From positions 1-32,970 of the forward strand of contig CALURX010000022.1 of the NCBI GenBank assembly GCA_944323265.1: 32,970 nucleotides of DNA, written 5' to 3'. The DNA is from Candidatus Gastranaerophilales bacterium. Lineage in GTDB: Bacteria; Cyanobacteriota; Vampirovibrionia; Gastranaerophilales; Gastranaerophilaceae. This document shows positions 1-32,970 of this stretch, one piece after another; within the stretch, counting starts at the first letter, position 1; each line of letters begins with the position of its first letter. Made by a program: the position numbers and the translations under genes. Below the pieces are notes generated by a model. That model was not told the DNA's origin and made no database searches. It saw only the letters and a list, made by a program, of their open reading frames with translations.

Positions 1-207
1 TTTATTGTAGGATAAAAATACTTTGGTATTTGCATCTTGCTTCTTTTTGTTATTTTTTATTTGGACACTAGTGCGGTATACCGGAGGGTTCGGCTCTGGA
101 TATATTATAAAAACTATTTATGCCTTGATAACTGGCAATTGCATTTAATACGCTGCTCATATCTTTTATTATAATTTTAGTTCAGTTGTTTTTCAAGAGT
201 TGAAAAT

Positions 208-337
208 CTACGCCGCTTTCTTATCAATAAGTAAACTACCACTTTCCAAAATGCATTTTTTGTTTTGCGGTATATTCAACCTGTTCTTTAAAATCCCTAA
301 CAATTCTTCTTTTGTATATTGCATCATATAAGTCCAT
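208..337 (-). pseudogene. Nitroreductase N-terminal remnant, frameshifted
   Basis: A good ribosome site (AGGAGG, about 8 nt before the ATG at 337) opens a reading frame beginning MDLYDAIYKRRIVRDFKEQV, which matches the start of nitroreductase-family flavoproteins (M-x-L-x-x-A-I-x-x-R-R-x-x-R-x-F). The frame stops after 33 codons at 236. Shifting frame at the run of A residues restores a nitroreductase-like continuation (KKCILESG), then runs to a stop at 208. Nothing of the FMN-binding core follows, so only about 40 codons of a protein usually near 170-200 residues remain. A -10-like TATAAT lies at 359-364 on the same strand. I read it as a decayed gene fragment. Confidence 0.5.
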
Positions 338-439
338 CACACACCCTCCTATTTATAGATTATATAATAAACACGAAATTCTCATTGAATTGTCCCCCTA
401 AAAACGTAATCGGTCAGTAGGCAAGTTTTCGAATATAAT

Positions 440-492
440 AAAAAAGGGTAAAGCTGAAGCTTACCCTTTTTATACGGAGAAGGCGGGATTCG
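440..492 (-). repeat. Direct repeat copy 1: terminator plus tRNA-Ser 3' end
   Basis: These 53 bases match 629-682 except for one missing T. They hold the same hairpin terminator followed by the last 17 bases of the tRNA-Ser gene (acceptor 3' strand and part of the T arm). Identity stops abruptly at 492, where the full tRNA would continue. This is a truncated copy of the tRNA gene end, not a working tRNA. Confidence 0.85.
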
Positions 493-628
493 TGTCTTGC
501 TCGGTCGCGTTTAACGGGTCTGCGGTTGCCGACGGCAATGGCTCTGCCATTTTGTCGTCAAGCCTCCGCCCTCAGCTCCCTCGCGCAACCCGCGAGAAAG
601 CGGCTTCTCTTCTTTACCTTTCCAATAT
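493..628. other. GC-richer insert between the two direct repeats
   Basis: About 135 bases of clearly higher G+C than the flanks lie between the two copies of the tRNA-Ser end. The segment contains small hairpins (GCC-GAC-GGC near 528-536, TGGC-TCT-GCCA near 539-549). A 102-codon frame crosses it, but that frame reads through the repeat and antisense to the tRNA and murJ, so I do not call it a gene. The setting resembles the leftover of something inserted at a tRNA end. Confidence 0.4.
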
Positions 629-660
629 AAAAAAGGGTAAAGCTGAAGCTTACCCTTTTT
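629..660 (-). terminator. Rho-independent terminator after tRNA-Ser
   Basis: On the minus strand an AAAAAAGGGTAA arm and a TTACCCTTTTTT arm flank a GCT/AGC stem and tiny loop, ending in a T run. It lies 6 bases beyond the 3' end of tRNA-Ser, so it probably ends the cysS-spoIID-murJ-tRNA unit. Its symmetry would let it act in both directions. Confidence 0.8.
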
Positions 661-682
661 TATACGGAGAAGGCGGGATTCG
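629..682 (-). repeat. Direct repeat copy 2 (intact tRNA-Ser end and terminator)
   Basis: This is the partner of 440-492. Here the repeat is continuous with the complete tRNA-Ser gene, so it is the original and the other copy is the duplicate. Duplicated tRNA 3' ends are the usual trace of site-specific integration, although no integrase is visible in the window. Confidence 0.8.
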
Positions 683-751
683 AACCCGCGGAGGACTTAC
701 GCCCTCACAAATTTTCGAGATTTGCACCTTAAACCGCTCGGACACTTCTCC
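666..751 (-). tRNA. tRNA-Ser (anticodon CGA)
   Basis: The minus strand folds into an 86-nt class II tRNA. The acceptor GGAGAAG pairs with CTTCTCC, the anticodon stem CAAAT/ATTTG encloses the loop CTCGAAA (anticodon CGA, reading UCG), there is a long serine-type variable arm, and the T arm contains GTTCGAATC. The discriminator base is not followed by CCA, so CCA must be added after transcription. Its 5' end is only one base from the murJ stop codon, so it probably has to be cut out of the murJ transcript. Confidence 0.93.
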
Positions 752-752
752 A

Positions 753-2333
753 TTATCTTTTTATTCTATCCAACAGTTCCTTTGCATAATCCATCTTTAA
801 AATCAAGTTTAATACGGTATAAATGCCAAGGCAAGCTATCATAACTATTATAATTTTCGAGATTTCAAACACATATCTCGGAAGCTCTATCTTATCAAAC
901 TCAAAACCTATAAACCAGCAGACAGCAAATGTTATCACTCCTGCTATAAGCATTTTGGCAAAATTTATAAATAATGTTCGATAATCCAGACGTATTTTTT
1001 TATAAATAAATAATCCTAAAAATACCGCATTAAATAGGGTTACAAAAGTTGTCGATAAAGTAATCCCTGCAATTCCCATATCCAGTTTTAATATCAAAAG
1101 CCAATTCAAAAATGCCTTGAGAGCAATTGATGACATTGCAATAATAAACGGTGTTTTAGAATCATTAAACGCGTAATAAACTCTCGTAATTGAATCCCTG
1201 AAAACATAAGGAATTATTGAAAATGACAAATAACACAATGCTGCAGAAACCATCAATACAGCATTAGCATTAAATGCCCCGCGCTCAAATATAAGCGAAA
1301 TTCCGTCTTGCGCAAGCAGAAGAATTAATATTATCATTGGAAGCCCCGCAAAAAACAGAACACCGACCCCTTTATTAAAATACGTTTTTATTGATTCAAA
1401 ATTTCCCTCCCCTGCCAATCTGGAAAATATCGGAAACAGAGGAACAAGAAAAGCGGTGACAAGAATTCCAACAGGAAACTGGAAAATTCTGTTTGCAAAA
1501 ACAACCGAAGTCCAGGCTCCTTCCTTTAGTGTTGATGCGAAAAACATATCAATATAAATACTTATCTGCCCGATAGTAGAGCTTAAAATCGCAGGAAAAA
1601 GAAGCTCGCAGATATTTTTAAACTGCGGATTATTAACTACATCAAGATTTGGTTTAATCCTGTAACCGATCTGTCTTATTTTCGGAAACTGCACAATTAG
1701 CTGGCAAATGGCCCCTAAAGTTGTTGCCCCGGCAAGGACAACACCGGTTTTATCATTATGAACGAGTGATATTACGATTACAACAACAATGCTTAAAATC
1801 ATCGGCGAAAGGTTCGGCAGAATATATTGCTTGTGGCATATAAGCAAACCATAGAAAATGCCAATAATACCGCCTATAAGAATTATAGGCGACATAATCT
1901 TAAAATGCGCAGACGCAAGAGACACCAGCTCCGGCGAGCCGGCGGAGATTATTAATCCCATAATCTTATCTGCAAAAAAGAAGCCTAATATAGAGCAAAT
2001 TGCGAAAAATAAGAAAGATACTGTTAAAAACGTATTATACAGCTTATTTACATATTCATCCGGTTTAGAATCAAAATCAGGAATCAGCTTTGAAAATACT
2101 GCAACGGCTGCGCTGTGAAAAGGTCCTCCAACGCCTCCTAAAATAATTATAGCAAGAGAAGGTATCTGCAGAGCGTAAAAGTAAGCATCAGAGACCAAGG
2201 TTGCGCCGTAAAAATTTGCAACAACCATATCGCGCACAAATCCCATAAATTTGCTTGCAATAGTTACAAGTGCAATCAGCCAGGCGGCTTTCAGAACACT
2301 TGGAGTTTCATCTTTAGTTGTTGTTTGTTCCAT
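753..2333 (-). CDS. murJ: MurJ/MviN lipid II flippase
   Basis: This 526-residue polytopic membrane protein has hydrophobic segments along its whole length, in line with the 14-helix MOP-superfamily MurJ fold that flips lipid II to the outer face of the inner membrane for peptidoglycan synthesis. Family-like features are the N-terminal stretch around residues 14-45 (ASKFMGFVRDMVVANFYGA, with the conserved G-x-x-R-D region) and the central IYIDMFFAS and FPVGILVTAFLVPLFP segments. It overlaps the upstream spoIID-like gene by 20 bases, which suggests translational coupling, and ends one base before tRNA-Ser. Length and pattern are normal for MurJ. Wzx-type flippases are the alternative, but the FPVGI/P-x-F-S motif favours MurJ. 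Confidence 0.92.
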   Translation of the reverse strand: MEQTTTKDETPSVLKAAWLIALVTIASKFMGFVRDMVVANFYGATLVSDAYFYALQIPSLAIIILGGVGGPFHSAAVAVFSKLIPDFDSKPDEYVNKLYNTFLTVSFLFFAICSILGFFFADKIMGLIISAGSPELVSLASAHFKIMSPIILIGGIIGIFYGLLICHKQYILPNLSPMILSIVVVIVISLVHNDKTGVVLAGATTLGAICQLIVQFPKIRQIGYRIKPNLDVVNNPQFKNICELLFPAILSSTIGQISIYIDMFFASTLKEGAWTSVVFANRIFQFPVGILVTAFLVPLFPIFSRLAGEGNFESIKTYFNKGVGVLFFAGLPMIILILLLAQDGISLIFERGAFNANAVLMVSAALCYLSFSIIPYVFRDSITRVYYAFNDSKTPFIIAMSSIALKAFLNWLLILKLDMGIAGITLSTTFVTLFNAVFLGLFIYKKIRLDYRTLFINFAKMLIAGVITFAVCWFIGFEFDKIELPRYVFEISKIIIVMIACLGIYTVLNLILKMDYAKELLDRIKR

Positions 2334-3957
2334 ACTTTTCTACCAACTCTACATACAAAGTAACGGAGCGCCCTAAAGACGGCGGATAAAATACGATTGT
2401 ATTTTCACCATCTTCTATATATCTGGAAATATCAATCCTGAAATCTTTCTGGAAAATCATCTTTGTTACAGGAAATTCAAGCGCTTTACCGTTTATCATA
2501 ACAGCCAGCTTACCTGCTGTTGAATCTTTTATTACAATCTGAGCTCTGCCAATCGGCGCCCAGAAAGTCTGCTTAACCTCTTCTCCGCATACCGTAATCG
2601 GCGCAGTACCGAGATTAACATCTGTATAATAGTGTCTTATAATATTATAATAAGGCTGATTAAGCTTTGTTGCCATATATCCTGCGCCATACTGGCTCAT
2701 TCCGACTCCATGCCCGAAGCCTCCTCCTTTTATTACGATATCAGTAACATTACCATAACTATCCAGATTCTTTTCAATAATTATATTTGCACTCGGAAGC
2801 GAAATACCGTCTTTTTGGAATACTCTTCTTATAACAAGCTCTTTTGCAACCCTATAGCATCCCTTAGAGGTTAAAATTTCAAGCTCTATTGCTTTTCCGG
2901 AAGCACCCCTTTTCATAACCTTGATATCTTTAATTTTACCCAGCTCATCGCCCTGTTTGAAAGCAGGATGAATAAAACCTGTTTTAGATTGAGCAACAAG
3001 GGTCGATTTCAAAACATTTTCAAGTTCGCCGACTGCCCACTCCTTTTCCCATCTATAATACGGTGATTCTATATCAAAAGAAGGGACTTTATCCTCATAA
3101 AACTCTCTAGCCTTTTCCTCTTCATCCAGTTTTGGAAATTCAGACTTATCCGGTACTGCAACCAGATACGGCTTACTTATTGATGGAAACATCTTAGTAT
3201 TTGGATCAGAAAAGGCATTGGAATAACTTTCTGTATATCCTCCGGCAGTTGAGCTATATAGAGCCAAAATCGGTTCATTATCATATAAAGCAACAATACC
3301 GTCAGTTTCCATTACAGCGCGAGTAGCCAAATCGTCTTCCGTATTTACGCCGTAGTAAACCTGGCTTGCTACGCTATCGACAACATCAAACTCATCATAA
3401 GCCTTGGTTCTGTTTGAAAGAACATAGTTTCTTGCTGCAACTGCCTGCGCTTTTAATGCTTCCAACCCGAACCTTACAGGCATTTCATTAGGCACAACGC
3501 CTTTTAGATATTCTTGAACCTCTACAAGGTTAATCAAATAAAAGCCTTTTTTATCAGGCTTTTGTACAAACTCAAAAGCTCCATGATACATAGCAGGCTT
3601 GCCTTTTCGGGTTAAATCTTTTACCCCCAGAACTCCCTGAGGACAAACGATTACAAAATCCCGAACAGTAATGCTTTTGTTGTTCGCAGAAATTTCTAAC
3701 CCTGTGATACCGTTTTTTACGGTTAATTCTTTCTCTGCAGGCAGCTGAGCTACGATTTTGCGGGTTTCTTTATCACAAATATCGCAATCTGCCGTTCCGT
3801 ATACCGTAATTTCCTGTTTCAAAACATTTTGAAACTTATTATCCGTAAGCCCAACCCTTACTACATTATATTCACTAGCTGCAAACCCGCAATTTCCTGC
3901 GAATAAAAGCAGCCCTAGGAGTAAAGCGCTAAAAAACTTATTTATTTTAATTCCCAA
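2314..3957 (-). CDS. SpoIID/LytB-domain peptidoglycan hydrolase-like protein
   Basis: The 547-residue protein starts with a signal peptide (hydrophobic residues 9-27, ending near AASEYN), so it is exported. The SpoIID signature lies at about residues 146-182: VQEYLKGVVPNEMP followed by EALKAQAVAARNYVLS. Glu158 sits where SpoIID has its catalytic acid. Further family blocks are ALYSSTAGGYTES (near 232) and GGGFGHGVGMSQYGAGYMA (near 412). SpoIID enzymes are lytic transglycosylases that cut glycan strands lacking stem peptides. In a non-spore-former the role is likely wall remodelling. The C-terminal ~70 residues look like a beta-rich add-on. It overlaps cysS by 16 and murJ by 20 bases, tying it to lipid II export. 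Confidence 0.85.
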   Translation of the reverse strand: MGIKINKFFSALLLGLLLFAGNCGFAASEYNVVRVGLTDNKFQNVLKQEITVYGTADCDICDKETRKIVAQLPAEKELTVKNGITGLEISANNKSITVRDFVIVCPQGVLGVKDLTRKGKPAMYHGAFEFVQKPDKKGFYLINLVEVQEYLKGVVPNEMPVRFGLEALKAQAVAARNYVLSNRTKAYDEFDVVDSVASQVYYGVNTEDDLATRAVMETDGIVALYDNEPILALYSSTAGGYTESYSNAFSDPNTKMFPSISKPYLVAVPDKSEFPKLDEEEKAREFYEDKVPSFDIESPYYRWEKEWAVGELENVLKSTLVAQSKTGFIHPAFKQGDELGKIKDIKVMKRGASGKAIELEILTSKGCYRVAKELVIRRVFQKDGISLPSANIIIEKNLDSYGNVTDIVIKGGGFGHGVGMSQYGAGYMATKLNQPYYNIIRHYYTDVNLGTAPITVCGEEVKQTFWAPIGRAQIVIKDSTAGKLAVMINGKALEFPVTKMIFQKDFRIDISRYIEDGENTIVFYPPSLGRSVTLYVELVEKYGTNNN

Positions 3958-5315
3958 GTCGTACCTTCCTTGGAATCCTTTAGTACAATTCCAACATTAT
4001 CAAGAGCAACACGGATTTTATCTGCAATATCCCAGTTCTTTTCTGCTCTTGCCTTCTTTCTCTTCTCTATAATCTCATCCATTGACGAGAAATTCTCTCC
4101 AAGCTCTGCACTTATTTCACCTAGTTTTTGTTTAAGTTCTTCATCACTTAACTTAGCTTTTTCAAAAGTAAAACCAAGAGTTGCTGCCAAATAATGCAGA
4201 AGTGTAAACGCATAAGGGACATCTTTATTTGCTTTGTTTGTTAAATCAAATAAAACGGCAAGCGCCTTTGAGGTATTTAAATCGTCATCCATCGCGTCAA
4301 CAAACTCTTTATATTCATCAAACTCTTTCAGATTCAAAGTTTCATCCAAAGGAGTTTGTTTTGCATTAAGCATTCTCTTAACACCATTTGCAGCAGCCTG
4401 GAGAGCTTCATCAGAAAATTCCACAGGCATTCTGTAATGATTTGTTAAAATAAAGAATCTTATTGTATTAGCATCATAATTTTTTAATAAATCATCAATA
4501 GTCAAAAAGTTTCCCAACGATTTTGACATTTTTTCTTTATTAATTGTTACAAAACCGTTATGAAGCCAATAATTTACGAACTTGCATCCGTTTGCACATT
4601 CAGACTGGGCAATCTCATTTTCATGATGAGGGAAAATCAAATCTGCACCGCCTGCGTGTATATCAATAGTTTTTCCAAGATATTTTCTGCTCATAGCAGA
4701 GCATTCAATGTGCCATCCCGGACGACCTACACCCCAAGGGGAGTTATATCCGAACTTTTCATCTTTTTTCCATAGCGCAAAATCAAGCGGATCCTCTTTT
4801 AACTCGCCGACCTCAATTCTTGCTCCGCTTTCAAGCTGGTCTATAGGCTGTTTTGATAAATATCCATATTTAGGAAATTTTTTAACCCTAAAATACACAT
4901 CTCCGCCTGCTTCATAAGCATAACCCTTATTTATCAAATCTTTAGTTATAGCAATCATTTCTCCTAAAGTCTTTGTTGCAAAAGGTTCTATATCCGGTTT
5001 TAAGTTATTGAGCGCTTTCATGCTTTCTGTAAACTTTTTATACCAGAAAGTTGAAACCTCTTCCGGAGTTTTACCCTCTTTTTCCGCTTTTTTAAGGATT
5101 TTATCATCAACATCAGTAACGTTACGGCAATACGTAACATCATATCCTTTAAACTTTAAGTATCTGTATAGAACATCCCAGGTTATATAGCATCTTGCAT
5201 GGCCTAAGTGTGCGTTATCATACACAGTAGGGCCGCATACATACATTTTAACTTTATTTTCTTCTATAGGTATAAACTCTTCAATCTGATTTGTATAAGA
5301 ATTGTGTAGTTTCAT
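3942..5315 (-). CDS. cysS: Cysteinyl-tRNA synthetase
   Basis: This 457-residue class I synthetase charges tRNA-Cys in the cytoplasm. The HIGH-type motif is AHLGHAR (H36-L-G-H39), preceded by the zinc ligand Cys27 in VCGPTVYDNAH. The zinc site continues in WHIECSAM and HAGGADLIFPHHENE, and the KMSKSLGN loop is intact. The C-terminal helical domain and tail are present, and the length matches the usual 455-465 residues. It is first in the minus-strand unit cysS-spoIID-murJ-tRNA-Ser and overlaps the next gene by 16 bases. A GGGGAG ribosome site lies before the ATG. Confidence 0.97.
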   Translation of the reverse strand: MKLHNSYTNQIEEFIPIEENKVKMYVCGPTVYDNAHLGHARCYITWDVLYRYLKFKGYDVTYCRNVTDVDDKILKKAEKEGKTPEEVSTFWYKKFTESMKALNNLKPDIEPFATKTLGEMIAITKDLINKGYAYEAGGDVYFRVKKFPKYGYLSKQPIDQLESGARIEVGELKEDPLDFALWKKDEKFGYNSPWGVGRPGWHIECSAMSRKYLGKTIDIHAGGADLIFPHHENEIAQSECANGCKFVNYWLHNGFVTINKEKMSKSLGNFLTIDDLLKNYDANTIRFFILTNHYRMPVEFSDEALQAAANGVKRMLNAKQTPLDETLNLKEFDEYKEFVDAMDDDLNTSKALAVLFDLTNKANKDVPYAFTLLHYLAATLGFTFEKAKLSDEELKQKLGEISAELGENFSSMDEIIEKRKKARAEKNWDIADKIRVALDNVGIVLKDSKEGTTWELK

Positions 5316-5337
5316 AAAAAATCGCTCCCCGACGAAA

Positions 5338-5366
5338 ATTTTATAACAAACAGAATCCTTTGTCTA
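5338..5366 (-). promoter_or_regulatory. Promoter of the cysS-spoIID-murJ unit
   Basis: Reading the minus strand, TAGACA (5361-5366) is followed by a 17-base spacer and TAAAAT (5338-5343), about 22 bases before the cysS ATG. It fits in the 54-base gap after the preceding gene's stop, so cysS can be expressed on its own. Confidence 0.5.
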
Positions 5367-5369
5367 TTC

Positions 5370-7223
5370 CTAAGCTTTATGAGATTCTCTATTTTGAGAT
5401 GCTGCCATCATCTTTGCGTGTGTCTTACGCGTATTTGAATATGTAAGCAAAGGTATCAGACAGCCCAGTATGACAGGAGAAATTATAAATGTGGAAAGAA
5501 CTCCCGGTAAAGAATTTAAACCGCGTGCTACTGTTGCTATTTTATTTTTCTTAATATCAACAGCACTTTGCATCAATTCCGTAATTAATTTATTTCCGTT
5601 TTCACCTTCAAGTTTTTCAACAAAGGAAATAATTTTTTTATTCTTATCAGCGCGATTCATGCCTTTTAATGATTCCAGCTTAAATGTCGAATCATTAAAT
5701 ACTTTATCTGCATTTTCGGATTTTGATAAAATCTTTTCCAAATCTCCGCCCTTATTATTAACATAGTGACAGAAATTCATCATTTTTTCTTTTGAATTTA
5801 TATTTCCATAAAGAGCTTCTAATTCAGCATTAGTAAAGACTTTTAAATCACTGAAAGGATTCAAGACATCCAGAGTTTTTCTAAAGAAATTCTTGTTTTC
5901 TGAAGCTTTGTTTGTAAGTATAAATCCTTGATGATTTTCATAAGAGTTTACAATCAACTTAGTCAATATCGGAACGGCAAATACAACTGACAGAGAAGAA
6001 ATAGAATCTCTCAATAAAATTTCGTGGATTTCAGACATATCTTTCTTGCCATTCTCGTCAACAATAGCTCTGTCATAAGCTCTTAAGCCTCTTGGAAGAA
6101 GAAGCCCGAATAATGATAGACAAGCGAAAGTTGCAGGTGAAAAATTATATCCGCTATACTCAAATTCTGCTTGAATCCACTCAGGAACCTTTTTTGTGAA
6201 AAATTCACCAATTTTTGCAATAGGTCCGCCAGAATTAATACCTCGGCCTTTAAACGAAGGGTTCTGTTTGTTTTGAGCATCTTTACCTTTTTTTGCTTCT
6301 ACAAGATGTTTTGCACCAGGTGCAACATCATTTGGTGCATATATTTTAGGCAAAACAGAGAGGCCGCCTAAAGTTACGGCTATATTTGCAACATTTGTCA
6401 TAAAGCGCTTTGTCGCAAAATTATTTTTAATATTCTCTGCTGCCTTCTCATCAACAAGAGCAAAGTCCTTATTATTGTATATTGCATCATTGCCGAAATC
6501 TTTGATTGCCTTTAAAACATCGCCGGCAGCAAACAATTTTTTGTCTTCACCTACTTTTAACTTGCACAAGTCATCCAATTCGGTTGAATTTTCTACCATT
6601 TTTTCATTCAACCTATCAAGAATTTTTTTATAAGAAGCGGCACTAGCCTTTTTATCTTTTGAATCGAAGGTTTTAAATTCAGATAATATATAATTAATTG
6701 TCTCATCAGCTTTTTTATCATTTGGTATTGTCTCTTTATAGATATTACCAATGCTGTATTTATAAAATTCTTCTTTGAATTTTTCTTTGTCAGCTTTTAT
6801 TGACTTATCAAATTCCGGAGATTTTATCATATTCTTTAAGTTATCTCCCATCCTTTTAATAAGTCTTGTATTTGTATTTGTAGAAAGACAGAATTTTCTG
6901 GTAAACCACAAAACTGCAGGCGCAACCGCAATCATAAACGGTCCGGTAAGTCCTTCACGTCCTAAAACTTCCAAGCCTTCCTGAACATTATATTCCCCTG
7001 TAACCTCTTTATCTCTGTGAAATCCGGTAAGTACACGAGGCAAGGTCATACCAAGACCATCCTGAATCAAGAAAGAGAGAAGGTATCCCTTATTCTCAAT
7101 TCCTTGCATAACTGTACCTGAGGCACCTAAAGCCCACATTCCGAATGACTTAAAGGAAGGATTCTGTTTTCTTTGGCTATGATTTTGATTCGGAGTTTGA
7201 GCGTTGATACTTGTAATTTTCAA
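5370..7223 (-). CDS. Unknown membrane protein with duplicated FK-motif module
   Basis: I do not recognise this protein (617 residues from a TTG start). I chose TTG at 7223 because AGGG lies 8 bases before it; the same frame opens at another TTG at 7244 without a ribosome site. The heptapeptide KQNPSFK occurs twice, exactly 300 residues apart (about 19-25 and 319-325). Each copy is followed by a similar module: a hydrophobic stretch with LPR (61-63 and 376-378), a polar loop, a Glu...Arg-Glu/Asp helix (EVLGREGLTGP, EILLRDSISS) and another hydrophobic helix. A lysine-rich helical region separates the modules, and a C-terminal membrane segment ends the protein. The gene at 23809 has the same layout. 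Function unknown; probably membrane-bound. Confidence 0.75.
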   Translation of the reverse strand: MKITSINAQTPNQNHSQRKQNPSFKSFGMWALGASGTVMQGIENKGYLLSFLIQDGLGMTLPRVLTGFHRDKEVTGEYNVQEGLEVLGREGLTGPFMIAVAPAVLWFTRKFCLSTNTNTRLIKRMGDNLKNMIKSPEFDKSIKADKEKFKEEFYKYSIGNIYKETIPNDKKADETINYILSEFKTFDSKDKKASAASYKKILDRLNEKMVENSTELDDLCKLKVGEDKKLFAAGDVLKAIKDFGNDAIYNNKDFALVDEKAAENIKNNFATKRFMTNVANIAVTLGGLSVLPKIYAPNDVAPGAKHLVEAKKGKDAQNKQNPSFKGRGINSGGPIAKIGEFFTKKVPEWIQAEFEYSGYNFSPATFACLSLFGLLLPRGLRAYDRAIVDENGKKDMSEIHEILLRDSISSLSVVFAVPILTKLIVNSYENHQGFILTNKASENKNFFRKTLDVLNPFSDLKVFTNAELEALYGNINSKEKMMNFCHYVNNKGGDLEKILSKSENADKVFNDSTFKLESLKGMNRADKNKKIISFVEKLEGENGNKLITELMQSAVDIKKNKIATVARGLNSLPGVLSTFIISPVILGCLIPLLTYSNTRKTHAKMMAASQNRESHKA

Positions 7224-7246
7224 TATTCTATCCCTACATTTCAACT

Positions 7247-7293
7247 TAGTGTAATTCTTACACTATTATACAGATATACGCTAAATCCCACAA
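7247..7293 (-). promoter_or_regulatory. Promoter with palindrome at the transcription start
   Basis: On the minus strand, TTGTGG (7288-7293), a 17-base spacer and a perfect TATAAT (7265-7270) form a promoter for the unknown gene at 5370-7223. Directly after the -10 box is the perfect inverted repeat TAGTGTAA-TTC-TTACACTA (7247-7265), covering the expected start site. It could be a repressor operator or a 5' hairpin in the mRNA. Confidence 0.6.
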
Positions 7294-7363
7294 GATATAG
7301 TATATATCTTTTTAAAAAAAGTTTACATTATAAGGTCTTCAAACTCCAAAATATAGTTTTATA

Positions 7364-7900
7364 TTATGATGCAGGGCCTTCTGATACAATATATTCTTTT
7401 TCTATCCCTTGTGCATCAAGTATAAAATCACATAATTCTCTTACGGCACCTTTCCCACCCGGATATGAGGATTTAAAATTACATATTTCCCGAACTTCTT
7501 TAACTGCATCAGCAGGACAGCAGGCGAGCCCAACTTTTTCCAAGATACAAACATCGGGCAGATCGTCGCCCATATAGGATATGTTCTCATATGTAAGATT
7601 ATACTTTTCCATTAATTCTTCAAGAGCAGGAAGCTTGTATTTTCTGCCTTGATATAACTCTGTAAAATTAAGATTCTTAGCTCTATGCTCAACCGTTCCG
7701 TTATGCCTTGCAGTAATTATAGCTGTAATAAAGCCGGATTTATTCATTCTGACGATACCGTGTCCGTCTTTTGCATTGAAAGTCTTATATTCCACGCCAT
7801 TTTCGTCATAAGTAATACTGCCGTCTGTCATTACACCATCAACATCAAAAGCCAAAAGCTTAATCTTTTTTGCAGCATCAATTGCACTCTCTTTTTTCAT
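7364..7900 (-). CDS. kdsC: KDO-8-phosphate phosphatase (HAD family)
   Basis: This 178-residue small HAD phosphatase has the KdsC arrangement. LLAFDVDGVMTDGSI carries the nucleophile and acid/base aspartates (Asp19, Asp21), ITARHNGTVEHRAKNL follows, and the C-terminal metal site is ISYMGDDLPD. The GGKGAVRE segment near residue 148 is typical of KdsC. The enzyme removes phosphate from 3-deoxy-D-manno-octulosonate 8-phosphate, giving KDO for the lipopolysaccharide core, so the cell should build an LPS-type outer membrane. No other KDO gene is adjacent. The related phosphatase of sialic/nonulosonic acid synthesis is a possible alternative. A GGAGG ribosome site precedes the ATG. Confidence 0.9.
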   Translation of the reverse strand: MKKESAIDAAKKIKLLAFDVDGVMTDGSITYDENGVEYKTFNAKDGHGIVRMNKSGFITAIITARHNGTVEHRAKNLNFTELYQGRKYKLPALEELMEKYNLTYENISYMGDDLPDVCILEKVGLACCPADAVKEVREICNFKSSYPGGKGAVRELCDFILDAQGIEKEYIVSEGPAS

Positions 7901-7923
7901 ATAATAAACCTCCAGATATTTTG

Positions 7924-7954
7924 ATTATAACACAAATTAATTAAGTGCAGTCAA
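7924..7954 (-). promoter_or_regulatory. Promoter of kdsC
   Basis: Minus-strand TTGACT (7949-7954), a long 19-base spacer and TATAAT (7924-7929) with an upstream TG (TGTTATAAT, extended -10). The extended -10 may make up for the long spacing. It lies 23 bases before the kdsC start. Confidence 0.55.
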
Positions 7955-8248
7955 TAACTCTAAAACGTTTTGAGTTTTTAGCCTGTAGGTCAGGCATTGC
8001 CAGACTATTGCAACAAAAAATTTGTATCAGGCTTTTTTTTATAAAACCCCTGTCACAGCGGGAAAATCTTTGATTTTCGCGGCAGTCCATTTTTTTAACT
8101 TTGACTTATCGTGTGCATAGGTTACTATTCTTCATCTGTTTTGATTCTTCCCAGTCACCCTCTGCAGACCTTGCTCCCGGCTGGCTGCACCAGGCGCTTT
8201 TTAATCCATTTACCCTCTTAGTCACTCAGTCACTAAACCAATATCCCC
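7955..8248. other. Intergenic stretch with imperfect palindromes
   Basis: I see no gene here. It contains an imperfect inverted repeat at about 7986-8006 (TAGGTCAGGCA against TGCCAGACTA), a CAGGC plus T8 stretch at 8028-8040 that could act as a plus-strand terminator, a perfect palindrome GAAAATC-TTT-GATTTTC at 8062-8078 flanked by GC-rich bases, and a GC-rich patch at 8155-8200. A shorter version of the ATCTTTGAT palindrome recurs at 21449-21463. The palindromes may end flagellin transcription, but none has a convincing T run on the minus strand. Confidence 0.4.
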
Positions 8249-10198
8249 CTACAACAACTGCAAAGCAATACTCGGCGTTTGGTTAACAGTTGCAAGAAGT
8301 GTTGCGGAAGCCTGTTGGAGAATTTGCATTTTGATATACTGACTGGACTCTTCCGCAATATCCGCATCACGAATAGTTGACTGCGTCGAAGTCAAATTAT
8401 CTATCGATACCCCGATTGATTCAAGCGCAGATTCAAGTCTGTTATACGCTGCGCCATATTCAGTCTGTTTTGCACTGATTTGAGCTAAAACTTCGTCAAT
8501 TTGTTCCAAGGCATTACGAGCTGAGTCTGAAGTTGATACATCAAGTGTTAGAGAAAAATTAAAACCTAACTCCAACAATATTTGTGAGCTTTCGTCAGAA
8601 TGTATACCGGCTTGAAACTTAATACTGACTGGATTAGATGGCAGTATACCACCGTCAATAAGACCACTTAAATCCAAATTTCCGTAATTGTCACCGATTG
8701 CATTTAAACCGGAATTAACGGCGCTATAGTATATACAATTATCTATAAATCCATCTTCTGTAGAACCAATAAATGCTCCAGTTGTTGTCTCATCATTGCC
8801 AATAATCGAACTTGTAGTATAACTATTATGGATTTCTCCTTGTGAAAGTCCTAATAATCCACCGACATGCTCGTCTCCTATTACACTTCCTGTCGAATAG
8901 CAATTTTGCATTGTAGAAGAGCCAGCAAATTCTCCTGCGAGTCCACCAACTTCAGTTCCTCCATTTACATTACCTGTTGCATAACTATTTAAAATGGTTC
9001 CATACCATACCTCACCAATAAGACCACCTATCAAATAGTCTGTTTCTGTTGAATTAACATTTCCGGTTGCATAACAATTATCAACTGTACACTGGTCTAC
9101 TTCACCAGCTAAACCACCGGCATAGTCACCGTCATTAGTAATATTCCCTGTTGAATATGAATTAATGATATCAAGATACTCTGCTATTCCAATAATTCCT
9201 CCGGTCTCACCGCCTCCCACAATATTTGCTGTTGAATAGCAATTTTGAATATTACCTCCCTGCAGGTCTCCAATGATACCTCCCGTCTCTCCTTTACTTC
9301 CTATAATAGTTCCATTTGTTACATAACAATTTATAAAACTTGTCGTATAACCCCCTCCACTTAATCCGCCAACATCTCTTGAGCCGGTTATATTAATATT
9401 CTCTAGGCCTATATTAGATATTATAGCGCCGTATGTATATCCAAAGAATCCTTGATAGTTTTCATTTGGTTTATTAATTGTAAGGTTTTTTATTTTATAC
9501 CCATTTCCGTTAAACTCGCCTGTAAAAGAATTTCTAGAATTACTGTCTGTTCCAATTGAATCCCAGTCATAGCCTGCAAGGTTGATATCGTTCATCAATA
9601 TGTATTTACCGTCCAGGTCGTTTTGCATTGCTTGCAATTCATCAGCGGTTTTGATAACTGTATATCCCTGTTGAATAGCTTCCTCTTCTGTTAAACGCTC
9701 AACCTCCTCAATAAAACCGTCATACTTTGCAGCAGGCGGTTCTGTTGTGGGGCCTACAGGAAAAGCTGGGCCGGATGCAGTATCGCTATAAAGCTTAATA
9801 CCGTTATACTCTGTCGTTGTACGGATTCTTACGCATTCTGCAAGGCGTGCGTTGATTTCTGATTGAATGGCGCTTAACGAAGAAGCCCCATAAGTGCCGT
9901 TTGCTGCTTGTTCTGACAGGTCGCGCATTCTGGATAAGTGGTCGGATATCAAAGACAAGCTGTCCATTGCGGTTGTCAGCATATCCAAGCCCATTGATAC
10001 GTTATCCTGAGCAACACTATAAGAGGATAATTTGCTCGCAAGGCTTGTGGAGATTGCGTAATTTGCAGCATTGTCTTTTGCGTGGTTGATTTTATATCCT
10101 GTTGTCATGCGCTCTATTGCTTGGTTTAATCCGTTTGTGGATGCGGCCAGGTTTGAGCGTACTATTAAAGAAGAGAGATTGGAGTTTATGCTAATCAT
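8249..10198 (-). CDS. fliC: Flagellin with GLUG-repeat beta-helix insert
   Basis: The protein (649 residues) has complete flagellin ends. Residues 1-145 form the N-terminal D0/D1 coiled coil (MISINSNLSSLIVRSNL, MTTGYKINHAKDNAANYAIS). Residues about 550-649 form the C-terminal D1/D0 (NLTSTQSTIRDADIAEESS to IALQLL). The part normally forming D2/D3 is replaced by about 370 residues: a lead-in like that of GLUG proteins (TADELQAMQNDLDGKYILMN, FTGEFNGNGYKIKNLTI), then eight repeats about 28 residues apart centred on GG-hydrophobic-x-G (VGGLSG, TGGIIG, AGGLAG, IGGLIG, VGGLLG), alternating with N-C/S-Y-x-T-G-x-I/V. GLUG repeats occur in bacterial surface adhesins and IgA-protease-like proteins and are predicted beta-solenoids. 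The insert should face outward on the filament. AGGAGG lies 5 bases before the ATG. Confidence 0.92.
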   Translation of the reverse strand: MISINSNLSSLIVRSNLAASTNGLNQAIERMTTGYKINHAKDNAANYAISTSLASKLSSYSVAQDNVSMGLDMLTTAMDSLSLISDHLSRMRDLSEQAANGTYGASSLSAIQSEINARLAECVRIRTTTEYNGIKLYSDTASGPAFPVGPTTEPPAAKYDGFIEEVERLTEEEAIQQGYTVIKTADELQAMQNDLDGKYILMNDINLAGYDWDSIGTDSNSRNSFTGEFNGNGYKIKNLTINKPNENYQGFFGYTYGAIISNIGLENINITGSRDVGGLSGGGYTTSFINCYVTNGTIIGSKGETGGIIGDLQGGNIQNCYSTANIVGGGETGGIIGIAEYLDIINSYSTGNITNDGDYAGGLAGEVDQCTVDNCYATGNVNSTETDYLIGGLIGEVWYGTILNSYATGNVNGGTEVGGLAGEFAGSSTMQNCYSTGSVIGDEHVGGLLGLSQGEIHNSYTTSSIIGNDETTTGAFIGSTEDGFIDNCIYYSAVNSGLNAIGDNYGNLDLSGLIDGGILPSNPVSIKFQAGIHSDESSQILLELGFNFSLTLDVSTSDSARNALEQIDEVLAQISAKQTEYGAAYNRLESALESIGVSIDNLTSTQSTIRDADIAEESSQYIKMQILQQASATLLATVNQTPSIALQLL

Positions 10199-10632
10199 GC
10201 ATACCTCCTTTTGGGGTAAAAGTTTTAAAGCCCCTCACCCTGGCCATCTCCCTGGAAAGGAGAGGGAAAAGATTGTGAAGCCCTGTTTGCTCAACTCCTA
10301 AATTTCTAAACTCCTCAACTTTGTAAAAATGCCCAAAAGCAGTGCTATAAGAGGGCTTTACCCCCCCTACGAGGGCGCGAGCTTCAGCCCCATTACCGGT
10401 ATTGGGTAAGACAATAGTTCTATTCTTACTGTGATGATTGGATAGATACATAACGATGTCACATTCCTTGGCCTCTATTATATATTAAATATATTCCACA
10501 TACCTATAAAATAATAACAATTTTCATGTATATTGTTACAAATCGTTACATTATTGTAATAATCAAATCTAAGCCTTGGCAAATTTATGGGTTTATAATA
10601 TTATAGATTTTATTCCAATTTTAGGAGGGGAT
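10199..10632. promoter_or_regulatory. Divergent control region: flagellin leader and transporter upstream region
   Basis: No convincing gene lies here. On the minus strand a perfect TATAAT (10477-10482) would give the flagellin mRNA a leader of about 270 nt; I find no clear -35 box and no sigma-28 GCCGATAA match. The leader's start-proximal part (10220-10400) is GC-richer than its surroundings. On the plus side, the palindrome TTACA-TTAT-TGTAA (10546-10559) stands between the two divergent genes and could be an operator. Another TATAAT lies at 10594-10599 before the transporter. Confidence 0.4.
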
Positions 10633-11958
10633 ATGGAGAACTTTATAAGCTTTATACATTCTAATGCTATCGGAGTTTCTGCAACGATACTTATTATTGC
10701 ATATATATTTATAGCCCTTGAAAAGATTCCAAAAGTTACAGTTGCCCTAATCGGTGCTGCAATAACTTTAATTCTGGGACTTTTAGGTCAAAACAAGCTC
10801 ATAAATGGGGAATTTGAGCCTGGATATTTTATTAATTTTGTAGACTTTAATGTAATATTTCTTTTGGTTTCAATGATGATTGTTGTAAACATTGCAACCA
10901 GAAGCGGGATGTTTAATTGGGCGGCAATTGAAATGCTTAGAAAAACAAAGGGACACCCTAAATTGATACTTATATCTCTTTCGATTTTTACAGCAATTGC
11001 CTCTGCTTTTTTAGATAATGTTACGACCGTGATATTAATAATGCCTGTAACTTTTGTTATTGCTAAAGAATTGGATATTAATCCAATTCCATTTCTAATT
11101 ACAGAAATCCTTGCTTCAAATATAGGCGGCACTGCCACTCTCATTGGAGACCCGCCAAATATTATTATAGGAAGCGCTGCAGGATTTTCATTTATGGATT
11201 TTTTAAAAGAGCTTACAGACATTGTTCTTTTAATATTAGTTGTTTGCACTGGAATCCTGGTCTTTATCTTCAGAAAAGATCTTGTTAGCAATCCAGAAAA
11301 AATGAAAAATATTGTAGAACTGGATAATTCCCATACAATAACTGATAAACCGCTTATGATACGTTCAGGGCTTGTCTTGCTGCTTGTTATCCTCGGGTTT
11401 ATACTGCATGATGTTATACACATACAAACCTGTGTTGTTGCGATGGCCGGTGCAGCATTTTTGCTATTGTTTGAAAATCCGCATGAAGCTTTCCAAGAAA
11501 TAGAGTGGAATACAATATTCTTCTTTATAGGGTTATTTATTATTATAGGCGGGCTTGAACATGCCGGCGGAATCAAATTAATGTCAGAATGGCTATTAGC
11601 TATTACTAATGGCTCGCAGCATGCTGCAGCTATGATTATATTATGGGCCTCAGGTGTTTTATCAGGAATTATTGATAATATACCTTACACAGCGACAATG
11701 GCTCCCCTGCTGGTTGAAGTTCAAAAGGTTATGGGGGCAGAATATACACACCCTTTATGGTGGTGCCTATCTCTCGGGGCTTGCCTAGGAGGCAATATGA
11801 CAATAATTGGAGCAGCTGCTAATGTTATTGTGTCTGAAACAGCAGCTGCGGCAGATTATCCTATAAAGTTTATGGATTTTTTAAAATATGGTGTACTAAT
11901 TACCACTGTTTCATTATTAATGAGTACAGGATATATCTGGCTGAGATTTTTAACCTAA
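10633..11958 (+). CDS. ArsB/NhaD-type ion transporter (SLC13-like permease)
   Basis: From the ATG at 10633 the protein has 441 residues; AGGAGG with 5-base spacing fixes this start, and an upstream in-frame ATG at 10576 lacks a ribosome site. It is an all-membrane protein of the ion-transporter superfamily with the inverted-repeat hallmark. The first half has FLDNVTTVILIMPVTF and GGTATLIGDPPNIIIGSAAG; the second has GIIDNIPYTATMAPL and GGNMTIIGAAANVIVSE. These re-entrant hairpins form the transport site in ArsB and NhaD relatives. The substrate (Na+/H+, arsenite or an organic anion) cannot be read from sequence. No arsenic genes are nearby. It sits 10 bases before uridine phosphorylase, probably as one operon. 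Confidence 0.85.
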   Translation: MENFISFIHSNAIGVSATILIIAYIFIALEKIPKVTVALIGAAITLILGLLGQNKLINGEFEPGYFINFVDFNVIFLLVSMMIVVNIATRSGMFNWAAIEMLRKTKGHPKLILISLSIFTAIASAFLDNVTTVILIMPVTFVIAKELDINPIPFLITEILASNIGGTATLIGDPPNIIIGSAAGFSFMDFLKELTDIVLLILVVCTGILVFIFRKDLVSNPEKMKNIVELDNSHTITDKPLMIRSGLVLLLVILGFILHDVIHIQTCVVAMAGAAFLLLFENPHEAFQEIEWNTIFFFIGLFIIIGGLEHAGGIKLMSEWLLAITNGSQHAAAMIILWASGVLSGIIDNIPYTATMAPLLVEVQKVMGAEYTHPLWWCLSLGACLGGNMTIIGAAANVIVSETAAAADYPIKFMDFLKYGVLITTVSLLMSTGYIWLRFLT

Positions 11959-11968
11959 GGAGATTTAA

Positions 11969-12730
11969 ATGAAATATTCAGATGACGGAACACAATATCA
12001 TATCGGGCTTAAAGAGGGGGATGTTGGTGAATATGTAATTCTTCCCGGAGACCCTAAAAGATGTGCAAAAATTGCTGCCTACTTTGATGATGCAAAACTT
12101 GTTGCGGATAGAAGAGAATTCACAACGTATACTGGTTTTCTTAACGGAGTAAAGGTAAGTGTTACATCAACAGGCATAGGAGGCCCTTCTGCCGCTATTG
12201 CCTTAGAAGAACTGGTAAAAGTCGGCGCAAAATATTTTATCCGTGTCGGAACCTGCGGCGGAATGGACACTGATGTAAAAAGTGGAGATTTAGTTATTGC
12301 AACCGGCGCGATTAGAATGGAAGGCACTACAAAAGAGTATGCTCCTATTGAATTTCCGGCAGTTGCTGATTACGAAATAGTAACTGCTCTTATAAATTCT
12401 GCGAAAAAGTTAAGCCTGCCGTACCACGTTGGGGTTGTCGAGTGCAAAGATTCTTTTTATGGGCAGCATAGCCCGGAAAAAATGCCTGTAAGCTATGAGC
12501 TTTTGAATAAGTGGGACGCTTGGCTCAAGTTAGGTTGTCTCGCATCAGAAATGGAGTCAGCGGCATTATTTGTTGTAGGAAGTTATTTAAGAGTAAAAGT
12601 AGGCTCGATATTTCTGGTCGTAGCAAATCAGGAAAGGGAAAAACTGGGGCTGGAAAATCCTGTAGTACATGATACGGACTCTGCTATTAAAACGGCCGTA
12701 GAAGCAATAAAAGAGCTTATTGCACATTAA
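11969..12730 (+). CDS. udp: Uridine phosphorylase
   Basis: At 253 residues it matches the length of typical Udp enzymes, which split uridine with phosphate into uracil and ribose-1-phosphate. Family blocks are [22 protein letters not shown] at the N-terminus (phosphate site G-D-P-x-R), [16 protein letters not shown], the signature [10 protein letters not shown], and the substrate region EMESAALF with Glu and Met positioned for ribose binding. A QER segment near residue 221 ([11 protein letters not shown]) fits the uridine-type rather than purine-type branch. It follows the transporter by 10 bases with GGAG as ribosome site. Its last 14 bases overlap the convergent queE gene. Confidence 0.9.
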
Positions 12731-13376
12731 TAAACTTATGTACCTGAGGAATTAACCTAGTTTTTGGATAAATGGAAAGACATTTATCTAAAATTTTAGA
12801 CATAAATATTGAATCCACAGCAGAGTTAACTCCCTCCATTTTGGGTTGCAAAATCAGTTCAATATCATATTTTTTGCATAATTGGGTCATTTTTGTGATT
12901 TCCGAATCAGTAATTTTAGAATCAAATACAACTTTTGCAAAAAGTTTCTTTTGGTTTGCAATCGCAAAAAATTTGTCATGTTCTTCCCACAGCTCATCAA
13001 GTCCTGTACAAGAAGGAAGCTTTATATCCGCAGACACGTAAGTTACGTCATCAATAACATCTTCCAAATTCTTATATAGAGTTCCGTTTGTCTCAAGGTA
13101 CACCGGAAGTTTGCATTGAGGTAGAAAATCTTTCAGAAACTCAACATTCAAAAGCGGTTCCCCCCCTGTTAAAGATACTGAATGGCAATCTAGGTTATTA
13201 TCTATTATTTTCAAAATTTCATCAAGGGAATATTCTGCCGCACCATTAGCGTCAAACTCCGTATCACAGTATCCGCAATTTAAATTACATCCGCAAAATC
13301 TTATAAATAACTGTTTGTATCCGACATAAGGCCCTTCACCCTGTATCGAAGCAAAAATCTCTTTTACTTTTACCAT
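12717..13376 (-). CDS. queE: 7-carboxy-7-deazaguanine synthase (radical SAM)
   Basis: This 219-residue radical SAM enzyme shows the QueE start ([22 protein letters not shown]), then the 4Fe-4S motif CNLNCGYC (Cys30, Cys34, Cys37), and the SAM-contacting SLTGGEPLL and [11 protein letters not shown] blocks. It converts 6-carboxytetrahydropterin to 7-carboxy-7-deazaguanine in queuosine precursor synthesis. Other queuosine genes are not in the window. It lies 3 bases after the dnaJ-like gene on the same strand, so both likely share the dnaJ promoter. Its 3' end overlaps the udp 3' end by 14 bases. Confidence 0.93.
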
Positions 13377-13379
13377 TTT

Positions 13380-14348
13380 CTATTCTCTTACTCTGCCGGA
13401 AGAAATTTCTCTGAGTTTTTTGTACAGATTTATCTCTTCCTGTGTCAAACTCTTTGGAATTTGGATTTCCACAGTTACAATCATATCACCAACTTTATTA
13501 TTTTGCACAATTCCGCAGCCGCTCAAACGAATCTTCTGTCCGTTTTGAGTATTCGGAGCTATTTTAAATGAAACATTACCTTTTAGAGTCGGGATTGTAA
13601 TTTCAGCGCCAAGAGCGGCTTCATAAGGCGCAACCGGAATGGTCTTAAGGATATTAAGCCCGTCTGTTTTGTAGTTTTTGGGTTCTTTTATGTGAATTGT
13701 CAAATACAAATCGCCATTTGCACCGCCATTTATTCCCTTTTCGCCTTCTCCGGCCAGTCTTATTTTTGATTTGTCTTTAATTCCTGCCGGAATTTTTACA
13801 TTAAATCTTTTATATGTTGAAGTTTCGCCTTTACCTTTACAGTAAGGACATTTAGAAGCATTAACAAATTTTCTGCCGTTGCATTTCGGACAGATTTGGG
13901 TTTGGAGCATATTTATAATTTTGGTCGTCCCGCCTGCTGCTTCAAAAACAGAGATTTCTACATCAGAATAAATATCATCACCTCTTTTGGGGGATTCGGT
14001 CTTCTTTTGGGCATCTTTGTATCTTTTTGAAATAAACTCTTCCCAATTAAAAGTAAAGCCCTGCTTTTTGGTGTGGTATGTATCTTTTCTTGGAGTCTCT
14101 TCTTCTGTTTTTGAAGAACTTTTAGCGTATGAATAGAACCTTCTTGCAGTATCATAATCAGCCTTTCTATTCTTATCCGAAAGGATTTCGTACGCTTCAT
14201 TAATTTCTTTAAATTTTGCAATCACATCGGGAGTGCTTCCCGCAACATCAGGATGCCATTTGCGTGCAAGATGACGGTAGGCAGATTTGATTTCATCTTG
14301 CGTACTAAACTCCGGTATGTCTAAAATTTTATAGTAATCTTTAGCCAT
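13380..14348 (-). CDS. DnaJ/CbpA-type Hsp40 co-chaperone
   Basis: The 322-residue protein has a J domain at residues 3-70 with the HPD tripeptide (His32-Pro-Asp34, in ARKWHPDVAG), which stimulates DnaK ATPase. A charged linker follows, then the two-barrel substrate-binding region (ISVFEAAGGTTKIINM ... IPAGIKDKSKIRLAGEG). The zinc region is reduced: only two CxxCxG units (CPKCNGRK, CPYCKGKG) instead of the four in DnaJ. It is therefore neither a classic type I DnaJ nor a zinc-free CbpA. No grpE or dnaK is adjacent. The ATG lacks a ribosome site, and a promoter lies only 6 bases upstream. Confidence 0.85.
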   Translation of the reverse strand: MAKDYYKILDIPEFSTQDEIKSAYRHLARKWHPDVAGSTPDVIAKFKEINEAYEILSDKNRKADYDTARRFYSYAKSSSKTEEETPRKDTYHTKKQGFTFNWEEFISKRYKDAQKKTESPKRGDDIYSDVEISVFEAAGGTTKIINMLQTQICPKCNGRKFVNASKCPYCKGKGETSTYKRFNVKIPAGIKDKSKIRLAGEGEKGINGGANGDLYLTIHIKEPKNYKTDGLNILKTIPVAPYEAALGAEITIPTLKGNVSFKIAPNTQNGQKIRLSGCGIVQNNKVGDMIVTVEIQIPKSLTQEEINLYKKLREISSGRVRE

Positions 14349-14354
14349 ACTAAA

Positions 14355-14382
14355 AATTTAATGATAAGAATAAAAAAGTCAA
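14355..14382 (-). promoter_or_regulatory. Promoter of dnaJ-like gene, leaderless candidate
   Basis: Minus-strand TTGACT (14377-14382), a 16-base spacer and TAAATT (14355-14360). Only 6 bases separate the -10 box from the ATG at 14348 and there is no ribosome site, so transcription should start at or next to the start codon. Confidence 0.5.
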
Positions 14383-14422
14383 CGGATATTAATACAATAG
14401 TTTAATAGCCTTTTTGTCCCAC

Positions 14423-14451
14423 TTGAAATTATACTAACTCGGTGATATCAT
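14423..14451 (+). promoter_or_regulatory. Promoter of thioredoxin-like gene, leaderless candidate
   Basis: TTGAAA (14423-14428), exactly 17 bases, then TATCAT (14446-14451); the ATG at 14458 follows after 6 bases. The bases before the ATG (CAAAGC) hold no ribosome site. It fires away from the dnaJ promoter in the same 109-base gap. Confidence 0.55.
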
Positions 14452-14457
14452 CAAAGC

Positions 14458-14826
14458 ATGTTTAAAAAGTGTTTATTAATTTTATCAATCATAGGTATGC
14501 TTCCTGTTTTTGCAGGAGAAGTAGAAAATGCGCTTGCACAAAATAAAAATGTATTTTTATATTTATACACACCAAAATGCGGCTATTGCGTAAAATTTAA
14601 TCCGAAATATAATAAATTAGCAAAAATGTATGATAAACAATATACTTTTGTTAAAGTAGATGCTTCTACGCCTTATGGCTTCAATATCATGAGACAATAC
14701 AACGGCAGATTTGTTCCTTATGTCTTGCTGCTTGACCCTAAAAACAAAACAGTGGAAAATATTCCGCCTTATTGTCTTATGGATAATGCTTGCGTAGAAG
14801 GAGCTTTAAAAGGGTTTAAGAAATAA
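14458..14826 (+). CDS. Exported thioredoxin-fold protein
   Basis: This small protein (122 residues) has a signal peptide (MFKKCLLILSIIGMLPVFAG), so it should act outside the cytoplasm. The thioredoxin fold is marked by FLYLYTPKCGYCVKFNP with redox cysteines Cys41 and Cys44 (CGYC), then YTFVKVDAS and the cis-proline region RFVPYVLLLDP. The likely role is thiol reduction or exchange in the periplasm; the partner is unknown. Two further cysteines near the C-terminus (CLMDNAC) could form a structural disulfide. It precedes rfbA by 16 bases and may share its transcript. It has no ribosome site of its own. Confidence 0.8.
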   Translation: MFKKCLLILSIIGMLPVFAGEVENALAQNKNVFLYLYTPKCGYCVKFNPKYNKLAKMYDKQYTFVKVDASTPYGFNIMRQYNGRFVPYVLLLDPKNKTVENIPPYCLMDNACVEGALKGFKK

Positions 14827-14842
14827 TCGAAAGGATGTATTA

Positions 14843-15736
14843 ATGAAAGGGATTGTACTCGCAGGCGGGGCAGGAACAAGATTATATCCGGCATCTCAGC
14901 CAATTTCTAAAATTTTGCTTCCTATATATGACAAACCGATGATTTATTATCCGCTATCAACCCTTATGCTTGCAGGAATTAAAGACATCCTGATTATTAC
15001 CAATGAGACTGATTATGATAATTTTATTAAGCTGCTTGGTGACGGTTCGCAATTCGGTTTGAATCTTAAATATAAAATCCAGTATGTTCAAAGAGGGATT
15101 GCGGACGCTTTTTTGATAGCGGAAGATTTTATTGCTGGCGAGGACGTTGCGCTTATACTGGGTGATAACATATTCCACGGACACGGATTTTCAACACTTA
15201 TGAAAAATGCTCTTGCAAAACACAGCGGCGCAACAATTTTCGGATACACGGTAAAAGACCCTGAAAGATTTGGTGTTGTTGAGTTTGACGAAAATAATAA
15301 AGCAATTTCTCTGGAAGAAAAGCCTGCTAATCCAAAATCTAATTACGCTGTAACCGGTTTATATTTTTATGACGGCAGGGTATGCGAATACGCTAAACAG
15401 CTTAAACCTTCTCAAAGAGGAGAATTAGAGATTACTGATTTGAATAAAATTTATCTTGAAAAAGGCAAGTTAAATGTAGAAATCTTAGGACGCGGATTTG
15501 CATGGCTTGATACAGGAACACACGATTCAATGCTTCAGGCAAGTTTGTTTGTTCAGACAATGGAACTGAATAAAGGGGTTAAAATTTCCTGCCTTGAAGA
15601 AATTGCGTTCAATCAAGGGTTTATTACAAAAGAAGAACTTTTAAGAAAAATAGAAAAATACGGATTCAAAAACGATTACTACAATTATGTGAGAACAGTA
15701 ATTGAACATCCTGATTTGGTTGCACTGAGCGTTTAA
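14843..15736 (+). CDS. rfbA: Glucose-1-phosphate thymidylyltransferase
   Basis: The 297-residue nucleotidyltransferase joins dTTP and glucose-1-phosphate to dTDP-glucose, the first step toward dTDP-rhamnose and other dTDP sugars for surface polysaccharide. The N-terminal GGAGTRLYPAS loop binds the nucleotide, and KILLPIYDKPMIYYPLSTLM is the RmlA signature. ILGDNIFHGHG holds the metal-binding Asp, followed by EEKPANPKSNYAVTGLYFYD and GRGFAWLDTGTH. The length is standard. The other rml genes are not in the window. A GAAAGGA ribosome site precedes the ATG. Its stop overlaps the stop of the convergent gene at 15733. Confidence 0.95.
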   Translation: MKGIVLAGGAGTRLYPASQPISKILLPIYDKPMIYYPLSTLMLAGIKDILIITNETDYDNFIKLLGDGSQFGLNLKYKIQYVQRGIADAFLIAEDFIAGEDVALILGDNIFHGHGFSTLMKNALAKHSGATIFGYTVKDPERFGVVEFDENNKAISLEEKPANPKSNYAVTGLYFYDGRVCEYAKQLKPSQRGELEITDLNKIYLEKGKLNVEILGRGFAWLDTGTHDSMLQASLFVQTMELNKGVKISCLEEIAFNQGFITKEELLRKIEKYGFKNDYYNYVRTVIEHPDLVALSV

Positions 15737-16494
15737 ATTTTATCTTCAAGGTCAGAATTAAAGTATCCTGCAATATATTTAAATGTATTCAGAGCCGTAT
15801 CAATACTCATTGTGCGGGGAGTGTTTCCGCGTTTTTCTTTTACTGTTATGGTGTTATTTTTTAAGTCAACATCTTCCAGAATATAAACATGCCAGGTTCT
15901 CCCATCGAGCATCTTGGGGCCTGTTGCGATAACAAAACTGTGATTTTTCTCTTTCTCCATGTGCTCAAAAAGGTGCATAACCTCTGCTCTATAGCCGTTA
16001 AGGTCAAAGTTGAAATCAGTTTCCGCTATAACTCTCGGCTCTTTTCCGGTTAGAATTTTCATAAAATGCGATGGCAGGCTGTTTTCAAAAGTATAAGTCT
16101 TAAAGTTATCAGAAAACCGGCAAATCCACGGCTTTGCTTTGTAAGTTTTCTCGTATTCTCCGACCGAAATATCCATTGCCCTTATAATATCATTGTCCTG
16201 TTTTTCATAAAGCTTCTCATACCCTTTCACCGCCTGATTTGAAGGGATTGAATATTTTACCCTGCTGCCTTTATTATACAAATAGCAGTTAATAATATTC
16301 GGGTTATTATCATCGTATTCTATCTGTTTTTTCAAAACCTTTCTGCCGTTCGGCGTATGTGAAAGCGTCTCCAGAGTTGTCATCAAATAACAATCGCTAA
16401 AATGCTGTTTTGCCTGCTCAAAATTATCAATATCCTTATCTGATATTGACGCTTTAAAGCTAATAAAATTCGGATAGTTAATACGAGAGAGCAT
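15733..16494 (-). CDS. Candidate calpain-like cysteine peptidase with FK motif
   Basis: The 253-residue protein has no clear name. The N-terminus carries the FK motif (NFISFKAS, residues 9-16). FSDCYLMTTLETLSHTPNGR resembles the calpain active-site helix (G-D-C-W-L-L-A-A-L), with Cys35 as possible nucleophile. RTWHVYILEDVD puts His202 where calpains have G-H-A-Y, and Asn224 (KRGN) lies 22 residues later, close to the spacing of the calpain His and Asn. The distal half alternates short beta strands and loops. Gln27 or Gln30 could form the oxyanion hole. There is no signal peptide and no calcium-site motif. The peptidase call is pattern-based; a catalytically dead relative is possible. Confidence 0.45.
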   Translation of the reverse strand: MLSRINYPNFISFKASISDKDIDNFEQAKQHFSDCYLMTTLETLSHTPNGRKVLKKQIEYDDNNPNIINCYLYNKGSRVKYSIPSNQAVKGYEKLYEKQDNDIIRAMDISVGEYEKTYKAKPWICRFSDNFKTYTFENSLPSHFMKILTGKEPRVIAETDFNFDLNGYRAEVMHLFEHMEKEKNHSFVIATGPKMLDGRTWHVYILEDVDLKNNTITVKEKRGNTPRTMSIDTALNTFKYIAGYFNSDLEDKI

Positions 16495-16524
16495 ATATAT
16501 ATTAAAATAAAAAAATGTTAATTA

Positions 16525-16558
16525 TTGATAAATTATTGCAAAAATGTTACAATTGTAA
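16525..16558 (+). promoter_or_regulatory. Promoter of the rpiB operon with palindrome
   Basis: TTGATA (16525-16530), 18 bases, then TACAAT (16549-16554) with a TG extension. The -10 box lies inside the perfect palindrome TTACAATTGTAA (16547-16558), which resembles the TTACA-TTAT-TGTAA palindrome at 10546-10559. AAAGGTG serves as ribosome site for rpiB. Confidence 0.5.
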
Positions 16559-16580
16559 AGCAAAGTAAAAAGGTGCTTTA

Positions 16581-17009
16581 ATGTCAAAAATTCTAATAGG
16601 ATCCGACCACGGAGGATTTAAACTCAAGGGAATTATTATTAATCATCTTAAAGAAGAGGGTTATGAAGTTCAGGATTTCGGCTGTTATAGCGAAGAATCC
16701 TGTGACTATCCTCAAATAGCCCGGGCTGTCTCAAAAGCCGTAATAGAAACAGGAGAAAAAGCTATTCTTGTCTGCGGAACCGGTATCGGAATGTCTATTG
16801 CTGCAAACAGATTTAAGGGTATAAGGGCTTCTCATTGCACAGATACTTTTACTGCAAGGATGACAAGAATGCATAATGATTCCAATATTCTCTGCCTTGG
16901 AGAAAGAATCACCGGTTCCGGATTAGCACTTGATATTGTTGATATCTGGCTTAAAACAGAGTTTGAAGGCGGAAGGCACCAGAGAAGAATTAACATGCTG
17001 GAGAATTAA
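16581..17009 (+). CDS. rpiB: Ribose-5-phosphate isomerase B
   Basis: This 142-residue enzyme interconverts ribose-5-phosphate and ribulose-5-phosphate in the pentose phosphate pathway. The RpiB/LacAB blocks are present: IGSDHGGFKLK near the N-terminus, YPQIARAVSKAV, the active-site loop VCGTGIGMSIAANR with the catalytic cysteine, and ARMTRMHNDSNILCLGER. The length is standard for the family. It is the first gene of the operon rpiB-rsfS-TPR-membrane protein; its stop codon overlaps the rsfS start by one base (TAATG), a common coupling arrangement. Confidence 0.95.
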   Translation: MSKILIGSDHGGFKLKGIIINHLKEEGYEVQDFGCYSEESCDYPQIARAVSKAVIETGEKAILVCGTGIGMSIAANRFKGIRASHCTDTFTARMTRMHNDSNILCLGERITGSGLALDIVDIWLKTEFEGGRHQRRINMLEN

Positions 17010-17419
17010 TGACAGAGACAATTACATCTTATAAATTCGCTTGCGCAGTTGCAAGATTCCTTGATGAAAAAATTGCAAAAGATATTTCTATATTAAATAT
17101 AAGTAATGTTTCATCATTTGCAGATTATTTTGTAATCTGCTCAGCACAGACTAATACTCAGGTTAAAGCGCTTACGGAAAATTTAAAAGACAAGGTTAAA
17201 ACAACATTTTCAAGACTTCCTCTCGGGAGGGAAAATGATTTGAAAAACCGCTGGAACCTGATTGATTACGGCGATGTAGTAGTGCATATTCTTCATCAGG
17301 ATGAAAGGGAAGCTTATGCAATCGAAAAATTCTGGAACCACGCATTCTGTATCCCAAAAGAAACCTGGTTGAAAGAATCTGTAGAATATTCTGAGTACGA
17401 AAATATTGAGAAGAGATAA
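17009..17419 (+). CDS. rsfS: Ribosomal silencing factor RsfS
   Basis: The 136-residue protein belongs to the RsfS/Iojap (DUF143) family, which binds ribosomal protein uL14 and keeps 30S and 50S subunits apart when nutrients are short. Recognisable blocks are ILNISNVSSFADYFVICSA, TQVKALTENL, and the C-terminal RWNLIDYGDVVVHILHQDEREAY followed by an aromatic-rich segment (KFWNHA). The start overlaps rpiB and the stop lies 2 bases before the TPR gene, so it is embedded in one operon. Confidence 0.93.
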   Translation: MTETITSYKFACAVARFLDEKIAKDISILNISNVSSFADYFVICSAQTNTQVKALTENLKDKVKTTFSRLPLGRENDLKNRWNLIDYGDVVVHILHQDEREAYAIEKFWNHAFCIPKETWLKESVEYSEYENIEKR

Positions 17420-17421
17420 AG

Positions 17422-18492
17422 ATGGATAAAAAAGAGTTAGATAAAGCAATAGAAAAAACCGTTTTAAAAATGGCTCTTGAGCCCAGAAATACCGATCACT
17501 ACCATGAACTTGCAAAATATTATGCAATGGATAATCAGTATGAAAAAGTAATTTCTGTTTATGAAAGTCTTTTAGAAATTGACCCAAAGGATTTGCAGAC
17601 ACTTCTGAATCTCGGAAGTATCTGGTTTTACTCAAAAGACTACAAAAAAGCGCTCAAGTATTTCAATCAGGCAATGATAGTTAATCCGAGCAATTATCTG
17701 GTTTATTATAACCTTGCAAATACTTATGCAGAAATGAAAAATTTCTCAAAAGCATTGCATTTTTACAACAGAACTCTTGATTTCAATTCTCAGGATCCGG
17801 AAATTTATAATGCTATTGCGCTTTTATATCACGATTTTGAGGATTATGTAGAAGCAAGAGCCTATTACGAAAAAGCCCTGTCACTTGATCCTGATAACCT
17901 GACTGCGCTTGTCGATTTAGGCAATGTATGCTTTAAACTTTTTGATTATAATAAGGCTCTTGAATACTATTACAAAGTATTCAATCTCGCACCTGACAAT
18001 AAAACCGTTGCGCTTTGTATAGCAAATACTCTTGCGCTTACAAAAGACAAAAAGAAATGCTACGAGTATTTTGAAAAAGCTCTTAAACTTGAGGGTGATA
18101 ACTATAAAGCATATATTTGCTACGCAATTGCAAAGTCTGATTTCAAAGACTACGAAGATGCGGTAGAATTATACAAAAAGGCAATAGAGATTAATCCAAA
18201 AGAAGCAAACGCATATATTCTTGCAGGCAACCTGTATTCAAATCTTAAAAAGTACAAAGAAGCAGAGCAGGAATACAAAGAAGCGCTTAAAATCAACAAG
18301 CTTGATCCAAGCATATTCGTACTGATTGCAAATGTTTACTATATGAATAATGAAATTGAACGTTCAATATATTCATACAGAGCAGCAGTGAATATGAGAC
18401 CGGAAAACGATGAATATAAACTCGTTTTCATACAGGTATTAGAAGATTTTATAGAAGATTACAGAAAGGACGATATAGTTGCAGCCTTCTAG
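17422..18492 (+). CDS. Tetratricopeptide repeat protein
   Basis: The 356-residue protein is built almost wholly of tandem 34-residue TPR units (about nine). Examples are LQTLLNLGSIWFYSKDYKKA, LVYYNLANTYAEMKNFSKA, PEIYNAIALLYHDFEDYVEA and ANAYILAGNLYSNLKKYKEA. There is no signal peptide or membrane segment, so it should be a cytoplasmic scaffold. The partner is unknown. Position after rsfS and overlap of its end with the following membrane protein gene suggest co-expression. The second TPR protein at 28227 is similar in kind but not an obvious copy. Confidence 0.85.
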   Translation: MDKKELDKAIEKTVLKMALEPRNTDHYHELAKYYAMDNQYEKVISVYESLLEIDPKDLQTLLNLGSIWFYSKDYKKALKYFNQAMIVNPSNYLVYYNLANTYAEMKNFSKALHFYNRTLDFNSQDPEIYNAIALLYHDFEDYVEARAYYEKALSLDPDNLTALVDLGNVCFKLFDYNKALEYYYKVFNLAPDNKTVALCIANTLALTKDKKKCYEYFEKALKLEGDNYKAYICYAIAKSDFKDYEDAVELYKKAIEINPKEANAYILAGNLYSNLKKYKEAEQEYKEALKINKLDPSIFVLIANVYYMNNEIERSIYSYRAAVNMRPENDEYKLVFIQVLEDFIEDYRKDDIVAAF

Positions 18493-18886
18493 ACAAATAT
18501 ATCCGATAGAAAGAATATTATCTGCAGCCACCTATTTAACCGCAGGCGGCGTCGGATTTATATGGTTAATTATTGCGGCTGTTATGAGAAAACACGTTAC
18601 ACCGTTTTTGATGTATCATATTCTGCAGTCAATATTCTTATCCATATTATATTTTTTAATAGCAACTTTTGCAGAACTAATCTATGTAATTCTGTACAGA
18701 ATCCCGATAATTAATGCGATTCCATACTTAATAAATATGCCGCTGCCGTTCGTATTCGGGCTGTCAATTGTTCAAACCATCACAACCGCCATAATACTTT
18801 ACCTTGCAATCACAGCCGGCATGGGGCTTTACAGCTACATTCCGTGGGTTTCCGACATCATTAATATTAATACGGGAAGAAAGTAG
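18479..18886 (+). CDS. Small four-helix membrane protein, possibly Tic20-like
   Basis: The protein has 135 residues and starts at TTG (18479) with AAGGA 8 bases upstream, overlapping the TPR gene by 14 bases; no better ATG is available. Four hydrophobic segments are visible (about residues 18-37, 44-65, 70-88 and 93-117). The stretch TPFLMYHILQSIF resembles the R-F-H-x-x-Q-A block of Tic20/Ycf60-type and DUF4870-type proteins, and SYIPWVSDI near the end fits their C-terminal loop. Tic20 relatives occur in cyanobacteria, which would suit the proposed lineage, but the match is weak and the function is not established. Confidence 0.7.
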   Translation: MQPSRQIYPIERILSAATYLTAGGVGFIWLIIAAVMRKHVTPFLMYHILQSIFLSILYFLIATFAELIYVILYRIPIINAIPYLINMPLPFVFGLSIVQTITTAIILYLAITAGMGLYSYIPWVSDIININTGRK

Positions 18887-18945
18887 TCTGCAATTATTAA
18901 TTTTTCCTTAACTTTTTAACTATTTTCTCAAATTTATTATATAAA

Positions 18946-18951
18946 TATAAT
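18946..18951 (+). promoter_or_regulatory. Likely -10 box of groES
   Basis: A perfect TATAAT stands 25 bases before the groES ATG, followed by AGGAGG. No good -35 box is visible, and the HrcA operator CIRCE (TTAGCACTC and its inverted copy) is absent from the 90-base gap, so heat control, if any, uses another route. Confidence 0.4.
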
Positions 18952-18976
18952 TGTAAGGAAATAGGAGGAAATAATT

Positions 18977-19264
18977 ATGGCACTAAAACCATTAGCAGAC
19001 AGAATTGTTATTAAAGTTATTGAAGATACTGAACAAACTTCAGGCGGAATATTTATTCCTGACAGTGCAAAAGAAAAACCTCAAAAGGGCGAAGTTGTTG
19101 CTGTAGGTGCAGGCAAAGTTAATGATAACGGAGAAAGAGAACCGATGGATGTTAAAGTCGGCGACATCATTCTTTACGCTAAATACGCCGGTACTGATGT
19201 AAAAATGGACGGAGTTGAATACAAGATTCTTTCCGTAAAAGATGCCTTAGCTATTGTTGAATAA
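18977..19264 (+). CDS. groES: Co-chaperonin GroES
   Basis: The 95-residue protein forms the heptameric lid of the GroEL chamber. The start [13 protein letters not shown], the mobile loop that contacts GroEL ([20 protein letters not shown]) and the tail [18 protein letters not shown] with DALAIVE are all standard. AGGAGG precedes the ATG. Unusually, groEL does not follow directly: a 420-base element carrying its own gene separates the two, although the strand and close spacing still allow one transcript. Confidence 0.97.
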
Positions 19265-19268
19265 CAGC

Positions 19269-19298
19269 GTGAAGAGTGAGGCGTGAAGCGTGAAGGGT
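19269..19298 (+). repeat. Left heptamer array of the IVS-like element
   Basis: Four tandem heptamers GTGAAGA, GTGAGGC, GTGAAGC, GTGAAGG plus GT. The last unit (GAAGGG, about 6 bases before the ATG at 19304) can also serve as the ribosome site of the enclosed gene. Confidence 0.85.
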
Positions 19299-19303
19299 AC
19301 ATT

Positions 19304-19651
19304 ATGAATCACAAAGATTTAGATGTTTGGAAAAAATCGGTAGATTTAGTTTTAAAAATATACAACATAACTAAACAATTCCCTAAAGAAGAAATGTTCG
19401 GTATTGTTAACCAAATGAGAAGAGCCGCAATTTCCATCCCTTCAAATATTGCAGAGGGCTGTGCAAGATATTCAGACAAAGATACTTTAAGATTTATTGA
19501 TGTTGCTTTTGGCTCAGTTGCAGAATTAGAAACTCAATTAATAATTGCAGAACAGTTAGGTTATTGCAAAAGTTGTGAGATTGTGGGCGATATTGACAAA
19601 GTTGAAAAATTATTGTCAGGCTTGCGTCGCCATCTAAAAAATAAAAATTAA
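19304..19651 (+). CDS. Four-helix-bundle protein, 23S rRNA intervening-sequence family
   Basis: From the ATG at 19304 the protein has 115 residues; an in-frame GTG at 19283 lies inside the repeat arm and is less likely. The family pattern is clear: HKDLDVWKKSVDLVLKIY, then FGIVNQMRRAAISIPSNIAEG, then FIDVAFGSVAELETQLIIA and a final helix rich in Leu and Arg (LLSGLRRHLK). This is the S23/IVP four-helix-bundle family, which also includes the Avd accessory proteins of diversity-generating retroelements. Such basic bundles are thought to bind nucleic acid. No reverse transcriptase is nearby. Its arm repeats and its place inside groESL suggest it arrived as a small mobile unit. Confidence 0.88.
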   Translation: MNHKDLDVWKKSVDLVLKIYNITKQFPKEEMFGIVNQMRRAAISIPSNIAEGCARYSDKDTLRFIDVAFGSVAELETQLIIAEQLGYCKSCEIVGDIDKVEKLLSGLRRHLKNKN

Positions 19652-19656
19652 AATGA

Positions 19657-19686
19657 ACCCCTCACTCTTCACGCCTCACCCTTCAC
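19657..19686 (-). repeat. Right heptamer array of the IVS-like element
   Basis: Read on the minus strand it is four heptamers GTGAAGG, GTGAGGC, GTGAAGA, GTGAGGG plus GT, inverted with respect to the left array. Mismatches to the left arm fall only at heptamer positions 5 and 7, as expected if units vary around GTGARGN. Confidence 0.85.
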
Positions 19687-19697
19687 AATGTTAATGA

Positions 19698-21368
<1,671 letters not shown>

Positions 21369-21497
21369 TGCGCGGCAGCCGGAGTGAAGCCCGAATTCAG
21401 CGGCGTTGAGCCGGTGAACTGAGGGCGAAACTTTACGATTGCGACGTAGAAATCTTTGATTTCACAGGAGCAGTGCTACGCACGTAGACATTTGGTC

Positions 21498-21547
21498 GAA
21501 AGGCAGAGGTGGATAATACTCAATAGTATTAAGACGCCCTGCCTTTC
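21498..21547 (+). repeat. Hairpin 1 downstream of groEL
   Basis: GAAAGGCAG (21498-21506) pairs perfectly with CTGCCTTTC (21539-21547), and AATACT-CAAT-AGTATT (21514-21529) forms the inner stem with GGTG/CGCC pairing between. It follows TTGGTCG, as hairpin 2 does. It could end groEL transcription or protect the mRNA 3' end. Confidence 0.65.
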
Positions 21548-21629
21548 TCATATTTAGACTACCAGACAATATGAATTCAATAGATTTACTTAAAAGAAAA
21601 AGTAACCAAAAAGAAAAGAACACTTGGTC

Positions 21630-21679
21630 GGGCGGCAGAAGTAAATACACTAGCTTGTATTATACTTCTTGGCCGCCCT
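21630..21679 (+). terminator. Hairpin 2, probable groEL terminator
   Basis: GGGCGGC (21630-21636) pairs with GCCGCCC (21673-21679), with an inner AAGT-x-AATACA / TGTATT-x-TACTT stem, giving a long hairpin followed by TCTTTTAT. It has the same size and TTGGTCG lead as hairpin 1 but a different sequence, as if the pairing were preserved while the bases changed. Confidence 0.6.
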
Positions 21680-21711
21680 CTTTTATACTTCTCCCTATTT
21701 TATTTACCCCT

Positions 21712-23547
21712 TTATAAACATTCATAAATTTCGTTGTATTTTTCGATAATTTCAAAAGTCCAGCCGGAATTATAGTTCAACGCATTTTTTATTAAAAGAT
21801 TCCAGCTCGACGGATTCTTGGAATAAAGGTTTAATGCTTTATTAAGAACTGCCAGGTATATTTCAGCAGGATTTTCTTCCTTCAAAAGAAGAGTCTTAGT
21901 CTTAAACCCGCAGCCCTCAACCATATCATCAAAGATATCAGCAATTGTATCATTATAAATGCCGCACTTTGAAGCAATTGGGATACAGCCGTACTTCATT
22001 GCTTCATAGTGGATTGCACTTGTCGGATTTTCTCTTAAAGGCAGCATTATCATATCACAGCCTGACATAAACTGCGGATAATTAAGCTCGCCATCTATAA
22101 AGACAGCACGTCCGGAATAATTTCTTTCCAGAAATTCAACGCAAGATTTTATATAATTATTTTTTAGCCCATTCGAAATATTAATTACTACCTGCAAATT
22201 TTTATACTGTTCAAAAAGTTTAAAAATACTATTGAACGCAATATCAACTCCCTGCTGAAAAATTTCATCAGAAAATGTTCCAAAAATAAGCGGAGCGTCA
22301 TAAAAAGAATCCAGATATCCTCTTATTGCATAATCCTCATTTTTAAACAGTGTTCTGTCAACAAACCTTGTCTTTACTCTGTCACTTGCAAACTCCTTTA
22401 TTAAATATTTTTTATTTCTCCACCTTAAATCTCGGAAATTTCCTGCATTAAACGGCTGATAAATCAAATACTGAGGCAAATTTACCCCATAAGAAACATA
22501 GCCCGACTTTGTCTGCTTAAGTTTCTTAAACAATCTCCCGGAAAGTTCCGGCTCCGCATTAATTGCCTCATAATATGTCTTTGAAACAACTGCCAGAAAA
22601 TCAGTTTTTTTAACAGTGTTATACATAGAATTATAATATGTATCATCCTCGCAAGCTATTTTAGGAAAAATCTTTAAAACCCTTGCATTCATCCTGTTAA
22701 ACAAAATGTTTTCATCTATATCCTCGCACTTATCTATATATCTGCGAAACTTAAAATAATTTTTGTATATAAACTCCAAACACTCTCGCATCTGGTAGAA
22801 TTTTCTTGTATTATGCAAATTAAAAAGCGAAGCTATGCATTTTTTTATAATCTTATCCCTGCAAAGTCTGCGCATATTCTTTTTATCCACCAAATTTATT
22901 GCAGCCCAGAACGGTTCAAATTTATTATTCTCATAAATCGAAAAATCATTAACTACCTGCAGGGTTTTTATAGGAAATCTTTTTCTTTCAAATTCAGCCC
23001 CTAGAAAAAAAGGTATATTATCAGAATGAATTATATCAGGCTTTAGCTTTAATGCACAAATTCTTGCACATTTTATAAAATGTGCGAGATAAAAAAGTCG
23101 TGAAAATTCAGAAGAACTCTTTATTTGTGAAAAAATAGGCGCATAAATTGCCCACATCTGAATATTATCCCTTCGCTTCGGAAGTTTATATAAATAAGCA
23201 TTATTTATTCTGTTTTGCAGAAAAAACTCAAAACTCCAGCTGCATTTCTGCTCAGGCTTTTTGATAACAGGAAATAGAACATCTATTGTTTTATCGGGGT
23301 ATTGCTTTTGAAACGATTCAATATAATCCTTTGGAATATTATCAATTGTTACATATAGAACCTGCTTAAAGAGTTTTTTTGATTTTTTCTTAGATTTTAT
23401 GGAAACTAGTTTTTTAAACAAATTAAATCTTCTTCTGAGAGTACAAATAAAATCAGCCCTTCGGATATCCTCGAAATCAGAAAAAGATTCATCATCTATA
23501 TTATCAAACTCTTTTGAATGAGCCTCTGTTTCATAAAAACTGTTCAT
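21712..23547 (-). CDS. GT-B glycosyltransferase, glycogen-synthase-like
   Basis: From the ATG at 23547 the protein has 611 residues; a TTG three codons upstream (23556) is possible. The C-terminal half looks like a GT-B domain of the GT4/GT5 type: PLIFGTFSDEIFQQGVDIAFNSIFK, then LQVVINISNG, DMIMLPLRENPTSAIHYEAMKYGCIPIAS with the sugar-nucleotide Glu in the E-A-M-x-Y-G motif as in starch synthases. VSKTYYEAI and YVSYGVNLPQ in the middle match the synthase hinge. The N-terminal KxGGL motif of true glycogen synthase is not visible and the first 100 residues are basic and diverged. Donor and acceptor are unknown; glycan or glycogen-like polymer synthesis is an inference. A weak promoter (TTGATT, 17 bases, TACCTT) ends 7 bases before the ATG. 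Confidence 0.7.
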   Translation of the reverse strand: MNSFYETEAHSKEFDNIDDESFSDFEDIRRADFICTLRRRFNLFKKLVSIKSKKKSKKLFKQVLYVTIDNIPKDYIESFQKQYPDKTIDVLFPVIKKPEQKCSWSFEFFLQNRINNAYLYKLPKRRDNIQMWAIYAPIFSQIKSSSEFSRLFYLAHFIKCARICALKLKPDIIHSDNIPFFLGAEFERKRFPIKTLQVVNDFSIYENNKFEPFWAAINLVDKKNMRRLCRDKIIKKCIASLFNLHNTRKFYQMRECLEFIYKNYFKFRRYIDKCEDIDENILFNRMNARVLKIFPKIACEDDTYYNSMYNTVKKTDFLAVVSKTYYEAINAEPELSGRLFKKLKQTKSGYVSYGVNLPQYLIYQPFNAGNFRDLRWRNKKYLIKEFASDRVKTRFVDRTLFKNEDYAIRGYLDSFYDAPLIFGTFSDEIFQQGVDIAFNSIFKLFEQYKNLQVVINISNGLKNNYIKSCVEFLERNYSGRAVFIDGELNYPQFMSGCDMIMLPLRENPTSAIHYEAMKYGCIPIASKCGIYNDTIADIFDDMVEGCGFKTKTLLLKEENPAEIYLAVLNKALNLYSKNPSSWNLLIKNALNYNSGWTFEIIEKYNEIYECL

Positions 23548-23591
23548 TAACTTCAAGGTAACATGCCGGTTAGATTAAATCAAGATACCTA

Positions 23592-23621
23592 TTGACATAA
23601 ATCAGAATATAAGTGTATACT
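23592..23621 (+). promoter_or_regulatory. Strong promoter before the leader ORF
   Basis: A perfect -35 TTGACA (23592-23597), 18 bases, and TATACT (23616-23621). Transcription should begin near 23628, a dozen bases before the leader ATG, which has AAGGA 6 bases upstream. Confidence 0.75.
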
Positions 23622-23639
23622 AAACACAAAGGAAAAATT

Positions 23640-23714
23640 ATGAAAAACTTACACTTTGAATTAGCAAACAATTCATCCTCCAATTCATCCAAGTTGCAAT
23701 CGGGACTTGAATGA
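23640..23714 (+). CDS. 24-residue Ser/Asn-rich leader peptide
   Basis: A short frame with its own ribosome site (AAGGA) starts at 23640 and stops at TGA 23712-23714. It contains the run NNSSSNSSK, where five of eight codons after the first Asn pair are Ser or Asn (serine codons TCA, TCC, TCC, TCA, TCC). The run lies 10-28 bases before the first arm of the alternative hairpins. Size, position after a strong promoter and codon run are those of an amino-acid-sensing leader peptide. It was too short to be listed as a normal gene. A stand-alone small peptide gene is the alternative. Confidence 0.5.
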   Translation: MKNLHFELANNSSSNSSKLQSGLE

Positions 23715-23787
23715 ATTTTGATGTGTAGTTTTTAATACAGATTTAGAAAAAAGAAGTCCCGCCTAGTAGATAGATGGGACTTCTTTT
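23701..23787 (+). promoter_or_regulatory. Attenuator-like alternative hairpins
   Basis: Three segments can pair in two exclusive ways. A is CGGGACTT (23701-23708), overlapping the last leader codons. B is AAGTCCCG (23754-23761). C is GGGACTTCTT (23776-23785), followed by TT. A with B gives 8 perfect pairs. B extended upstream (AAGAAGTCCC, 23751-23760) with C gives 10 perfect pairs and ends in a T run, a proper terminator. A ribosome finishing the leader would cover A and favour termination; one stalled in the Ser/Asn run would leave A free to block it. The gene at 23809 follows. Confidence 0.55.
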
Positions 23788-23808
23788 ATTGTGCTTGAAA
23801 GGGAATAT

Positions 23809-25335
23809 ATGGACTTAACAATTAACAAATTTAACACAAACTTGGCATTCAAAGGCCCGCTTGACGGCGCTATAACAGGGATTTTAAGAACCTGCGACAC
23901 CAGTGAAATGGTTAATGCAGTAGGACTTGATATCGGGGCTATGGTAATCCCGAGAGCATATTATGATACAAAAGCTCGTAACAAATACGCAGGATGCGAG
24001 ACATTTATTAGAGAAATAAGCGGAACATTCATAAACTGTCTTGCAGCAGGAATTTTTGCAAAATATATTTCTAAAGTTGCTTCTCAGGACATTATGCCGG
24101 ATGTAAAAATTAACCCTAAAAGCTGGTACACAAAGGCTTCTCTTGCTACTTTAAAAGAGGCTTGGGATAAAAGCGGCAATATTAAAGGGTATGTAAAAAA
24201 TGTTTTTGAAAATCTTTCCGGCAGAGACGGCCATAACATTAATGAGTTTAAAAACATAAACTGGAGCAAAATTGACTGGATAGACGAAAAACGCTGGGAA
24301 AAAATTAAATGGAATAATGAAGAATATAAAAATATCCAAGACAAACTCAAAACAAAAGAAGATTTTACCAAAACTTTTGTCAAACTTATTGAAGATAAAA
24401 ATATTACAGACAATGACCGTAAAAATATTTTAAAATTAATGGAACACCGTCTCACTAATGCTCTCGGAGCCGGAAGGGACACCGAGGTTAAAATAGGAGA
24501 CAAAACTCTTTGTGCAAAACTTGAAAACATTTTACGAGATTCACATGATATGGCAAAAGATATTTTTACCAATAAAGAGGTAAATACAGAGGCTGCAATC
24601 AAAAAAATTGCAAAAATCAACAAAATAAAAACTTTTGGTGCAATTGCAGGTGCTTCTCTATTAGGAATTACAAACCAGTATATCAACAGAAAAATAACCG
24701 AAAAACGAACCGGGAAAAAGGGTTTTGTAGGCGAAGTGGACTTTACTTCAAGCTTTAGAAAAGAGCGTAAAAAAGATAATTTTTTATGGCTCAAAAAAAC
24801 TCTGGCAAGTGCCGGCATGGCTGGTATGGTTATAAGCGTAATGCGTGTGAAAAATTTGAAGGACTTTGCCCGCAAGCTTGAATTTACAGGTCCAATCACC
24901 AGCGGAAACGCAATTAAAACAGTTTACGCCTTTAATATTATCGGAAGATTTATGGCAGCAGACAACGGAACAGAGCTTAGAGAATCAATGACAAGAGATT
25001 ATTTCGGCTTCCTAAACTGGCTTGTATTTGGCGGTTTTGCAGCCAAGGGAGTTGCAAATCTTCTTGACAAAAAAGGAGAGCATTTATTTAATTACACTAA
25101 AAAAGGTAAAGGATTAAAACACTGGTTAAATGATATGAGCCTAAAAACCCATAATGAAATCGCTTCAAAAGGAAAAGATTTTGCGAAGAATAATATCTGG
25201 AAATTAAACCTCGCGCATGCCTGCGGTCTTGCATATTCTGCTATAACTCTTGGAATATTACTCCCTATGGTTAATGCAAAAATGACAAAATATAAAAGCC
25301 GCAAGAAGGAAGGAGAGCAAGCAAGCTTATCTTAA
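23809..25335 (+). CDS. Unknown membrane protein, two-module FK-motif family
   Basis: The protein has 508 residues from the ATG at 23809 (AAAGGG 5 bases upstream); a GTG at 23791 in the same frame overlaps the hairpin region and is less likely. I know no named family. It starts MDLTINKFNTNLAFKGPLDG, with the FK motif at 13-16. The first module (about 35-90) has IGAMVIPRAYYDT, a loop, ETFIREISGTF and a hydrophobic helix. A second, related module (about 357-425) opens with LEFTGP and has IIGRFMAADNGTELRESMTRDYFGFLNWLVFGG. A charged helical region with Trp-Lys-rich repeats lies between, and a hydrophobic segment is near the C-terminus. The layout parallels the protein at 5370-7223. Expression may be controlled by the leader attenuator. 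Confidence 0.75.
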   Translation: MDLTINKFNTNLAFKGPLDGAITGILRTCDTSEMVNAVGLDIGAMVIPRAYYDTKARNKYAGCETFIREISGTFINCLAAGIFAKYISKVASQDIMPDVKINPKSWYTKASLATLKEAWDKSGNIKGYVKNVFENLSGRDGHNINEFKNINWSKIDWIDEKRWEKIKWNNEEYKNIQDKLKTKEDFTKTFVKLIEDKNITDNDRKNILKLMEHRLTNALGAGRDTEVKIGDKTLCAKLENILRDSHDMAKDIFTNKEVNTEAAIKKIAKINKIKTFGAIAGASLLGITNQYINRKITEKRTGKKGFVGEVDFTSSFRKERKKDNFLWLKKTLASAGMAGMVISVMRVKNLKDFARKLEFTGPITSGNAIKTVYAFNIIGRFMAADNGTELRESMTRDYFGFLNWLVFGGFAAKGVANLLDKKGEHLFNYTKKGKGLKHWLNDMSLKTHNEIASKGKDFAKNNIWKLNLAHACGLAYSAITLGILLPMVNAKMTKYKSRKKEGEQASLS

Positions 25336-25605
25336 ACGTAGAACTTTTCTAACATTGCCCCCTATTTACCTCTATTTACCCCTACCCTCTTTACATTTAA
25401 ATATTCAGGTGATATTATCAAGTACGGACTAAAACTTCTTTTTGGGAAGCTAATGTTTCAAGTGAACATTAAAATTAATACAAAATTATGAAGATATAAA
25501 TAGTCAAATATAAAAGCTTAGCATAAATTCCTGTTCGTTGGGATTTAGCATTAAATTTGTATTGCCCGAAGAGTAGTTTTTGAATATACAATAGGAGAAA
25601 AGAAA
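25336..25605 (+). promoter_or_regulatory. Leader region before the formate/nitrite channel gene
   Basis: There is no gene in these 270 bases. Two small hairpins are visible: AATGTT-loop-AACATT (about 25451-25469) and AAATTCC-loop-GGGATTT (about 25527-25550). AGGAG precedes the following ATG. I could not match it to a known riboswitch class by eye. Confidence 0.3.
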
Positions 25606-26475
25606 ATGGAAGAAGAAAAGGTAATTTCCACCGTTGATAGTCTTACGCCAAGCGCAACCGTACATGAAATAAGCGACAACGTAATGACAGGAAAGGCTGA
25701 TTACAGTAAAACAAAAATGTTTACACTTGCTATAGCAGCAGGTGCATTTATCGCATTTGGTGCCCAGGTATCATTAACAGTAATGACCGGCGATTCTAAT
25801 ATGGGCTGGGGCTTCACAAAACTTATCGGAGCAATGACCTTTGCTACAGGCTTGATGTTAGTTACACTCACAGGAGCGGAGCTATTTACCGGTAATGTTA
25901 TGATGACATTTGCTGTATTAGAAAAGAAAATCAGCCTTATGAAGCTTTTGAGAAGCTGGACAGTAGTTTATATTGCAAACTTTATCGGCTCTATCCTCCT
26001 TGCAGCTCTGGTTTATTTTGCCGGCATGGGGCATAACGGCGGAGACGCTGTTGGAGTAACTGCTATGCAAACCGCTTTTAGTAAAATTAATTTAACCTTT
26101 ACAGAAGCCTTCTTCAGAGGTATTTTATGTAACTGGCTTGTATGCTTAGCAATATTTATGGCATCAACTTCAAAACGTGTTATTGGTAAGATTTTTGCAA
26201 TATTCTTCCCAATAATGACATTCGTTGCATCAGGCTACGAACACAGTGTTGCAAATATGTTCTTTATTCCAAACGGAATATTAATGAAACACTTCCCTGG
26301 AATAGTAGCTGCATCAGGCCTTACTCCTGACCAGCTTGCAACAATGACATGGAAAGGTTTCTTTGTTCACAACTTGATTCCTGTAACTCTTGGGAATATT
26401 GTTGGAGCATTTGTATTTGTAGTTCTGCTCTTCTGGACTGCTTACTTAAGAGAAGAACGCAGACATCACGAATAA
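25606..26475 (+). CDS. Formate/nitrite transporter family channel
   Basis: The 289-residue protein shows the FNT pentameric-channel pattern with six membrane helices. Landmarks are GAFIAFGAQVSL, the first re-entrant region LTGAELFTGNVMM (residues 88-100), RGILCNWLVCLAIFMA, and YEHSVANMFFIPNG carrying the central histidine His213 that protonates the substrate anion. FocA moves formate; relatives move nitrite or hydrosulfide, and sequence alone does not settle which. Formate export would suit a fermenter, but no pyruvate formate-lyase is in view. A strong hairpin terminator follows, so it is probably a single-gene unit. Confidence 0.92.
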   Translation: MEEEKVISTVDSLTPSATVHEISDNVMTGKADYSKTKMFTLAIAAGAFIAFGAQVSLTVMTGDSNMGWGFTKLIGAMTFATGLMLVTLTGAELFTGNVMMTFAVLEKKISLMKLLRSWTVVYIANFIGSILLAALVYFAGMGHNGGDAVGVTAMQTAFSKINLTFTEAFFRGILCNWLVCLAIFMASTSKRVIGKIFAIFFPIMTFVASGYEHSVANMFFIPNGILMKHFPGIVAASGLTPDQLATMTWKGFFVHNLIPVTLGNIVGAFVFVVLLFWTAYLREERRHHE

Positions 26476-26484
26476 TTTAAGTAA

Positions 26485-26526
26485 AAAAAGACCGGCTCTT
26501 ATAATACTTTAAGAGTTGGTCTTTTT
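26485..26526 (+). terminator. Terminator after the formate/nitrite channel gene
   Basis: The arm AAAAAGACCGGCTCTT (26485-26500) pairs with AAGAGTTGGTCTTTTT (26511-26526), with a GT wobble, around a 10-base loop. The T run is part of the second arm. Confidence 0.8.
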
Positions 26527-26551
26527 CTGTTATATATATAAGAATATAGTT

Positions 26552-27772
26552 ATGAAAATGAAGAAGATTTTACCGGCATTAATAGCTTTAATATTTGTAT
26601 TAGCAACCCCAGTATATGCGGCCAAGAATGCGCCTAAAGAAAATAATTTAGAAGAGGTTGTTTTAGAAAATATAGAAGAAGGGGTTGAAGTTCCTCAGGC
26701 CGTTTCTATTACGGAAGAAAAAGCTCCGGAGGATAAAACTTTAAAAGAGAAACTTCAAGATGTCTATCACCTTGAAGTAGATAAGTATGACAAACCAACC
26801 TATCTTCTGGAAAACATTTTAACTCACAAGTTTGATGAAGATTCTATCTGGGACAGAACTCAATTGTGGGCAGGATACAATGGCGATATTGGCTTAAACT
26901 TTTCAGAAGGTGTTGGCACAGAACACACAACTAATCATTATGATATTAACACCATTAATGTAGGTTTTGATGGCTATTTAAAAAATAACAATGCAGATTT
27001 TAGAATAATGTTTAACGTTTCGCCATATTCGGAAAGAAATGTTATTCAAAATCTTTTTGCGGATATGTATATTGCAACCAATAAAATTCCACACCATAGG
27101 ATTATGGTTGGACACACACGTCCTCCTGTTGGTATGGAAGGTGCTTATGGACCGTTTGTACTGCCCTTTTTAGCTCGTTCACAAATATCCAGAAACTTTG
27201 GTACGGTACGTAAATTAGGAGCACGTATTTCTGGGGATTATAGTCTTTTAGGATACGATTTCGGGGTTTATAGTTCTGATACCTATTTTCAGGAATTTTT
27301 CCCGGGCGCAGAATTTATAGGCAGAGTTGATTTAAAACCTCTTGGCAAAACAGACGGTAAATATGGTAAATTGCTTATCGGCGGAAGTATGGACGCCGGT
27401 CACAGGGATAATAACTTTTGCGTAGTCGGTGCTCACATCCAATATGATTATAAAAGATTTATGGCAAATTTTGAATGGGCACAGGCTAACGGATATAACG
27501 GTCCTTCCGGATTTTCAACAGATAAGCATGCAAGCGGTTTCTATGCAACTTTAGGATATATGCTAACTAAAAAACTACAAATAATTGCAAGGTATGATGA
27601 GTTTGATCCAAACAGAGAAATTTCGAATAATAATCAGAGAGAATATACAGTCGGCCTTAACTACTTTATCAAGGGTCAGGGTTTAAGGCTGATATTAAAC
27701 TATGTATTCTGCCAGAACGATGCAGCTAAAGATTCTCACAGAATCATGCTCGGCACACAAATTCTTATCTAA
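26552..27772 (+). CDS. Outer-membrane beta-barrel (porin-like) protein
   Basis: I start this gene at ATG 26552, giving 406 residues, because the signal peptide MKMKKILPALIALIFVLATPVYAA begins there; the frame upstream runs back into the terminator. After an acidic linker (about 30-90), the mature part alternates polar and hydrophobic residues in the manner of barrel strands: WDRTQLWAGYNGDIGLNF, INTINVGFDGYLKN, ADFRIMFNVS, YDFGVYSS, and at the end RLILNYVFCQND and HRIMLGTQILI. The final residue is not aromatic, unlike many porins. It resembles phosphate-selective-porin-like barrels, without a diagnostic motif. No clear ribosome site precedes the ATG. Confidence 0.65.
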   Translation: MKMKKILPALIALIFVLATPVYAAKNAPKENNLEEVVLENIEEGVEVPQAVSITEEKAPEDKTLKEKLQDVYHLEVDKYDKPTYLLENILTHKFDEDSIWDRTQLWAGYNGDIGLNFSEGVGTEHTTNHYDINTINVGFDGYLKNNNADFRIMFNVSPYSERNVIQNLFADMYIATNKIPHHRIMVGHTRPPVGMEGAYGPFVLPFLARSQISRNFGTVRKLGARISGDYSLLGYDFGVYSSDTYFQEFFPGAEFIGRVDLKPLGKTDGKYGKLLIGGSMDAGHRDNNFCVVGAHIQYDYKRFMANFEWAQANGYNGPSGFSTDKHASGFYATLGYMLTKKLQIIARYDEFDPNREISNNNQREYTVGLNYFIKGQGLRLILNYVFCQNDAAKDSHRIMLGTQILI

Positions 27773-27785
27773 TGTTGAAAAATAT

Positions 27786-27825
27786 CGTTTAAACGGTTGA
27801 TAACAAAATCGCCCAATTGTATAAT
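27786..27825 (+). promoter_or_regulatory. Promoter with adjacent palindrome before FlgM-like gene
   Basis: TTGATA (27797-27802), exactly 17 bases, and TATAAT (27820-27825) form a near-consensus promoter. The palindrome CGTTTAAACG (27786-27795) abuts the -35 box and could be a regulator site. The likely operon downstream is the FlgM-like, TPR and YkgJ-type genes. Confidence 0.7.
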
Positions 27826-27860
27826 AATAAAAGAAAAATAATTGGGGAGATTAGGGTCTC

Positions 27861-28208
27861 ATGTTCAACAACATTAATGATAGCGGGAATACTTTTTACA
27901 ACTCTCAATTGAACAATGCGAGTAATGTTATCAACCTTGCATCAATCAGGGCTAACCTTCAAAAAAATGGTTATACCACAAGTCCTTATATTGATAAAAC
28001 AGAAATTTCCTCAAATGCAATGGAATTGTTCCAAAAAGACCTTGATATAAATAAGTTTACAAAAATTGCGACAAGTGATCCTGAAGATACCTCACATCTA
28101 GAGAAGATGAAAGAACTCTTTAATGACGGAGTTATAGATGTTTACGAGGATGATGTTTTATCAAATCTTGTAACAAATTCTAAACTTTGGGATGATTTAG
28201 AGCTGTAA
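27861..28208 (+). CDS. Small acidic protein, FlgM-like
   Basis: A 115-residue soluble protein. The second half resembles the anti-sigma-28 factor FlgM: TEISSNAMELFQ matches the FlgM segment with T-L-S-x-x-A-x-x-L, and HLEKMKELFNDGVIDVYEDDVLSNLVTNSKLWDDL matches the final helices (V-x-x-I-K-x-x-I-x-x-G-x-Y-x-V-D-x-x-x-I-A). FlgM holds the flagellar sigma factor until the hook is built. A flagellin gene is in the same window, but no sigma-28 or flagellar gene is adjacent. The N-terminal 40 residues are Asn-rich and look disordered, which also suits FlgM. The match is by eye and weak. Confidence 0.6.
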   Translation: MFNNINDSGNTFYNSQLNNASNVINLASIRANLQKNGYTTSPYIDKTEISSNAMELFQKDLDINKFTKIATSDPEDTSHLEKMKELFNDGVIDVYEDDVLSNLVTNSKLWDDLEL

Positions 28209-28226
28209 ATGTGGTAAAATACAGCC

Positions 28227-29408
28227 ATGGTATCGTCTGATTATTATATTCAAGATAATTCTGATTTAGAAAATAAAAAGCTTGAAGCTGCTAAAAATCA
28301 TTACAGCAAAGGCAAATACAATGAAGCATTAAACCTCTATTTAGGCATGCTCAACATGAGCACCTCATACAAGCTTTATTATGAAATCGGAAGATGCTAT
28401 TACAAACTTAATAACCTTTTGGCAGCAGAAGAATATTTCAAAAAATCAATCGGTCTAGAGAACTTTAAGAACTCTTCTTATCTTTATCTTGGAAATCTCT
28501 TCTTTAAGCGAAAGGATTTGCAAAATGCCATTGAAAACTGGGCTCACTACTATGCTTATAAACCTGATGATGAGGCTGTTTGTCTTAATCTTGCAACCTC
28601 ATATTTTACAAAGGGCATGAAGTTTCAAGCATTCTTTTACTATGATAAATACTTAAAATACGCAAAAGACAGAGGGAATTCTTACAACACAATCAAATTA
28701 AGTATTGATAAATGCAAAAGTACAGCATTAGAGTTTATGCAAAGAGGACAAATAGCACTTAATATGGCTAACAATAAGGGTGCGATTGAATACCTTGAAT
28801 TTGCAGAAAAGAATGCGCCTACAAATTTTGATATAAATTACCTTCTTGGAAGGACATATCTTAATGAAAATGATTCAATGCACGCAATGATATACCTTAA
28901 ACAAGCGTATTGCATAGATAACAAATCTCTGGATGTTCTGCATAAGCTTGCTTCAGTATTTATTAATCTTGGAGATTACACAGCAGCATATTGTACTTTA
29001 AGACGTATAGCACCGCTTGTATTAAATAAACAGTCCGAATACTTAAGGGCTATGAAAACAATACAGGAGCTTGATGCTTCCTTTGATGATTTCAGTTATA
29101 AAGGGCATAAAGAATGGGCAGATAAGTATTACGATAACAATAATTACCACCTGGCATTAATGGAATACGAAAACTGCTTGATATTAAATAATAAACTTGA
29201 AGAAAAGCTTGGAGAACGTATTGCAACTTTAAAATCTTTTCTCAACCCAGAAGAAAGAATAATTAATACCTGCCTGCAGAAAGGTCGAATATTCTATTCT
29301 AAAGGAGATTTTTCAACGGCAAAGAAATATTTTTCCAAAATCCTTCTGTTTTCTGATGAAAATTCTCCGGAATACAAATTAGCAAAATCACGAGTTTCTG
29401 ATGCTTAA
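28227..29408 (+). CDS. Tetratricopeptide repeat protein
   Basis: The 393-residue protein consists of TPR-like helix pairs: KNHYSKGKYNEALNLYLGML, YKLYYEIGRCYYKLNNLLAA, SSYLYLGNLFFKRKDLQNA, FDINYLLGRTYLNENDSMHA, and a final unit GRIFYSKGDFSTAKKYFSKI. It has no signal peptide. It lies 18 bases after the FlgM-like gene and overlaps the YkgJ-type gene by 8 bases, so the three are probably co-expressed. The ATG has only a poor ribosome site; TAAAAT ends 6 bases upstream, so an internal start is conceivable. Partners unknown. Confidence 0.8.
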   Translation: MVSSDYYIQDNSDLENKKLEAAKNHYSKGKYNEALNLYLGMLNMSTSYKLYYEIGRCYYKLNNLLAAEEYFKKSIGLENFKNSSYLYLGNLFFKRKDLQNAIENWAHYYAYKPDDEAVCLNLATSYFTKGMKFQAFFYYDKYLKYAKDRGNSYNTIKLSIDKCKSTALEFMQRGQIALNMANNKGAIEYLEFAEKNAPTNFDINYLLGRTYLNENDSMHAMIYLKQAYCIDNKSLDVLHKLASVFINLGDYTAAYCTLRRIAPLVLNKQSEYLRAMKTIQELDASFDDFSYKGHKEWADKYYDNNNYHLALMEYENCLILNNKLEEKLGERIATLKSFLNPEERIINTCLQKGRIFYSKGDFSTAKKYFSKILLFSDENSPEYKLAKSRVSDA

Positions 29409-29814
29409 AAAAATAAAAAAATTTATTTACCTTTATATTTTACGCAGAAAATACTACAGGGTAGGATCTTGTAATGCCTGCGGCAGGTGCTGCCAAAAGA
29501 TTTACGTAAAACATAAAAACGTAATCCAGACAGAAGAAGAATTTAAAAAATTGCAAAAACTCCATCCATTTTATACTTACCTAAAAATAGTAGACAAGGA
29601 TGAGACAGGTCTCGTTTTTGAGTGCATGAACCTTGATAAAGAAACCAATAAATGCAAGATTCATAAAAAGCGTCCGGGGATATGCCGGCGTTATCCTCAA
29701 GAAGAGTTATTTATGATGGGCGGCACGCTGGCAGAAGGATGCGGCTACCGCCTTGAACCTATCGTAAGCTTTGAAGAGGTTTTTGAAAAAATAAGCAAAA
29801 AAAAAGGCGGCTAA
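29401..29814 (+). CDS. YkgJ-family cysteine-cluster protein
   Basis: The 137-residue protein has the cysteine pattern of the YkgJ/UPF0153 family, thought to bind zinc or an iron-sulfur cluster: CNACGRCCQKI near residues 22-32, then CMNLDKETNKCKIHKKRPGICRRYP (residues about 78-102) and CGY near 120. The biochemical role is unknown; some relatives are linked to protein or lipid modification. The N-terminus is basic. The start overlaps the preceding TPR gene. Its last codons (a run of AAA followed by GGC GGC TAA) form one arm of the minus-strand terminator of the neighbouring remnant. Confidence 0.85.
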   Translation: MLKKIKKFIYLYILRRKYYRVGSCNACGRCCQKIYVKHKNVIQTEEEFKKLQKLHPFYTYLKIVDKDETGLVFECMNLDKETNKCKIHKKRPGICRRYPQEELFMMGGTLAEGCGYRLEPIVSFEEVFEKISKKKGG

Positions 29815-29823
29815 GCAACCGCC
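29797..29823 (-). terminator. Terminator on the minus strand inside the YkgJ gene end
   Basis: On the minus strand, GGCGG (29819-29823) and CCGCC (29806-29810) enclose TTGCTTAG, followed by a run of nine T. It ends transcription coming from the fibre-gene remnant, and it overlaps the last 18 bases of the YkgJ coding region. Confidence 0.8.
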
Positions 29824-29849
29824 CTAGAAAGGATAGCCGAAGTGAGCGG

Positions 29850-30555
29850 CTAAGATTGTTTTTCAAGCTCTGAAACTCTATTTCGAAGCTCCTCTATTGC
29901 TTTTTGTTGTTCTTCAATCAACTTTTGCTGAGCCTTTATTGTTTCATCCTGCTCTTTATTTTTTGTTTTTACACTTACGATATCTTCTATATTTGTTTTA
30001 GCCTGCAAAGATAATGTCTCTATTTTGTTATCGAGTTCTTTTACGGCATTTATTACTGCATAGAACATTTCATCCCATCTAATACTCAAATAACCATCTT
30101 CATCCAATTTTACCGCATCAGGGAATACTTTTTGTAAATCCTGTGCTATTACACCAACTTGAGGTCTTTTTGTCTTATCATCCTTGAATGTATAGTTATA
30201 AAAATCAAGTTTTTTGAGCGCTTCAAGTCCTAAAGTATATTTTTCTCCAATATTTTTCAAACGTTTATCAGACTTCTTCCAGATAGAATAGTATATTTTC
30301 CCGCGAACTGTTACAGAACTATACCAGTTGATACGCACCTAAAGCCGTCGCACCTGTCACACCGGATGAGTTTGCATCAGCATAATTCCTTAGAGCAACA
30401 CCATTTGCTCTAGCAGAGGAATCTGCACCTATACTTACGGCACTATTACCATACGCGTTAGCCTCTCCTACGATTGCGATAGAACGAAGAAATGTATTCG
30501 TATTTAAACCTATTGCAATTGTATTGTCGTCCTTCGCCTGTGCATTGTTTCCAAA
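29850..30555 (-). pseudogene. Truncated, frameshifted YadA-head/S74 fibre gene
   Basis: Two overlapping minus-strand frames make one broken gene. The upstream part (30555 to 30319) encodes YadA/trimeric-autotransporter head repeats (NTIAIGLNTNTF, SAVSIGADSSARANG, GATALGAY). A one-base frame change near 30335 joins it to the downstream part (to 29850): WYSSVTVRGKIYYSIW, then the S74 intramolecular chaperone domain with SDKRLKNI (self-cleavage Ser) and PQVGVIAQDLQKVFPDAV, and a C-terminal coiled coil. Such domains trim themselves off tail fibres and surface adhesins. The 5' end is missing: coding sequence starts right at the HU terminator with no promoter, signal peptide or credible start. Sequencing error could explain the frameshift but not the truncation. 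Confidence 0.75.
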
Positions 30556-30589
30556 AAAAGAGAAGGTTTTATACAAAACCTTCTCTTTT
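30553..30589 (-). terminator. HU gene terminator
   Basis: AGAGAAGGTTTT (minus strand, from 30586) pairs perfectly with AAAACCTTCTCT (to 30559) around a 4-base loop, with A and T runs on both sides. It lies 16 bases beyond the HU stop codon and directly abuts the fibre-gene remnant. Confidence 0.9.
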
Positions 30590-30605
30590 AAAAATCTTTC
30601 AAAAA

Positions 30606-30878
30606 CTATTTCACAAGTTCTTTGAAGTTTTTACCAGCAGAGAATGCCGGAACTGTTTTAGCAGCAATTTTTAATTCTTTACCAGTTTGAGGGTTTCTGC
30701 CGATTCTAGCAGCTCTCTTGCGAGCTTCCCAAGTACCGAAACCTACTAAAGTTACTTTTTTGCCTTTAGCAACTGTCTTTTGGATAATTTCTAATGTTGC
30801 TGATAAAACATCAGATGAAACTTTTTGAGACAATTTTGTCTTTTTTGAAATTTCTTTGACCAATTCTTCTTTGTTCAT
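30606..30878 (-). CDS. HU-type DNA-binding protein
   Basis: The 90-residue histone-like protein starts at ATG 30878, with AGGAG 7 bases upstream; the frame continues upstream but without support. Sequence features are those of HU: MNKEELVKEISKKTKLSQK, VTLVGFGTWEARKRAARIGRNPQTGKEL (the beta arm with RNPQTG that enters the DNA minor groove) and VPAFSAGKNFKELV. It dimerises, bends DNA and compacts the nucleoid. Its promoter and terminator are both visible, so it is a single-gene unit. IHF-type function is less likely given the HU-like arm. Confidence 0.95.
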   Translation of the reverse strand: MNKEELVKEISKKTKLSQKVSSDVLSATLEIIQKTVAKGKKVTLVGFGTWEARKRAARIGRNPQTGKELKIAAKTVPAFSAGKNFKELVK

Positions 30879-30948
30879 GATAAATCTCCTATACACTATT
30901 ACTCTCTTATGTGCGTTATTATTGACCTTTGCGCACATTGTACCTCTT

Positions 30949-30976
30949 ATTATACACATTGTTCAGATTTTTGCAA
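30949..30976 (-). promoter_or_regulatory. Promoter of the HU gene
   Basis: Minus-strand TTGCAA (30971-30976), 16 bases, then a perfect TATAAT (30949-30954) with TG upstream. It gives an mRNA leader of about 65 bases. Confidence 0.65.
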
Positions 30977-31054
30977 TAGGGTAAATATAAATTTGGCCTA
31001 AAATTTACATTATAAGCGGAATTTCTGCTATTTATTTACAAAATTTCATAAAAC

Positions 31055-31082
31055 TTTACATTTGCCCTTCTTAGGCTATAAT
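31055..31082 (+). promoter_or_regulatory. Promoter of the alcohol dehydrogenase gene
   Basis: TTTACA (31055-31060), 16 bases, then a perfect TATAAT (31077-31082). AAGGAGAG lies 5 bases before the ATG at 31115. Confidence 0.65.
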
Positions 31083-31114
31083 ATAGTTGTAGTGTTTAAG
31101 AAAGGAGAGTTCTT

Positions 31115-32302
31115 ATGTGGGAAAAAGATATTAATATCCATGAAGTACGCGAAATTAGAACCAGAACTTCTGTTTATTTTGGCTGCGGAGCTATTAATAA
31201 AATGGAAGATATCGCAAAAGACTTTAAGGCAAAAGGTTTGGATAAAGTTATTGTTATGAGCGGAAGAAATGCTTACAAAGCAACAGGAGCATGGGATGTT
31301 GTAGAAAAAGCGCTAAAAAATAACGGAATAGCTTATGTAAACTACGACGGAGTAACTCCAAACCCTACAACTATTGCTGTTAATGAGGCTGCAAAAATCG
31401 CAAAAGATTTTGGCGCGAAAGCTGTTATAGCTATTGGCGGCGGCTCTCCTACAGATGCGGGAAAATCAGTCGCTATTTTGTTAAAATATCCTGATAAAAC
31501 TGCAAATGATATTTATGAATTCAAATTTACACCGTCAGAGGCTACGCCTATTGTGGCAATTAACCTAACTCATGGTACAGGTACCGAAACAAACAGATTT
31601 GCTGTTGTAACAATTCCTGAAAAAGAATACAAACCGGCAATTGCTTATGATTGTATCTATCCAATGTATGCAATTGATGATCCGGCTTTGATGGTAAAAT
31701 TATCACCAAAACAAACGAGATACGTTTCTATTGATGCGGTTAACCACGTTGTAGAAGCTGCTACATCAAAGGTGGCATCACCTTATGCAGTAACTTTAGC
31801 AAGGGAAGTTATAACTCTTGTTGCGAGATATCTTCCAAAAGCAATTGAAAATCCGGAAGATTTAGAAGCAAGGTATTATTTGGCTTATGCAGCTATGATG
31901 GGCGGTGTATGCTTCGATAACGGACTGCTTCATTACACGCATGCTCTTGAACATCCTCTGAGTGCGGTTAAACCTGAATTGGCACACGGACTCGGGCTTG
32001 CAATGCTGCTTCCTGCCGTTGTTAAGAATATTTTCGATGCTAAAGCAGAAACCTTAAAATACATTCTTGAGCCGATTGCCGGTGTTGTTAATACGGCAGA
32101 AGACGCTTCCAAAGGAGTTTATGAATGGTTGAAATCTGTTGGAGTACCTTCAAAACTTAAAGATGAAGGATTTGCTGAAACGGATATTCCTAACCTTGTA
32201 AACCTTGCATTTACAACTCCATCTCTGGACGGCTTGCTCGCAATAGCTCCTACAGAGGCAACAAAAGACGCTGTAGAAGAAATCTATAGAAATTCTTTAT
32301 AG
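31115..32302 (+). CDS. Iron-containing alcohol dehydrogenase
   Basis: The 395-residue enzyme belongs to the group III (Fe-dependent) dehydrogenases, which interconvert alcohols and aldehydes or ketones with NAD(P). The nucleotide loop is AIGGGSPTDAGKS (108-118), and THGTGTETNRFAV follows. Metal ligands appear as Asp207 and His211 (IDAVNHVVEA), His276 (HYTHALEHPL) and His291 (LAHGLGLAMLLP), the usual Asp-His-His-His set. The exact substrate cannot be read from sequence; a fermentative role is likely. The gene has its own promoter and a strong terminator. The MarR regulator directly downstream is a candidate controller, but this is inference from position. Confidence 0.92.
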   Translation: MWEKDINIHEVREIRTRTSVYFGCGAINKMEDIAKDFKAKGLDKVIVMSGRNAYKATGAWDVVEKALKNNGIAYVNYDGVTPNPTTIAVNEAAKIAKDFGAKAVIAIGGGSPTDAGKSVAILLKYPDKTANDIYEFKFTPSEATPIVAINLTHGTGTETNRFAVVTIPEKEYKPAIAYDCIYPMYAIDDPALMVKLSPKQTRYVSIDAVNHVVEAATSKVASPYAVTLAREVITLVARYLPKAIENPEDLEARYYLAYAAMMGGVCFDNGLLHYTHALEHPLSAVKPELAHGLGLAMLLPAVVKNIFDAKAETLKYILEPIAGVVNTAEDASKGVYEWLKSVGVPSKLKDEGFAETDIPNLVNLAFTTPSLDGLLAIAPTEATKDAVEEIYRNSL

Positions 32303-32320
32303 AAATTTGTTGTACAAAAT

Positions 32321-32352
32321 AAAACTCCTGTGACTTGCGTTGCAGGAGTTTT
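32321..32352 (+). terminator. Terminator of the alcohol dehydrogenase gene
   Basis: AAAACTCCTG (32321-32330) pairs perfectly with CAGGAGTTTT (32343-32352) around a 12-base loop. Confidence 0.88.
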
Positions 32353-32363
32353 ATTAATATAAT
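32335..32363 (+). promoter_or_regulatory. Promoter of the MarR gene, leaderless candidate
   Basis: TTGCGT (32335-32340), exactly 17 bases, then a perfect TATAAT (32358-32363). The ATG at 32370 follows after 6 bases and has no ribosome site. The -35 box sits in the loop of the preceding gene's terminator. Confidence 0.5.
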
Positions 32364-32369
32364 TGTCTT

Positions 32370-32837
32370 ATGGGGAGAAAGTATTTTTATGTTGACAGCC
32401 CGCTTTATAAGCTAGAAAGTACTGCCAGGGCCTGTGAAAGACATTTTACACAAATTTTTAAAAACAATTTTTCAAATCTTGGGGTCACACAAGGGGAATT
32501 CTGTTTAATGGATACCGTTGTGAGATCGCCGGAAATTTCGCAAATCGAACTTGCAAGACTGTTGTTTAAAGGAAGAGCACACATCACATTAATGCTAAAT
32601 TCCCTTGAGAAAAAAGGACTTATAACACGTATAGATGAAAATAAAAACAACAGGAGAATCAGACAAACAATTTTAACAAAACAAGGTGCCGCTATACATA
32701 AAACAATAAGCGACGGTATAAGTAAAAAATTTGAAAAAACTCGCTTCTTTCTACAAAGCCGCGATAAAGAATTTTTAAAATTTTTGGACGAAATTAGAGA
32801 TATTATTACAGAAGGAGCAGATGTAGACTTTGATTAA
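32370..32837 (+). CDS. MarR-family transcriptional regulator
   Basis: The 155-residue protein has the MarR winged-helix layout. An N-terminal dimer helix includes YKLESTARACERHFTQIF. The DNA-binding region is GVTQGEFCLMDTVVRSPEISQIELARLLFKGRAHITLMLNSLEKKGLI, and the wing is TRIDENKNNRRIRQTILTKQG with the basic tip. A C-terminal dimer helix follows. MarR proteins usually repress nearby genes and release DNA on binding a small phenolic or other ligand. The likely target is its own promoter or the dehydrogenase upstream. The start has no ribosome site and the -10 box is very close, so the mRNA may be leaderless. Confidence 0.9.
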   Translation: MGRKYFYVDSPLYKLESTARACERHFTQIFKNNFSNLGVTQGEFCLMDTVVRSPEISQIELARLLFKGRAHITLMLNSLEKKGLITRIDENKNNRRIRQTILTKQGAAIHKTISDGISKKFEKTRFFLQSRDKEFLKFLDEIRDIITEGADVDFD

Positions 32838-32897
32838 ATTTGTGATATATTAAAAGAGCGGGGGTAAATACTAACCTCGGACGTTATAAATTAAAAA

Positions 32898-32970
32898 GGG
32901 CGTTTGGCGCAGTTGGTAGCGCATCTGAACGACATTCAGAGGGTCACAAGTTCGAGTCTTGTAACGCCCA
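32898..32970 (+). tRNA. tRNA-Val (anticodon GAC)
   Basis: A full 73-nt cloverleaf ends at the window edge: acceptor GGGCGTT/AACGCCC, D arm GCGC-AGTTGGTA-GCGC, anticodon stem TCTGA/TCAGA with loop ACGACAT, and T arm ACAAG-TTCGAGT-CTTGT. The anticodon reads GAC (valine). Position 33 is C where almost all tRNAs have U. The window ends at the discriminator base, so I cannot tell whether CCA is encoded. Confidence 0.82.

Follow-up and report, generated by a model that had tools for sequence, protein, structure and literature searches.

A GLUG β-helix flagellin of gut Gastranaerophilales and the poly-G leader reading frames that may switch its class

In Salmonella and E. coli, flagellar phase variation operates through DNA inversion or recombination, by which flagellins are stochastically switched. 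The proposal developed here for a flagellin of gut Gastranaerophilales resembles these systems in its stochastic switching of alternative flagellins, but it invokes a slipped-strand tract rather than a DNA rearrangement, and the core flagellins are apparently unswitched. The homopolymeric-tract phase-variable genes of Campylobacter, Helicobacter and Neisseria (PMC2831843, PMC8355987) are alike in their poly-G length differences and their frame-dependent reading; here, in contrast, the tract belongs to a distinct leader ORF overlapping the gene start, and control would fall on an accessory flagellin itself. With respect to the protein itself, the flagellinolysin-type flagellins (PMC5595980) keep intact ends around a hypervariable region that houses a foreign domain, as does the flagellin described here, whose insert is, however, a GLUG β-helix alone with no HExxH motif. 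Eckhard et al. (2017; PMC5595980) described domain-bearing flagellins, some of them annotated as Peptidase M26, Hu and Reeves surveyed flagellin diversity with Melainabacteria included (PMC7018530), and full flagellar gene sets have been reported in some gut Melainabacteria (PMC3787301, PMC4040986). Neither PMC5595980 nor PMC7018530 uses the word “GLUG” in its main text, and the available text of the former makes no mention of a leader tract. Judged by titles, in a literature search that covered subscription journals thinly, no description of GLUG flagellins or of a leader-ORF switch was found, and nothing on Gastranaerophilales flagellins or Melainabacteria phase variation described such a system. 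The poly-G leader tracts look to be more novel than the GLUG insert.

The window analyzed here is a 32,970-nucleotide stretch from a Candidatus Gastranaerophilales assembly (GCA_944323265.1, contig CALURX010000022.1), in which the features of the flagellin and its leader are distributed as given in Table 1. A first-pass annotation had described the locus as a flagellin with both ends intact and a GLUG solenoid as its exposed middle. The ORF is confirmed, on the minus strand, a point that annotation had left out, and both ends are indeed intact, with Flagellin_N at residues 4–140 (3.2e-28) and Flagellin_C at residues 564–649 (4.4e-18) each above the Pfam-A cut-offs. A search for the GLUG profile, named beforehand as a point on which the description could fail, recovered Pfam Glug (PF07581) in seven stretches of the insert (1.9e-22; 78.5 bits versus a cut-off of 20.5), and chance resemblance was dismissed. 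The segment that had been called the lead-in coincides with a Peptidase_M26_N match at residues 184–281, which at 26.4 bits falls slightly below its 27.7-bit cut-off. Across the source genome (2.24 Mb in 106 contigs) Glug matches are confined to the window gene, while Flagellin_N has nine matches, the single weak one reading as FlgL-like, and a search of the genome also found FlhA- and FliD-family genes. The FlhA family is represented by two full-length FHIPEP genes (C11:16637-18628 and C4:57394-59370), perhaps pointing to a second type III export system. Elsewhere in the window, a small protein at 29850-30338 (minus strand) carries a Peptidase_S74 (endosialidase chaperone) domain with a coiled-coil-like tail, and three proteins of 253–624 aa (5370-7244 and 15733-16494 on the minus strand, 23791-25335 on the plus strand) have zero Pfam matches at 0.001.

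Table 1. Features of the accessory flagellin gene and its leader in the window
Feature	Position	Strand	Basis
Accessory flagellin gene, 649 aa	8249..10198	minus	
Flagellin_N, D0/D1 N-terminal half	9779..10189	minus	Pfam
Lead-in and predicted GLUG right-handed β-helix, residues about 170-520	8639..9691	minus	Pfam Glug; AlphaFold2; IgA1 protease β-helix match, Z 29.7
Flagellin_C, D0/D1 C-terminal half, residues 564-649	8252..8509	minus	Pfam
Leader ORF, 86 codons (MYLSNHH...), stop 8 nt within the flagellin gene	10191..10451	minus	Homologous start in the C44 leader
Poly-G tract G7 inside the leader ORF	10361..10367	minus	Sequence; chance yields 0.69 such runs per window
GGAGG, probable flagellin ribosome-binding site, paired in the predicted fold	10204..10208	minus	Sequence, fold
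Conserved block TGTAAC...TGTGGAATATA...TATAAT, probable promoter	10477..10540	minus	Kept in six aligned leaders

Structure prediction, likewise set in advance as a check that could refute the solenoid, favored it over ordinary D2/D3 domains. In an AlphaFold2 model built on 42 sequences (mean pLDDT 84.9) the insert forms a chain of short strands with pLDDT mostly at 90–98, and residues ~170–520 are confidently predicted to be a right-handed β-helix of about eight turns or more. In structural comparisons of the model with VIA-align, this region best matches the M26 IgA1 proteases and their relatives (7uvk, Z 29.7; 3n6z, 29.0; 7uvl, 28.4; 6xjb, 28.3), with other β-helices scoring far lower at Z about 21, and the terminal segments align with solved flagellins (Z about 20), consistent with the D0/D1 fold. 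The same IgA1 proteases are recovered by a phmmer search with the window protein. The β-helix fold predicted for the window flagellin, and its GLUG-type repeats, are shared with the Streptococcus and Gemella M26 IgA1 proteases and with the Bacteroides ovatus protein 3n6z; unlike the proteases, the window protein lacks protease domains, its β-helix instead appearing grafted into a flagellin. In the pneumococcal IgA1 protease the IgA1 Fab is bound by the N-terminal domain, to which the β-helix belongs (PMC7695701), and by analogy this renders a binding role of the flagellin insert plausible, though it takes the argument no further. The NCY tripeptides start at residues 290, 319, 374 and 432 exactly as first reported, with NSY filling the equivalent place at residues 346, 404 and 458 and N487-C488 forming the last of the eight-turn series. 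Their proposed bonding along the solenoid as a disulfide ladder is, however, unsupported: because NCY alternates with NSY by turn, recurs in the solved relative 3n6z, and has its C291 conserved at 90% or more across the 42 insert flagellins, it looks like the ordinary GLUG consensus. Hence, the solenoid and the intact ends of the first-pass description stand, its idea of a filament acting as a multivalent adhesin is a conjecture, and the NCY bonding lacks support, while the accessory clade and the poly-G leader ORF, considered below, had been overlooked.

The same insert is found in other flagellins. It was matched in 67 of the 287 genomes of a family-level sample, some of these matches being in other large proteins, and in 24 of the 292 genomes of a phylum-level sample, the farthest reach of the occurrence survey, of which 23 belong to the same family and one to another family of the order. 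The flagellins of all fetched loci, after de-duplication, comprise 92 core versions, with no more than 149 aa separating the end segments, 71 insert versions, with at least 286 aa there, and 19 lacking an in-frame Flagellin_C; these 19, of which 12 lie within their stretch and seven are cut by its end, and genes with under 150 nt upstream, were excluded from the core and insert counts. Relatives found by sequence are mostly labeled Candidatus Gastranaerophilales or Melainabacteria, and some as uncultured bacteria or, implausibly, Acinetobacter. In a tree of the ends only, one branch separates the 71 insert from the 92 core flagellins (SH-aLRT 92), by which, within the gathered sample, the window gene falls into an accessory flagellin clade of gut Gastranaerophilales. 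Accessory flagellins with other inserts exist, such as one of 1329 aa with RTX and DUF3060 matches (L168) and one of 1796 aa (L169). The source genome has a second accessory flagellin on contig C44 (L149:270-4488), with a G10 leader and long RTX-like repeats, and its reading is broken between 1858 and 1930 into ORFs of 503 and 852 aa. Separately, two relatives (G064:C5 and G112:C1, with parts in L019 and L021) have GLUG-like repeats in open frames that span 11061 and 8905 aa and are probably giant surface proteins.

The diversity within this clade bears on whether the insert has any specific function. It could be ordinary hypervariable-region diversity, structural or antigenic in nature, without a specific ligand and selected by immunity or phages. 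Flagellin central regions are extremely diverse in general (PMC7018530), the inserts vary widely in length and sequence, and many unrelated proteins adopt β-helix folds. Against this, the fold is conserved through the class, with Glug detected in 34 and the M26_N lead-in in 26 of the 42 aligned insert flagellins, and the nearest solved relatives place the domain in a substrate-binding region (PMC7695701). We regard ordinary diversity as a possible though not a probable account, and one that would be compatible with the leader switch discussed next.

Upstream of the flagellin genes, runs of seven or more G are present within 900 nt in 26 of the 71 insert versions (run lengths 7–15; absent from the other 45) as opposed to none of the 92 core versions, and within 200 nt in 19 of the 71 versus none of the 92, with one additional poly-C run; as the insert genes form a single clade, these counts are descriptive, and calculated probabilities overstate their independence. 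Each poly-G run sits within a small upstream ORF. Thirty tract leaders are available, namely those of the 26 insert genes and of four of the 19 genes without an in-frame Flagellin_C, with L277 and L022 being near-copies. In all 30, a frame stays open between the tract and the start of the flagellin, versus 9.6 expected from dinucleotide shuffles. Tract-free natural upstream windows are also open in 58–68% of cases at short distances and, therefore, it is the longer leaders that carry this argument, the open stretches including lengths of 360–515 nt. The ORF start codon lies 45–95 nt before the tract, mostly 70–95 nt, in 29 of the 30, and among upstream open stretches that reach over the flagellin start, the longest has a median of 49 codons in insert versions versus 20 in core versions. 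Further, a leader found via its DNA alone, outside the 30 counted (L354), shows a 376-codon open stretch ending at the start of an accessory flagellin. Taken by itself, the open frame in the leader of the window gene would not be surprising, being reproduced at 0.2 in shuffles.

These leaders could instead be viewed as a dispersed repeat or regulatory RNA cassette whose tract, though unstable, would be neutral, with the open frame stemming from a small conserved protein or from chance. Among loci with enough downstream sequence, leader cassettes precede flagellins at L354, L357, L367 and L377, and at L353, L355, L366 and L379 they precede non-flagellin genes that read as housekeeping genes. 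Relatives carry several copies of part of the window leader. Similar post-tract sequence occurs in other leader cassettes, so that the 3' part of the window leader, first taken for a simple repeat insertion, belongs at least in part to the cassette. The source genome additionally holds another dispersed, partly tandem intergenic repeat (e.g., L138:2510-2575 and L158:2571-2694), which has a spacing of 57–58 bp, begins with G7–G10 followed by TAAAT and is distinct from the leader tracts. However, the consistency with which the tract leaders open into the flagellin start, over as much as 515 nt, and the lack of such a tract in core flagellins make a neutral cassette unlikely. A conserved small protein is also ill-suited to the observation that, in six aligned leaders, the leader peptide diverges and the start context and the tract are kept.

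A further set of features concerns the ribosome-binding site. Its predicted unpaired probability in tract leaders is 0.298 versus 0.376 in shuffles (p 7e-4), in contrast to the core leaders, where it is more open than in shuffles (0.568 versus 0.488). The tract and tract-free insert leaders show no significant difference in this folding (p 0.11) and, accordingly, the closed site may be a trait of the whole accessory class. Stops barely inside the downstream gene together with a closed ribosome-binding site are usual signs of translational coupling, and the predicted closure fits with a start that is opened by a ribosome coming from the leader ORF. An alternative in which the tract acts as a promoter spacer was set aside: a TATAAT follows the tract in some leaders but is missing from that place in others, e.g., L017, L067, L072, L081 and L022, a conserved TATAAT is instead located ahead of the leader ORF, and all 30 leaders agree with the frame test. 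A simple consensus promoter scan did not pick the TATAAT of the conserved block.

Taken together, phase-variable expression of the insert flagellin class is most likely, and the explanation as a whole, an accessory GLUG β-helix flagellin that bears a binding or antigenic rod and is phase-variable through leader-ORF coupling, appears to us to be the better-supported account, if by no means a secure one. The D0/D1 ends would co-polymerize with the genome's six core flagellins or assemble next to them, and the insert, in place of D2/D3, would stud the filament with rods serving in binding or in antigen presentation. The leader transcript would bear the short ORF containing the poly-G tract; with the tract in the right frame, ribosomes would reach the flagellin start, unfold the structured ribosome-binding site and reinitiate (ON), and in the other tract frames the leader ribosomes would terminate early (OFF). 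As the tract is placed outside the flagellin reading frame, the N-terminus would be left untouched for export and assembly. The coupling, its polarity, the actual switching and the binding function are what we infer from the sequences. That many members of the clade are under separate stochastic poly-G leader-ORF switches, resulting in random combinations of filament surfaces per cell, has in our estimation an even chance of being correct.

The polarity merits separate consideration since most leaders are currently in an early-stop phase, by which ON and OFF could be reversed, such that run-through blocks the flagellin start and an early stop permits it. With L249 having no scored ORF start, 29 leaders could be assigned a phase, of which 23 are in early stop and six in run-through, a proportion still compatible with one third (p 0.17). 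This compatibility, along with the coupling signs noted above, renders the reverse polarity decidedly unlikely. The window leader is itself in the run-through phase, with the addition or removal of one base ending its ORF 146 or 159 nt early.

Evidence that the tracts change in length comes from relatives, in which near-identical copies can be compared. Genome G321 has six leader copies, 92–98% identical across 200 flanking bases, with tracts of 9, 11, 11, 13, 13 and 14 and 0 gap events in the 3000 flank columns compared, and the orthologs L024 and L025, with flanks 97.8% identical, carry G13 (early stop) and G9 (run-through), respectively. Counting against slippage, two identical leaders in genome G328 have equal tracts, as do three of the eight leader pairs of at least 83% identity. 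Some relatives also have genes split at poly-G or poly-C runs directly past the N-terminal D1 half, out of frame in four of six such cases. We infer that the tract differences would reflect slipped-strand phase variation acting by translational coupling. It might be argued that faulty assembly produced both the frameshifts and the differences in tract length, and that the split genes are pseudogenes, as all the genomes are metagenome assemblies in which many gene copies stop at contig ends; nevertheless, near-identical leaders differ at the tract alone and the 92 core flagellins of like assemblies lack tracts, making this very improbable. For the window leader, a sequence search found no near-identical copy. 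It is 84% identical over 120 bases to the G10 leader of the second accessory flagellin of its own genome, and it has the conserved block in common with G328 leaders bearing G11–G14. Given that leaders homologous or related to it have tracts of G8–G15, its short G7 would suggest that the window gene has either a low-rate switch or a tract that was shortened and is partly locked. Finally, proteolytic activity like that of M26 peptidases or flagellinolysin can be dismissed as exceedingly improbable for this flagellin, the resemblance of the lead-in to Peptidase_M26_N and the reported M26-annotated flagellins (PMC5595980) notwithstanding, for a motif scan of the 649-aa protein finds no HExxH zinc site and the protein shares the β-helix alone with the protease.

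Poly-G tracts in this genome are also seen at large autotransporter-like ORFs on contigs C35 (L146:2-2554) and C46 (L151:3-2582), which have a G11 just before the signal peptide; the frame upstream of the G11 is closed in the former and open in the latter. Together with the leader cassettes at other genes, these suggest that the lineage may generally vary its surface proteins through poly-G tracts, with the flagellin leaders as one form of this. If the proposed scheme is correct, some of the flagellins annotated as Peptidase M26 (PMC5595980) may be protease-free solenoid flagellins, and leader-ORF switching would be directly testable on existing metagenome reads. The leader-ORF design would constitute a phase-variation architecture for proteins whose N-termini tolerate no repeat. 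Further, a common but poorly studied gut lineage would vary its flagellar surface through a repertoire of solenoid-bearing flagellins, a plausible means to alter binding to the host or to polymers and to escape IgA, TLR5 or phages.

Follow-up and report, generated by a model that had tools for sequence, protein, structure and literature searches.

The closest described relative of the element reported here is the intervening sequence (IVS) in the 23S rRNA of Coxiella burnetii, which is 428 nt long and has complementary ends that form a 28-bp stem (PMC4990558). Three tandem copies of GACAGAT and a fourth repeat, GACAGAA, lie directly before the start of its S23p gene, and RNase III cuts at the first of these heptamers, the copy number of which varies (PMC4990558). 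This IVS is considered selfish, mobility of its ORF had been proposed, and its repeats had been read as a local curiosity (PMC4990558). Heptamer families are also known from Xanthomonas (GGGAATC) and Nostoc (GGGGAYT) (Rehm et al., 2015; PMC4692102). In X. campestris, four units of GGGAATC are preferred, positions 1–4 and 6 are conserved and there are 70–75 convergent pairs per genome; on the coding strand the arrays follow closely after stop codons and on the non-coding strand they lie upstream of starts, and they were described as quadruplex-forming repeats, without a source gene (PMC4692102). The TAACTGA heptamers of Beggiatoaceae, cyanobacteria and Bacteroidetes (MacGregor, 2015; PMC4679880) resemble the arrays described below in being tandem and intergenic, patchy over phyla and suspected of horizontal spread with no evident mechanism, but were not linked to a four-helix-bundle gene in that study. 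Similarly, the P6b stem of the Nostoc tRNA-Leu(UAA) group I intron is built of one of two heptamer words that have been swapped wholesale in independent lineages (PMC4476775), although it belongs to a group I intron and holds no gene.

We analysed a window of 32,970 nt from the 2.24-Mb genome of a Candidatus Gastranaerophilales bacterium (G000). A first-pass annotation had placed a 418-nt unit, consisting of a four-helix-bundle gene between inverted GTGARGN arrays, in the gap between groES (18977–19264, plus strand; ORF list and genus survey) and groEL (19719–21368, plus strand; ORF list), and this unit is present as claimed. The left array starts 4 nt past the groES stop codon and comprises four heptamers (GTGAAGA GTGAGGC GTGAAGC GTGAAGG; 19269–19296, plus strand), as does the right array on the minus strand (GTGAAGG GTGAGGC GTGAAGA GTGAGGG, reading from 19686 to 19659). 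The pairing of 27 of the 30 array positions compared in that annotation was reproduced. Inverted arms of 42 nt, 86% complementary to each other, were delimited by a repeat search (left, 19262–19303, plus strand; right, 19652–19693, minus strand). The gap has an inverted-repeat score of 28.8, whereas none of 1000 dinucleotide shuffles of it scored above 14.6. The inner end of the left arm, GTGAAGGGTACATT (19290–19303, plus strand), has similar counterparts in other cassettes, such as GTGCATT or GTTCATT. The small ORF between the arms runs on the plus strand from the ATG at 19304 to a stop at 19651. Downstream, the groEL ribosome-binding site AAAGGAG (19704–19710, plus strand) is intact despite the insertion and is also present in relatives without the cassette. 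The last left heptamer had been proposed to double as a ribosome site for the small gene. This is plausible in G000, where GAAGGG precedes the ATG, but does not hold generally, as such a site is missing from cassettes with other words.

The encoded protein of 115 aa belongs to the S23p/23S_rRNA_IVP family, with matches to PF05635 (E 9e-37, 125.9 bits; curated cut-off 33.8) and TIGR02436 (E 2e-35, 121.3 bits; cut-off 24). A related protein, Xanthomonas campestris XCC0516 (PDB 2gsc), is described, in a title cited in PMC3936711, as an assembly of five four-helix bundles. The unit encodes no recognisable catalytic domain and no recombinase, and no catalytic partner for it came to light. Values of dN/dS in the family are 0.03–0.13, and the PF05635 cassette proteins are under strong purifying selection. 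Compared with the Coxiella IVS, the unit has the same protein family, the same size, tandem heptamers before the ORF and complementary ends, and its 42-nt arms can form an extended stem, as do the ends of 23S rRNA IVSs. However, it sits between groES and groEL rather than in a 23S rRNA helix, and PF05635 cassettes generally occupy mRNA operon junctions, whereas the Coxiella IVS lies in rRNA. Furthermore, the cassette gene is under purifying selection while the Coxiella gene is decaying, and the cassettes differ from that IVS in having words that vary by lineage and gene-less copies that are dispersed. A motif scan of the surveyed loci revealed no rRNA IVS, and the Coxiella layout is that of the published description.

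The layout seen in G000 is common to most of the family. We compiled 186 distinct PF05635 genes with their flanks, drawn from a family survey, 80 loci from many phyla and 43 viral contigs, and scored as positive any inverted repeat scoring at least 14 within 150 bp of the gene. Inverted arrays were found at 84% of these genes, against 1.1% at control positions in the same loci and 2.4% when arms were swapped between elements, where these and all other test counts are of sequences and not of independent events; about 16% of the genes have no arms inside 150 bp. Among further gammaproteobacterial loci, 21 of 30 were positive compared with 0 of 242 controls. The period of the left arm is 7 (101 elements), 8 (45) or 9 (8). 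Cassettes of the same build occur on cyanobacterial plasmids, with words such as TAGGGAG, GTCAGGA and TAGCTTT. A viral search with the G000 protein as sole query returned no relative; with an alignment as query it gave the 43 loci, most of them bearing arms, and no such element was found in GenBank phages. GTGARGN, the word read in the first-pass annotation, is just one of many.

The claim that the unit is mobile was borne out by the groES–groEL junction of the genus. Empty sites, for which a comparison of related groESL loci had been suggested, exist: 22 of the 50 gaps surveyed measure only 14–45 nt, and one further gap is 64 nt. A cassette of 445–552 nt fills 21 gaps (in one case as a pseudogene), a decayed copy is left in one, and five contain gene-less, hairpin-like or other inserts of 115–207 nt. 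Filled and empty sites alternate among close relatives, and the same build recurs at other sites and in many phyla. For example, locus L055 has a cassette and L053 is empty, with groES and groEL flanks that are 94% identical. The arms of these cassettes are arrays of 7- to 8-mers, and both arms of one cassette share a word, but the word itself varies among cassettes (GTGARGN, GTGAWTA, GTGAATC, AAGTGAYT, AAGTGAYC and GTTAATAA). Close loci can hold different types, GTGARGN in L069 and L074 and GTGAWTA in L071 and L073, and the swap between L074 and L073 lies within flanks that are 96% identical. In L055 an apparent remnant of a GTGARGN array adjoins the AAGTGAYT arm. In a protein tree, built without support values, the groESL copies are spread over several positions, intermingled with those from elsewhere, with one word per clade, which suggests that cassettes arrived at groESL several times. 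No clear target-site duplication was seen in the filled/empty alignments or hairpin flanks, which are AT-rich. Neither of the two outcomes that the annotation had set against its own reading, a unit carried at this spot by all relatives without other copies or array-less family genes elsewhere in the genome, was encountered.

The placement of the cassettes is far from random with respect to operons. For 116 elements both flanking genes were identified: 89 lie in the sense orientation between co-directional genes, 18 are antisense, six are between divergent and three between convergent genes (sense bias, p 2e-12, or 5e-9 when groESL copies are excluded). The median distance from the upstream stop codon to the left arm is 3 nt, and that from the right arm to the next start codon is 24 nt. 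Selection against damage to stop codons and ribosome sites explains part of this placement, and the sense bias suggests that operon-driven expression or a step at the transcript level matters. Stops in all three frames are found in 64% of left arms, compared with 36% when the letters of the word are permuted and 21% of right arms; one stop per word is enough for this because the period is not divisible by three. The host operons, groESL, nrdB–nrdA, cas6–cas4 and accB–accC, have no common function. In Pseudanabaena, and likewise in Anabaena 90, cas6 and cas4 flank a PF05635 cassette; such insertions may explain earlier reports of the family as CRISPR-associated, and the presence of PF05635 genes in cas loci (PMC3936711) is consistent with insertion at junctions. 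Among the loci from cyanobacterial plasmids, L420 and L422 have cassettes inside cas6–cas4 in two different cyanobacteria.

The word follows the lineage of the gene. The left arms of two elements are the more similar the closer their proteins are, with values of 0.16 at 25–35% identity, 0.45 at 65–80% and 0.84 at 80–95%. Genomes with at least two PF05635 genes have a different word at each, as in G021 and G050 (GTGAWTA and GTTTAGAA/GTTGAGAA) and in G623 (GTGAGGN and AGATACA). Linkage by descent alone could give much of this correlation, and counts of arrays in trans are a stronger test of the bond between gene and word. G000, for which a search for further array-flanked genes had been suggested, has one PF05635 gene. 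A three-word GTGARRN pattern nevertheless matches at 62 places in this genome and the reversed pattern at none, so the arrays must be more than the ends of that one gene. Most are single and intergenic, often near arrays of other words (AAGTGAYY, AGTTGAAN, GTTTAGAA), and G000 has a dispersed heptamer family of many intergenic arrays, each of about four degenerate copies, throughout the genome; a few form inverted pairs 70–100 bp apart without a gene. In the five members of the genus with a GTGARGN cassette there are 3, 13, 52, 74 and 274 GTGARGN matches, compared with mostly zero in 60 other genomes of the genus (p 3e-6), the exceptions being G011, G054 and G047. Similarly, when only genomes at least 90% complete are considered, 15 of the 26 that carry a PF05635 gene of any kind have three or more array matches, as does one of the 20 that carry none (p 2e-4). 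In two prediction searches the genomes expected to be positive were set by the word already read at the gene. For GTGARGN (49 genomes), all four predicted genomes were positive, against two of 45 others; for GGGANTN (46 genomes), again all four were positive, against one of 42 others, and all 19 genomes without a detected gene have at most one match (both searches pooled, p 1e-9). In 400-kb samples, two gene carriers had 23 and 36 arrays, and that of a relative lacking the gene held no convincing array, its three matches being AT-rich noise. Some array-rich genomes yielded no matching gene: G011 (223 GTGARGN matches, 80% complete), G054 and G629, where the arrays are of GGGATTC and both PF05635 genes examined carry other words. 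Several of the surveyed genomes are incomplete drafts, and gene loss, missing contigs or action in trans are possible in these three; AAGTGAYT arrays are also common outside the carriers of an AAGTGAYT cassette.

Many of the arrays in the carrier G141 are gene-less hairpins of 75–144 bp. In two sets of them, the loops of hairpins at separate loci resemble each other, and most lie between co-directional genes; these are MITE-like derivatives. Like MITEs and REP/RAYT systems, the cassettes are thus accompanied by dispersed, gene-less, short inverted-repeat copies beside a gene-bearing form. They differ in that their ends are lineage-specific tandem word arrays and that they lack a transposase domain. 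In G000 itself, gene-less GTGARGN hairpins lie at successive gene junctions of one region (L032, C30:3000–12000), and two of their loops are near-identical. Intergenic regions of G000 and G026 (e.g. L288:16361–16567) also contain composites of four words in a fixed order, repeated many times: GTGARGN, AAGTGAYY, then AGTTGAAN and GTTTAGAA reversed. These look like nested or recombined half-elements. A comparison of solo arrays between G000 and G026, in which the sampled stretches overlapped little, gave one clean indel at orthologous sites.

The heptamers of Xanthomonas and Nostoc share with the cassette arrays a number of about four copies, constant word positions, convergent pairs and placement relative to stops and starts. 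In a gammaproteobacterium (G662, locus L449), the accB–accC junction holds a frameshifted PF05635 relic that is flanked on either side by GGGAATC arrays; it is 59% identical to XCC0516, the nearest relative of which among the proteins found is 64% identical. We draw here a link between GGGAATC heptamers and PF05635, which may have been stated earlier outside the open PMC literature.

Taking these data together, we consider it probable that the groESL unit is one copy of a very widespread, minimal family of IVS-like mobile elements, the protein of which recognizes its own word. The architecture, the presence and absence at orthologous sites, the replacement by other lineages with their own word, the link between gene lineage and word, the gene-less arrays and hairpins, the insertion at junctions, mostly in sense orientation, and the purifying selection are all directly observed, and from these we infer recognition and the chemistry of movement. 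Each element would comprise one four-helix-bundle gene between inverted arrays of about four copies each of a word of 7–9 nt. The protein, a homopentamer in the solved relative XCC0516, would bind arrays of its own word, as an initiator does its iterons. By doing so it would mark both its own cassette and gene-less derivatives at their ends, destining them for transfer to new junctions. Movement probably uses host or other enzymes, because the element encodes no recognisable catalytic domain. The operon would stay working because the cassette goes in after a stop codon and ahead of the following ribosome site, and because the left array supplies stops in all frames, and any RNase III cut of the transcript stem, as in rRNA IVSs, would be tolerated. 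The 23S rRNA IVSs with an S23p gene would then be copies that landed in rRNA.

How far the resemblance to IVSs extends to RNA deserves separate consideration. The first-pass annotation had suggested that the unit could fold out of the groESL mRNA as an IVS-like stem-loop, and the stronger form of this idea is that the arrays serve to build a stem in the host transcript, which is cut by RNase III and selected as RNA; a cut would free a small mRNA and uncouple groES from groEL. The heptamer layout shared with the Coxiella IVS supports the comparison, as do the stable predicted fold of the G000 gap (−121 kcal/mol), the cutting of 23S rRNA IVS stems by RNase III, in Coxiella where the heptamers start (PMC4990558), and the sense bias of insertions. 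However, mismatches between the arms on the sense strand comprise 170 G–U and 224 A–C pairs, and as this is not the G–U excess expected of a stem selected as RNA, such a stem is not an evident selected feature and is left unsupported as the reason for the arrays. Single unpaired arrays and composites with unlike left and right words are also common in G000 and G026. The arms match copy by copy beyond what a shared word needs (92 versus 41 elements), which speaks for this explanation but also implies some role for pairing or copying at the level of DNA. Cutting of the cassette stem by RNase III may well occur, but seems not to be the main constraint, and we regard the RNA-level explanation as unlikely.

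A regulatory module is a less probable alternative still. Here, by binding the arrays, the protein would regulate its own gene as well as array-bearing operons, in this case GroEL supply, and spread would be selected as that of a regulon. The match between lineage and word, the presence of arrays at many operon junctions and the purifying selection on the protein would all fit such a role. However, close relatives differ at these junctions, which are empty in many cases, the hosts from groESL to accB–accC share no function, and words are swapped wholesale at one site.

It is very doubtful that the arrays are ordinary simple-sequence repeats, produced by polymerase slippage or gene conversion, with the gene simply prone to lie between them. 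No class of long repeat is commoner in bacteria than heptamers, for which slippage has been proposed (PMC4692102, PMC4679880), and the copy number of the arrays does vary, Coxiella included; but the copies are non-identical, with some positions of the word constant and others variable, as in Xanthomonas (PMC4692102), inverted pairing surrounds one gene family (84% versus 1%), and the arrays are concentrated in genomes with the matching gene. Least probable of all is that another element, a RAYT/REP transposase or a retroelement such as a diversity-generating retroelement (DGR), supplies the ends and the movement with the four-helix-bundle gene as passenger, for although G000 encodes a single Y1 transposase, as well as two reverse transcriptases (RTs) beside DGR-like variable proteins, and the Avd protein of DGRs is distantly related to the PF05635 protein, the Y1 gene has a palindrome of its own (GTAGGTCAGGCA–TGCCTGACCTAC), a search for period-7/8 arrays in 3.3 kb around the Y1 gene and around both RT genes found none, and the word tracks the four-helix-bundle lineage.

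If the mobile-element reading is correct, it gives one account of three things that have been treated separately, namely the nature of the 'four helix bundle' or 'S23 ribosomal protein' genes, which are very common yet seem to lack a function, the origin of rRNA IVSs and the abundance of degenerate heptamer arrays between the genes of many bacteria. PF05635 genes in cas, DGR and other operons, for which accessory functions have been put forward (PMC3936711, PMC10053308), may be passengers there. We also offer a broader proposal, about which we are hesitant and which could well fall either way: that these cassettes form a separate class of mobile element in which a non-catalytic pentamer reads arrays of a 7–8-nt word at both ends of its gene and directs copies into operon junctions, with word and protein co-diversifying into orthogonal elements that share genomes. 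From this class would come the rRNA IVSs, as well as many of the heptamer families still without explanation in cyanobacteria, Xanthomonas, Bacteroidota and the genus studied here. Perhaps the pentamer ring takes up one word per subunit, as single-stranded DNA or RNA. The matched pairs of protein and word make the model directly testable.

The first-pass annotation had also remarked on the kinship with Avd and on the lack of a reverse transcriptase. Avd is a distant relative, and structural homology between Avd and 2GSC has been reported, but the 115-aa protein scores far below the Avd cut-off (26 versus 80 bits) and has no adjacent RT and no template/variable repeat. No RT had been seen in the window, but two RT genes lie on other contigs of G000 (L269, C16:21303–21884; L270, C2:51082–51594), each beside a DGR-like variable protein, in that the end of the neighbouring protein resembles a DGR variable-region protein; L269 and L270 are likely diversity-generating retroelements. 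The Y1 (RAYT-like) transposase gene of G000 (L271, C13:40477–40803) lies between GTAGGTCAGGCA/TGCCTGACCTAC palindromes, and this palindrome also adjoins some word arrays. As the ends of the groESL unit are word arrays and those of the Y1 gene a different palindrome, the unit does not belong with REP/RAYT or IS200-type elements. Both the RAYT and the RT genes were rejected as owners of the arrays, there being none near either. Elsewhere in the window, a flagellin-like ORF of 649 aa (8249–10198) has conserved ends and a long central insert of GLUG-like repeats, and two neighbouring minus-strand ORFs (29850–30576) look like pieces of a single surface or tail-fibre protein that has apparently been split, resembling its stalk and its S74-type end.

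Follow-up and report, generated by a model that had tools for sequence, protein, structure and literature searches.

The stretch of DNA analysed here, referred to as the window, comprises 32,970 nucleotides from a Candidatus Gastranaerophilales bacterium. A short leader separates a divergent glycosyltransferase-like gene from a gene for a 508-aa orphan multi-helix, probably membrane protein (23809-25335, forward strand). The gene start at 23809 is consistent with the orthologues. The leader is preceded by a forward-strand promoter at 23592-23621 with the -35 box TTGACA (23592-23597), an 18-nt spacer and the -10 box TATACT (23616-23621). It matches the consensus at 11 out of 12 positions, in agreement with the first-pass annotation of this DNA, which had called the promoter strong, and in aligned relatives its TTGAC is invariant or nearly so and TAT is conserved. 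Elsewhere in the window there is a four-helix-bundle ORF between groES and groEL (19283-19651), which we take to be S23-like, and 8249-10198 presumably encodes a flagellin-like protein that combines flagellin ends at both the N- and the C-terminus with a long repetitive insert.

The leader ORF, MKNLHFELANNSSSNSSKLQSGLE, has 24 codons and runs on the forward strand from the ATG at 23640 to the TGA stop at 23712-23714 (23640-23714), with a short 5' UTR containing AAGG. Its putative regulatory codons are TCA TCC TCC AAT TCA TCC, encoding Ser-Ser-Ser-Asn-Ser-Ser, at 23673-23690. Segment A or strand 2 (CGGGACTT, 23701-23708) lies within leader codons 21-23 and forms the 5' arm of a predicted antiterminator. 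Segment B or strand 3 (23749-23761, core AAGTCCCG at 23754-23761) is common to the antiterminator and the terminator, and segment C or strand 4 (TGGGACTTCTTTT, 23775-23787) provides the terminator 3' arm and the T run. A:B has 8 bp and B:C at least 10 bp plus the T run. The ORF and these three segments lie where they had been annotated. We add strand 1, CAAGT at 23690-23694, whose partner is 23705-23709 and which is proposed to hold A when no ribosome is stalled, completing a 1:2 / 2:3 / 3:4 scheme. Downstream of the stop codon is a conserved motif, TTTTGATGTGTAGTTTTT (23716-23734). In the upstream regions of five relatives (L015, L016, L019, L020 and L023), the leader ATG is found about 6-12 nt past the -10 box, so close that the leader ORF may be translated there from a leaderless or nearly leaderless transcript.

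Such an arrangement is rarely produced by chance. In dinucleotide shuffles, an A:B pairing of at least 8 bp sharing B with a B:C pairing of at least 8 bp plus a T run reached the observed strength in 0 out of 400 cases, and any such triple, regardless of strength, appeared in 2 out of 400. A scan covering about half of this genome (about 1.22 Mb, with 302 terminator-like hairpins) for a leader ORF with a codon run and A/B/C returned one place, the window leader. A simple terminator scan restricted to loops of up to 8 nt did not pick up B:C, because its loop is 13 nt. Searching the whole window with the Rfam covariance models at gathering score gave two tRNAs only and no known leader, T-box or riboswitch.

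The controlled protein is found in some form in all 65 genus genomes searched, and 36 of the proteins are clear orthologues with 64-100% identity; a 92% identical protein is encoded on CALUWH010000001. The leader is present in front of 35 out of the 36 orthologues, in-frame and with variable length, and in the L028 orthologue the gene is retained and the leader lost. Trained on 29 leaders, a covariance model gave 35 strong matches in the genus, every one immediately upstream of an orthologue, and further matches in five other genera of the family, with the same gene downstream where checked. Several weaker matches (in G002, G050, G041, G015, G035, G063 and G039) were examined and set aside, as they resemble common 3'-end terminators that no leader accompanies. 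The leader is also missing from tandem paralogues of about 30% identity (G000:C77). Three relatives (L014, L023 and L025) have lost the usual stop of the leader or have its tail in a different frame, and still keep the run and A/B/C. The first-pass annotation would have read a terminator conserved on its own as a simple small transcript; the relatives keep the codon run together with A, B and C.

Both alternative pairings covary in the alignment of the 29 leaders. A:B has 97.8% standard pairs and 12 double-change cells, B:C has 98.6% standard pairs and 30 double-change cells with double changes at 8 out of the 10 pairs, and for each the observed covariation was found in 0 out of 500 shuffles. 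Shifting the partner by 1-3 columns destroyed the covariation of both. Since A is coding sequence (codons 21-23) and B is non-coding, this covariation is strong evidence for A:B. Furthermore, A is complementary to B over at least 6 contiguous pairs in 88 out of 93 leaders, counting the serine type together with the cysteine type described below; typical A/B/C triples are CGGGACTT/AAGTCCCG/GGGACTT, CGGAACTT/AAGTTCCG/CGGAACTT and CAGAGCTT/GAGCTCTG/CAGAGCTT. When A was swapped against the B segments of other loci of the same type, own pairs scored higher on average but were poorly separated from the rest, since A and B differ little among leaders of one type, and we relied on the covariation instead. 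For the 1:2 hairpin, 90% of cells are paired in relatives and covariation is absent in the serine set. The post-stop motif ranks with the best-conserved stretches of the serine-type leaders, and a similar TTTTGYRTGCAG is found in the cysteine types. A helix between the leader start and this motif was considered and dropped for weak support.

Length and starting point differ among the leader peptides, which contain a serine run followed by lysine and a short tail, for example MKNLHFELTNNSSSSSSKLHSGLE, MENLYFTTSSSSSSSKLHSELE and MRNFNVNNTSSSSSSKLSPRLR. Serine codons make up 25% of the leader codons, and in 63 serine-type leaders 95% of them are TCN, nearly half being TCC, compared with a TCN share of 71% (0.708) in the genome. 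The first-pass annotation had suggested that the leader senses serine or asparagine. The TCN serine codons are conserved, in line with the serine part of this claim, and asparagine sensing is rejected, as most relatives lack the Asn of the run and it shows no conservation.

Paralogues of the same family in Gastranaerophilales (39-59% identity) share this layout, except that a cysteine run (CCCCK) replaces the serine run, as in the leader peptides MKNSFVNNLICCCCKSCC, MKNLINNNLVCCCCKIRCRNLL and MTNKINANLTSCCCCKFKGGTY. Their 1:2 hairpin is clear and longer, judged by eye, and starts in the last Cys codon, with GTAAGT:ACTTAC (TGTAAGT...ACTTAC) and, in L145, GTAAAAT:ATTTTAC (GTAAAAT...ATTTTAC). Since cysteine codons occupy this position in the paralogues, the putative switch is not tied to serine. 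Some genomes hold both serine-leader and cysteine-leader genes. On the protein tree the leader type changes twice: a large serine clade arises from within cysteine-type lineages, and L190 represents a separate switch. In B. subtilis under serine starvation, ribosome density rises at UCN and not at AGC/AGU codons, and it also rises at Cys codons, which is explained by cysteine being made from serine (PMC3862929). Auxotrophy for serine or cysteine was rejected as the reason for the leaders, as all 20 genomes tested possess cysE, whether they carry one of the leaders or not.

The composition of the controlled proteins follows the leader type. Serine content is 4.47% in 54 serine-leader proteins, 6.89% in 18 cysteine-leader proteins and 7.60% in four leaderless paralogues. 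Cysteine content in the same three sets is 0.65%, 0.12% and 0.69%, with 1.14% in the genome. The TCN share among serine codons is 0.611 in serine-type targets, 0.764 in cysteine-type targets and 0.708 in the genome. Judged by these compositions, the proteins avoid the amino acid read by their own leader. Because the leader type changed only twice on the tree, the contrast between serine and cysteine composition rests on few independent events, and L190, which switched to a serine leader, has nevertheless retained low cysteine and has 6.1% serine. The pattern fits the cognate bias hypothesis, which holds that proteins needed in starvation avoid the missing amino acid and which was described for biosynthetic enzymes (PMC4209129).

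Another protein family, found via a weak model match and unrelated to the serine/cysteine family by BLAST-level sequence, has a conserved histidine-run leader (MKNFSSLKLHHTHHHSVLGRLWS and others). It is present in 115 out of 191 family genomes, and the leader peptide in the window genome is MTLLTARHHHTHTDPEGPGVLLFL. Members include L225 (G000:C32, gene at 8196-9401 on the reverse strand) and L195-L224. The proteins contain 0.03% histidine, and 25 out of 28 contain none at all. By composition, this family is a separate instance of depletion of the sensed amino acid, apart from the serine/cysteine contrast. Several members lack a T run after C, and an upstream CAATTC offers a pairing partner for the Shine-Dalgarno sequence (GAATTGGAG), which suggests that control in this family may be translational rather than transcriptional. 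The serine, cysteine and histidine runs share nothing at the RNA level, and thus their common property is codon meaning.

No family member had a meaningful match in Pfam, NCBIfam or the PDB sequences. The hydrophobic helices of the 508-aa product suggest that it probably sits in the membrane, so that the earlier description of the gene as encoding a membrane protein outside known families is upheld. Its structure was predicted confidently (pLDDT 84.8, 44-sequence alignment), and a structure search against the PDB and viral models gave nothing significant. The best hit (VIA-align Z 7.1) was a likeness to membrane pyrophosphatase, which we discarded as within the range of common arrangements. 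The neighbours of the controlled gene are not conserved among relatives, which makes it a single-gene unit keeping its switch. A formate/nitrite transporter gene lies downstream in the window and in one close relative (L011) only, and was not taken as a clue to function. The evidence is best matched by the guess that the product might be a membrane protein acquiring or sparing serine or cysteine, needed when these run out. That the gene may serve the metabolism of the sensed amino acid is supported indirectly by the depletion of this amino acid in the product; against the serine reading, the gene has no established connection with serine. An F-K-G/S/A motif near the N-terminus is common to several orphan proteins in the window (5370-7244, 15733-16494 and 23809-25335), and a similar SFTG occurs in the histidine-leader family.

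Folding the RNA 23628-23808, with and without the leader region masked, had been suggested as a check in the first-pass annotation. The fold has a z-score of -3.04, and the position of the ribosome is predicted to change the pairing. Before C is made, the partition function of the window RNA gives a probability of 0.97 for 1:2 without a ribosome and of 0.98 for A:B when a ribosome occupies the run's Ser codons; a ribosome at the stop masks A, and neither 1:2 nor A:B forms. Once C is present, B:C wins at equilibrium in every ribosome state, so the switch must be kinetic and decided during transcription, as in known attenuators. The distance from the start of the last run codon to A has a median of 12 nt in 55 measurable serine leaders and of 14 nt in 31 cysteine leaders. 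The leading edge of a ribosome usually lies about 15 nt past the P-site base. With this spacing, a ribosome stalled at the run would expose A and hide strand 1.

We propose that the leader is a ribosome-mediated transcription attenuator of the Trp/His type which reads the serine supply, and assign this reading a probability of roughly 0.86. The transcript would begin near 23628 and a ribosome would translate the leader peptide. With ample Ser-tRNA, the ribosome would reach the stop at 23712 and cover A, leaving B free for C, and transcription would terminate near 23787. If UCN-reading Ser-tRNA ran short, the ribosome would stall in the serine run with its leading edge at or just before A and with strand 1 masked; A could then pair with the emerging B, the terminator would be blocked and the gene transcribed. 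Without translation, the 1:2 hairpin would hold A and termination would follow. The stalling, termination and induction upon serine shortage are what the sequence and the folding lead us to infer. The attenuator reading of the first-pass annotation is thereby supported: A:B covaries, and relatives retain the codon run along with all three segments.

Three other explanations have to be weighed. The C-rich serine run could work at the RNA level, by loading Rho or as an anti-Shine-Dalgarno-like UCCUCC, with the peptide incidental. The run is indeed pyrimidine-rich (TCATCCTCC) with an anti-SD-like CCTCC, but in the paralogues this exact position, with the same A/B/C, is taken by a U/G-rich cysteine run (TGTTGTTGCTGT), the frame and stop are conserved, and an intrinsic terminator is present; we regard this explanation as highly improbable. 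The leader might instead report general translation stress, such as a ribosome-targeting antibiotic or a global slowing, and not serine. Antibiotic-induced stalling has been described for bacterial uORFs (PMC12121999), and the fold states are set solely by the position at which the ribosome stops. However, the codon identity is Ser or Cys across many genera, the products are depleted of the same amino acid, and the unconserved neighbours offer no resistance context, which makes general stress a very unlikely signal.

Moreover, the strong promoter and the terminator that flank a short ORF would also suit a locus that lacks any switch, either a small transcript terminated constitutively or a small peptide gene in its own right, and no role is known for the conserved post-stop motif. 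This view is opposed by the covariation of A with B despite its coding function, the constant position before the same gene and the failure of shuffles to give the triple, so that a locus with no switch is extremely unlikely. Beyond the serine-reading attenuator itself, we consider it somewhat probable that orphan probable membrane proteins of Gastranaerophilales, each with its own Ser, Cys or His codon-reading attenuator, form a non-biosynthetic starvation response, in which leaders have switched between serine and cysteine within one gene family and the product was then purged of the sensed amino acid. The leader would indicate the condition, serine or cysteine shortage, in which a protein with an unknown fold is required, and would offer an approach to genes beyond the reach of homology-based annotation. 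Outside biosynthetic enzymes, the link between leader codon and product depletion is also a natural test of cognate bias.

In the open-access literature, which leaves most subscription journals outside, we found neither a report of a serine-reading attenuator nor one of attenuation in this gut lineage related to Cyanobacteriota. The mechanism itself is classical, and cysteine leaders are already known before cysS and cys operons. Like the trpL and hisL attenuators, the window leader has a codon run in a leader ORF just upstream of strand 2, and predicted strands 1-4 with exclusive 2:3 and 3:4 pairings. Unlike in trpL and hisL, the amino acid sensed by window-type leaders would be serine (UCN) or cysteine, and strand 2 lies within the last leader codons. 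Furthermore, trpL and hisL control amino-acid operons, whereas the window leader precedes a lone gene for an orphan probable membrane protein. A Cys codon run in a short upstream ORF is shared with uORFC-8-2 before cysS in Rhodobacterales (PMC8632094), which also has a terminator, and with the cysteine leaders of mycobacterial cys operons (PMC1262725). Both belong to another phylum and to other genes, whereas here serine and cysteine leaders are interchangeable within one gene family. The sinR gene of B. subtilis resembles the window leader in that TCN serine codons read serine depletion, but they do so inside the structural gene, without a leader, RNA switch or terminator (PMC3862929). Cognate bias was described for biosynthetic enzymes (PMC4209129), whereas here it would concern orphan probable membrane proteins and be tied to the codon read by the leader.
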